From Branchiostoma lanceolatum (taxonomy: Eukaryota; Chordata; Leptocardii; Amphioxiformes; Branchiostomatidae): a stretch of DNA of 64,000 bases. The notes beneath the pieces are model-generated. The model was not told the origin of the DNA, searched no databases, and worked only from the letters and a program-made list of their open reading frames with translations. Shown one piece after another: positions 1-64,000 of the stretch. The stretch lies in assembly GCF_035083965.1 (NCBI RefSeq), contig NC_089735.1:11445001-11509000 (forward strand). Reading direction: 5' to 3'. The translations under genes and the position numbers were made by a program. Position 1 is the stretch's first letter, and the number at the start of each line of letters is the position of its first letter.

Positions 1-175
1 CTACTTCCCACTGCTAGGTGGCGCTGCAGTGAGAAAAAGGCGTTCTCAAACGTGACTAAGTTTGTATCCCCTCGCCTCTTCCAACAAAGAATTGTACCGT
101 TACTATCAATGTGTCATCCATTTTTGTACCAACTTAATGAAACTATTCACTGGCGTATTACATATACTTTGACAG

Positions 176-3100
176 CACTCTACAAGGAAGTTCTTGACAG
201 AGCGGCAGGCGTATCCGCCATTGCTACCAGACGACAACTGGCTAACATCCGGGACATGGCTTCGAGTAACCCGGATGGAGCTGTTGACGTCGTCACGCTA
301 ATGCGCAGAATCACGCTGGAAATCGGAAACCGGCTTTTTCTGGGTGTCAACATTGAAAATGGTAGCATTCTTTAGATATTTTGTCATAGATTTGTATCTG
401 TGCGAAACTATCAAAAATGTTGTTACTTTGAATTGAACAATACCTGAAACATACCAGCCATAAAGCATTTTCTAGAGCTGTATCAAAGTTCTAGATCTGT
501 TTGGCAAAATAAGTGCTTTGGTCAACATAGACGTTTCCATCTTAGAGACTTTCCTTTGAATTAACTACAGTTTTTCATGCGACAAGCATGCAACATGATG
601 CACAGATCAACAATGGTTTTATACTTTGCCATTCACCATGATTTAGATCTGGAGGTGGTGAACAAAATCAACGGTTATTTCGCTGCTTGGGAGTTCTTCA
701 TGATACGACCCACGGTGCTGCAGCTGGTATATCCCAGCCTGTACAGGAAACACAAGGCATCGGTGTAAGCGTTTTCTATTTGTGCAAAGTTGTTGTCATT
801 AAGCTGCATGTAATGAATTGAAAGGATAACGATGTTGAATGGTACGCAGAATTACAACATAAGAAAATTCATGTATTTCTGGTCAAAGCAGCTTACGAAT
901 GAGATGATTACTGTCTTGTCTGATCTTCTTCATCAACTGATCATTAAGTAATTTTTTCTAGCATGAGGAGATGAATCTCACTTGTACGTCTTTCCAGACG
1001 AATCTTCTAAGATCTTCTTCAATTATACTGACCCACAAACGTGCATCACGTGACTAAAGGTATTTTCTTTTCAGGAGAGCTTTGCAAGACGTAGTAGGCA
1101 AACTGGTGGATAAAAAGAGGGCCGTCATGAATGGAGACGAGGCCGAGGAAGAATTCAGCATCCCCAAAGGCGAACATGACTTTGCCGCTGCACTCATCGA
1201 GGCGCAGGTAATCACGTGTTCATCACGTGTTCATCACGTGTTCATCACGTGTTCACCACATGTTCATCACGTGTTCATCATGTGTTCATCACGTGTTCAA
1301 AATATCAAACATCAGGAAATCACGGAGTCATCACGTGTTTAAGGATACTCTACCACCATTGTCGTTCCAAAAATATAATAGAAATATTCGAATGACTGAA
1401 CAAAGATAGTAGAAAACAATAAGCGATTCATAATGTGTAAGACCGAAAGCCAACAAAATCTTGTCACGTCAAATATATCAATTGTATAGGCTGCTAATAA
1501 AAGAGGCAATAGGTACATGTCTACACTATTCCGATGATGTTACTGAAAAACAATTGCTAGAAATAATACACCAGGCCAAAATTTAGCAGCGAGATAGGAA
1601 AGCCTTATCACTGCAATGTTGTGATTGTGTCCCTGTGATAAACAATATGTATATGTCATACTTTATCCATCACTAATACCAGTTGTTTGTTCTGCAGGAA
1701 AGTGGTCAGTTGTCCGCCTTCTGTGTTCGACAGTGCATGACAGAAATGCTGGTGGCCGGTCCGGACACCATGTCGGTCAACATCTACTTCATCCTGCTGC
1801 ACATAGCCGAGCATGGTCTGGAGGACGGGATACTTGCTGAAATCAGGGAAGTTGTCGGTACGTATAATCAATTTCTTACAGGTTTGCGATTGCAAAACCT
1901 ATAAGATTTCTTCGGCGTTCATGAGTTATACTCTCCAACAGATAAATGAGTCTGTCCGACTGTTTTTTTTTAACGTTTTCAGGCGTTTTTGTCCCGTTTT
2001 CTTAATGTCTGTGTTGCGACATAAAGAAAACGGGACAAAATTTGGAAATCCCGGCAAAAACGCATAAAACACGTTAAAACCAGCTGGACCCATTCCTCTG
2101 CTTGGAGAGTACATGAGGGCCGCCATATTGGATTTTATGAGGTCGTGCTCGTGCCATCTTGTTTTGGATTGGATTTGATTTTTCACCGAGTAGAGTTATA
2201 TCGACAATCAAACCAGTCGACATATCCTTTTGCATATACTTCACCCTACTTTATTTCCATTTGTCTATTTGTACCTACATAAAGGTATGGAGTTAAATGA
2301 CAATGATTAGTAATTAACACACAAACTAAAGATGATAAAGTCAGTGACAAAATAGATCTTGTTTCCATTGTACAAAAGATTGATCTCAAAATGCTGCATG
2401 ATTTCCATTTAGGAGACAGAGATCCAACGAGAGAAGATCTCAACAAGATGGCCTTCCTCGATCACGTGATCAATGAGAGCATGCGCACAAGGCCAGTGGT
2501 CACTTTCGTCATGCGCCATGCTGAAGAGGAAGATCACGTGGACGGTTACGTTATACCGAAGGGGGCCAATGTGATTGTCAACTTAGTTGCCGTGCACCAA
2601 GACCCTCGTCACTTTGCCGAGCCTGAAAATTTCGATCCAGATCACTTCAAAGAAAAGGTTAGGAATTGAAACAAGCACCATACTATACTCTCATGCATTA
2701 CAATCTGAATCTGAATCGGTAAACCGGCATAACAATCCTTCCACGTAATACACCACCTTCAAAGGCACGCAGCTGGTTACATCACACCAAACGAGTTGTC
2801 ACACCTAAACCATTCATATCTAACTGTAACTGTCGTTTGAAGCTATCTCATTAACAGGCCACGTCTAATTATTTGATAGCAACTTGTTCCATTCTGCTGT
2901 ATTTTCCCACAGAAACAAATTTTTAACGCGTCGATTGTGGGTTGATGATAGCAGTAATGAACAATGAAGATATGATAAGAGCTGTTTGCTTCAACCACAC
3001 AAAAAGCTGTGTTGATAATCTAAACGATAATGTTTCGTTTCAGGTGCCTTCTACCCAGTTCATGCCGTTTGGCCTCGGCGTTCGCTCTTGTGTGGGCCGA

Positions 3101-3265
3101 ACCATTGCGCCCGTTCAGATGAAAGCTGTCCTCATCACGCTACTGCGCATGTACCAACTGTGCCCGTCACGTGATCACAAGAGCCTCGATGTGAGCCGAA
3201 ACCTATCCGAGCACCCCACGGAGCCTGGCTACATGTTTCTGTACCCAAGGGTGGAGAAAATCTAA
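176..3265 (+). CDS. CYP19: Cytochrome P450 family 19 (aromatase), 5'-truncated by window edge
   Basis: Aromatase converts androgens to estrogens as an ER-membrane haem monooxygenase. Visible coding exons are 176-361 (5' boundary uncertain; 201 is an alternative acceptor), 647-764, 1075-1207, 1698-1857, 2413-2657 and 3044-3265 (stop TAA). All junctions are AG/GT and the phases join in frame. Diagnostic motifs are the I-helix AGPDTMSV with the aromatase-type Asp-Thr pair (vertebrate AAPDTMSV), the K-helix ESMR (ExxR), the meander around PENFDPDHF, and the haem loop FGLGVRSCVGR with the Cys thiolate ligand. The segment NKINGYFAAWEFFMIRP parallels vertebrate KIQGYFDAW. The N-terminal membrane anchor and roughly the first 170 residues must lie upstream of base 1. 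No inactivating change is seen. Assignment to CYP19 rather than a generic P450 rests on the I-helix and the overall alignment. A possible poly(A) signal AATAAA lies at about 4517. Confidence 0.9.
1208..1345. repeat. Tandem 11-bp repeat with CACGTG E-box palindromes in a CYP19 intron
   Basis: Starting at the splice donor of the exon ending at 1207, the unit TCATCACGTGT is repeated about eight times, with two degenerate copies (CACATG and CATGTG cores). One further CACGTG lies near 1335. CACGTG is the canonical palindromic E-box core for bHLH factors. Whether it is functional or only a minisatellite cannot be decided here. The array keeps the reading frame open past the donor, giving a spurious extension. 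Confidence 0.8.
1967..2079. repeat. Short palindromic MITE-like element in a CYP19 intron
   Basis: Two arms of about 45-50 bp fold on each other: the left arm contains GTCCCGTTTTCTT and the right arm its complement AAGAAAACGGGAC, with AACGT..ACGTT-type ends. No coding content. A foldback or MITE remnant is inferred; no target duplication was identified. Confidence 0.5.
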
Positions 3266-3459
3266 GCGCTTTAGGTTGAGTCACTAAACTGTCCAATGGC
3301 CTGGCGTTCACCTTGCATTCTCTGATAAGCACTCACCACTTAAGAGGAAAGAGAATGGGAGTTTTACTCACACTACCAGTTGACTAGCCCCGTACCGTAG
3401 TAGCCTGAATGACCCAAGGGCTACAGAGAGAGAGAGAGAGAGAGGGGGGGAGAGGGAGA

Positions 3460-3517
<58 letters not shown>

Positions 3518-4585
3518 AAGAGAAAGAGAGAGAGAGAAACGGAAGTGGGCATCGCCTCTATACGACAGAATGCGTTGATGGAATTTTAACTAACTTTTCA
3601 TAAAGTTGCTAGTATATGGACATAGACAAGACAATCGTATATGTTTTAACTTTGGGCAGACAATTGTTTATTCGGAAAAATGTCATGCTAGACCTATCAA
3701 TACACGGTTGCTATGTATTTGTGCTTTGATCACGTATGATGTCAGCAATTTTGCAAACTGATGACAAAAGATACTTCTATCCAAGCAGTGTCTTGCTATG
3801 CCACCGCTGATCGCCAGGAGGCACTTTGCTGTACACTTGTCATGAATCGACACAGTTCAACATTTGTTGTAAGGTTATGAACAAATCCCAGAAGGTTAAG
3901 GCAGTGAGGGCCAATACAACACGCACTGGAGACAACGTTTTGGCTGAGCAAGAAAACCGTAATTATGCAAGTTATCCCAATGATACCGATAGTTGAGTGT
4001 TTCACCTTTACGCATACATTTTGCAAACATGATGCTTGCCAAAATATGTCTCTTAGTATTCATAGGGCACATGGTATTTTGGAAGTTCTAGTCGATAAAA
4101 CTTGTCACTTCTACCAGTACTAGTATTTGACATCTACAACTAGTAACACAAACCAGGTGCATAAGAACTACTCATATATAACAGCACACCAGCCCTCAGA
4201 CAGTCTAGTAGTACCCTACCTATAGTCTATTTATCACCAGCAATGTATAAGCACTTATCATACCTGATATCGTGAGCATTCTTAACACTTTGTATAGTTA
4301 TTCCTGCCATATCCTCGTTCTCAGAGTTTCCCTGTATTCATTCATACGTATTTTTACTAATTTCAGTCTTTGGTTCGGATGAACGGGTGTTGTTGTGCAG
4401 TCTAGGGTTTACTTTAACTCACTCTGTCTGTCTTACTTATGAATACTTACAATAACTCATGCCTATACAATACTATTCTAGTAGTTCTATATATATGTGC
4501 ATTTCTGGATGTGCCGAATAAAAGGCTCATGCTATATATCTATAATCTCTAGTATCATCTGTCAGAAGGCCGGCATCTGAACGAT
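3266..4585. other. Intergenic region between CYP19 and the first Ly6-like gene
   Basis: No supported exon. It holds the (GA)n tract at 3421-3538 and a possible AATAAA signal at about 4517. The two flanking genes converge here (CYP19 +, Ly6-1 -), so this is presumably 3' UTR and intergenic sequence. Confidence 0.6.
3421..3538. repeat. (GA)n microsatellite
   Basis: Nearly pure GA/AG dinucleotide with a few G-runs and AAAG variants, about 160 bp after the CYP19 stop codon. The translated ORF over it is low-complexity RE repeats and is not a gene. Confidence 0.9.
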
Positions 4586-5035
4586 TTACCCTCGTATCCA
4601 CATGCAGATGGTGGCGATGATGAAGCATATGGTGATACTAAGGGTCAGGGGTTTGATTCCAGCAGCGGAGTTGCAGCCATCCGCGCCACACCAGGAGTAG
4701 CAGTGCCGGGCAGAGCCTTGGTTCACACAGTACGGGGTTTTCGCTTCCTTTGCGCAGCCTCTGTCCACGGCATGGGGGATGCCTGCAGCAAGGAAAGAGA
4801 GAGATTAAAAAACACCCTCCTAAAACATGTGATATGAACACGCGCACACACTGCTGCGATGTCAGTTCAGCACCAAGGACATGTCAGCCACTGTTATCGT
4901 ATGGGAGTATGAGGGTGCCACCTCGGAACAAACCACAGTGATTGTAGGCGTGTTAGTTCTACCTAAAATGCAATTTAGATCTATCAATTGTTTAGTTGGT
5001 TCGTTAGCTAGTTGGTTCGTTAGCGCGCGCGCACA

Positions 5036-5085
<50 letters not shown>

Positions 5086-5410
5086 CACTCACTCACACTC
5101 AGGCAGACATGCAGGCATTCTTTCCATCAAAGTACAAGACCTGATAGACTGCAGTACTTACTTGAGTCTCTGGGTGTGCTCTGTTGGATGTAGCAGAAGT
5201 CGTGCCCGTCAGGACAGTCCTGCATGCCCAGAAGCAAGTAGTTGTAGGAACAAGGCGTGGAATGCTTGATCTCAGGACCTCCCAGGCCCACACACATGTA
5301 GCATTTTCTAGCTTCGCCTGCAAACAACAACAAGGCAATTAGAGATAGCAGACTTCATGTGGGTCATAAACACAAGAAAACACGCAAAGAAACACACACA
5401 CAAACTCACA

Positions 5411-5444
<34 letters not shown>

Positions 5445-5933
5445 GCAAAAATCAATCAATCAAACGAACGAATGACGGACTGTCACAAACAGACAGGCAC
5501 ACCAAAAGCAAATACTTCATTACCCTGGGGGTGAAGTAACTAGAAAAAACACGTGGTTTACCTTTTCAGAATTTCACTGAACGAAACGTCTACTCGTGCT
5601 CGATTTTGCTATCTTATATTCTCTTGACCCCTTGTATGTCTACGTATACATGTTTTGAATTGCTGCAAATGCGGATAGTGAATCCTTTCGACAACAGTAA
5701 ACATTGATGGGCATGGCAAATCTTGGCAACAATTTCTAAACGTTTAGTCGAATTTTGTGGCTTGCTTACACGATACAACATACATATGTATCTACATTGG
5801 ACGAAACGTAACGTTAGCGTGTGTCCTTGGCGCATATAGCGGAGAAGTTACCTGGCACAGCCAGCATAGCTAGCAGGGTAGCAGTAACCAAGGCTCCCGC
5901 AAACATGACTGGAATCCTGCCCAAAGCTGTCAT
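4586..5933 (-). CDS. Ly6/uPAR-like small secreted, probably GPI-anchored protein (copy 1)
   Basis: Three exons on the minus strand: 5933-5852 (signal peptide), 5317-5162 and 4782-4586 (stop TAA), predicted 144 aa. Both introns are phase 1. Exon 1 encodes a hydrophobic leader (MFAGALVTATLLAML), with a second in-frame ATG at 5906. The mature part begins EARKCYMCVG with the CxxC that opens Ly6/three-finger domains. Exon 3 contains VDRGCAK, YCVNQ, HCYSWC and the closing GCN. About ten cysteines are followed by a hydrophobic C-terminal tail (ITICFIIATICMW), the usual GPI-attachment layout. Ly6 proteins typically act at the cell surface as receptor modulators; the partner is unknown. Family assignment is by cysteine pattern, not a profile search. 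Two paralogues lie at 17.6-20.2 kb and 30.9-32.0 kb. Confidence 0.78.
4851..5030. repeat. Arm 1 of a dispersed inverted repeat (intron 2 of Ly6-1)
   Basis: This segment is found again in inverted orientation at about 6345-6545. Shared words include TGCGATGTCAGTTCAG, GGACATGTCAGCC and CCTAAAATGCAATTTAGATC. The two arms bracket exons 1 and 2 of Ly6-1. It may be a repeat family or a local inverted duplication. Confidence 0.7.
5035..5095. repeat. (CA)n microsatellite
   Basis: Nearly uninterrupted CA dinucleotides in intron 2 of Ly6-1. A second CA-rich tract lies at about 5396-5442 in intron 1. Short ORFs over these tracts are artefacts. Confidence 0.9.
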
Positions 5934-6344
5934 CTCTCTGGTCCTGTTAGAGTCCTATATCTGCCGCCTTGAACGCTGGGATGGCTCCTTAGCATTTACC
6001 TGGAGGGAGAGATATAAATAGACACAGTCAAACCTGGCCAACCACTTTGCATAGTCAACCAACTCAAGTCACAGGCCACATTAAAACAGCCTCGTCTAAT
6101 TTTGAATAGTTAGGACCCTCTTGTTTTGAGCATTCCACCCCTCACCAACCCTTTTCCCCAGTCCTTTGAGTGGTTGTTGAGACCAAATTTGACTGTACAA
6201 AGAAGCAAGAAAGCAAGGCACACACGTAGGTGGGACACGGTACTGTAATGAGTGGGTGTACCCAACTATTCGATACCATACTATTTCCCTCCATTTCATA
6301 ATTTGTTCCTTCAATTATTCAACGAATCAATCAATCAACCGATT

Positions 6345-6545
6345 GACCAATTAACTGACTAGCTAACGAACCTACTAAACCATTGATAGATCTAAATTGC
6401 ATTTTAGGTACAACAAACACCCCTACAATCACCGTGGTTTGTTCCGAGGTGGCACCCATTAACTCCCATACGATAACGTTGGCTGACATGTCCTTGGTTC
6501 TGAACTGACATCGCAGCAGTGTATGATCTTCCATACCTTGTGCGT
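6345..6545. repeat. Arm 2 of the dispersed inverted repeat, upstream of Ly6-1
   Basis: Reverse-complement copy, imperfect, of 4851-5030. It lies 5' of the Ly6-1 start codon at 5933. No other gene-like signal is seen between 5934 and 6868. Confidence 0.7.
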
Positions 6546-6878
6546 AGTGCTGCAAACCGTATTAAAGACACCATACCTAATACAGTAAACGTTGGTTTTC
6601 TGTCGAAAGCACATTTCCTCTGATCCACCGTTACGTTTTATGTATTCCTCACATCTTCGCATTATTGATGTCAACGCGCTACCGATGGTCCTCGTCACCT
6701 AATAACCACGACTCAATAGACCTGATTTTAATCATATTAACCAACTGGGTCAGTGGGTTTTCTAGGATTATAAATGATACGACTGAAAATGTATTTCTCC
6801 GCCATATGGCCTTCGCATATGCTCTGCTATTCAGTAGTTCGTGGCTTGACTTCCTTTGATTATCGTGTCTCTTTCTGG

Positions 6879-8316
6879 GTCCCCCGAAAGTGCGAAATGG
6901 AACGAAATGGAACGAAATGGAACGAAATGGAACGAAATGGAACGAAATGGAACGAAATGGAACGAAATGGAACGAAATGGAACGAAATGGAACGAAATGG
7001 AACGAACTAAAACATATGTAACATTATGAAATGAAATACCAGGAGATAGCGAAATATAAAGAACGTTGTAACATTCACAGTAGACAGGAACAGGAAGTAA
7101 ATACATGATATAACGTGTTTTATTTCTTGAATCTGTTTGATAATAGTAAATACAACGTTTTTGCCGCGTTTGTGTGGCTAGATTCTTCCCTGAAAATGGG
7201 AGCGCCGCGTGCAAAGAGATCCACCGCTCTTCCTTTGTGTTTACCAACTATCTGCAAATGAACAGCTGAAAATAGCAGGGAAAACAAGCAAACGGAACTG
7301 AGTATCGAAGTAAGGGCTAGATTATACAGAAGTTGGTGGTAACATTGCATCTCATAATTCACCAAGAGAGAATGAGGCAAGCGTAATTTCATTATTCATA
7401 CAGCGTGTTTGCGTGTTGCAAATGGAGCCCCGCATGCAAATGAACCGCCAATGTTGCCAGCGCATCGGAACTGTGCACGTGGGCCGGCGTGCTACCGACA
7501 GGTTGAATCAAACTCCGACTTCAAAGTTTTATTTACAAACGGTTTTAGTCCATAACTAATACGTAGCTGCATATCTCCGCAACAACGATTTTTATACAAC
7601 CAATTGTTCGGCTGGTCGGCTGTCGGAGAATGGACCCTTCCGTTAATGACATTTCACACTCCATTCAATCACGGACATGGACTGAGAACTACCTCTGAAG
7701 ACATTTCTGCTTCCTTGTTCACGACAAAACAAAGGGAGGGTGTGAACGAGCAGGACATGTATTTCACAGATCACACAACACGCAAACACGCTGTATAAAT
7801 AATGAAATTACGCTTGCCTCATGCCCTCTTGGTGAATTATGAGATGCAATGTTACCACCAACTTCTGTATAATCTAGTCCTTACTTCGATACTCAGTTCC
7901 ATTTGCTGGTTGTCCCTGCTATTTGCAGCAGGTCATTTGCAGATAGTTGGTAAAATCAAGGAAGAGCGGCCGAGCTCTTTCCACGCGGCGCTCCCATTTT
8001 CAGGGAAGAATGTAGCCACACAAACGCGGCAAAAACGTTGTATTTACTATTATCAAACAGATTCAAGAAATAAAACACGTTATATTATGTATTTACTTCC
8101 TGTTCCCGTCTACTGTGAATGTTACAACGTTCCTTATATTTCGCTATCTCCTGGTATTTCATTTCATAATGTTACATATGTTTTAGTTCGTTCCATTTCG
8201 TTCCATTTCGTTCCATTTCGTTCCATTTCGTTCCATTTCGTTCCATTTCGTTCCATTTCGTTCCATTTCGTTCCATTTCGTTCCATTTCGTTCCATTTCG
8301 CACTTTCGGGGGACCG
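6879..8316. mobile_element. Long-TIR foldback transposon with mirrored 10-bp satellite arrays
   Basis: The element has two inverted arms of about 540 bp (6879 to about 7420 and about 7777 to 8316) around a unique centre of about 355 bp. Termini are GTCCCCCGAAAGTGCG on the left and its complement followed by CG on the right. Just inside each end is an array of eleven copies of a 10-bp unit, CGAAATGGAA on the left and TTCCATTTCG on the right. The direct repeat CTCTTTCTGG flanks the element (6869-6878 and 8317-8326) and looks like an 8-10 bp target-site duplication. Such a length suits hAT-like or Mutator-like non-autonomous elements, but the superfamily is unresolved. No transposase was found; the ORFs at 6831-7247 (-) and 7802-8431 (+) are arm translations of each other. 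Confidence 0.85.
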
Positions 8317-11300
8317 CTCTTTCTGGGCCGACGAAACCCTAGAGGCCCGTTCAATGGCGACATTGTACGGTTTGATGTCTAAAACACATGCCTTAATGCG
8401 CAGTGGCACCGCTACAGTTCACCACGCGTGAACGACATACATAATTAACGTCCTCGCGCTATTCCCAGCAAAATTCGATATAAGACCTCGTCCCTTATCG
8501 TTACTCAAACCAATAAAACAAAACCGGACTGAATTCCATTTTGATCACACCCTTATGTGGGGAGGAAAGATTGAATTACTGATCACTGTGTAATGTTCTT
8601 GTCACCTGTACGATCCTCTTAGTACCCAGCAATCAATCTAGTGTGGTAAGCTGGGTTACTTTAAGTTTGTTGTGAAGGGGAAGTTACTTTAAGGGCTGCT
8701 AGGTTCACATGTCTTACTTAGATGTCTGACAGTGATACATGTCAGCAGAAAAAGGCAGTATCCAAAGGACCAACAAGTATCCAATAGGCCACCGGTAGAT
8801 CTGCTTTGAGATTAGTATTTGGCCGTGTAGTTGGTAAAACCGTCCTTCGGTATAACACACCCGCTTCTTTATCTGTATCCGTATAGCCGGTAAGACCGCA
8901 CTTCGGCGTAATACAGCAGTTAAGAGCTACATGTGTGGATTTAATGGGTTTTCGCCCCAAGTCACTGCCAAGTAAAAGTTGCTACGCTCAGCAAATCCCA
9001 TCATCGGCCTAAATGGACTTCTAGCTGACATCTGTTTCCTGCCATAGCAACGCAATGGTGCTATTTCACTTCATAGGAGCTGGCAGTTCGATGTTTTCTG
9101 TCGGAGAGCAGATATAATCGATCATTTTTGCGTACCGTTATCATAAATATTTGAAGAAGTCATAAACGTACCAATGTGTGGTGAACAGGCTAGTCACGAA
9201 CACACAATCACACAAAATCTTTAACAAAAAAACGGCGCTATTTCATCCAGGATATTTACTACAGTATACAATAATACACTTTCTAACCGAATGCTTGTAT
9301 ATCAAGCTTGAAATAGTTTTGTAGTTGTAATAACACTGAAACCTACTCAAGCATACTGGGAACCGTAACTAGTGGAATGAAATGCTATTAAGAACACATA
9401 GACCATAAAGTTTCATTGCAAATTGGTGCACGCAGGCTAATTTCAAGTGAGCAACAACTAATTGATAATGTACAAGCAATGAGTAAGTGAATGTACACTT
9501 GACACAAACACTGAATAAAAACTACGTCGCTAGCCTATGATAACTTGTGAGGTTCCATATCTACGTTACTGAGGTGGCGGACTTATATGAATACAAATAA
9601 GTCTGGAGATTCAGAGATAACACCAGCGGTAATCCTACCTCATACCTGATCTCTACATGTATGTGAAAATAAGTCCTTCCCCGGTGACTATCATAGAAGC
9701 ATGGCAGTTCCAATAGATTGTTGCCTTGACATATAGTCGATAGATTCTCGCACGAACGGTACAAACTGGTCGGGGGAACACAGAGGCCAATCAATGGGCG
9801 TCAGGAATAGAGTCAAAGGTTGTTCCAGACATGTCTTCTTCTTTTTTTAAGAAGGGGAAATAAGGACACTCTGTCGTCTTATCATATTCTGTACAATCAT
9901 CTCAAAATCCTCTCGACATTTCTGTAGCAGCCAATTTCACAGGCTGCTGACTTGGCAACCCTATGAGAGCCAGTGGAATCTCTTGGCAAGCATGTTCAGT
10001 AAATGTAGTCGGCATGAATGACTAGAATGACAACAATGATGCTACGATGCCCATCTGTGACCTCTAATATCCTGAGGAAACGATTCTGGATAATTTCTGC
10101 TGACATGTCTTACTGTCAGGCTCCGTGCTAACGTTATAAGTGGTTAATCTGCAACAGGCTTGAGTACAACCCTGTCAGTGCCTCTAGCGTAGCATTGGAT
10201 AGTCTGCATCCCAAATTCTGCCAATTTCCGATATTCTGCTGATATATTCCACTTTTCTCGAGTTTTCTTGCCACACAACTTATTAAACGTCGTGCTAAAG
10301 GTGAAAATTTGTATACGTTATAGATGACTCCTTCATTAACACTGACTATATTGATAGACAGAAAAGGTAGTGTGATCAATAATTTAGATTCAGGAATTGC
10401 TCTCAATGGACGTTAAGGTTGATTCCTTGAATTACACAATAACTTTTCACATGGGATTAAATAGCGAACAGCAATATTTGGGCCTTCAAAACTGTGGTAA
10501 TATACACGTGTATGATATAAATTCCATTGATATCAAAGAGGGGATAATTCTTGAATCTGATATTGTATATTTCGTTCCCTCACAGAAACGATGTCTTTGT
10601 CTGTAAGTATTATCTAATACTTAGATGTTTATAGAAACCCAAAATCATCTATCAAAGCTATAGAATATTACCTGTCATATAGATTTTCTAGGAACTCTAC
10701 TTCTTTATCAGAGTTCTGTATAGAATACTACAGACATTATAACATATCTTATACATTACATGTACAGAACAGTCACGCAACACAAGGACCACACAATTCA
10801 ATCTTATTGGGGGGGGGGGACAAATGAAAACGGTAATATACCCAAAAAAAACATGTACAGTTACGGGTAATTGCTGAGACCTTCTTAAGTATGGGAAAGC
10901 ACAGTTCCATTGCTTGTAAGAAATCTTTGATCATCAGTAATGTTATGCACTGAGAAACAAGGCTTCATCGAACCTTCACCAAACGTACATCATACAGGCG
11001 TATGTTTGTACTACAATGGAGAAACCTCAGATACTGAAGGAAAAATAAAACTTGCTATGTATGTACCTACATATACCTTGCGAAAATCTAACCTAACACG
11101 TACCGCAAGAAGCAGTTTTCGTGCATTTGCATAAACTTAAGCAGATAGAGCTCACGGAAAGAGACCGCCGCGATTATGGGTTTCGCCCATTCTTTTATGT
11201 ACCGTCAGATGGAGAGAAATCGCCCCGCCCCAGTTACCAATACGTTCCTCGTATCTCCTTTATAAAACCTACATCCCACAATATTTTGGGATATCTTGGG

Positions 11301-13116
11301 AACATTCAGATATCATTTAGATAACAGGTTATACCAAGGTGATGTGCTTAGAGTAAGACGTACCTTAAGAAGGTGTCCCCGTACCTGCTACCTCATACCG
11401 GTACCGGCGCCCTGACATCCGTGGTGCGCAGATTGATGGTACCGATACGGGACTGCAAGGCCGACCCCTTCACCGGCTCAGCTACCACAGGCAACGGGGA
11501 TTGAACCTTAATTCATCAATGGTCCTTGTAGCTATGGTATTGTCTACCATGGTAATTCTGAATGGGTAGTATTTTAGGTGTTTGTGCTTTATGAAGACAA
11601 TTATCGTTTCGACTTATCCTGATTGTTAAATAGAAGCATTTAAGTCTTCAAGAATCCCCTGTATTCTCCATGAGAGAAATGAACAGCCCCCTGTATTTAA
11701 AATCAATAAGACGTCGTATTGGGCTGTACGTTAAGTATGGGAGGGAACGACCATTGTCTAGCTTGCAGGGTGCGGGGTGAAATTTTAACGATATTTTACT
11801 AGACGTCGCTTCAGATATACATAGTATTACATGTATGTACGGTTCTCAATTGAAAAAAATTCTCTTTGAGTCTTTTGTAAAGGTGGGAAATCTACTTTTA
11901 TCGTGTATTTGGTACAGATAACGTTTGACTTAGATCAGCTCCAATCACCACATTTATGAATGGTCCCTAACAAATACTACCATTTGTGTCCCAAATATTC
12001 AACCTGGTTGTGATCTATAGTTATTATACTCGTTCTCTGATATGCAGAGACGAATTACTTACCCGGTAATGTGCGCCGGAAATGTTCGCTACAAACGCAA
12101 CTAATGCAGCGGTCCTGACGATAAAAGCAGTTTGGGAAACGATCTGATCTGTTGTATAATTCGTTCTGTGTTTCTCTAGGGATATCATCTGTCCACTCGC
12201 AATATAGCCCTCGTGGCGTGACGCGGAAGAATCAAAGCGAACCGAACGTCAGAAAAATGAATCTATCTGATGATATATACTTTTAAAATGTTCAATACCG
12301 GCAAATTAATATAGTTATCTCTTACTTACTACTATGGTTTTCATTTTCTATCAATTCAGTTTTCCTTTCGGTTGTCTTTTGATGCGTAAAGGAGGCCTAG
12401 CATGGACTTTATTGAAACGTATTGCTAAGAAAAAGAAAAGCCATTTGATTGCTGACTGGCTTTTGTATCTAACTCTTCCTTTATTTCTTTGGCATAGTGC
12501 CTTTTCTACTATGGACATGGCAGAATGATCAAACGTTCGTTTGCGTGCCAAAAAGCTGACAATGGAAGTCATGCATACAAATTTGTTTCAAAGGGTCTTA
12601 ATTCAACATACACTGCGTGGGACTTAAGAACCCGCTATCATGAACTACCTGACACTGATCAAGGCACATTGAATACCAAGTCTTATAAGTACACGAACTA
12701 ACGATTTCATACGCAGATAATTGGATTTTAAGTGCAGTGAATCGAAGAGGCAGCGGTACTTCATGTCAGATGGTCTCACGTGATCCACGCTGCTAGACCA
12801 GGTCTATTGATCGCTGCATGTGGAACGAGGTCACCTCGATATGTAGCAATAATCAATGCATCAAAGATTATCATAGATTTTACATCTAACGTTATGAATG
12901 TAACGTTATACTTCAGTCACAATTGTTTTAGCCATCATAAGTTTTTAAAACGTGTTTAGTATTTAAGACGAGAAAGCTTTGATGCGTTACTCCATGTATA
13001 CGTATTCACCAGTCGTAGCCGGGAAATGAATACTAGTGCTGCGGAAGAAATTGTATTCCACAGTGAGCTTGCCTTAGCTACAACATTGCCTTTGTTTGTG
13101 CGTAATGAAGGGTTGA

Positions 13117-13358
13117 TGGATGGATGTGTGTGTGTGTGTGTATGTGTGCGTGTTTGTCTGTTTTGCATGCGCGCGCGCGCGTGTGTGTATGTGTGTGTTT
13201 GTGTGTGTCCTTGTTTGTTTGTTTTGCATGCGTATGTGTATGTGTGTGTGTTTGTGTATGTGTTTGTTCCTGTGTGTGTGTTTGTTCTGCATGTGCGCGC
13301 GCGTGTGTGTGCTTGTGTGTGTGTGTGTTTACATCCGTGCGTGTGTGTGTGTGTTTTA
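13117..13358. repeat. Compound TG/TTTG/CG microsatellite array
   Basis: A (TG)n tract interrupted by repeated GTTTGTTCTGCATGCG-like words and CGCGCG blocks, giving an irregular higher-order repeat. Long cysteine-valine ORFs over it (to 140 aa) are low-complexity artefacts. Alternating purine-pyrimidine CG/TG runs are potential Z-DNA formers. Confidence 0.85.
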
Positions 13359-16300
13359 TAAGTTATACAACATAACATTTAAATGCTGGCGGTTGAGTCT
13401 TCCTTTGTTTGTTAATATAATCCGCAGTAAAACGACTGTTTAACTGATCAGTCAAAAAACTACCGATTCAAATTGAGAAGTCACGTGCGAGCCCACCGAA
13501 CCTGCATGAGTTCACAGCACTGAGTCTTCATCGATCACACTCACGGACTACCCAGAAACGTATCGACGTCTTGTCGGGGTGACCTGGTCATCCGTCTGCA
13601 TAAAATGCAGAATTTCCCGCCCTCAACTAACATCTCGTACCCTGTCCTGGCCTCATTTAGTCATACTGGCTAGTCTCCGTCACATAACACACTGGACATT
13701 TTGTTTACAACTACAGATATATGATAGCTAACGGATCAAACTTCTTTAGTTCTGATAGCTGTACAGATGTAACGGAGGGTATATTCAAATCACCATGCAT
13801 GAATACCGTAGTATGTAGAGATACACTAGCCATGGCCTACTTGACATTCCCCACAACTGTACATCACAATCGATCGTTGCATAGACATCATTGATGAATG
13901 GAGTGTTTTATAGACATTTGTGTAGTCGGAGTGTAGTTTTTTTTGTTTGGACAGTCCATTTTTCTGAAAAAGTGCTCCCCCTAAGGCTTAATTTATTCCT
14001 TACAATGCACGAAGAACTAGCTGGGATTAGTAACCATGGTAACGTGGCGTCACAAGATCCCACAGAGACACAGAGCGTTCGAGAAGAGCAAACGGAAATT
14101 GGATAGCATCTCTGGGTTCGGTCAACTTTAATAGTGTGTTTGGCAATCGGGACATATGTTATAGGTTTTGATGAATTGAGATTATGATTTGTGGGTGATA
14201 TTCATTGCAATCGTGTTATTTTGAATTTAAAGTACAACGTCTGCTTCAGTATTTTTTACATGAGTTCGATTTTTCCGAGACGTCAACTTTGCCCCAGTAA
14301 CATCAAATGTGCTGACATTCGAATCGTATGTACGAGCGCCATCATGCGAATTGTCTGCGTACTGAATACACCATGACGTGCACACGGTCTTGATGAGGAG
14401 AAAACCTTGCATGAGTTGTAAAGAAGTTCTGGTCAGTTCCCCTGGCCTAGATACGCCTGGTGCAGCAAACAACGGCCGTTCCGAACCAGTGCGGCTCTCT
14501 GCTTCAAGTAGAGCGGTGACTCTAAATAAATCTTCATTTAGCTCCAAGCAGAGGTTGTGTGGTATCTTTCCAAGTTTTCCCACCAATGAGTTGAGCCACT
14601 AGCGCCTCACTTGTGGCTATTTGTTCTAACGGGTACAGGGTTAGGACAATGTTTCCGTCTTGTGTAAGTTTCAAGAAGTAGATGTACACGGTTCAGTACT
14701 AGTGTGCCTCACGCCAGGTGAAGTGGCCCGAATAGGGCGTGTGTTTTGGGTCAATAACGATTTACTATTAGCAGTGTAAAAAAAGAAATTCGTCTATGCA
14801 ATCGTTAGACTTCATAAAACGCAAATTATCATAGGGGATATTAGTAACAAAACAGAATTCTTCGAAATAGAAACAAAAGTTTTGAAAAGTGGTCGACTGG
14901 TTGTAGAGACTCAGTGTGTGGTTAAGATGAAAGGCGTGACCGCACAGGTTTGTTTGTCTAAGAATCCCACCACTCCCTGTATGCAGGTGTGTCACGTCAG
15001 GTGGACCGTTAAGACGTACGCGAAGGTGTCCTCAGAGTTTAGCTAATTCTCAAACAAAGAAACGCTTCTTTCTACAGGTCAGTTTTATGTAAGCCTTGAA
15101 CGACCTTAGCCAGGCTAACATACAAACAGACTAGACCAGGTAACATACAATAAACAGGTATTTCAACGAGACAATCTAGACCGCTCATCCTTAACCACCC
15201 CCTCACCTTTTCTAGTCTCCCATACCTCAGTTACGTTTCGTCTCGTTTGTCAGTGAGCGCTTTCAGAGACGACAACGTTTAGTTTTGATACTAATTGATA
15301 GACTTTTGTAACTCAGATAATCAACTAGAAATTAAAGAAATGGGTTTGCACCACTCACCGCGACTACAGCCGGCGTTCCACAGACGGTCTCTGAAAGATG
15401 GTAATGTGATATAGATCATCCTTCTCGTTGATTGGCTCATTTCTTGGTGGTGCAAATCCTGGTTGGTTAACGAGGGTAACCCTAGCAACACTACAGACAA
15501 GCACGGGGCATATTTGTTTGACCCGTCCCAAACCAGTGGGAATATGACAATAGAAAGGTATACATACTACCTACACGTCGACAGCTTTTAAGGACTAGCC
15601 CAATCTTGTCCCTGTAGCCTATAACTACATAACCAATACATATTTGACGCCAAACGTCTATCTAGGCATGCTGGAGGTAAAGAAACAATCAGAAAAGTAT
15701 ACAATTCATGCTCGGAAAGTTCGTTATCGTAAGAAATATCGTAAACATTAGATTGACTCTGTATGGAGTGCTGAGAAACTGGCTATCTGACTACGTTTAA
15801 AGAAAGACATGCAATAAATTACAGCTAAAATGGAGCAGCCACACTATAGTTTAAGTGCTAGTAACATTCTTCGTAGTAAGCTACATGTAGTTTGGTTTTG
15901 CATGGCCAATCTGAACGATATTGACAACAGAATGCATTTGATGATGACATGTTTTATTCAGGCTCTAAACGTCTTAATATTAATGGCAGTAAATATTCAG
16001 CCACCACAATGATGAGACTACATTCACACCTATAACAATCACACATCTATCAAGATTCAAATCACTTACATTTCTTCACCACTGTTAGACTAGTCACATA
16101 AACGCATCAGTTGATAAATCTTATTTGACAAGAATATCTATTACAGCTCCACTTCTTGTAAAATATGTATAATGAATTGTGTTATAGTTATCCCTAGATA
16201 TATCGTTCCATCTACACCATCAAAGAGATAATGAGAGAACTGTTCTAACGGTTACACCGACAATTGTACGCTTTTGAGATATCGTTCTGCGGCTGTGAAA

Positions 16301-16437
16301 CTATACATGTACTTCTAGGAAACATACAATTTTAAATACATTATTTCATATGTATTGTAGTAGGTTATATCTGGATATGAGTTCAGATGTAGTCAATAGT
16401 CAATATGACGATGGATATATATGTAATATGTATAGAC

Positions 16438-16671
16438 CTAACACACAGAAATTTGGAAACTTGATTTTTTTTCCGAACTTTTTTCTTGCGACCCACTCAC
16501 ATAATCAGCCCCGATGCCTGATTTATGAATATTCGAAACAGTTAATAACTTTAAAGGTAGAATTGTAAAGGGTAATGAATAAGCTTTCAGATGATATATG
16601 TTACAAAGCAATTGATAAATCAAAAACGAAGATATGATGAACAGAAAGCAAGTTTTCAAATTTTTTGTGTT
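16438..16671. repeat. MITE-like element with about 25-bp inverted ends
   Basis: The left end CTAACACACAGAAATTTGG mirrors the right end, which finishes TTTGTGTTAG. The interior is AT-rich and noncoding. No convincing target duplication was found, so the exact boundaries are provisional. Confidence 0.5.
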
Positions 16672-17554
16672 AGATTTACTAAGAGGAATTCATGATAAGG
16701 CCATAACAGTGTAATTCTGGGGAGTAAGGCCCGTTTTGGATTTTTGCTGCCGCGTGAAAAGTATACACGACAAATCAGCTGAAATGTATTAGTACTTACG
16801 TCACAAATTTACACTGTAGCATGGCATTGTGTCACTTGCAGAACTTTGCACAAAATTTAACAATTTTCTTAAAATAATCTCCAAGATGTAAGGATCGATT
16901 CATTCTCAGTGTTTTAAGTACTCTTTTCCAGCATTGAATCTTTTAGCGTTTCGTCAAAAGACTAATTGACCGTGATATCTTCATAATGTCAAAATCTGAC
17001 ACCATTTCATAATCAAGCTTTAAGAGAAATGCACTCTCCTCACCACAAGCACGTTCTCAAGAGATTTAAACGTGAGAATTTCACACAAGTTTTAAGCAAT
17101 CTTTCAGTGTCAAGAACCAATTGTTGTACCTAGATAGCATATTCGGTGTCAAATACTTTTAAAATATTCCCCTGAATTGCACCGCTCCGGCATGACACCT
17201 CACAGGTCTTCTATTTTATTCGTATTTACTTCCAACAACACTTTCCACAGCAGTATACATAGTTATTACCTGATAAACTAGTCCCTGCACTTATGATAAG
17301 AACCGCTAAGAAGCGCTATACGAAAGCAGCAGACGCAACTGTCTGACAGCACGTAATTTTCAAGGATTACGTAAACTCGTAACTAACATAACGATCCCCG
17401 GTAGATATCAACGCCTTTGTATGACAAAAGAAAAAAAACCAGTCACGAAACTAATAATTACTAGTTTCTGACATGTATTGATAAAACTAAACGAAGTAAC
17501 ACACAATCAATAAACATATAAAAGAAATGAGTAAACACAACAGAAAGAACCGGT

Positions 17555-20160
17555 TCACGGTCCTGTCAAGGCTAGCACCATGCAGGCGATCGTTGGAAGA
17601 AGGATAGCCAGGAACCCAGGCGTTATGTCGGCGGCGCTGTTACAGCTGTCACGGTTGCACCAGGAGTAGCAGTATGTCTGTCCACCTTGGCTACTGCAGT
17701 AGCTAGCCTTGGTCTCGTTAGCGCAGCCTCTGTCGATGGCAATGGTCGAAACTGCAAAACATTGTGATTGAGAACTGCGTTAAACGTTTTTCATTTGACA
17801 GTTTTCTTGACTTCTACCTTTTTGTTGACGCTCTCTCTCTCTTTCGGGCTCTCTCTCCTCTGTTTTCTATTCGTCCCTCGCTTTCTCTCTCTCTCTCTCT
17901 CTCTCGTTCTCTCTCCCTCTCTATCTATCTTACCCATCTATATATAGCTATTCTGACTGAGATACTCACATCCACTGGAAGTCTGGACGATGTAGCAGTA
18001 GTCATGGGTAACGGGACATTCCCCCACCCCTGTGTCCATGTAGTTCCCTATACACGGGCTGTTTCCCTTCACCTTGCCTCCCAGCCCAACGCACTGGTAG
18101 CACTTCCTCGCCTCAGCTGCAAAGAAAATGGCAACATTGATGATGTATTCGTTTATTACAATACCCTTTAGTCGTATCACGACTAGGCTTACATGGTTCA
18201 TCATACATACAAATACAGACATATATATAGATTGCACAATGCATGACAACGCTACATTCTGGGTAACGCAGAATCACACACAAACACTAACACACACAAA
18301 TAAAGATAGGTTAGACCCTGTAGAAGATGTGTCCTGCAGTGTTGTAGAAAGTCGTGAGGGGGCGCTACGTACCCGTTTAGTTAGCACTGACCGGCTTCGG
18401 CGTATTTTACGCCAAATAGTGATACTCATTTCGGTGTGTTTCATTTCTACCCTTTTGACTCTACTTAACGTGGTAACCTATAGTGTGTGAATAGGAGACT
18501 GTTATGTTTGTTTACAGATTTAATCAGTTAGGCTGTTGGACTATTTTCCAATTTTGCTGCTCACCTATGTAAGTATACGTTTTCGGTATTCATAATTTAT
18601 TCCGTTGGATGACAAATGTCACCAAACATAAGGTAGCAATTAACCACAGAACGGTACGTTTAATCAAACTAACACCATAGATTAAAAACGCCGATCTGAG
18701 ACAATTTTTACTTTACCTTTCGTGGATAAATACAATGCAAGATATACAAGTCGTAGAAGCTATGGATTCGGCCATAGATCTAAAGCACAGGGTTCTGTCG
18801 GGCCGTCCTTGATCTGAACAGATAGATTCTGCGTGACGAGAAAAGACGACTGGAGGTCTTCTCATCTTCTTTCTCATGTCAGATAAAAGCGAGCAAAAAT
18901 AGAAGCCTGTACACAGACATGCAGGGTAATGAGCCGCCACCAAGTAACCTACTAAGTTGGGAAGTTATTTGAAATATATATTCCAGCTTGTTCCAAATGA
19001 CTAATATTGAAAATTTATTGCAAATTCCTGCCCGTAGGCTAATTGCAAGTACATGTACATGTATACGTAACACAGAGTGGACGGACAGATAATGATGAAC
19101 AATATGACTACTCTAGTCGACACTAAGTTCCAGCTTATTGGGTTCGGCTTCTTTTTGCGAGACAGTGGAAGACGAATGATCCCACTTTTTCTGTAATGTG
19201 TGGGTTTTGTGATGTTAAGAGGAGGGTAGTTTTCTTTTCGCCTGAAAACGTGGAGAAATTAGGATGGAAAATATAGTCCCTAGGCCTAATAGTTCTAAGG
19301 CCTATGGGGAGAATGTTGTGTTTCCGCTTTATAAAAGGGATTATTCAAAGCAACCCGTCGTGGGCGTCAATGAATTTTTCATGCATACAGAAAGAATGTA
19401 ACGTTATCAAGTCATCACTTCAATAGAGACGCATTTCATAGTCCAATCTGGGTGGGTGCTTCTACAACAAATTCCAGGCAATAAGAATTAGTTCAAGTAC
19501 AGTACGAAACTATACAATAAGAATGTATGGCACATAAAAGGGAATCTGCTTTAGAAGAAGATGTGCACTTGTATGCCCATTTTGTGCTACGGGGCTTTCC
19601 CCTAGTAATGGACTGATGTTACTGCACCATCTCGTTATAGTCTCAGCACACTCTTGCTAATTTTCATAATAAACAAAGGTGCTTAGGTCATTTCGTATGG
19701 TGACGTAACGCCGGCGGACCCGTGTATGAGGGAGCTTCATGCATTAGCCTCAAGCGTCAAACCTCTACACGTAAAAGACCCCTACACACTTATCGAGAAG
19801 AGTAGGGGTGACCCGGTACGGCGTGCTTGGACAAAAACGCGAGCCGTAGCGAAGCCGCATTGCACTACCACTAGCTACTTGAAAAACCATCAAATGAGGA
19901 TGCCTTGAAACGAACGAAGATTTACGGAAAGAAACATTTTTGGGGCCCAGTTTCACCCTCCCCATACCTACAGCAGCAACTCGCTTTATATCTCAGGAAG
20001 GGATCTGAAAGATTCTTCAATAAGATAGGTGTGTAGAATGGTGACACGGCGGAGCTCATCTATCTTATCAAAGCACGGCGCATCATCATCACTCACCTGG
20101 TAAACTGACAAGAGCTATGGCCAGCACGACTCCGAGGCTGTATATCCTGAGTGACGCCAT
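17555..20160 (-). CDS. Ly6/uPAR-like small secreted, probably GPI-anchored protein (copy 2)
   Basis: Three exons on the minus strand: 20160-20097 (signal peptide MASLRIYSLGVVLAIALVS), 18116-17970 and 17751-17555 (stop TGA), predicted 135 aa. Both introns are phase 1, as in copy 1, but are much longer. The CxxC exon starts AEARKCYQCVGLGG, nearly the same as copy 1 (EARKCYMCVGLGG). The last exon carries DRGCANE, YCSSQ, YCYSWC and SCN before a hydrophobic tail (FLAILLPTIACMVLAL). The terminal coding exon is 197 nt, as in the other two copies. A surface-bound Ly6-type modulator is inferred; no ligand can be named. Copies 1 and 2 are the closer pair. A 130-bp tandem duplication lies about 100 bp upstream of the start codon. 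Confidence 0.78.
19012..19115. repeat. Dispersed repeat, uninterrupted copy (related empty site for the 40.3-kb insertion)
   Basis: It contains TTGCAAATTCCTGCCCGTAG and then GTACATGTATACGTAACAC. The same sequence occurs at 40272-40320 continued at 40914-40985, where a 593-bp element splits it. It lies in intron 1 of Ly6-2. Confidence 0.75.
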
Positions 20161-20258
20161 CTTGATAAATCCGTACCGCTGTTGTTGTCCTGTACACAAT
20201 AAAGAACAATATTTACATATATGAATGGCTTATTTCACAAATGCAAAATATGATTGGA

Positions 20259-20512
20259 GGCAGCCAACAGGCTGAATTGTTGTTGTAACATTCATAAAAT
20301 GTTAAAACCCGTCCTCGAAATTAAACAACTAAAACATAATATTTACATATACGGTACAATATACACATCAATCTTAATGCTCAACGGTGGCAGCCAGGAG
20401 GCTGAATTGTTGTTGTAACATTCACAAAATGTTAAAATTCGTCCTCGAAATTAAACAATTAAAACATAATATCTACATGCACAGTACAATATATACATCA
20501 ATCTTAAAACCA
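20259..20512. repeat. Two-copy 130-bp tandem duplication upstream of Ly6-2
   Basis: The unit beginning with GGCAGCCA and containing GCTGAATTGTTGTTGTAACA occurs at 20259-20388 and again at 20389-20512 with few substitutions. For the minus-strand Ly6-2 gene (ATG at 20160) this is promoter-proximal. Confidence 0.85.
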
Positions 20513-23500
20513 TTGACTCTGAGCCTCTGAAATTATTGATAAAACTCAAATAAAGGTGGCCATTACATGTACATGTTAAGCAAGCGGACTATGAATGTTG
20601 TGCACTGTTACGATAACAGTCGGTAATGTGCGACGACCTTGTTTGACGTCCACTAATGTCACCTCTGATTGGATGTCAGATGTGGAATGCTAAACCAGTC
20701 ATTCTCAACTAACTGATGAGGTGCACCGGTGATGTATGATACTGTTTCAGGCAGCTAGTAGGGGTAGTAGAATTGTAATACAGTTTCGCTAAGCCTTACG
20801 TTTTCTCAGTACCTAGCATCAGTTGAAAAAACAACTCTATCCTCTCACTTCAAGTTGCACTAGAAGCACTTGTAGCTCTAGAGGTCATTTTTCATCGATT
20901 TCAACAGTATCGTGGCTTTTGAGAACTATGATTATCCCACGGATCGAGAGAAATTTAATTATATATCGCACGGTAGATCCATTACTATGTGAGCAGCAAA
21001 GAAGTGTATCCAACGTTGAGACTACGCATTACATAAGCTTATAAGGGATTAGGTCTAAAATGTAACGAACATTATTTACGGTGACTATATCATCACGTGA
21101 TCTATAGGCCAACGTCGGCTTATTATTTAACGTTATCCAGTATATTTTGAAGGGCTGTATGCTACATCCGTATACAAATGTGACAGTATAAAATGTGACA
21201 TACAGTAATAGTCAGTATAAAAGGCCTGACCATTTTATAACGCTAGAGCAAGATTAATCTTTTCTACACAGATGTGGTCTTTGTACCCTTTTCTGTGAAA
21301 TGTTAGAGGTCGTCGTTAAGCGTCGGGAGATGGCGAGGATGAATATTTCCTAGCCTGATTTAATCGCGCTTATAGCGCCCACAGGGAGAGGCATTTTACA
21401 GCCCCGGACACAGACTACGTATTTCCAACGTTACGGATTTAACATGTGTAAAATGAAGCATGGTGTTTTGATTATACTACTGCAGGGTTCCCTGACACAA
21501 ATAAATGGAGAAAGATTACAGACACATACGGGACACGGCCTTTTCGCGGAAAAAGCGTTGCGCTTCACCTTATTAGAGAACAGCCGCTACGACCTTTTCA
21601 CACCTGTACGTTGCCTTTGAAGGTCATTTTTTTCGGGGGGGGGGGGGTCTCGGCGCCCTCATTAAAGATTCAAAACGTACAAAACAAACGCATACACATA
21701 CACACACAGACGTAAACAATTATGAATAAGGGCGTGGCACAGACAGGTCGTGTTTCATCTGTCCCCCGATGCGACGATTATTCCAGACCGTTGTCCTTTA
21801 TATGAAATACATTATTAACGATACCTTGTGACCTTAAATGCCTCTAGAAACCCATTTGTACCTGCCAACACTAAAGCTAAAGCTTTTATCACGAAGCGTT
21901 ATCTTTTCCACGGTCCGACTGTCACGCGGGGAGGCACGAGTATGCAAATTAGGTTAATAACAGGCTATAAGCACCGCTACCACGGGATTACGTGCAACAA
22001 TTTGATAAACACACGTACAAATGCGATACTACTATTCTCAGTGTATGCATTAACTGGGGCATTTTTTTTTCTTCTTTATTGGGCGCCAGAGATACCGTAA
22101 TACAACGCTCTAAGAGTAGAACCTCAAATGCATGATCAACCTGAATTGATTCGCCAGGGTATGATCATCCTTATACCTTACAGTCCAACCCTTCCTACGG
22201 GGGTATAGATCGTACAATTTGGAAAAAAAAAACCAGAATGTTTGGTCAGGAGTATCAGTGCGCGGTCTGGTAACATTTCCCCCTGACTGCGCCCGCAAAT
22301 GGAACCCTATGAGAGCCAAGCTCCGCTTACAAATAATTCTACATGATAGCCAGATTATCCAGCCTAGTATAGAGACTACCTCGCTGACACGCCGAGCGAG
22401 TTTACATGTAGTGCCGCTTTTTCATCTCAGTCTCCGAGCAGATGATGGAATAACATTTTCTGACAGCCGGACTTCTCTAACAGCTACCTACCTTGCGATT
22501 AATACCTTTGTAGATTGTTTTGATCACATCTACAATTTATATGAATACGTGCAAATATATTGTGTAAACGTTAGTATCTAATGATGTGCCATACGTAGCA
22601 AAGATGTAATTTTGAGATGGATCCTCAGTGCAGGGGTGCAACAAAATTGAATGGTTACGCAGTTTCAGTCGATTTTTGTAAAATAAAAGCACGCAATAAT
22701 TTTGTCGGTCTATCTATTGAGGCAGCATTCTCTCTTCATTTTACTTAGACTTAGAACAAACCCACCCACGCCCATAACTAACGTATTTATACATTCCTGG
22801 TACGGTGTAGCTTATACTGGGTGTTTCCAACCAAGAGGAATGCCCGGGAAACTAATTAACTATGACCTTCAGATAGCGTCCGCTCAAATGATTTTCAATG
22901 GCTTAACTTCAATCAACTCAAAAGACTGCACATCGACAAAAGACTGCACGGCGTCTCTTTATCTCTATATCTTTAATATGAAAATCTCCATGCATGAGGT
23001 ATCATATTTTATTGTATTTTATGGCAGGTATTGCATCGTTAAGTGTAATCAAGGATATTCTATATTCTATATATCACCCATGGTGTAATGTAGTGCATCA
23101 TAACATGCCATACATTCTAGGCAATATTTAGCTCGTTCCACCAGGGAATCGAAAGGTCCACCACTTTACACCGATTTACATAGCCAGTATGTTGTTTTCA
23201 CTTTTAAGTCTAAAAGACACGTTGTGTAAAAAAGGCATCTTTGAATATAGACGACATTTGGTAGTTTTCTATTAATGATCTCAGACGGGAGATATCATTA
23301 TTCCCAAGATACACCCTCTCTTCATTAATGCATTCCTGCTTTCCGATTCCAGACTCTTCCACTCAATTAGCCAGTGTCACGTGACCATTGTCCCTCTGGC
23401 TGCACATGGCGGGAAACACATTCACTGACCTTCATTTTTGGAGGTCGAATTCTGTCCTGTTATGAAATAACTTCTGCGCCGAAATCTCGTTGTTTGGATT

Positions 23501-24827
23501 ACTTTGAAGAAAATCTTATCCTGACGCTACAAGCCAGCTGTGAAAATAATCTTCCCTACGACCGTTTTTAACTCCCTAAAAATAGACCGTTACCAGGACA
23601 ACTAAGCAGACGACACCCACCGAGCGCTCATTTAAGGAATTCTCCAGGGAATAATTGTAAATGGGAAATTTCCATCATTCCAAAAGCGAAAATTTCTATA
23701 ATTCCCAAGGGAAATTTTTCATACTGTCAAAAGGAAATTTAACATAATTCCACATTACGTAACCCCCTTGAGGGAAAATGGTCTCGTCCAACTGGCATGT
23801 CTGCGTACTATTGTCACCTTTTTTCAAGGTGGCATTGAAAATGTCAAATCTTTAAAAGAATCATTTTAGAAAATTAGGAAATTTCAAAACATGGTGCTAC
23901 AGCGGCAGAAATGGCGTGTGTATGATCTTAACCTTTATGATAATCAATCAATCAATTAGGTTTATAATACGCATTAGAATATCATCAATATCAGAAATTT
24001 AAAGGCAGTTTCTGCCTCTACGAAAACACATTGTAGAGTCCGACTGCCAGGTATTGGAAAAAAGAACACATATACCTCGCAAAACCAGTCCAGACTAATT
24101 TTCCACCTGTGTACTACGTGAAAATCGCCCTTACGGTACGCTCACTATGAAAACAAGCCGTGCTACATTCCATACAATCCTGTCCATGATTTACATGCAA
24201 ATCAACGTTCTGATATTTCTGCAGTAATGAAATGTTCGGACTGCTTATAAAAGACGTTCTCAAACTTCCTTGACGCCTTTTTTAGTAGAACGACGCTCTG
24301 CTATTTTGAGAAGATCTAGAAGTAGGCATGCAGCCTTCCAGAATAGTGGAGAACGAGCTACAGCTGGATATAGTCTGAGCAGTATGGAAATACTCTACAG
24401 CCAGAGGGGTATCGTTTCAACAGCCTCTTTTTTGATTACAAACAAAATTCAATATATAACCATAAACGTCTGTTTCAGAGATGTACTTTCTTCATATAAC
24501 ATCACATACCTCAGAAGCAAACGGCGAATTCAAAAGCAGATGTTGGGGAAAGATCTAGAACTAGCACTTACCGGCAAAGCCAGGCGTTCGCTCTCAGAGT
24601 ACGGCCAAACGCGGCTCTTCCACTGACGTCAACAGCAAAGCCTCGTGAATTTAGAATTCGTTGATAGAGGGCTGTGACGTATCATGGACTGTACCATTTC
24701 TCAGATGACGGGTGCTGATGTCATATGCCAATTTTTTTTTTGAAAAGCTGGACTTGTCGTAATCTTGCAGCAATAGTTCTATGCTTTCCGTTATTCATAA
24801 CCAGAATAGGAATCTGTTATTTTAACT

Positions 24828-25092
24828 AGAGTTAAGTATTTGTGCTGCATATACTTCAGGTTTGCTATGTTAGTTAAGCGATTACGGGGTCTTTTTATAG
24901 ATATGAATCATTATTGAATTTTTTTATGAGTTGAATGTGTGATAGTTGTGTGCCGATTTGTTGAAAATAGAGGGAACGCTAGCGACCCCAAAAAACACCC
25001 CTCCAATGAAATGGGCTACCCTGCGACGTCACAAAATCAAGATGGCGGCCACCAAACCATGCCAACGGATCAAGGTTTTGCTACGCAAGCCT
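24828..25092 (+). mobile_element. Dispersed repeat (family E), forward copy
   Basis: It shares a long stretch with 58739-59006 in the opposite orientation, including AACACCCCTCCAATGAAATG, GATGGCGGCCACC, CAGGTTTGCTATGTTAGTT and TTTGCTACGCAA. Noncoding; the class is unknown. Confidence 0.7.
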
Positions 25093-25563
25093 GTGATTGT
25101 GACAGACATTCCAAATTGTACATAGGAAAATGGAAACACTAAATTTGCCTAAAGGAATTTTTGGAGGACCTTCCACGCAGAAAGAAAGGTGAGCTGCGGA
25201 ATGACATATCCGGTCAGAAAAAAATTCGAAGTACAAAATATGTCTGCACCCAGTTTCGAAACTAGCCTCTACCAGGCCCCGCGGATGGCTGGGAAAATAG
25301 TAAAAATCCTGGCAATGAAAAAGCATTGCCATAGCGACGATCTAAGGTTTGCTATTATCAAATCATTCTGGGGACCAATGTTCAGGTTAATTTACATCGA
25401 GGCAATGATTCGGGCACACATTACCAGGACCGTAACTAAACTATTCTCTTTGCTATCTATTGACAACATGTGCGTTTTAAAGTCCAACTCTCATTACGGA
25501 AACCAAATTATGACATTCCCCTCTTAAAATTATTGTTAAAGAACTTGTATCAAAACATGCACA

Positions 25564-25776
25564 GTGCTCTGTAATAAACTACATCGTCCACACGCGTGGA
25601 GAAATACTTTACGGCTAAAAAGGAACGCCACAAATAAGAACAGTAGGCTGTCATTCTTCATAACACGGAGGAATGTGCTACCAGATAAAGCTATCACCGG
25701 ACCTTCGGTCAACGCTTTCAAAGCAAGGCTAGACAGGTTCGTGGAAAGTCATCCAGTCAGGCACAACAAGCTCTAG
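25564..25776 (+). mobile_element. Non-LTR retrotransposon fragment (reverse-transcriptase C-terminal tail)
   Basis: The frame ends with NVLPDKAITGPSVNAFKAR followed by LDRF, the typical extreme C-terminus of LINE reverse transcriptases (consensus-like W-N-x-L-P then A-P-S-V-N-x-F-K-x-R-L-D). Only the last 70 or so residues are in frame, so it is a 5'-truncated dead copy. It may be internal to a larger composite whose ends resemble each other at about 25256 and 26940. Confidence 0.7.
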
Positions 25777-26094
25777 ACCACCCCACAAACCCAACGTGAC
25801 AGCCAGCTGAAGCATAGCCACATGAGAAGCGGGTTTATGCTGGAGAAAGCTCCTACCTAACCGAAGACTACTCGACTCTGCTTGAAATAAACAACGATCA
25901 TCATGGGGTAACACATGTACCAACCAATATGCACCAATAGACTTAGAGAAAAGTAAAATCAACTTGGTACCTAGCTAAGTTCCTTGAGAGTCAGATCAAG
26001 AAGCTCGTTGCGTCCAAAGATCTCGGGATGAAGTGTATAAAAATGTAGACGGGAAGCAAAAGATATATTCTTTACGCTGATAATATGCAGATGA

Positions 26095-26590
26095 GCACTG
26101 GGGTCAGTAGGATTTGATTATAAGAATGACATCCTCTGGGGACCATTAAAGTGACCAGATGGCCTAATGGGCAAAGCTGATTGGTCGATGCAGTTACTGT
26201 AGTAGTCTTGTAGTAGTCTTGTAGTAGTCTACTAGTCCTTTTGTTTGCTCTGTGACTGATTGGTATCTGTATCTGTTTAGCCGGTATAACCGCCCTTCGG
26301 CGTAACACACCAGCTTCGCAGGCACGCGGCGCGCAGCAGCTGGTTGTATTACACTGAACGGCCTGTCACACCTAACTTTTGCACATCTGACTGCAATCGT
26401 TCTTTGAAGCTATTTAGTGAAGGTGTTCCTACAGCATCTGATAATGATGATCACAGAGATCATCACAGAATTCACAAACATCCATGAGAATTTCATTATA
26501 AGAATGAAATCCTCAGGGGACCATTCAACTGACCTTATGGGCAAAGCTGATTACTAGTAGTCGGTACAGTAGTAGTCCTGTAGTAGTCTG
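26095..26590. repeat. Local direct duplication with TAGTAGTCTTG minisatellite
   Basis: A segment of about 110 bp (TATAAGAATGACATCCTC through GGGCAAAGCTGATT) at about 26095-26240 recurs at about 26480-26590. The first copy ends in three TAGTAGTCTTG units. Between the copies, at about 26265-26400, lies a copy of the dispersed repeat containing AGCCGGTATAACCGCCCTTC. Confidence 0.7.
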
Positions 26591-27626
26591 AAAAAAAAAA
26601 AGATACCACAAAGGGTTAACCATAACTCAGTCCACAAAATACCGACATACACATAATTAACATACAGGAAGTGCTCTGTAACAAAAAAAGGCTTACCATT
26701 ATGAAAAAAAACTCGTCACTCCATTTAAGGATGAAGCCTACAATTACAGTTCTAGAAACAAAGAATACAATAAACGATTAGCTTATTTCAAACCCTTTCA
26801 TTTTTTGGAATCTAGCATTGTATAGCTTAAACACACAGTACAGCGGTATGAGGTGCCAACCTGCAAGTGAAACCCTGGCAAATATTCTCCCTGTAGCCGG
26901 CGTAGTTAGTCTGGTAGAGACTAGTTCGAAACACTCATAACCTTGAATTAAATCTACAATGGCATTGAAAAAGCAAAAATCTGAGTTATCTTGAAAATGA
27001 TATCTCAACAATGCAATTCATGACCGTAATAAAGCTAGCTTGATGGAAGATCATATTATTGCAACAAATCTACACTAACAAGCACTAACAAGACAGCGGC
27101 GCTTCCAAACAAAGTGTATGACTTTTCACATTCAAAGTGACAAGTAAGCGTTGCTTCAAATGCAACGAAATTACTGAACAATGTCTATGCGAACGACACA
27201 TAACATCACTCCACATAGACGTCATTTTTAAATTTGTTGAAATTCTCATTTCATCAAGGGGGCTTTTTTATTCTGGGGAAGGGGGGACTTAACATGTGAC
27301 CGACTTACTGTGATATTTGTCCTATTGCCTAAGTTGTGTAATTCGTCACTTTGTTGTATTTAACATCACAGAGCTAATCCGATAAATCTTAACGCTACAC
27401 CACACCGACAGTTTATACAATAGACGCGTGCGTGTCATGATGCATCGTTATGCGCGATTAGAAATTCAACGTGCTTATTAAAAATTAAAACTAAGATGCT
27501 TACTGTGCCTTATGGGGATCAGCCAGCGTATCAAAGCGCACGCTTCGTTTGTGATCCATGTGTGGGGTTATCATCTCCTTTCCTTTTAAGTCTTGGATGA
27601 TTCCTATCATGGTTCGAATATCTTAA

Positions 27627-28127
27627 AGGCACCCAGAGCATTTTATGAGGCTTGAAAACTGGAAATATTCTAGTTGCTGTAATCTCTATAAAATTGACAT
27701 TTAATGCCACTGTTTACCACATTTGCGTGCGGATTTCTTATCAAAAGTGCTCAAAAGCGGCACAAAAATAAGCTACATTGTGATATTTTAGTTTCACGCG
27801 CCTAGTGTAAATAGACCGATACCATAGCCCCGCCCACGTCCGTCAAAACGTAGAAATGCAAAATTAAAACATAAAAATGCAAATATTTGACGGACATGTA
27901 GTCACTCTCTCATTGGTCGAACTGCTAATTGTGATGGGCAGTCAGGATCAGTCTATTAGGGCTTGAATTTTCTATCAGTTCTCACCACACAATGACATCG
28001 CATCCTTGCTCCTTTAATGTAGATATCTAATGGTATAGTGTTATTGAAACTTACTATGTGTAGGAATGCCTAGAAATTGAAGTTTTTCTATTCAAGTTCC
28101 AAGCCTTATGAAATGCTCTGGATGCCT
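27627..28127. mobile_element. TTAA-flanked MITE
   Basis: A 501-bp noncoding element with inverted ends of about 28 bp: left AGGCACCCAGAGCATTTTAT, right the complement of AGGCATCCAGAGCATTTCAT. TTAA sits directly on both sides (27623-27626 and 28128-28131). TTAA duplications are characteristic of piggyBac-type transposition, although the termini do not start with the usual CCC. The interior is AT-rich with no ORF. Confidence 0.8.
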
Positions 28128-29759
28128 TTAAGGGCGATCGTAACCCGTGGTAGACCCTGGGATTATAAATGGGCCATGTGCCCTTCCGATCACGGCTCGC
28201 GTCATAGCTAGCCTTACTGTTAAATCTCCGAGTAAATCGAGCGTACCGTTGCGCTTTTCAACAGCGCTTATCTCTGAAACTACTCATTGAACGCACTGCA
28301 ATCTTGAACGAAACGTGGCGAGTTTTCAAATATTCTCTCTCAAGATCTTCTTCCTACGTGTTTCGTATGTAACGTATCAAAGTTACGTACTAGAGATAAC
28401 TGTATACTTTTTTATGCATCATTACCCTCCCCAGTGTATTCACGACCAGTCCATTATTTGTGATTCGTCCCTTATTTGTGGTTTATACCCTGTCATCCAC
28501 GAACACACGCAAGTACGCTCATGAATATTAACCTTGTCATCATGACAGCATTTTCAGGGCTATAACAGGCTTAGGGACCTCCCTTTAAATGTATCTCGCC
28601 CTAGATTCATCATATGTCTCTACAGCATTATCGATTTGAGAGCTTGGTTATTTTTGGAGATACCCTGCCATGTAGTAGGAGATATGCCTTCTCAACATAA
28701 ATACATAACGTAAAGCTAACTTAATCCCTGCCATCTTTCAAGCTTAACGCATACGCAGCCAATATTAAATTTTCGCTGCAGGAATCTACTTATGATATCT
28801 AACAAAATTTGCCACATCTTTTCGAAGCTGTTCCAAGCATTTCTGCTCGCAGATGTGAATTTTGAAGAGACGGATCTATGAAGGCGTAGTATCCGCAAGA
28901 TAAGTGTCCTCATCTCTAGCTCTGTATGAAAATGAATAGCGGCTCCAAATATTGACGACTCTCGGCGACCTCAATTCAAGTAGCGATCCATTTAGGGGCG
29001 GTCGTCGTTTCGAATGCAATGGGGAGAGGGTGATCTAGGAGTTACTGAGTGTGTTTCGTTTTGTTCACAATTCTGAAAGACATCCAAATATATTATGTAA
29101 GATATCACTATTCATAGTAAAAAGTATGCGTGTGACATAGGTAGTAGTGATGAGAGTAGAGTCGACGTCCGAGTCGTTTTTTATAATGAATATTATTTTA
29201 TTATGATGCATACAAATATGCACATTAACGGGCGGTCCCTTGAGTCTTGTACAAACTGAACGACACCGGCTAAGGACACAGGTGTAACGGTGAATGGGGG
29301 AGGGGGGTTGTGGGAACACATTGCAATGATTTTATTTTTTCTTTAATTATAGGCTCAGCGAGCTATCTAGAAATTCTTTTTCTCGCCAACTGTCTTAAAA
29401 GACACCATGTAAAGACATTTTGAACAAAATTGTCTTCCTGGTTCACCGCACATGGACTGGAGACATTTTGAAGGACATTGCCGATTCGCACATCGCCATT
29501 AATCACTAATGCATTGTGGGCGGAACGTATTAGTGTGGTGACCTTTTTTACATCGTAAAGGTCACATCTGTCAGTGTCAGTCAAGTACGACTCAATCACA
29601 CCTTTCTCATTCCGTCTGTAAATTCATTTCATTTTCTTTTGATTTTGCATTTCAGTTTTTTGTCAGCTAAAATGGAATGTGGTCATGTGGTAGATATTAG
29701 TAAACGTTCGTGGTACTAAATGTAATTTATCTCCATGAGAAATGGAGGCATTGTTTTAG

Positions 29760-29773
29760 GCGTGTGTGCGTGT

Positions 29774-29853
<80 letters not shown>

Positions 29854-29866
29854 GTGTGTGTTTGTT
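29760..29866. repeat. (TG)n microsatellite
   Basis: Nearly pure TG repeats with GCG and TATG interruptions. It produces complementary low-complexity ORFs on both strands. Confidence 0.9.
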
Positions 29867-30876
29867 TGAGTTTCCGTAGCAATACTTTCAGAACCTCCGG
29901 ATGGATTCTGACGATATTTTGTAAGTGAGTAGGTCTTGGAGAGAAGAAGATCAAGTTCAATTCTGTGCCCCCTGGCGGCTTTCCTTAGTACTGCAGCAAA
30001 ACTTCCAGCGTTTGTATCTTTTGTCCTTGCTTGTACAGCCTACTTACTGTAGCGTAAGTTTGGCTTACTGTGCGGCTATTTTCTAGCTTTAGACATATAT
30101 AATTTGCAGATCTAGATGATCGAATCCTTCTGTCAATGGTTAAACCCCAGAGGACTGTTGATGACGATACATGTACATGTACATGGGCGTACATAGATAT
30201 TTCGTAATTTGCCAGTGAACGAAGATTGACCAGACACAAATGCAGAAACAAAGGCACTACGTGGTCTTCCGGGTATATATATATCTAGGTTAATCTCTTT
30301 GTGAATAACGGGATGGTTTGGAATTTTTTTCCTTCAATTTTTGAAATGAACGATAGTCTGAGGTCCGTTCACATTTCAGCATAAGAAAGAAACTACGCAA
30401 TGGCCATGCTTACTGGAACACTATATTTATTTCTAGTCCGTGTGTAACATATTGTTTCGTAGGCTACTTATCAACAACAAAGACGCAAAATTCCTCATCA
30501 TTCTCCTATACAAAGGACATATTACCTTCATCTCTATAAATAATATGTGTTCCTTTTTATCTAATCATTTCCACGTATTTAAACAGGTCTCCAAATTCAA
30601 AGGAACAACTATGCTTTTAATACCTGGTACAATCTATCATAGCAGGTCAAAACGCCAACAAAATGAGAAAAAATCATGTGTACATGTTGAGCTTGAAGTT
30701 CTTTGAATATCGAGTATTGAATATCTAACAGCAAATAAATATCAGATCGATTGCTATGTACAACATTGATAACGGCATTTAGTATATTATTCAACTCCCA
30801 AATATTATCAACGCATCTTAATCAAAACAATTCCCACATATTCTGCATCAAATTGATACGGCTTAGGAATCTCAAG

Positions 30877-32018
30877 CTACCCCCTGATGACTTGGAACAA
30901 CCCAGTTACGAGAAACGGCAGTAGGACAGCGAGGACCCCTGTCGGTTTGGTTGCGCCATTGCAGCCATCGCTGTCACAGGTGGTGTAGCAGGTCTCAAAG
31001 TCGTCGTCACCCTTGCTGCAAGTGTGGGACACACTGGTCGCCGAGCAACCACGGTCAACGGCCGCAGCTTTGTCTGTGAAGAAATACGAAGAACTTTTCT
31101 TCCAGATCTAGAGAAAAAACCCAGAGATAATCGGATCCGATCTTTTCCGAAATGTATTTTTTCCATGAACACATGCTTACCCTTCAAACAAATCATGAAA
31201 TCATATTCCTGTTTAAAACACATTACCTACTCAATATATTAAAATCAATAGAAATGGAAATTCTTAAGAAAGGATCTCACCAGAAGCTAGGTTCTTGGAA
31301 GAATACTTGACGTAGCAGTATTGCTCTCCACCGGGGCACTCGTATGTCTTCATGTTGTACCAGTACGGGTACATGCAGTCGCTGTCTCCCCTTATCGTGT
31401 AACCCCAGATACCCACACAGGTAAAGCACTTCCTTCCCTCGACTGTTGGGGCAGTAAGCAAGCAAGAAAGATTTAATGATATATACATGTTGATAGAGTA
31501 CTCAAATGACTGTGTATCCCTGTTATATTGTATCTGACCCTTACTTCTTCCCTCATGACCTCAATGAAAAGCGGCCTGCGTGCCGATTTGAGCTTATCAT
31601 GAATAAACAAAGGTTCAAACAAAAAAGAAAGAAAGAGAAGATATGACTCTGTCGCCGCCGTTGTGCCAGAGTGATCGCTCAAAATATTGTGATAGCAATG
31701 ACAAAACACTGTTTTTTCATTCTATATGTATAACATAATTTTATCGCACATTGACTTTGCAACAGATACCTGCGCATTGTCATACAAGTAGAAACCTGCA
31801 CTTTTATGTCTTAAAAATAGATACCTACACTTTGATTTAGAAATAGATATCTCCACATTGTCTTAGAACTACTCAGATATCTTGAACAGTGGACGAATAC
31901 CGTGGAACAGGTGAGGGAAGTAAATATGAAAGGACAAACTCAAAAACCTACCTGGGTTGTCCAGAATCATCAGAACTAAGAGTAAAGCTGAGGCAACGAT
32001 AGTTTTCATGTTGGCCAT
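30877..32018 (-). CDS. Ly6/uPAR-like small secreted, probably GPI-anchored protein (copy 3)
   Basis: Three exons on the minus strand: 32018-31952 (signal peptide MANMKTIVASALLLVLMIL), 31442-31281 and 31073-30877 (stop TAG), predicted 141 aa; both introns phase 1. The CxxC exon reads VEGRKCFTCVGIWGY, and later cysteines include ECPGGEQYCYVKY. The terminal exon carries AAVDRGCSATS, the spaced C..C pair in ETCYTTC, GCN, then a hydrophobic tail (GVLAVLLPFLVTGLF), fitting a Ly6 domain plus GPI signal. More diverged than copies 1 and 2, yet it keeps the 197-nt terminal coding exon and the DRGC motif. It is divergently arranged with RING-A; 886 bp separate the two start codons. Confidence 0.75.
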
Positions 32019-32550
32019 CTTCTTCAAGTTGTGACTGGGAAGAGAGAAAGAGAAGCATATGTGTCACATCAAACTTGTTCGGCTTGCTATCAGTGTCTGT
32101 ATTATTTGACCTTGAGAGTCAATCGAAACTTCTCTCATAAAATCAATGTTTTTCTAAACAATGACATTTATTGGCAAGGATGTTGCGACCATGACAAGTA
32201 TATACGTACGACAATAGGTAAACTAGAACCTTGCGTTTCTATGGCTGGCCGTGTAACTCATGCAAAGCGATTTGATGGCAAGTTCTTGTTCGTAAAAAGA
32301 TCACCAAAACTACAAGATCGACCAGGAAGACTAAATGATTCATTTGTGGGTTCCATTCTCGAGCAGATATGACCGTTTCGTATTTGACCATACACAATAA
32401 AGTAACGATATATACCTTTGTATGATAGATAAGCAGTCAAGTGGAGAAAAACTCACCTTTCAGGGTCTTGACTGAAGACTTTTGTTATGGACAAAAGATA
32501 ACAGCAGTTGGGATCTTCAAATGTGAAAAGAATGTGAAGAGAATCGACCG

Positions 32551-32616
32551 TTCGAACACGCGTTCGAAATCCATCGAACAGGTGTTCGAATTCTTTCGTT
32601 CGAATTCGTGACGTCA
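32551..32616. promoter_or_regulatory. TTCGAA palindrome cluster plus CRE upstream of RING-A
   Basis: Four TTCGAA hexamers (32551, 32563, 32585, 32599) lie within 54 bp, about 300-350 bp before the RING-A ATG, followed by a full CRE palindrome TGACGTCA at 32609-32616. A similar cluster precedes the paralogue RING-B. A shared factor-binding site is inferred. The spacing does not match a heat-shock element, which needs two bases between TTC and GAA. Confidence 0.55.
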
Positions 32617-32904
32617 TGGGCGCGGGAAACTCAAATTTGTAACGGAATAGCGCTGTTTATTGTTACAAATCAAGAGCAGTCGTTCATAATGCAGCGCGTT
32701 TCTGAAGTTAAAAAGATACCAAACCTCACCTTGTTGAATGTGTTGCGTGGACTGTGGACCGTTTTTAGTAAATCTTCGTTTGTTTTGGACACCATATGAA
32801 TATGGAACACAAGTGGACCGCAAGGTTCTAAGAATCAATTCAAACTTGACTGTTGGTGTAGAGCAGCGAGGTTTGAAAGTTGACCATTGGTCACAAATCC
32901 TAAC

Positions 32905-35807
32905 ATGGACGACCTATCGCCAGCCACCGCAGCAGTGGCTCCGCACGGAGACACAGACGAACGGCTGGATCTTGGTGAAAAGCCGGAAGGAGGTTTAGAT
33001 AAGGAGGAATGTACAGAACCATCCATGGAGAGAGCGTCAACTAACACCGAAGATAAGTCCCCAAACTTGAGTTCTGTTGACAGGAAACAAGCCGGGTCTG
33101 GAGACTGTACTGAGTTTGCGGCGTTCGTACCTGAAAATGATAGTCAGTCTTCAGCAGAAAGTAGTGTAGACGAGGCCGTGCTTGACAAAGAGGGAACGGA
33201 CCATTCCGTTGATCCAGGAGGCATAGCCGCGTCAAAACCAAAAGCATCAAACAGTGACACAAACTTTGAGGAAACACCCATAATTTCCGACACAGAACAA
33301 GAACCAGCGTGTACGGAGAAATTGGCCATTGCGGAAGGCTTAGCAGAAGCGAAGGGAGCGGAGAAATCAAATGAAGATAAGCTGTCAACAGTTTCTGACA
33401 AAGGTGCCCCTCCCCAGGACGACTTAGGAGGCGCATGCGCCGCACCACCGCGTATAAAGAGTACAAAGGACGATCCACGAACTGTCGTTGACTTTGAAGA
33501 CGAAATGGAGCTTTGGTTATGGATGAACAACATCATTGATCAGTGCGGGGACGACGTTATAGAGGAACAGGACTATAGCCTTACCGAGTTGGTTTGTCAG
33601 ACGACAGGAGAAGAAAAAGATGGCGACCAAAATGAAGATGGCGCTTCGATGGGAACTTTGGAAGCAGGAAGAAAGAGGACTGAAGACGACATGCTTCACG
33701 AGAAACTGAACATCCGCCGACAGGAGTTTGATAGAGAGTTGTTACGCCGTGTGACCATCCGCGCATACGGTAGACACCTCCCGCGAGGGATCAACCCGTC
33801 AGAACTCGGACACTACTTCTTCGAGGTCCTACCCGAGTTGTTTTCCCGCATCGCTTGGTTCGACGCCTGCTACACCAGAGTTGAAATGAACGCACCTGGC
33901 GATTTCAACACCTTTTCTTTGTTCATTGTCCCTGGTGTCGAGTTCTGGGGACACATTCCGCTTCCTTTCCCCTTGGAGACCAGGTTAAGTCTTGGGCAGC
34001 AAAAGTCCCGTCTTGAAGAGCTGTCCCTCTGGACGGAGTTTAACCGCAAGTGTTTCGCCAAGACGTTCTTTTCCGTCGCAGACAAGTACAAGATCCCGAA
34101 ATTCTGGAAAGCTCAGGTTGCGAACTTCGACAAGATCGTCCTAGCGTTGAGAGAGAGAACTGCAGAGATGAAGAAAATCAAGAAGAAGGATCTCAAGAAG
34201 TTGGCGCCACAAAAGACATTTCTGCAGGTGTTTGAAGACACTTACGAGAAACTTAACAATGCATGCAGAAAACTACTATGCCCCAAGTGCAACCGTCAAT
34301 TCAATGAGGTTTGTCTTTTAAATACAAGTTAACTATACAATACATTTGTACCATGATACATCATCTTTGGAGAATCATGATATAGTTTTGTCGCACAATG
34401 CCCTAAGCCGAAGGGATATGCAACTCGACGTAGAAAATATTGACCTATTGCTGGATACGTATACAGGTGAATAACAAAAAAGGGGCTGACAACTTCGATG
34501 ACGAACAAGATACTAGTTTCGTTTTGTAGTCATTAATATTCCAACATGTCTCCACAAAAATCTCTAACTACATCTCCATTCTCCACCATTTGATTGTTTA
34601 GGCGGTTGCTTTCGAGGTGTGCGGGCACGAGTTGTGTACCGGCTGTGTTGCCGACTGTCTCCGCTCGGGGGCGCCTTGTCCCGTCTGTAACACCTCACTC
34701 AAGGGCACGCGCTTTCTACCGGTCTGGAGGTGAATTTCCATTCTTTAGTCTTAACGTTGTGTCAAAGACCAAATGTGGTTGGATAAAGGGACCTATGTAG
34801 AATTAACTTAGTCACGTCTCTCGTATAGTTAGTTCAGTCGTTTCTCTGTTCTAGTTGACATTTTCTAACTGCATTGTGAATGAAGGTACTCTATGACTAT
34901 TTCAAAGAGGTCAGTGTTTGGGGAAGGGGAGTCATTCCTATCCTAAATTGTCGAGAGGCCGTGAGTTTCGATCAAACTTTTTGAGTATCTTCTGTATTTC
35001 TGTAGGTTTCGCTGGCACGACGAAGGATTGAAACTAGAGGAACAAAAGACACCAGACAGCCACCCACCATCAGAAATCTCAACACAAGCGATGGGTTCAG
35101 GGAAGACTGAAGACACAGAGGTCGTCGACGATTCCCAGAAAGATTCCGAGGGCCGACACGATGATAGCACGGAAATTGTCGACGACATCCGAAAAGATTC
35201 CGAGGGCCGACACGATAATGGTACGGAGATTGTCGACGACACCCGAAAAGATTCCGAGGATCAACACGAACATGACACAGAGATCGTCGACGGCTTCCCA
35301 AAAGACTCCGACGGTCGACATAAAGATGCCACAAAGAATGTCGAAGACGCTTCAAAACACTCAGAGGCTCTACGACACGAAGTTGGAACGGAGATTGTCG
35401 ATGACACCCGAGAAGATTCAGAGGATCAACCCGAACATGACACACAGAATGACGACTGCTCCCCAAAAGACTCTGAGAATGGACAAAAAGATGTCACGGA
35501 TAATGTCGAAGACGCTCCAAAACACTCTGAGGCTCGACACGAAGTTGGCACGGAGATTGTCGACGACAACCGAGAAGATTCCGAAGGTCAACACGAAGAT
35601 GATACGGAGATTGTTAAAGGCGCAGAGGCTGGACACGAAGATGGCACGGAAATTGTCGACGACTCCCCAGAAGTCCCCGAAGATCAACACGACGATGACC
35701 GAATCGTTGTTCCGGAGCAGGACATCGGCGAAGTGTCGCAAGATTTCCAGTCGTTGAGCGTGGATGATGACGGGCTAGAAACTTTGTCAACTGCGAAGTG
35801 TGGTTGA
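32905..35807 (+). CDS. RING-finger (C3HC4) protein with acidic 18-aa repeats (RING-A)
   Basis: Three exons: 32905-34308, 34602-34729 and 35006-35807 (stop TGA), predicted 777 aa. The start is the ATG at 32905 (MDDLSPATAAVAPHGD); the ORF open to 32887 begins with TTG. Layout: an acidic, disordered N-terminus (1 to about 200); a conserved region at about 275-425 (LPELFSRIAWFDACY; FFSVADKYKIPKFW) shared with RING-B and not recognised as a known domain; a RING at 459-497 (CPKC, CGHELC, CPVC), presumably an E3 ubiquitin ligase; then about eleven imperfect 18-residue repeats of the form VDDTRKDSEGRHEDGTEI (about 550-745). The RING is split by a phase-0 intron after Glu468. RING-B has introns at the equivalent two positions. 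The substrate is unknown. E3 activity is inferred from the zinc ligands only. Confidence 0.87.
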
Positions 35808-36512
35808 TATTATCGTTTTAGCGTTTATCTATATCATCTAGGATCCATTGACTAAGTCAGCACGTCACGTGAACTGAGATGATAAACTTTTGTCGAACAG
35901 TATTTCACATGTTTACATTTTTCTAAAGCAAAACTGACCCACCAATCAAAAACAACCTGTCCTCATCAAAACAAGATGTTGCTGAACTTTAATCTTTTTT
36001 CAATTTAATTTCACAAGCACCTAAGGATATCAAACAAGTTGCTACAAAGCGAGTATGATACTTGCACAGTATAAAGTTCCGTGTCATGTATATGGGTCAG
36101 TCTATTCTATAGCATTTAATACATTCTTTTACTTTCTACCTATCAACATTGTGTCTTGTAATAGTTTTGACTAGACGTTAATGCTAGTCAGTCTATATGT
36201 ACAAATAACAGTAAATACAAATTTTAAAGTACTCTACCATCAACAAAGCCTTTGGAAGCTTAATTAAACATCGGTCAAAATTATCATATCAACAGTCTCT
36301 CACTTTATGATTACATCACTTTTCATGAATGCAACAAGAATACAAATCCCAGTATAAACAGAAACGTATGCTCAAATTTTTCAACAGCACAACGAATGAA
36401 CACACATCAGTAGTTTACCGCAAAAGATGTTTCAACTGTACGTATGTGCTACATAACACTAACAGTAACCCAACATTAGTACAGCCTATATACGAGGTTA
36501 TGTATGACTACA
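35808..36512. other. Shared 3' intergenic region of the convergent RING genes
   Basis: 705 bp between the stop codons of RING-A (+) and RING-B (-). AT-rich, no supported ORF; presumably both 3' UTRs. Confidence 0.6.
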
Positions 36513-39500
36513 TTAGATACTGCTCCTGCGGCTGCGCCTTGCCAAGCGCATGTTCTCCACCTCGGCACAAATCTGCGCGGCCGTCTCCAGGTCCATGTTG
36601 TTGATCTCCAACCAGCGCACGAAAGCCTCCATACTGGCGTTCCTCTGTGCGCATGCGTGGCACAGGGACATCTTGCACTCGTCACACATGAGCTGGTCCT
36701 CTCCAGATCGCGGTTCTTCGTCCAACCACAACCACGTGAACCTGTAGGGTTGGATAAAACAATTAAATACAGAACACAATGCGGTAAATATGATAGCGTT
36801 TCCTATATAAAGAGAATTCAGACTTGGAGTTCTTATCCAGTTGTAGAGTCTGAATTCTCATAATACATTGTTTACCTGGATGTCTAACCTTCACAAACGT
36901 ATAGCGTTTGCTCTACGTTAAACTAATGTGATTTCATAAGCCTCGTTTACTTGCAACGTGTCAAAACATTATCATTTATTTATGTACTTATCAATATTTA
37001 GGGTGGTCTCTTCAGTTAACATTGTAACTGATTTCCTAGGGAGCCCTTAAAATATTATAATTACAAGTGTGTGAAAGATACCTAACTAACAGAATAGTTC
37101 TTAATATGAATTCTTCATTACATCTTGTCATACAAAGAGAAAAGAAACGTCAGAAGAACATTCATACAGGAACAAACCATACAATAAAAAAATAACATGA
37201 AAATATGTTTCTTCAGTTATTCTCCTTGGAAGATTTTGACAAATACGCCATTGCAGTTCCAGTGACACATACCAGGGGGCCCAAAATCGACCTTGACCTT
37301 CCCAACACCTACCCACATACCAAATATCAATAGAACCCATCTAGACGTCCTTCAGTTACGGACGCACACACATACACACACGCAAACACACTCAAAACAA
37401 TATCGCCATGAAAAAGCCTTTTTTCATGGCGATAACAAACTTGAGCAGGCTAGAAGTAGAACAGACATGGAAGAAACAAACCAATTTTTGCAGCTAAGTT
37501 GTACATATTTATGAGATGATGACAGCTTTACCTGAGAACTGGTTGCAGGTTTGTCTCAACATTCACGCCCTCTTTACAGGTGGGGCAGAACTCTGTCGTC
37601 GTCGTCAGCCATTGGTCAAGACAGGAGGAGCAGAACACGTGACCACATCCGGTCAACCCCATGGCCTGATGGGAAGAGATAAAAAAGACAACCGAATTAT
37701 TTTAAGGTTTAAGTGCAAAATCTCAGCTTTCAAATGTGGAGCTTTGTTTTAATCTTAGTTATGTAGAAAGTATTTTTAGAAAGTCTAAAATTTCAACTAT
37801 TAGCCTGTCACAAAATGTTTTCTCGGTCTAATTTTTAAAAAGCAACATCATCAAACAAACAAGCAAACAAACTTGTAATAAACATCTTTTATCGCTCGTT
37901 AAGATTTCGGCGACTGAAGGAACCCTTGACGTATATATATGAATAAAGACGTGATGTAAGGATATGACGACAGCCCTTTGCCTTATATGTCCTTGGTGCT
38001 GAAAAGCTATCAAGACAGCAAGCAAACAGCCGTTATAATTCTAACCCGTTATTTAAAACGCACCCTATTTAAGATTTCGCGGCACAGCAAACACTTGAAG
38101 TCGGTGTCGACGGCCTCCACTAAGATGTTGTCCACTTCTGCCGCCACCTCGCGGAGCTCCTGTTGTACTGCAGGCTTGGTCAGCATTTCCTCCGGTAGAG
38201 CTTTGGCATCCTCCACCTAGATGCAAAAGTAAACACGTTCCTGTCTACGCTACCGGTAAAATGTCATGGAATCGAATGTCCGCCAAATTCTTCAAATTAT
38301 TTACTAGTAACTTTTTAGTTATTTAGCATCCAACAATTCACTACAACACATCCACATTGAATCTCCGGGCCATACCGTTTCACTGGACAAAGTCAGAATA
38401 CTGGACACTGAGCAGGACTACTTTATGAAAGGTGTAAATGAGGAGGGCCATATACATCAGGGCACTCCAGCCATCACTCAACAGAGACAGTGGGCGTTAT
38501 AAACTTCTTGGCACGTTTGACCAATTGTACGTCACGTATCCGCAATGACACGTGTCCATAAAGTCACGTGTCTGTAACTCTCGCGAGTTTATGTTCGGCA
38601 GTGATTGGTCATTATTGATCCTGAAGAAGGCGACAGTGGTCGTCGAAAATTCGATCCGTGAATACCTTATTGTTGGAAGAAAGTTTAGCAATGTGTTAAA
38701 ATTCACTACAACTTTACCTTCCGCTGCAAAACGTAGATGAGTCGATCAAAGTTGGCCAGCGGTTGTTGCCAGAACCTCGGTAGGGCGTAGGTGTCCGCCA
38801 CCGAGAAGAAGTGATTCTCGAGCTCCCTGCGCCAGGAACAGGCCAGGCCTAACAGCTCCTCTCGCTTCTTTCGCTGTTCTTCAACGGTGTGGATGTCCTA
38901 GGGGAGGGGAGGAATGGTATCATAAGGTGTCAGGACTTTGGGGGTGTGTGGGTGATGAGGTGTGGGGATGTGTCAAAGTATGATCGAATCAGAAAGACTA
39001 ACTCTCGCGGTCTACCGTGTATCTCTGACTACTCTCTAAGCAGAGGTTAGTGGGGACGATCGTGACCTTTTTATCCTCTGTCCCGTTTTTCGTCGGCTAT
39101 TTTCACTGCGACATGGGGCAGAGGTTAGTGGAGATGGTCGACGAAAAACGGAGGAAGAGGATAAAAAGGTCACGACCTTCTCCACTAACCTCTGCTTGGA
39201 GAGTATCTCTGACGTAACCGTAACCACACGTGATGTTGTCTACAAATTGATGCGCACACAAACATCAAAAGAAGGTACCTGAGAGATTTCTAGAATGATC
39301 TAACTTAGTTATCTATCATTGAATAATACACTAAAACCAACTTGTAAAGTTTCATATTAATTTTGATACTTTCAAGTTGTATTTTGCTGTCTTCTCTTAC
39401 TCTGTAGGGCTCCCATTACACATGCTTGTCTTTATACTAGTGACGGGTTACCGTGAATGGCTTCGGTAGGGAAGTCTTGTCCCGGAAGCGCCCATGTGGG

Positions 39501-41718
39501 ACGATGAAGAGTGAGACGTCCACGTCCACCTGGGGGTCATTGACCTCGATCTGGGCGTAGCGCGCGTCGAACCATGCGGCCTTCCTGAACATTGCAGGTA
39601 AGGTGGTGTAGACAAACTCTACCAGAATCTGGAATCGGACACAGATAAATTTCATATACAATCTGTATCTAAGTAAACCTCAAGAAAGATAATATAAAGC
39701 AAAGGAAATAATGTAACCGTACAATTCATTATGTTAAAAATAATGCTCAGGGGCGCAACCGGGGGAGCCATACGCTCAAATTTCAACCACTTATAACGCC
39801 CGGACAGACTCTTACAAACATTCATTCTTCCCCCGCACTATCCCCGAGTGGAACGCCCTGCCTGGCGCGGTTGTTACGGCTCCCACCGTTGAGTCATACC
39901 GCGCCAGGCTGGAGGCCTGCCCGCCTTAGCCTGGGACCTCCCCCCCCCCCCCCCTACTTTGCCCCTTGCGGGGTTGGGGGTTAAACAAGTTGAAGAAGTT
40001 AAAAATATACCTCTATGTCTATGGGGAAGTCCTTTCCGTACAGTTCTTCGATGATGCGTTTGCGGATTTCGCGGTCTTCCTCCCGGGTTAGTGGCTGTGT
40101 GGCCACGTCCACACCCCTCTCCGCACGGAACTCTTCCTCTATCTCACGTACAACCACCTGCTCCCATTCCCAGAACTCCTCCTCATTCCTGGGAACGAGA
40201 AGAACGAAAGGAAAAGAGTGAGGACCTTATTAATTAATTTACAATAACGGGATATGATGAAAGTTTATAATGAAAGTTTATTGCAAATTCCTGCCCGTAG
40301 GCTAATTGCAAGTACATGTAACGTAACATGACCTATTTACGTGCAGAACCTATTTACGTCCGGTTTGGCTCATGTCCACATGTCGCGGTGTATTATTACA
40401 AAGTCTGTTCTCATGAGCAATAAAGAACATCATAAGTAAGATCCTTAGCCATCTCTTTAATTTTTGCACAGCAAATCATAATGGCCATGCGTTTACCACG
40501 TGAACGCCACGTGCCGCGCATGTGGGGGGATTTTACAGATAAACATTGTTTTTTTCCATCGCGTTAAGCAAGTGGCCGGACAGACATAGTGATTTTATTA
40601 TCAATTGTCTGCAGACTACTTTGGACAGTTACTGTGCATTTTTTTCTGGTCTATGTTCTTCAAGCATAGCGCTAGAAGGGAAAAGACCGAGGTGGACGAT
40701 AATGGGTTACCCTAGCACAATTCTTCATCATATACCTCAGTATGAATACATGCTCGCACGGCGTTAAATAGGCGGAGAAAAACTTACAGACAATGCATTT
40801 TCTTTCTAGAAGAGCTGATATTTCTGACCATGGGTTTAAAATTTGGCTCTGTCCGTGCGGTTTTAAGATAAATACGTTTTGAATAAATCGGACGTAAACT
40901 GGTCATGTTACGTTACATGTATACGTAACACAGAGTGGACGGACAGATAATGATGAACAATATAACATATGGCTACTCTAGTCTTAACTACTGACACAAA
41001 AGCATGACAACCAGAGATGGCAGACTTCACCCCCTTACTTATGTACATGTATGACAACCTTGCATTGTGTAGGTTTTTGGAAATTACAGAAACACATACG
41101 CCTACAGACAGAAACACAGAGAAGCAGACATACAGACAGGTTAATATGATAATTCTTGGGGTGAATGCAATAGAAAAGGCGGTGAGGTAATGGTAATTTT
41201 GTTGTAACAATAGTTCCTCGTTTCATGAAAACAAGTGAAAGGCCAAACTTTTACTCCTCCTCAATAGTGACTCACTTGAAATTTCGGATCCTTTTTCTTG
41301 GGAAAGCGACTGCGCCTGCGTCCTCAGTGGTGCTGTCGAAGGAGGTCGAGGCGCTTGTCTGAGTCTCGAGATCAGATTCCGCAGACTCAAACGACTCTCC
41401 GTCGTCTTTTACCGAGAGGAAAGCCAGCTCTCGGCGACAAACTTCATCTTGGGCAGCATGGACTATCTCAGAAACAAAGTGTGCCAGCATCTGTGCGCTG
41501 TCATCGCTCTCCCGATGATCTGACAAAGCGCCGTTGGTTGGGACAGCATCCTCTTCAAGGTCTTCCACGACAATATCGGAAAGCTGGCTGCTGTCTCCTC
41601 CAGGACCGCTCGGGGGCGTGGTTGGGCGCGTCTCCTTACCCTTGTGCATCTCCAACATTATTTCCTGGGCGGCTGACTGAACTCCGGCGGGCGCCGGGGA
41701 AACATCGCACTCCTCCAT
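36513..41718 (-). CDS. RING-finger (C3HC4) protein, paralogue of RING-A (RING-B)
   Basis: Seven minus-strand exons: 41718-41276, 40188-40011, 39628-39452, 38897-38718, 38216-38064, 37665-37532 and 36741-36513 (stop TAA), predicted 497 aa; all phases join. The N-terminus (1-148) is acidic and Ser/Thr-rich. Residues of about 149-328 match RING-A (LPAMFRKAAWFDARY; FFSVADTYALPRFW). The RING spans 368-407: CLLC, 12 residues, CGHVFC, C, CPTC. A further Cys cluster CDECKMSLCHAC (441-452) may bind another zinc and is absent from RING-A, which instead has acidic repeats. The intron inside the RING (phase 0, before AMGLTGCGH) and the next (phase 2, before FTWLW) match RING-A. RING-B has three introns in the shared domain that RING-A lacks, suggesting intron loss or partial retroposition in RING-A. 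E3 ligase function is inferred. Confidence 0.87.
36812..36859. repeat. 13-bp-arm inverted repeat in a RING-B intron
   Basis: GAGAATTCAGACT at 36812-36824 is mirrored by AGTCTGAATTCTC at 36847-36859, with a 22-nt loop. It may be a short MITE remnant. Confidence 0.6.
37401..37434. repeat. Perfect 15-bp hairpin in a RING-B intron
   Basis: TATCGCCATGAAAAA, loop GCCT, then the exact complement TTTTTCATGGCGATA. The arms are too short for a microRNA precursor; it could be a tiny palindrome or cruciform site. Confidence 0.7.
39030..39205. mobile_element. hAT-like MITE in intron 3 of RING-B (minus-strand order)
   Basis: A 176-bp nearly full palindrome with ends TACTCTCTAAGCAGAGGTTA on the left and the complement of TACTCTCCAAGCAGAGGTTA on the right. 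A perfect 8-bp duplication TCTCTGAC flanks it (39022-39029 and 39206-39213). The 8-bp duplication suggests hAT-type mobilisation. No coding capacity. Confidence 0.88.
39765..39929 (+). mobile_element. Non-LTR retrotransposon reverse-transcriptase tail in RING-B intron 2
   Basis: The plus-strand frame 39792-39929 encodes RTDSYKHSFFPRTIPEWNAL then VVTAPTVESYRARLEACPP and a TAG stop, the typical LINE reverse-transcriptase C-terminus. A poly-C run follows. It is 5'-truncated and antisense to RING-B. Confidence 0.75.
40321..40913. mobile_element. 593-bp non-autonomous DNA transposon, hAT-like, inserted in a dispersed repeat
   Basis: Ends ACGTAACATGACC and its exact complement GGTCATGTTACGT, with repeated TTTACGTSC-like motifs inside both ends. 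TACATGTA flanks both sides (40313-40320 and 40914-40921) as an 8-bp duplication. The host repeat, split here, is uninterrupted at 19012-19115. No transposase ORF. Located in intron 1 of RING-B. Confidence 0.85.
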
Positions 41719-41809
41719 GTCTCAGTTTTCAAGAAAACTTGAAAGCTATAACAAGACGTGAAATAAAAAAAGGTATGGCGGTTTGTCTTTGAGTTTGCGA
41801 ACACGAATG

Positions 41810-41842
41810 TTCGAAAATGAGCGTTCGAATGGAATCTTCGAA
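41810..41842. promoter_or_regulatory. TTCGAA palindrome cluster upstream of RING-B
   Basis: TTCGAA at 41810, 41824 and 41837 lies 92-124 bp upstream of the RING-B ATG (minus strand, 41718), next to GCGAACACGAA. RING-A has TTCGAACACGCGTTCGAA in its upstream region. The cluster lies in the 636-bp divergent spacer shared with STK31, so it could act on both genes. Function is inferred from paralogue sharing and density. Confidence 0.55.
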
Positions 41843-42354
41843 CCAGCTAGTCACTGGCGGGAAATTTGGATGTTTGGAAACAGGATTGAAAATGGTGAAG
41901 GCTTTATTTCATTTCATATGCTAGGGAAGAACAGGGGTTTATGGCAGACCGGTTGAGCTTTGAAACAAAACAAAAAGCTGCCTAACAAAAACACAATGTT
42001 GTATCATAGGTATACATTATTCATGAATACATCACACGTCAATGTCAGTATTTTCAAGCACCACCACAATATTCTTCTTTCACAGATCTTTCTTTATTGT
42101 TGCTTTCATTTTTTCGACTAACCTGATAGGTGGACCGCAGTATCACATTCATCGCATGGATTTTCGGTGATCCCGATTAGAAACAGAATTCGGCAATTAT
42201 CGGGAGGACCCGACGAATAATTTATTCAAATTGCCTCGTTCCCGCGTGCACACGTGAAAGTTTGGGACAGTCCGGTGGGACTCGGCCAGGCCTTGTGTGT
42301 GGAGCGTCCTTTCAGTTTTCTTCAACTCCCGAAGTGTTTATTTGAAGAAAAGAC

Positions 42355-45300
42355 ATGAGTGGCATGCACAAGACAGATGTCGGGCCCAGTAAACACAACG
42401 GCACGGAGACTTACGACGTTTTTGTAGGAGGACTCCCAGATACAGCCACTGACGTGAGTTCTTGGAAAAAATCCAACATGGCGGCGCCAAACTTTTTGTT
42501 TTTCATCTTTCCACACAGCATCTTCGCAGATGTCGGCGATATTGCCGTTTTTGCGTGGTAGTTTTTGACCTAGAACTGCCCAGAAATAATGCTAGGAAAC
42601 TAAATATGAGTCAGTTGGTTTTAGAGATCATTTTTACGTTGAAAGTTAGAGTGATGTTTGTTGAGAAAGTGGAGGCGTGGTGTGGGCATCCCCTGACATA
42701 TGATAGCTGCTCATTTTCGCGGGAACGAAAAATTATGTACAGTATTTGTAAATGTCTGACGGTCAGTCCAGAAACGTACAGAAAGTATCTAATACTAATC
42801 ATAGGTCAAGATTATGTTCTTTCATAGGACTCAAAAATGTTAGCAAATTTTCCTTCAGATTTTGCCCACTGTCTCAGAACTTTAAAGAAGAAGGGAATAC
42901 TGTGTGGTGAGATACTGAAATATGTGTGGCATTATTATACAGTACCATGTGTAAGGTGGCTGCTTTTGCAACACAAATTCAGGACACCCTGAAACCAACA
43001 CAGGCCATCATTTCCAATGTGTTCCTACTATAATATAGTATAATATAATAATAAGCAAGGAGGTTTAATCAAGGCTATAAGTGCTTTCACACATTCGAGT
43101 ACCCCTGGCTTGTATTTGATGAATGCCCAGACGGCTTTTGTTTACGTCTCAGGGGCCTTCACCTTTCAAGTTTGACTCCGCACATGCGTACTTGAATGTG
43201 TGAAAGCGTGTATTATTCTAACCATAATAGGTGCTTGCTGCACCTTGTAATGAGGCTGATGATGACGATGAAACTCAAAGATACATGATGAATGAAGTCT
43301 CTTGATTTTCATGAAAATTTAAATGCTGTAAATTAACAATTGCATGTAGATGTGTGCACATGTGACATACCAATTACCATACTGTAAATGCAGAAATGTT
43401 CGCGGTGGTTTTATGTTCGCGGTTTTCGTGGCAACCGTTTCACCACGAACTCAAAACCACCGCAAACATTTTTGTCCAATAGGCAATACTGCAAAGCAGT
43501 ATGAGGCTATAGCGCTGCCGCAAACGTAAAACCACCGCGAACGCTCAATTTTCGCCGTGAAATAAAAACCACGCGAACTTAAATGCACTTACAGTATTCC
43601 TTTCAGAGGATGGACACACTAATCACAAACTTGTGCAGACCTTTCTTAAATTAAAAGATTTTACTTTTTTCAGAGGCAAGTCAACACCCGGTACAGTGCC
43701 TTTGGAGAGATTCACTCCATAGCCTTGATAAAAGGAAAATACCCAGGCACCAAAGTGGCGTAAGTACTTATTATTATTAACAAATAGTCATACCTTCAAG
43801 TACCAGAGTTATCAACCCAGACGTGTTTTCCTCTAGACTTATCGTAGAGTGGAACTCATTGCCACTAAGTACTGTAGGGGCGTCCTTATAAGATACACTT
43901 ACAGCTTAAAGTATGTGGAAAAGTAATGTGTGATACTGGTAAGCCGTTCAGTGTAATATAACCAGCTTCTGCCGCGCTGCCTGTCTGCAAAGCTAGTATG
44001 TTACACCAAAGGGTTGTTATACCGGCTATATAGAGACAGATACACCTTTAACTATTGAAATCACAATCGAATGAAGTATTGTTTTTGGCTTGTCTGTGTG
44101 TTTCTGTGATTCTCAATAATTTCTGTGATTCCCAATAATTATACATCCTTGCCATCATCCTCAATGCTGATATTTTTTTTCCGTTGGACTGGAAAGGTTG
44201 CATGGATAAGAGGGTGAACTGAAGTCTGCCATCTGTAATTCCCTTGTTTGTAATGTTGTACATTGTTATTCACCTTCACAGGTTTGTGCGGTTCTTCAGT
44301 AAGCTGGATGCTGACAAGGCCGTCATGGAAACCAATGGAGAGATCTTTGATGGCAAATTCATTATTGTGAGTACACAAAGAGGGCCTGTATGAGGGGTTC
44401 CAGTAATTCTTTACGCTAAATTCCTGCTTATGCATATTTCGACATGCTGTCAGCCCACAAAGTCATTGTATTGATTTCCGGACTTCATGACTGGTTTTCT
44501 ACAGAAATTATATAAACAAAACTGTAAATTCAGAAATGTTCGCAATGGTTTTATGTTCGTTGTTTTCGTGGTAAGCTATTCACCATGAACTTAAAACCAC
44601 CCCAAAATATTTTTGCCCTGACCTACCCCCTTGACTACTTTGTCAGAAACACGAACTTAAAAACCACTGCGAACACTCTATTTTCTCCCTAACACGGAAT
44701 TAAAACCACGCAAACTTAGATGCATTTGTAGTAATTCAGTTATAATTGATATATATACATGATATTTTCTTGTTCGCTACTCTGTGACTACAGGTGAGGC
44801 GCAGTAGAGACCAGAAAAACATCCGTGATCAGTCGTAAGTGTATCCTCGTTATTTTGCAGCAAATATCTTGATTTTAGTTGCTGGCACGTGCAAAGAAAA
44901 GTCGGAAGGATGATGACAGTAAAGTCATTCCAATACAATATTATGAATTTTTATTGAAAATGCTCAGTATGGGACAATTCATGTGAGTTTTCCCTGTCAG
45001 GGGGGTTGCACGGAATTGCTGAAAAGACTCCTATCACTTATAGAGTTGTATTTATGTTGTTCTTATACATTTTCAAGACCTTTCAAATAATTTTTGTACT
45101 GCACACAATTTTCTGAAAACTTCAACATAATTGAATGAATGAATGAATGGTTTAGAGTACAAATAAGAGTATCTTGCAGTCTGTTGATGAAGGTTAGACA
45201 TCCAGGTAACAAGATACACCAGCTTAAGTAACTATTTTTTATTGCATCTTGCAGTCTGTTGGCTGAATAACATACTTCTTTCAAACCTCAAAGTAACAAG

Positions 45301-48300
45301 CCCAAAGTTTCAAGTTCAATGATATATTTGAACTGCTAAGTATCAAAATGTTTATCCTTAACACATTTTTACATTAATTTACAGTCATGAATAAACTTTA
45401 AAAAGTATTATCGTGACCTAAGACAGTCTGATTTTATCAATGTAAAATTGGTTTTTAAAAGATGTTTGTTGCTTTTTGATGTTGCAGATCTGAGGAGAAT
45501 AACAACAGGCTCTCCCCAGGTAGAGGCAACTGGAACATGAACAAGGAACACCACCCTAGGAGTGGCACAGAAACAAATGGGTCTTCTGCTGTCAAGGAAC
45601 ACCACCCAAGGAGTGTCACAGGAACAAACGGGTCTTCTGCTGTCAAGGAACACCACCCAAGGAGTGGCTCAGGAACAAACGGATCTTCTGCTGTAGCACC
45701 AGCGGTAAGGCCTCAAGTATATTATGAGAGGACTTTTAGTAAAGTTTTACCATGAATGCTGAAGACAGTTCAGATATCCAGGTGTTCAAGTCAAAAACAT
45801 TCTTGATTTTACCTTTGTGTAACAATGGTCCGTATGAAGACCTAACTACAGTAAAGAGAAGAAAGTTGTAGGGCCATGTGTCATCGGGACTAGCTAAGAT
45901 AATCATGCAAGGAACCGTCCAGGGAGGAAGAAAATGAGGTAGACATGGAAAAGAAGGGAAGATAATATCAGATAATGGACAGACATGACACTAAGTGAAA
46001 CGCCAAGAAAACCAGAAAACCGAGAAGGGTGGAGAAAACTGGTTGCAAGATCTTCTGTGGTGCCCCAATGGTCAAATAGTTAGACTAAGGGATAGAAGAG
46101 AAGAAGAAGAGAGAGAAAACAGGTATTCGCAGTCATTTATTTAATGTGGTGGTCTAAGGGTATCCAGCAGAATAATATATGAGAGTCAACATTACTGGCG
46201 TTGTGTGGCGTAATAGATAGAACATCCGACTGTCAAACAAGGGGACCCGAGTTCGAACCCGGGCTGCCCCCAGACATGTCTGGACATGCGCCCCGGCATT
46301 GTACCCTTGGATCTAGGGTTAGGGACGTCCCTCGGATAGGACGTTAAATGGAGGTCCCGTGTTTGGGGAGAGCCAAAGCCCGCAGACGTAAAAGAACCCA
46401 CCCCCCCTTTTGAAAAAGAGTAGGGGCATGCCCCAGTGTGCGATGATCCAAATCCTTCTGTCTGGAGTTGGTAATTCACTACAAATCACCTGGATGGAGG
46501 CCTGGCAAACCTCCATCTCGTATCAGCCATACAGTGATTTACATCATTCACCCGGACGGGAGAACTGGCGCATCGCCGTCTTGTATGACAGCCAACGAAA
46601 GGATATATCACCCCATAAAAAGGGCGATATAACCCCGTCATAGCGAAAGCATGTCAACTGATGATAACATTACAATGAGTCCTGTTGGAGCCTCAAATGA
46701 CAATAGCCATTGCATGTTGAGTAGACATCAATACTGATCTGGTGTTTTTTTGTTGTCATTTAGATGGAGGAGAGGCAAGTATTTGTCACACAGGTGGAAG
46801 ATGTTTGCACCTTTTGGGGCCAGAACATGAAAGTTGGAGAGAAGATCGTGCAGTTCTCAGACGAGCTGCAAGGTGTCTGTGCGGCTGCACTGCCTCTTAC
46901 TCTCCCACCCAAGCCCAGAAAGGTAGGAAACATTTCATATCATGTTTGGTCCAATGTATGGGGAAATCTTAGCCATGAAACCTCTACTTGTTATGTTGAA
47001 GATCCCAATATACTTATCAAGAAGAGTAGGGGTGACCTGGTGTGCTTGGCCCAATCCTTCTGTATCTGAATATCTTCTGTATCTATATAGCCGGTATATT
47101 GACCTTCATCGTAACAGACCATGGCCAGCTTTTAAATCTGTATCGGAATAGCCAGTATAACCACCCTTCAACGTAACACCAGCTTCTGTATCTGTATAGC
47201 CAGCATAACCACCCTTCAGCGTAACACGCCAGCTTCTGTATCTGCAGTATATCTACACTTCAACGTACATGTAACACCAGCTTCAGTATCTGTATAGCCA
47301 GTATAACTTCCCTTCAGCCAAATACACCAGATTTGCAAGCAGGCAGCAACAGCTGGATATATTCCACTTAACAAGCTGTCACACCTTAGCCTCTACCAGG
47401 CTCTGTGGATGGCTGGAAAAGTAGTAGAAATTGGCTGAATAGAGTGAATACTATGCTAAGGGAGTCAGCTACGGAGAGAGGGTCCAAGAAATTGGCCGAA
47501 TAGAGTGAATACTATGCTAAGGGAGTCGGCTACGGAGAGAGGGTCCAAGAAATTGGCCGAATAGAGTGAATACTATGCTAAGGGAGTCGGCTACGGAGAG
47601 AGGGTCCAAGAAATTGGCCGAATAGAGTGAATAGTATGCTAAGGGAGTCAGCTACGGAGAGAGGGTCCAAGAAATTGGCCGAATAGAGTGAATAGTATGC
47701 TAAGGTAGTTGGCTACGGAGAGAGGGTCCAATATGCTATCCGTCGATGGCATATTAGACCTTCCCTGCATAGCGGACTACCCTTGGCATACTACATGTAT
47801 TCACTCTATTTGGCCAATTTCTACTACTGTAAATGCATTTAAGTTTGCATGGTTTTTATTTCGCGCCAGAGGGAAAGTGAAGAGTTTTCGGTGGATTTAT
47901 GTTCACGGCAGCGCTATAGTCACATACTGCTACAGTATCAGACAAAAATGTTCGCGGTGAAACGGTCACCGCGAAAACCACAAATATAAAACCATCGCGA
48001 ACATTTCTGCGTTAACAGTATTTTCCCAGCCATCTGCGGAGCCTGGTAGAGGCTAGTCACACCGAACCTTTGCTGCAAGTGTTGTTTTTAAGAAATTTGT
48101 TGTCTTGTGGGACACTACAGGCTTATCCTGTCACTGAATGACCATTGAGGTTACGTACGCGTTAGCATACACAGATTTTTTATCGGTGTTCATGAAAAAA
48201 TATTTCTTGCTTTCTTTCCAGCTGTATGGAGCCAAGTTCTCTGAGGACCAACAGTGGTACAGATGCAAGGTCATCAACATGGTGTCTGATAACCAGGTGA

Positions 48301-51300
48301 GTTGTCATACTGGACAGTTGTACACTCCAATACTACTGTAAAGTCTGAAATATATGCAGTGGTTTAATGTTTCCGTGGGGCCTCTCATCCATATCTGCTA
48401 AGTAATTACACGGCAGATACATGTATGTGTTTTGGGGTAACAGCATTGTTTCAACTGCGAACCTGAATTTGAATTTGAAACATCATGGAAAACTCCTTTC
48501 TTACCCCCGAAATAAATAAATTTACAATAATTTACAATATGTAATTTTACAGATATGTCAAACTACTTTCTTTATTGCAATCACAAATTGTTTACCCTAT
48601 TGTACTACTCAAAGCTCAGAACAGCCTAAATTCATTGTGCGCAGACTATCACAATCTGTAGTGGGAGGGGGGGGGAGTTCTACAGCACCTTAACAAGAAT
48701 AGTTTTTTTATTGATTTTCGTTGGGCTTAGTCATTTTAGATGGTGATGTACAGTGTGCTACACACAAAGCTGTCGGCCCCATGTATGAAAGAGCTGCAGG
48801 CATAAGCCTCTCAATCCTCTGCATCTATAAGAACCCAACGCACTTTTGAAAAGAGTAGACTCAATGGGGTGCCCCAGGGTGCTAGTTGAAAAATGTAAGC
48901 TGAAGCGAAGCTACATTGCACTTCTAGCTAACATTAACAATGTAGTGTCATCGATCAGAAAAAAATTCATTTTATCCCTTCCTATGTTAGTCTTTTACTC
49001 ATGGTCATACCCTTCCAAGTGATGTATATGCAAATTGAGGCATTCTTGTCCTTGTTGTATAGGCTTTGGTGCAGTATGTGGATTATGGTAACACTGAGAC
49101 AGTACAGTGGCAGGAGATACGCATGCTTCCACCGGACTTCGCTTCGATACCCCCGTATGCTGAGTGTTACCAGCTCACTGGGATGGTACCTACTGCTCAG
49201 GATCAAACACAGGTAGGAATGTCTTGTCTTTATCGCTGATGATTTGGATAATGTAATTAAGGGCATGAAATCTATCTTTGTTAGAGTGTGTGTGTCTGTC
49301 TGCCTGCCTGTGAGTGTGTGAAAGTGTGTGTTTCTGTATGTTTCTACAACTCCCCAACATAATGCAGCGTTGCCATACATCCTCAGTACTGCTATTTTTG
49401 TCTGTGGGACTGAAAGGGTCACAAAGTAGTACAGATATACTGTAGGAGTGAAGCCTGCTATCCCTAATTGCCTGATTTTCTATGTGATGGTAGTTAAAAA
49501 AAGGAGAAGGAAAGTGATATTGAACCAGTTAAGCTCAAGTGAACTCAATGAACAGATGAGCTAATCTTCCACTGGTCATGACAGAGAAGACAAACGCTAT
49601 ATACAGTATTTACAGGTTCATTGCACCGGGGAAATTCCCCTAGGTCTTTTCGACAAGCACATAGAACAGCGGACCACGGCTTCACGTCCCTTCCTAAGGA
49701 CTGCAACCCTTTCTGGCAGCGCGCATGTCAGCGACACAGCCGGGATCGAACCTCGGGCTTCTAGTTCCAGAGGCAGGATCGCTAACCACTGGACTAAGCA
49801 CGCTACCCAAAGGAACAGTTTCACTGGTGACGTTTCCCCCTTTGTTGCAGGGCCTCGGCATCCTTCAGTCGTTGATAGAGAACCAGGCTGTACAGGTGAA
49901 GGTCCGAGCCAAATCAGAGGAAGGGGCGATGGAAGCCGATGTCACAGTGGATGGAGTCGACATCAGCCAATCCCTGGCGGAGAAAGGGTTCATAGTGGAA
50001 CGGCCCGTGAAGCAGTCTCCTGCTAAACCCACTCCGCCCGCCCCTGATGTGATTGACAGGCATGTGCTGAATATTTTTTTAAATCTCATTAATGTCCTTT
50101 AGGAGTAATTCATCAGTTTTGTACAAGCTGTCAAAGACCAGACTGACAGGTTTGATCTTCTCAAACTGGGAAGGACCCCTATTTTTATCAAGAAGTTTGG
50201 TGGTGTTTTTAACATACTCCAGGTTTGGCTCTCCTCAAACACTGGACCTCACTCTTTACCTCACATCTGAGACTAAGAGTACATCACTAACCAAAATTTT
50301 GCTCCTTTTTACCTGAATGGAGAGAATAAATTTGTGTCAAGTGCCTTTCACAATGGACCAGCTAGGGATTCAAACCCAGAACCTTTTGATTTTGAGTCAA
50401 CAACCCTTACCTGGCTCGTGTATCATGTATCTTGTCTCTTTCCTGGTTTATTATATTGTTCGATACGGGTGTTCCAGACCGGTCTGTATTTTACGGTTTC
50501 CCATGGGCTTCTACTTGTATCCCACGGGCTGCCATCAAATATCTCTCTTCCTGGGTGTCGCGTGCAGCATTGTCAAATATTCGAATACTGAATCAGGAAG
50601 TCGGAGTTAATGCTCTTACAAGTTCTTGTTTGAGAATACCTTCTTTTTTTGGTAACCCACACTGAAGTTTGTATTTTCTCAGTTGGATATGACATAGAAA
50701 GGATACAACACAGTGCATACTGCATCACCCTCAGTCCCAGCCCTCCTGCGGGTCGGATCGCCCCACGGCAAACCTGCAGTTAGGCTGGTACCTTTGGTGA
50801 TACTGTAATTTACTTTATCTTCACGGTAGGAAAATTTCACGGTGTAAGGACAATGGACATTTTCACTGAACTTGAGCTTCATGGTGGTGGCAAATGATTT
50901 AGAGAATGTATGTATGAATGAATCATACTGATAATAACAACAGGTTTTTTTCATGGTGATGATAAGTTCACGGTATAGGGGTGACCATGAAAACAGTGAA
51001 CATAAAGTTACAGTGAAAGAAACAAAAATTACAGCAATTAAAAGGCCATGTTGTATTCTCTATAAATACATGACATTCTGCTGTAGGTCAATGGCAAAGG
51101 GAGACAGCGGAGACGGAGAACGACTGGACCAAGTACAGGCTCTTAGAGGAAAACTCACGGACATGGAGAACCGTGTTAAGGTGTTCGTGCAAGAGAGGCA
51201 CACTCTTCAGGACCAAATGAACGTGAGCTTTTTTGTTTGCAAAAGTCATTTAGAACTAGTGTTGTTTGTGTTTGCAGTTTTGGAATGGTAAATAAAGCAG

Positions 51301-54300
51301 GTTTATGTGTGATGATATCAAAGTTCATTTTTTTATTATACATGTATGTATAGAGGCTATTTACGGTTTATGTTGATGAAGGTTAGACACCCAGGTAATA
51401 AGATTTAGTCTTCATTGTCTTAACCTCATTAACGTATCTATTCAGAGTTTTGGTATAATACCTGGTTTCCCAGTCCTTTCCTTAGCCACTGACGAAAGAC
51501 AGCAGATACTGTCTGAAACGTCTGACTCTTTAAAAACTTTATCCAGTTGCTTGAGTAACCCGTGTTGGTCATATTTACTTTTTAAGACAAGTAAGTTAAA
51601 AACACCGGTACCCATAAAGACTAAGTTGTTGAAACAATAACAGCAAAACAAAGGATATGCTAGCTTTTATCGGCAGTCTCGATGGGTTTGAAATGGAGAA
51701 GTCACAAATTGTAAATGTGAATGTAAAAGCTACAAATCTAGATATACTGCACATATTTTAAGATTTACAGTGTGCTAATTTGTCATAAAATCCACAGTCT
51801 TTGGAGAATACTACAATGATTGAAATATTGCTGATGTGATACATATAGGTTGTTGATGATTTTCCTGAATATAGAAACAACATAAGGTTATGGAGCTCCA
51901 AGTACGAGAAATCCAGGAGAAAGAGAAGAAACTGGCTGATCTACAGAAGGTTCTTCAGGAGAAAGATGCGGCCCTGCTGCAGCTTAAGGCAGAAATCCAC
52001 GAGAAGGACAAGCTGTTAGAAAACAGCATCTCACACCAGATTCAGGCAGTGTCCGCACAGGTGAAGAAGGTACAGCTCAGCAGGTGAGAAGAACTTATTC
52101 TTAGTTCAGAGTTCTTGTTGGGGTCTTTGTAGGCATCATTTCTTTATACACATCAGTTAGTTCTATGTAGGCATCAGTTAGTTCTTTGTAGGCATCAGAG
52201 TTCGATTAGTTAGGTTAGAATCCTTCCAGGGCTGTTTCTGTCCATCTGCCTATTCAAGGTAGAAATTTCACCCCATCTGTCAAGAAAAAATCAGAACAAA
52301 AATATATTTTTGTAAGCTTCAAATGTCGGATTTAACCATGGAAATGAACAACATTTGTTTCCAAGTTCCAGTTGATTCAAATTTTGTATTTTCTTTTGCA
52401 ATGCTCCTGCCAGTTATCATGTTAAATGCTTTCAAAGGCCTGCAATAGATGCAATCCCCCTCCCAACAACAAAAACTCAAAGCTTTAGACAGCCCTGAAT
52501 CCTTCCCACATCTTTTTTTTATAGGAGCAGTGCCCATCTCCAATTCTATAGCCTTTGGACCCCACAGACCACTATATTAGGGGCTAGTCCACTGATAGTG
52601 CAGTGTGTTTAACTACCATACTCTTTCTCAAAAGCGCTGAGTGCTAAGCAGAGAAATCAGTATCAACCATTTTTCATATGACCTTCCGAATGCATGACAA
52701 ACACACAACCCCCTAGGCCATTGCACTGGTAACCGACATAATCTCCAATTTTGGGATAAAACTGGAACGGTTGCGATACAGCATGAGGGGGTGAAGTTTG
52801 CCATCTCCGCTTCTGTTATCTAGGAAGGAGATGCCGGTGGAGCAGGACGTTCCTGACCCCATCCAGCAAGCCATCGGCATGGTAACAGACAAAACACAGC
52901 GTGTGGGCGCCGCGGACGTCCAGTCTGTGCTGAAAGTGTCAGTAGAACTGGGGAAACTGAAGAACCTTCAGGAACAAATCTCTGCCTGTAGTGAAAAGGT
53001 AGGACTTGATATTTGTTTTACGTTCTTCATTAATGGCTGACAGGGGTTTCCAAGATAACATTACCAAAGGATGTTCATACATGTACATGTCATAACGGGT
53101 TTTTCTAGAAAAATCAAACAAGAGGGAGCACACACAGGCGAGGGAGTGAATTCTATGTATTTATGGAAGGTCGCTGAGGGAAGGCTGTATGCTGGGGATT
53201 AAGCTAAAATCTGAATGCAACAAGGGGGCACTGGGCTGAAACAAGAAGGCACAGCGCCCCTTTATCCCGATTTAGATGAACCCCTGTCATAACTTTGGGG
53301 AAAAACTGGGGCTCAGAGTGCTGGAGAGAAACAGTTTTGCAAGAGTTTCAATCTGAATAGTGAAGAAAAAAAGTGTATTTGAGCCCTGATATTTGTAATA
53401 TACAGACAGAAAGGAAGCTGATTAGACTACACAATGATAGGGTAACACAGTATCATGTGTTTTCATACATTGACGAGCTCACACTTGAAATAAGACTGTA
53501 TTTTTCATTCAGGATGACACCCTTACTGGCCTGATAGCTGAGAGGAACGATGCTCGAAAGTACGCCCAGGCAGCGATAACGGAGTGTGTCGAGGAGATGA
53601 AGAACCTACCGCTACAGTCTCGCCGGTCCTCTCTTCAGGACACCGTCTCTGGTATCGAGGAGACGTACAAGAAATATGTGTCATCCGAGGGAAAGATCGG
53701 AGGCAAGGCTAGCACAGAAACGTTCCAGACCTTCCTCGAGTGGCGGGTAAGTCTGTTACTGTACAAACTTGTAGCATGAGCTTCCCATATACAGACGAAG
53801 CCACTTAATTGCACATCGGATAAACGCACACTCTGTTTAATTGCACTGAATCCAAAAATCCCAAACCGGTTCCCATTCACTGCATTGTTAGTGGCTCCGC
53901 ATATCTGCACCGCACATTGTCACCATGCCGGATAACTGCACCATTTTTTTTTTAAAATCCTCGACAAGTTAACTAAAAAGGTGCTCTAAAATCGGAAAAC
54001 GTCGTACAAATGAGCCGATACCTGCCGGTGTAAAGGTGCAATACCGCCAATATGTTTAAAACTGTTTTAGTAACGAAAGAAGGCGGTCTCCATTGACAGT
54101 TATGTTGAAAGGAATCATATGGGATGTCCCGGGCGGGTCGGCATTAAGACACGCACGCCTACCAAAGGCGGCATTAAGCTTTGGCAGACAGCATGCTGTA
54201 CTGAATAAAGATTGGTCTCTACCTGTACACTGTCTAATTACTGTGAATGCATTCAAGTTCGCGGGAATTTGATTTCGCGTCGCGGCATCGCTATTGTCAC

Positions 54301-57300
54301 ATACTGCTGCAATAATAAAACACCGGCGTCTTTACGTCACATTCAGTCGGAAACCAAACAGCGACTCGGCAATGGCGTAGGTGGACATAGCAGTCGCTTT
54401 TGATGATGTGGTGCTGACGTGATGGCACAGCTGAATCCGCGTCGTAGAAACGAGGTGTACGAGGTGTACGCGGGTTCGGCTCTGCTACATGTATAAGGAG
54501 AATGATCTGTCACTGATCAAACTAGAACTAAGAACTCAATATTTTGTTGGCTCTATGCGGTATGGTAGCGCAAGAATTGTTACGTTAGCTACTAAGGTCA
54601 AGTATGTCTCGACTCTGGGGCGTTATCCAGTCTGTGATTGAGAAAAAACATGGTGGTGCGGTCCAGCTAGGAATTTCGCATAATTGCACCAGCCGGATAA
54701 TTGCACCAAAACCGCTGACAAATGGGTGGTGCAGTTAAGCGAATTCCACTGTAGCACCAAAGTAGTACACAGGGGAAAAAAATATTTAAAGTCCATTTTT
54801 GGCCATACCACATTATTTTCTTGGTTCTCCAACAGTTTAGATGAAACATTTAGAACATTCAGGAAAAATAACACTGATTGAACTAGTCACTTGCACTTCC
54901 ACAATGGTTTGCTAGGTGTCCTTATTACTGCATGTGGCCACAATGAACAAACACTTTTCCTCTATCCTCCAGGGTCTACCAATGGCCTACAGAGTATCAA
55001 AACTGGTAAGCCTGTTTGCAGGTGACAGCACTTTGGACTAAACATGACCATAATCTTACACTTATTACGCCAATGAGAAGATCTCTTCAAGCCTAGCTCA
55101 GTCTAGTCTAGTAACACAACGTGTGATCTCATGTCAGGGATAACAGATAGCAGGTCTTACCTGTTTTAGGTAAATGTGCTTATTATTTTTATATTTCATT
55201 CCATGATGTGTATTATATACAGAGCCATAAATCCCAGAGTCTTCAATCTCTGCGCCGAGCAACAAACCAACATTGCAAGGAGGTGTGCCAAGAGTTAGAG
55301 GCAGTGGTGCAGGTGAACAGACTTCTCATTCACAACTGGCATGTTAAACTAATCTCCAAGCAGATGTTGGGTTGGAAGATCGTAATGATTTCTGACTGCA
55401 CAGTTTCTTTGTTAAAGCTGCGTTATGAGCATGATATTTTTTCTGTTTCTCTTTATGATTTTTCTTTGAGTTTATCTATTGTGCATCAAGGACTAGTCTA
55501 TCTTTATACCCATCAGGCATTGTAACCACACAATTTTTGCCTTCCATTTTGGAAACAAAAACTGCTTACCATTTCTCCCTATCCCCTGTTAAGCTGTTTA
55601 GCCAGATACCGCATCTTAGTGGGACTAATATCAGATTAGTTTTATCCTACCAGTAAAACATCTCCTTTCTTTTTTACCGCTAGCGCGCTCAAGCCTTTTT
55701 CTTAACGATTATAAACAGTTTTGTTTTGGAATTGATAACATTTAAGAACTAACCATTGAAACAAAAGAAAAGTGAAGACTTTACATTGTAACTTTTCCTA
55801 TTTTAAACCCCTCAGTCTCTCAGTGGCCTCATGATGGGAGAGACAGGGAATGATGTGGACTCAGCCATCCCAGGGATTGACCTTGCTGAACTCCTGTCAG
55901 ACTTTGGGCAGGTCATGGAGCAGGAGCTGACAGACTCCAAGGTAGAGGAGGGAGGGGACGTGAAGCTGATGACTAAAGTGGTCAACATGCTACTGAATGA
56001 CCTGAGAGGGGAGATAGCAGACATCCACAAACTACAGGTACTACATGTTTTTTAGTTGTCATTTCTTCCCTCTCTCTTTCTGTGTGTGTGTGTGTGTGTG
56101 TCACTGTGTACGTATGTGTGTATGTACATGTATCTGTGTGTGTGTGTATGTGTGTGTGTGTGTGAGTTTTGTGTGTGTGTGTGAGTGTGTGTGTGTGTTT
56201 CTACATTGCAGTTTTTCCATGTTCTGCCAGAATGCTTGCCTCTGAGGTAGTGAAGACTTCTACTTCTGATTTCCTTCTTCCATATGAAGCAATAGAAAAA
56301 TGACTTGAAAAGCACAAACATTGCTTTGAATTATTCCTTGAGCCAGTTCTAAATTTTTCCCACTATTTAGTACGTTGAAACCTGTTTGTGAAGCAACAGA
56401 CTAAAGCTGGTAAAATCTACTGTGGTAATAACTCTGAATACTGCTTTTTACTATTTCGGAGATGCACACAGCCTGTTTTGACAATGTTACTGTTTTTAAA
56501 GGGGCTTCTTGCTCGGAATCTGAAGTGTCAGGAAGACATGTCTCGCTGGATCACCTCCCAGCCGGACCTGGAGCCCTTAAGGCTGGTCAAGAAGGAAATC
56601 AGGGCACTGAAGTCCGAGATCCGCCACAAGATGGCTGACAAACAGGACCTGGAGGAAGAGGTGAGAAGAACAACTTCTAACAAGAAATAAAAATAAATGA
56701 ATTTTAGGTCCAACACAAAGGTGGTCAGTGGTTTTGTGGTTATGTTAACCGTTGTTAACTTAAGGTTCTGGGTTCAAATCCCTAGCAAGCTCCGATATTG
56801 TGCCCTTGGGAAAGGCACTTTACACCTATTTTCCTCACTCGACTCTGGTGAAAATGAGTACTTAGCTTTGGTTAAGGACATCCTCTCGGATGAGACGTAA
56901 AGTCAGCAGGATGGAATTGAAAAATCTGACTTTTTAGAAAGAGTGATACCATGCAAGCAGTTGTTTTTCCTCTATGCAGTATCATTGTTGTATTATTGTA
57001 CATTTATTTGTCTTGTAAGTTGCTTGGAATCTAAGAAGATTAGTGTTGAGCAGACTTACTCCTGGATATCCAAATTAAAGGTAACAAAGTATATACTCCC
57101 TACCACCTGTAGGACTTCACAGGTGCGCAGCTGCAGCAGGTGGAATGCCAGCTGATGGACCTGAGGGAGAAGATCCAAGATGCCTTCATCAGGGAGCATC
57201 AGCTGATGGAGGAGGCAGCAACGCAGGCCGACTCTAACTTCCCCGAACTCCCCCTGCTGTATCCTGAGCTCAACCTTGCAACTTTCATGGTTAGACAGTT

Positions 57301-60300
57301 TAACTATCTATAGCTACATTTGTGTTTGCTATTTTCTGCCTGTCAAGTACTGTAGCGTTGTGTGGCGCAAGTGGTAGAGCGCGCGGCTGTCAAACAATGG
57401 GGCCCAGGATCGAGCCCGGGTTGTGCCCAGAGACATGTCCGAACTTGCGCCCCAACGTTGTGCCCTTGGGAAAGGCACTTAACAGGACTTTTCTCACTTC
57501 ACTCAGGTGTAAATGAGTACCTAGCTCATCTAGGGTTAGGGACATCCCTCGGATAGGACGTCAAATGGAGGTCCCTTGTTTGGGGAGAGCCACACCCCGC
57601 ACACGTAAAAGAACCCACCACACCTTTCGAAAAAGAGTAGGGGCATGCCCCGGTGTACGATGGTCCAAATCCTTCTGTCTGGAGTTGGTGTTTCACTACA
57701 AATCACTGGTAAACCTCCATCTCGTATCAGCCATACGGTGATTTACACCATTCACCCGGACGGGAGAACTACCGAATCCCCGTCTTGTATGACAGCCAAT
57801 GAAAGGGTATGTCACCCCATAAAAAAGGGCAGTATAACCCTAAGCAAGGGGCCAGTTCTGGCCTGTGCACGTACTACTACAACTACAAGTTCTGTAAATT
57901 CAGAAATGTTTGCAGGGATGTAATTTTGCAGTAGGGAGAAAATGGAGTGTTTGTGGTGGTTTTGAGTTCGTGTTTGAAACAATAGTAGCACTTCAGTCAC
58001 ACAATGGTGGTTTTAAGTTCGCAGTAACAGCGATCTTGAACCAGTTACGCTCACTCAAGATTAGCTCTTCAGTGAGCGTAACTGGTTCAAGATCGCTGTT
58101 TGCAATATGTTTTTATATCTTTATGCAAGCCTTTGTTTTCACTTTCCACTTTTCCAAATGTGTGTGATAGCAGGTATCAACACTTGAAAACCTTTACATG
58201 TTGTGTTACAGGCGAGTGGTGGCCTTGTGAAGGTAGGATGGGAGCTAGATCACTACAACGTGGCCCCGGTCCCCCTAGCGCTCACCAAAGGAAGTGCAGC
58301 TGCCGTTCTGACAACCTTTAACCACAAGCCAGTGGTGATAAAGGAGTACATGGTCGAGGGAGGGGAGGGAAGTGAGAGATCCAAGAAGGCCATCTTGTCA
58401 CGGGCAAAGGAGTTCCACGGCTTCAAGCACCCAAGCATCATACCTGTAAAGGCTATCTTCTTCAGCAAGGTACATGTAGGAGTAATCTTTCTTTTCAAGG
58501 GAGTGAAAGTGTGAAAGTGAAGTATTGTTTTTGGCTCCTCTATGTCTACATGTGTGCATTGGTGTGTGTTTGTGTGTGTGTGTATTGGTGTGTATGTGTG
58601 TGTGTCTATGTCTATGTGTGTTTGTCTATGTGTGTTTGTGTGTGTGTGCTTGCGTGTGTTTCCAAATGAACGCTTTAACATTCCTATCCTACTACTTTCG
58701 TCTGGGGGATTGGCAAACAGTGTTTAATATCTGATTACAGGTTTGCGTAGCAAAACCTTTTTGGATCCGTTGGTATGTGTGGTGGCCGCCATCTTGCTTT
58801 TGTGACATCGCAGGGTAGCCATACCATTTCATTGGGAGGGGTGTTTTTTGGGGTCACTAGGGTTCACTTTTTTTCTAACAAATCAGCTTTCACACATTCA
58901 ACTCAAATAAAAAGAAAATTCAATACCAATTCATATTTACAAAAAGACCCCGTAATCACTAAACTAACATAGCAAACCTGAAGTATATGTAGCACAAATA
59001 CTTAACTTTAGTTCGCTTTTGTCATCCTAAGTTGATAACCTGTTAACATGTGATGATTGTACTGTTGTCTCCCTGCAGATAATGAGACAGATGTATGTAC
59101 AGATGCCGTATTACCTGGGGTCCAGTCTGACAGAGCTACAGGACTCCAACCCTCTCAACAACTTGGTACGTAGTCAACTTCCATATTGTGATGCATCTGC
59201 TGAAAATGAAAATTAACCTTCCTTGGGCTGCCTAACCCCATAGCCAATACACATTTGGTGAGAAAAGGCTACCATACCACACTGATGGTTAAATCGAGGG
59301 GGAAAAGCTTGGATGACCTCTGAATGGATGTAATGGGTAAAATTTTATCAGTTTAAACTTTAAGAGAGAGAGAGAGAAAAAGGAAAGTGATCTCGAACCA
59401 GTTTAGCTCAAATGAACAGATGAGCTAATCTTCCACTGGTCGTGAAGACAGACGCTATGTACAGTATTTATAGGTTCATTGTACCGGGGAAATTCGGCTA
59501 GCTCTTTTTGACAAGCACAATGAACAGTGGACCACGGCTTAACGTCCCGTCCTAAGGACTGCGACCTTTTCCGGTAGCGTGCATGTCGGGTGAGCGACAC
59601 AGCCGGGATTGAACCGGGGGCTTCTAGATCCAGAGGCAAGATCGCTAACCACTGGACTATGCACGCTACCTGACTCAATGTAGAACTAGGTGCTCTTTTA
59701 TTCCTGAATCATGAAATATGTTTTTCATCGTAGGAGACGTTCTTTGTCCTGAAGGGTGTCCTGGAAGGGTTGTACCATTTGCACACCAGGGGTGTGTCCC
59801 ACGGTGCTGTCACCCCTCAGTATGTGCTTGCACCAGGACGGACTCAAGGCATGCTGGACAACTATGACTTCTCCAAGACACCGGTGGGCACCTTGTAATA
59901 GTTTGTTTCTTGTACTTGTGCCATGAATAGCTTTATAGTTTTAAAAAAAAGAGTTGAGCATCCTTATGTCATTGTCTTGAAAAAACTTGGTTAGACAGGA
60001 CCTGACAGAAAAGAAATGAGCCACAGTTTTGGAAACTAAACTTTGTAGATCCTCCACCTTTAAAAGATGGCGTTTATTTCTTCTGATGTTATGTGAAAAG
60101 CTGGTTGCGTACTTTCTTGGTTGGGGTTGCTGTAATGTTGTTGTTGTATATTTCCAATATGAAAAAAAATGAGGCAGGAAAATCCAAGAAATTGAATTGG
60201 CGTGGCGTCGGTAATTGATACGAAAATGACAATCCTGTGTCTGTTTTGCCCAAAACAGACCCAGCGTGCTGCCACACCGTTCCAAACACCCAACGGGCTG

Positions 60301-63208
60301 AGTTTCGTTCCTCCGGAGGTGGCGAAGGGTCAGCTGGCTTCAGCTGCCTCGGACATGTACCAGTTTGGGGTGCTGGTGCTGTGGATGTGCTGTCCTGCTG
60401 ACAACTTCACCAGCACTGACTGGGGTGTGCCCAGCCTGAGTAACATCACCTTGGTGAGTCAGCTGTATGGTATAGAGCACTGTGAATCTATATTTAGTAG
60501 GGGTGGATACCGGTTCGCTGGACCTGATTCGGACCTTTATAACATCCAAGAACCGAGTCCAAAAAACCTGAAAGCCAAAAAACCTGAGTCCAAAAAAACC
60601 TGAACAAAGTACAAATATATGTTTCTATTTTGTTTGATAAAAAGTGTTTTGAGTCTCCCCTCTGACAAAAAAGGCATTTAGAATAAGTGCAACATTCAAA
60701 TATCAAACACTTTTGTCCTGAAAGTCTTCTCATCAAGAAACTTTTATTGCCGTGCGTGTCTGTATTAATCCTCCATGCTTAATATTGGTCTAATAAAACA
60801 AAACATCAACTGGACAGGATCAGGTCCGGACCTGAACCTAAATCTCTGGACCTAAACTTGGACTTAGACCTTATTAAGCCGAACCGGTATCCACCCCTAA
60901 TATTGAGTATTTTCAACTTCACAGTTTTCGCAGTAACTACTGTAAGCTCATTTATTTTTTGCGAGGGCGTGATATAGACAGGAAAACATTTTTTACAGTG
61001 CTCTAAGGTCACAGTTGAAGCAATGCTGTAATACAGTAGTAATATATTTGAAAGGCATATCCACAGTTCATAGATTCGTGGTGGGCACCATGAAAAATGC
61101 AAAAATAAAACCATTGCAAACCATTTCTATCGCGACACACATGTTCTGTCTTCCACTGCATTACTACTGTTGTTTCAACGGTGAAAACAAATTTACTGAA
61201 ACTCTTTATTTAATTGTGCTGCAAAGTTTAATTGACATCCAGTCATTGTGTGGTAACTCTCTTTTATTTCCTATTTTGTCACAGGATGTTGATCTGCGAG
61301 AGTTCCTGCCACGCCTCCTGCAGGCCAACAGCTCTACCAGACACACAGCTGACAGGATACTCCAGCTCAAGTTCTTCAAGGAGCCTCCTACAGCAAAGGT
61401 CCCACTGCTGAGCCAGCCAAAGAGTCCTGTCCTTCCCAAGTCAGTCCAGAATCTCGGCAGTAGTAGTGTAAAGGAGGTGGCAAGTACACATCACCATGAC
61501 ATGGTTTCTACCAACCAGACAGGATCGTCTCCTACTCTAGCAGCATCCAAGCCAGTCTACTCCGCTCTACCTCTGCGTGCATGTTCATCTCCGCCTACTG
61601 GTAGTGAAGCCCCGAGAGCTGTACCAGGTCTTCCCGTATCACCCCAACCTCAGAGTCCTACTGTAAAGGATGGTCCTACCTCCTTGCCAAGACCTCTGTC
61701 TCCACAGCTTACAGCCATCCCTAGTATCAAGAGTTCACCTATGATCAATCTTGCCAACATCACCGCAGCAATCCTTAAGGAAACAGAGACGATCACGCCG
61801 AGCGCATCTGGTTTGGAAAAGGAAGGAGCGGAGTACAATTCTGTGAAGCAGAAATCATACGTAGGAGCTGGAGAGGTTCCTGTTTCGCCATCTGCATCAA
61901 AAGAAAGCCTGCAACAGCAACATCTTGATATCATGAAAGCGAAAGGGGCCAATGTTCTGATCCAGTATGGCGTCCCGTCACCTGACATGGCAATCCGTGA
62001 AGCAACCGGCGCAGGAAGCACGCCAAGCAGTCCAACAAAACCAACAGAAGAACCATCAGTGTGTGGTACAACTGACCTCAAGCCAAGAGCCAAGCCAAGT
62101 GCTGCAGTCGCCAACATTCCTGCCGACTCTGACACCTCTGAAACGTCCCTAGACGCAGACCAACCAGCACCAGCAGTCAATCCTACGACTTCTGGGTTCA
62201 CCACTTCCATGAGGGCGTCCCTGGAAGCAGCCTATGAGTCGCTGGGTCTGCTGATGTCGCCCACAAAACACTCATCTACATCCAGCCAGCAGTCTTCATC
62301 GGCTTCGACCAGCATCACATCCTGTCTGGAGGAGACAGCAGACAGTCCAGTCACAGAGGTGACTAGCTGTGAAATTCATGCCATGATTTCCTTTTGTCTA
62401 GTGATGACACTATTGCTTCAGCCGCAAGGGAGTGTAGTGTTGTTTGGCTTGTCAATGTGTGTGTGTTTGTGTGTTTCCAAAATCCTACTTTTGCATCCTA
62501 GGCATGTTGCATGATCAGATTAAGTGTCTGTGGGTAGTTTCTCTGCCTGTTAGCAACATTTCATGTGAGGGGAAACCTGTGCACGGTACTGTTGTTCAGT
62601 AGTGCAATGGATGATGACTACAGTACAGAATTAGACATAACTGTAACATATTTTCCATAAACAGTCCACAGATCTGAAAGCATAATGTTAAGTGCCTCTT
62701 CCAAGGGCATAACATTGGGGCCTACTAAGGATTCCAACTCAAGACCTTTAGATTCAACTACCGCTGCCACAAAATCATCATCATCGGTCAATATGCCAAT
62801 GCATTGTTGGGGCTATACCGCCTCTTTCCGGGTGGCATGCCCTTTCGTTGGTTTATACAAGTCGGGAATGCACCTGGTCTCCCATCCAGGTGAAAACAGT
62901 CCAAAGAAAGTTTACAAAAATATCTAACAATTTTTGTCCCCCTTCTTCAGTCCACAGATCTGGAGGCATCCATGGCTGCTACTAGTTCCCCTGCGTCCAT
63001 GTCCCCGCCCCCCTCCCCTCTCAGGACAACACCAGAGATGGTGGAGCAGCAGTCATCTCCCCTGACAGTAGGGATGGGCGGACTGTCCTCAAGCCTCACC
63101 GAGAGCCTGCCATCTTCGTACTTAAGCCCCAACGGACACCTGCCTGCCACGGTGGTAGACACAGGGTCGGATGGGCCTGGTGGGTTTGACAGTAATGTTT
63201 TTCAGTAG
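42355..63208 (+). CDS. STK31: STK31-like protein: RRM, Tudor, coiled coil, pseudokinase, Ser/Pro-rich tail
   Basis: Twenty-four exons: 42355-42453, 43674-43759, 44282-44366, 44794-44834, 45488-45704, 46764-46922, 48222-48296, 49063-49212, 49851-50059 (GC donor, uncertain), 51087-51222, 51875-52083, 52824-52998, 53513-53746, 54973-55005, 55223-55312, 55816-56037, 56502-56660, 57113-57289, 58212-58469, 59079-59165, 59734-59883, 60259-60453, 61285-62358, 62951-63208; about 1525 aa. Domains: RRM (about 20-97; RNP2 VFVGGL, RNP1 KVAFVRFF); three 17-aa repeats (123-173); extended Tudor (about 177-370; [15 protein letters not shown]); coiled coils (about 420-850); [11 protein letters not shown], matching human FPELPLLHPEI; kinase fold (about 870-1110); long tail. 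The VAIK-like Lys is kept (VVIKEY), but HRD reads HGA and DFG reads NYD, so catalysis is unlikely. STK31 is a germ-cell Tudor protein in mammals. The last exon could splice on at 63181 (GTGGGT). Confidence 0.92.
43380..43596. mobile_element. MITE family D, near-complete copy
   Basis: Ends TACTGTAAATGCA and its near complement TGCACTTACAGTA. The interior is rich in GTTCGCGGTGGTTTTATGTT and its complement, so the element is largely self-complementary. TA boundaries suggest a Tc1/mariner-type or related MITE. Intron 1 of STK31. Confidence 0.8.
43795..43868 (+). mobile_element. Short reverse-transcriptase tail fragment
   Basis: The frame reads [20 protein letters not shown] then PLSTVGAS before a stop, resembling the W-N-S-L-P region at the end of LINE reverse transcriptases. 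Very short and dead; intron 2 of STK31. Confidence 0.5.
44520..44735. mobile_element. MITE family D, second copy
   Basis: It shares ACTGTAAATTCAGAAATGTTC and AACTTAAAACCACC with the 43380 copy but is more diverged. Intron 3 of STK31. Confidence 0.7.
45845..46090 (+). mobile_element. Degenerate non-LTR retrotransposon 3' end
   Basis: The frame, with several stops, resembles retrotransposon ORF2 C-termini: [20 protein letters not shown] then [31 protein letters not shown]. The W-T-x-M-S/T-L and D/N-R-x-x-W-R pattern is typical. Intron 5 of STK31. Confidence 0.5.
46196..46640 (+). mobile_element. tRNA-headed SINE, family A, copy 1
   Basis: It begins GGCGTTGTGTGGCG with a degenerate pol III A box, then a B box around GAGTTCGAACC. 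The body contains TAGGGTTAGGGACGTCCCTC and CGTAAAAGAACCCACC. It aligns along its length with 57354-57842. Not a functional tRNA gene: there is no cloverleaf beyond the promoter boxes. Confidence 0.78.
47059..47340. repeat. Tandem cluster of the dispersed CTGTATCTGTATAGCC repeat
   Basis: Four to five imperfect units of about 50 bp (TCTGTATAGCCGGTATAACC, CCCTTCAGCGTAACACACC). Single copies of the same family occur near 2715, 8868, 26265 and 43935 (opposite orientation). Family type unknown. Confidence 0.7.
47428..47730. repeat. Five-copy 61-bp tandem array
   Basis: Units start at 47428, 47489, 47550, 47611 and 47672, each beginning AAATTGGCCGAATAGAGTG and ending GAGAGAGGGTCCAAG. They are more than 90% identical by eye. 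No spacer-repeat alternation, so not a CRISPR array. Confidence 0.92.
47825..48020. mobile_element. MITE family D, nested copy
   Basis: TACTGTAAATGCATTTAAG at the left and TAACAGTA at the right; reverse orientation to the 43380 copy. It sits inside the right arm of the 47387-48057 foldback element. Confidence 0.8.
49510..49806 (-). mobile_element. tRNA-headed SINE, family B, copy 1
   Basis: On the minus strand it begins GTAGCGTGCTTAGTCCAGTG with an A box (TAGTCCAGTGGTTAGCG) and B box GGTTCGATCCC. Its tail ends near TGAACCAGTTAAGCTCA on the complementary strand. Matching copies lie at 59385-59671 and 63933-64000. Intron 8 of STK31. Confidence 0.8.
53792..54751. mobile_element. pogo/Tigger-like non-autonomous element
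   Basis: Ends CAGACGAAGCCACTTAATTG and the complement of CAGTGGAATTCGCTTAACTG, with TA on both sides (53790-53791 and 54752-54753). The subterminal TTAATTGCAC/GGATAA words repeat. The TIR style resembles pogo/Tigger elements. It contains a partial family-D MITE at about 54238. No transposase. Intron 13 of STK31. Confidence 0.65.
56083..56200. repeat. (TG)n microsatellite in STK31 intron
   Basis: TG/TATG/GAG-interrupted tract just after the exon ending at 56037. A similar tract is at 58558-58661 after the exon ending at 58469. Both give spurious Cys/Val ORFs. Confidence 0.85.
56720..56905 (+). mobile_element. SINE family A-like partial copy
   Basis: A B-box-like GGTTCAAATCC precedes TGTGCCCTTGGGAAAGGCAC and GGATGAGACGTAAA, all shared with the 57354 copy. 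3'-truncated and diverged. Confidence 0.6.
57354..57842 (+). mobile_element. tRNA-headed SINE, family A, copy 2
   Basis: The head GTGGCGCAAGTGGTAGAGCG is a near-canonical pol III A box and GGATCGAGCCC the B box. The body matches 46196-46640, including CCCGGACGGGAGAACT and CCCATAAAAA. Intron 18 of STK31. Confidence 0.85.
57893..58020. mobile_element. MITE family D fragment
   Basis: CTGTAAATTCAGAAATG opens it and GGTGGTTTTAAGTTCGC closes it; only one arm is kept, and it abuts the palindrome at 58026. Confidence 0.55.
58026..58100. repeat. Perfect 30-bp-arm palindrome, 15-nt loop
   Basis: The left arm starts AACAGCGATCTTGAACCAGT (58026-58055) and the right arm (58071-58100) is its exact complement. 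It shares TTGAACCAGTTA-like words with the SINE-B tails at about 49520 and 59392, suggesting origin from them. In intron 18 of STK31, 112 bp before an exon. Confidence 0.92.
58739..59006 (-). mobile_element. Dispersed repeat (family E), reverse copy
   Basis: Reverse complement of 24828-25092 with good conservation: GTTTGCGTAGCAAAACC, GGTGGCCGCCATC, TTCATTGGGAGGGGTGTTTT, AACTAACATAGCAAACCTG. Intron 19 of STK31. Confidence 0.75.
59385..59671 (-). mobile_element. tRNA-headed SINE, family B, copy 2
   Basis: Same structure as 49510-49806, with head TAGTCCAGTGGTTAGCGATC and a B box with one substitution (GTTCAATCCC) on the minus strand. Confidence 0.8.
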
Positions 63209-63548
63209 TGTATTTTGATATCCAAGCAGATGCTGGGGGGAGAGGTTGTAACGTTTTCTGACTGCCCAGCTGATTCATCATTCATCCAAGCATCTGTTCA
63301 GTTTGCCATGTTGGAGGAAGTGGCTGTCAGAGAAGCCAGGCAGTCAAAAGAACGTTACCCGGTACTACATGTACATTTGTATCTTCTGCCCCATCTAGAT
63401 CTGTTAAAAAATTAGTGTGTTTACCAATAGTGGGGCAAGAACCTGATAGAAGAGAAAAATTAGAACCCTACATTATTTGAAAGTGAAGTCACTGGTGAAA
63501 GAAAACACTTGAAACAGCCGTGTGGATGAAATTATGAATGCTCTATAG

Positions 63549-63759
63549 TACTGTTAATGCAGAAATGTTCACGGTGATTTAATTTCGAGAAATCGGAGTG
63601 TCCGTGGTGGTTTTAAGTTCGCGTTTGAAATAATTAGAATAGTAGCACTACAGTCACATTATGGAAACATTTTTTGCGATGGTTTTAAGTTCGCTGTGAA
63701 GAATTTCCTGCTAAAACCGTGAACAGAAAACCTCCGTGAACATTTCTGCATTTCCAGTA
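63549..63759. mobile_element. MITE family D, fourth copy
   Basis: Left end TACTGTTAATGCAGAAATG; right end ACATTTCTGCATTTCCAGTA. Both arms are present, with GTGGTTTTAAGTTCGC words inside. Confidence 0.78.
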
Positions 63760-63932
63760 TTACATGTACATTAGATATTCCTTGGGGCAGAGATGGGATG
63801 TGTGAAGGACTTGAATGGAAAAAAAATTGAAGGAACATACACACATAGATACTCACACACACACTAGGACACAAATTTAGTCTTCACATACACATACATA
63901 CATATACACACATCAAAAATTAGGCTGCATAG

Positions 63933-64000
63933 GTAGCGTGCGTAGTCCAGTGGTTAGCGACCTTGCCTCTGGAACTAGAAGCCACAGGTTCGATCCCGGC
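63933..64000 (+). mobile_element. tRNA-headed SINE, family B, copy 3 (cut by window end)
   Basis: GTAGCGTGCGTAGTCCAGTG followed by a B box GGTTCGATCCC at the very end; the 5' head of the family in forward orientation. Confidence 0.8.

Follow-up and report, generated by a model that had tools for sequence, protein, structure and literature searches.

The window, a stretch of 64,000 nucleotides from Branchiostoma lanceolatum, harbours two paralogous genes lying tail to tail, RING-A and RING-B, which according to their predicted products encode proteins that combine a RING with an accessory region lacking a name, the RING of one of them being degenerate. Our tentative reading, to which we give somewhat less than an even chance, is that RING-B would act as an E3 ubiquitin ligase and RING-A as a partner or regulator with a degenerate RING, while the block shared by both proteins would bind a partner or a substrate.

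Gene models and locus organization

Both genes were rebuilt from the DNA (Table 1). RING-A is situated on the plus strand at 32905-35807 and comprises 3 exons encoding 777 aa, RING-B is situated on the minus strand at 41718-36513 and comprises 7 exons encoding 497 aa, and the translation starts at 32905 and 41718, respectively, were upheld on rebuilding. The two genes are convergent, with their stop codons facing each other across 705 bp (35808-36512). All eight introns carry GT-AG borders, the reading frames are open and every phase is consistent. The 468 stop-free codons of RING-A exon 1 have a chance probability of about 3e-13 per start, corresponding at the local composition to about 4e-8 such runs expected per window.

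Table 1. Exons of the two RING gene models, with positions counted from the first letter of the window.
Feature	Position	Strand	Content	Basis
RING-A exon 1	32905..34308	+	aa 1-193 acidic low-complexity; aa ~194-455 shared block; N-terminal half of RING, up to aa 468	468-codon ORF and homology to RING-B
RING-A exon 2	34602..34729	+	second half of RING, completes C3HC4	AG/GT sites, phases 0 and 2
RING-A exon 3	35006..35807	+	RFRW (RFTW in RING-B), then acidic tail with 18-aa repeats	
RING-B exon 1	41276..41718	-	acidic N-terminus, aa 1-147	pI 4.2
RING-B exon 2	40011..40188	-	shared block, upstream portion	alignment to RING-A
RING-B exon 3	39452..39628	-	shared block including AWFDARY and SLFIVP	
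RING-B exon 4	38718..38897	-	shared block including FFSVADTYALPRFW	
RING-B exon 5	38064..38216	-	block end, N-terminal half of RING (CLLC)	
RING-B exon 6	37532..37665	-	second half of RING	Pfam zf-C3HC4_2 38.0 bits vs cut-off 27, spliced protein
RING-B exon 7	36513..36741	-	RFTW, then C-x2-C-x4-C-x2-C cluster, short tail	

The ends of both proteins are acidic and probably disordered, with a pI of 4.2 for each of the segments A 1-193, A 512-777 and B 1-147. Aspartate and glutamate make up 33% of the RING-A tail, which is encoded in part by a tandem repeat of 54 bp (18 aa) present in 9.0 copies at 35124-35614 with a higher-order period of 165 bp; by eye, the 18-aa unit reads approximately TEIVDDxRKDSEGxHxxx. 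The cysteine cluster in exon 7 of RING-B resembles part of a B-box or another zinc finger, with sub-threshold Pfam matches only. In the 705 bp between the genes no AATAAA was found on either strand. The variant ATTAAA occurs in a crossed arrangement, at 36263 on the plus strand for RING-A and at 36120, 36009 and 35993 on the minus strand for RING-B, so that the predicted 3' UTRs might form a natural antisense overlap.

Among the neighbours in the window, Pfam thresholds are reached by cytochrome P450 exons alone (2307-3265, plus strand, 2.6e-27 and 9.3e-13). They are followed by an inverted repeat at 6878-8315, the arms of which (6878-7418 and 7776-8315) are 96 percent alike and each hold 11.4 copies of a 10-bp satellite. 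Cysteine-rich ORFs at 30877-31560 on the minus strand look Ly6/three-finger-like by eye (Pfam sub-threshold, E 0.043). Adjoining RING-B, the plus-strand region 42355-62514 contains an ORF with the string VFVGGLP, which appears RRM-like by eye and has no Pfam match. The region also holds, at 60196-60603, a kinase fragment below the Pfam threshold (E 0.019); if these belong to one gene, it might be reminiscent of STK31/TDRD8. Neither tRNA genes nor Rfam families at the gathering score were found within the window, whose long spliced genes have the appearance of animal DNA.

Common origin and age of the gene pair

The original prediction of a paralogous, tail-to-tail RING pair is borne out by the convergent models and by the protein comparison. 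BLASTP aligned RING-A 273-514 with RING-B 183-425 at 79 identical among 245 columns (E=4e-36), and about 180 of these columns precede the RING. The similarity of the block is independent of the RING: with the RING removed, A 193-456 and B 141-364 gave a Smith-Waterman score of 251, whereas none of 1000 shuffles exceeded 60. The similarity probably extends farther upstream of the BLASTP alignment, because a segment with the pattern F-x2-E-x-E-x-W-x-W (A 192-222, B 142-172) reached a score of 40, which was attained by 10 of 5000 shuffles. Two motifs had been proposed for the block. The second, FFSVAD-x-Y-x-[IL]-P-[KR]-FW, stands as written, and the first has to be corrected in one spacing, since in alignment register it reads [FY]-x(2)-LP-x-[LM]-F-x2-[IA]-AWFDA-x-Y with x(2) instead of x(3). 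By tblastn, no third copy was detected within the window (next best match E 0.48). No relatives were confirmed in viral contigs or in bacterial and archaeal genome contigs, as expected for an animal gene.

Two introns had been said to be identical in position and phase, which is confirmed by the alignment. One, in phase 0, interrupts the RING at codon 468 of RING-A and codon 377 of RING-B; the other, in phase 2, follows the RING at codons 510 and 421, respectively. Each pair falls in the same alignment column. These shared introns suggest a common ancestor of the two genes that already contained introns, so that RING-A would be no plain retrocopy. Equally, the block of RING-A was found to be uninterrupted where RING-B has three introns, after codons 207, 266 and 326 and all in phase 0; a further RING-B intron at codon 147 (phase 2) marks the upstream edge of the block. 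Either RING-A lost at least three introns or RING-B gained them. The single long exon of RING-A runs ungapped across the three junctions, its codon numbers differing from those of RING-B by 92 at each of them, which supports the predicted exon joining, and the sequence support for joined exons in both models can be regarded as good.

At the nucleotide level, identity at the three codon positions amounts to 46, 55 and 30 percent in a local alignment of 392 columns, 121 of them identical, which is wider than the BLASTP alignment. Of the fourfold-degenerate sites, counted at identical residues whose codons share the first two bases, 8 of 49 agree. The silent sites between RING-A and RING-B are saturated and the protein core has been kept, which points to an old duplication and selection on the protein. 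It is very improbable that RING-A represents a decaying copy, be it a pseudogene or a mis-modelled gene, as its unusual RING and long repeat tail could be taken to indicate, since its 777-codon frame, splice sites and eight zinc ligands are all intact and its protein is kept relative to RING-B with silent sites at chance likeness.

Sequence and fold searches with the shared block

The block had been described as matching no named domain, and profile searches of Pfam, NCBIfam and PHROGs agree with this. Nothing reached threshold in Pfam-A (searched with exon 1 of RING-A, the ORFs of six RING-B exons and the two spliced proteins), in NCBIfam (RING-A exon 1 and RING-B exons 2-7 individually) or in PHROGs (RING-A 33478-34308 and RING-B exons 3 and 4). 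The matches far below cut-off were Rer1 and Sec7-like HDS for RING-A and DUF240 for RING-B, none being common to both; likewise, the NCBIfam model lone7_assoc_B (E 0.015, 16 vs 35 bits) and phrog_19772 (E 0.22) were seen with the RING-A block and were absent for RING-B. A literature search covering titles and the beginnings of abstracts found no paper naming the block or the pair; as search strings, AWFDA retrieved papers unrelated by title, and FFSVAD and SLFIVP retrieved none.

Searches against PDB sequences gave no significant match to the block for RING-A, RING-B or a joint profile of the two sequences. The best matches were SPEF1 for RING-A (E 0.46), SRP68 for RING-B (E 0.23) and, for the joint profile, Cas1 and beta-2-microglobulin (E 0.46 and above). 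The three lists disagree, hence these matches are likely due to chance. A calponin-homology assignment of the block via SPEF1 was discarded, since searches with RING-B and with the joint profile led to unrelated matches. Structure prediction with AlphaFold2 used parts of RING-A exon 1 and three trimmed pieces of RING-B (exons 2, 3 and 4), the exon 5 piece being omitted from the alignment rows since it had been misplaced by MAFFT. With so few rows, the models are of low confidence (mean pLDDT 39.1 and 39.9). The second model consists of two helices, three short strands and three helices, and can serve as a lead only. Foldseek with this model yielded 136 matches with E<=10, not one of them at E<=0.001; among the best 50 of the 136, E2 enzymes occupy ranks 1, 4 and 39 (E 1.1, 2.1 and 5.2; probability 0.15, 0.10 and 0.03). 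Coming from so poor a model, these E2 matches are no evidence for the fold.

The block is therefore unrecognized at the sequence level only, and it may possess a remote known fold. It is a realistic, if unproven, option that the block is a highly divergent version of a known pre-RING module, for example RWD/UBC-like as in RNF14 and RNF25 or calponin-homology-like, and no new fold. The order of helices and strands in the low-confidence model, the UBC fold of the E2 enzymes among the Foldseek matches and the weak matches of the SPEF1 CH domain to RING-A (E 0.46 and 0.72) could be quoted in its favour. However, fold matches are uninterpretable at a pLDDT of 40, the SPEF1 match was repeated neither with RING-B nor with the joint profile, and Pfam gave no RWD or CH match up to E 10 with the HMMER filters on. 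The more far-reaching proposal, that the two copies of the block are the first members of a novel domain family in animals and that the block serves as assembly module of a heterodimeric E3 with an active and a pseudo-RING encoded by convergent genes, appears improbable to us; it would apply to a new fold as well as to one hidden from sequence comparison.

The two RING fingers

The C3HC4 RING follows the pattern C-x2-C-x(9-39)-C-x-H-x2-C-x2-C-x(4-48)-C-x2-C. RING-A has the ligand spacing C-x2-C-x12-C-x-H-x2-C-x2-C-x10-C-x2-C and RING-B the same with x11 in place of x10, so that each contains the eight ligands, and the common C-x2-C-x12-C-x-H spacing noted originally holds for both. The RINGs occupy aa 459-497 of 777 in RING-A and aa 368-407 of 497 in RING-B. 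Five Pfam RING cut-offs are passed by RING-B, best by zf-C3HC4_2 (1.4e-9, 38.0 vs 27 bits). RING-A passes one, by 0.6 bit (zf-C3HC4, 21.6 vs 21), and its best model by E-value is the BARD1-type RING (1.3e-4), which with 22.2 bits stays under its cut-off of 35.

Productive contact with an E2 was judged from three positions, a hydrophobic residue at C1+2, a large hydrophobic residue in the central helix (frequently W), and a basic linchpin after the last ligand. RING-B shows L, W and K there (CLLC ... CLDQW ... CPTCK), as expected for a competent RING. RING-A shows K, C and N, none of them of the expected kind. Its sequence C-P-K-C ... CVADC ... CPVCN resembles that of BARD1 (8grq_M), C-S-R-C ... 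CVSDC ... CPVCY, with R, C and Y at the same positions. The absence of the usual E2-contact residues from RING-A, which is not part of the original prediction, alters what the two proteins are likely to do. On these residues, ligase activity of RING-B is quite probable, and RING-A is rather likely to be catalytically impaired. The unusual residues of RING-A may be private to this species, and two sequences do not permit the ancestral state to be inferred.

According to PMC11992055, the linchpin is a basic residue in most RINGs, the inactive TRIM6 and TRIM22 carry Gln at this position, and an active RING can be paired with an inactive one, as in BRCA1 and BARD1; against the preferred reading, TRIM32 has an active RING without a basic linchpin. 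In PMC12259006, the linchpin of BRCA1 is K65, with K65A being ligase-dead, and the exchange L51W raised activity. RING-A has lost none of its eight zinc ligands and keeps the proline behind the seventh one, as would be expected if RING-A and RING-B were independent active E3 ligases that diverged in substrate, the departures at the E2 contacts of RING-A being tolerated. For BRCA1, we take L51 to be the helix-W position.

In the PDB list of RING-A, BARD1 8grq_M ranks fifth among the best 40 (E 9e-4), behind a RING2-BMI1 chimera, RNF4, TRAF6 and TRIM21, and CBL outscores BARD1 with the longer query. Apart from BMI1, all of these are active ligases. With four matches ahead of BARD1, the likeness between RING-A and BARD1 is one of residue pattern and not of overall score, and the matches scoring like or above BARD1, including RNF4, CBL, TRIM21 and TRAF6, speak for two active ligases as well. 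Against two active ligases stands that the three E2-contact positions of RING-A are jointly unusual and follow the BARD1 pattern. We consider two active ligases possible but somewhat unlikely. The PDB matches of RING-B include RNF4, AMFR, RNF8, Arkadia and RING2. An IBR domain behind the first RING, as in RBR ligases, was not detected at cut-off: in spliced RING-B the Pfam models IBR and IBR_1 gave 8.8 vs 24.3 and 8.6 vs 27 bits, and in the exon 6 ORF alone IBR_1 gave 19.2 vs 27 bits and was located over the RING itself.

Comparison with known systems and proposed function

The preferred reading, an active RING-B with a degenerate RING-A beside it, finds its closest parallel in BRCA1-BARD1, where likewise one RING has the usual E2 contacts and one lacks them, as judged here by a sequence criterion only. 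At C1+2, RING-A has K and BARD1 has R; both have C at the position of the helix W, and neither carries a basic residue behind the last cysteine. Unlike BRCA1-BARD1, RING-A and RING-B lack Pfam matches to BRCT or ankyrin, are paralogous throughout block and RING, and their pairing is something we infer. Ligase/pseudoligase pairs of the TRIM49-TRIM51 type, as presented in PMC11992055, are also related proteins of which one RING is inactive. In the present pair, in contrast, the conserved block precedes the RING, and with Pfam neither a B-box at cut-off nor any SPRY match was detected. The TRIM/RBCC arrangement of an N-terminal RING with B-boxes is thus absent, the RINGs being internal; an ANCHR-like B-box match to the RING-B exon 7 ORF (E=0.028, 15.0 vs 27 bits) did not recur in the list for spliced RING-B.

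RNF14 and RNF25 are RWD-RING proteins, and they share with our pair a module ahead of a RING situated well within the protein, but a Pfam RWD match exists in neither RING-A nor RING-B. Single RING ligases of the RNF4 type are similar insofar as RNF4 is the top PDB sequence match to each RING (for RING-A with the longer query), but this match is restricted to the RING. RNF4 acts as a homodimer, which speaks against the preferred reading.

An old inverted tandem duplication probably gave rise to two RING genes sharing a pre-RING module of roughly 180-240 aa. The RING of RING-B would recruit E2~ubiquitin, and the shared block would, as a default reading, bind a substrate or partner. RING-A would activate E2 poorly by itself and, in the manner of BARD1 towards BRCA1, would serve as non-catalytic partner or competitor of RING-B, acting on it via RING-RING pairing or via the shared block. 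Direct pairing of RING-A with RING-B appears doubtful to us.

RING proteins with unnamed partner regions are common in invertebrate genomes, hence the pair is of moderate interest in this respect. After relatives have been collected, the block could receive a domain name of its own, and the split into an active and a degenerate member allows a clear experiment. If the pair works as read here, it would provide a further example of a ligase and a catalytically weak paralogue retained as neighbours.
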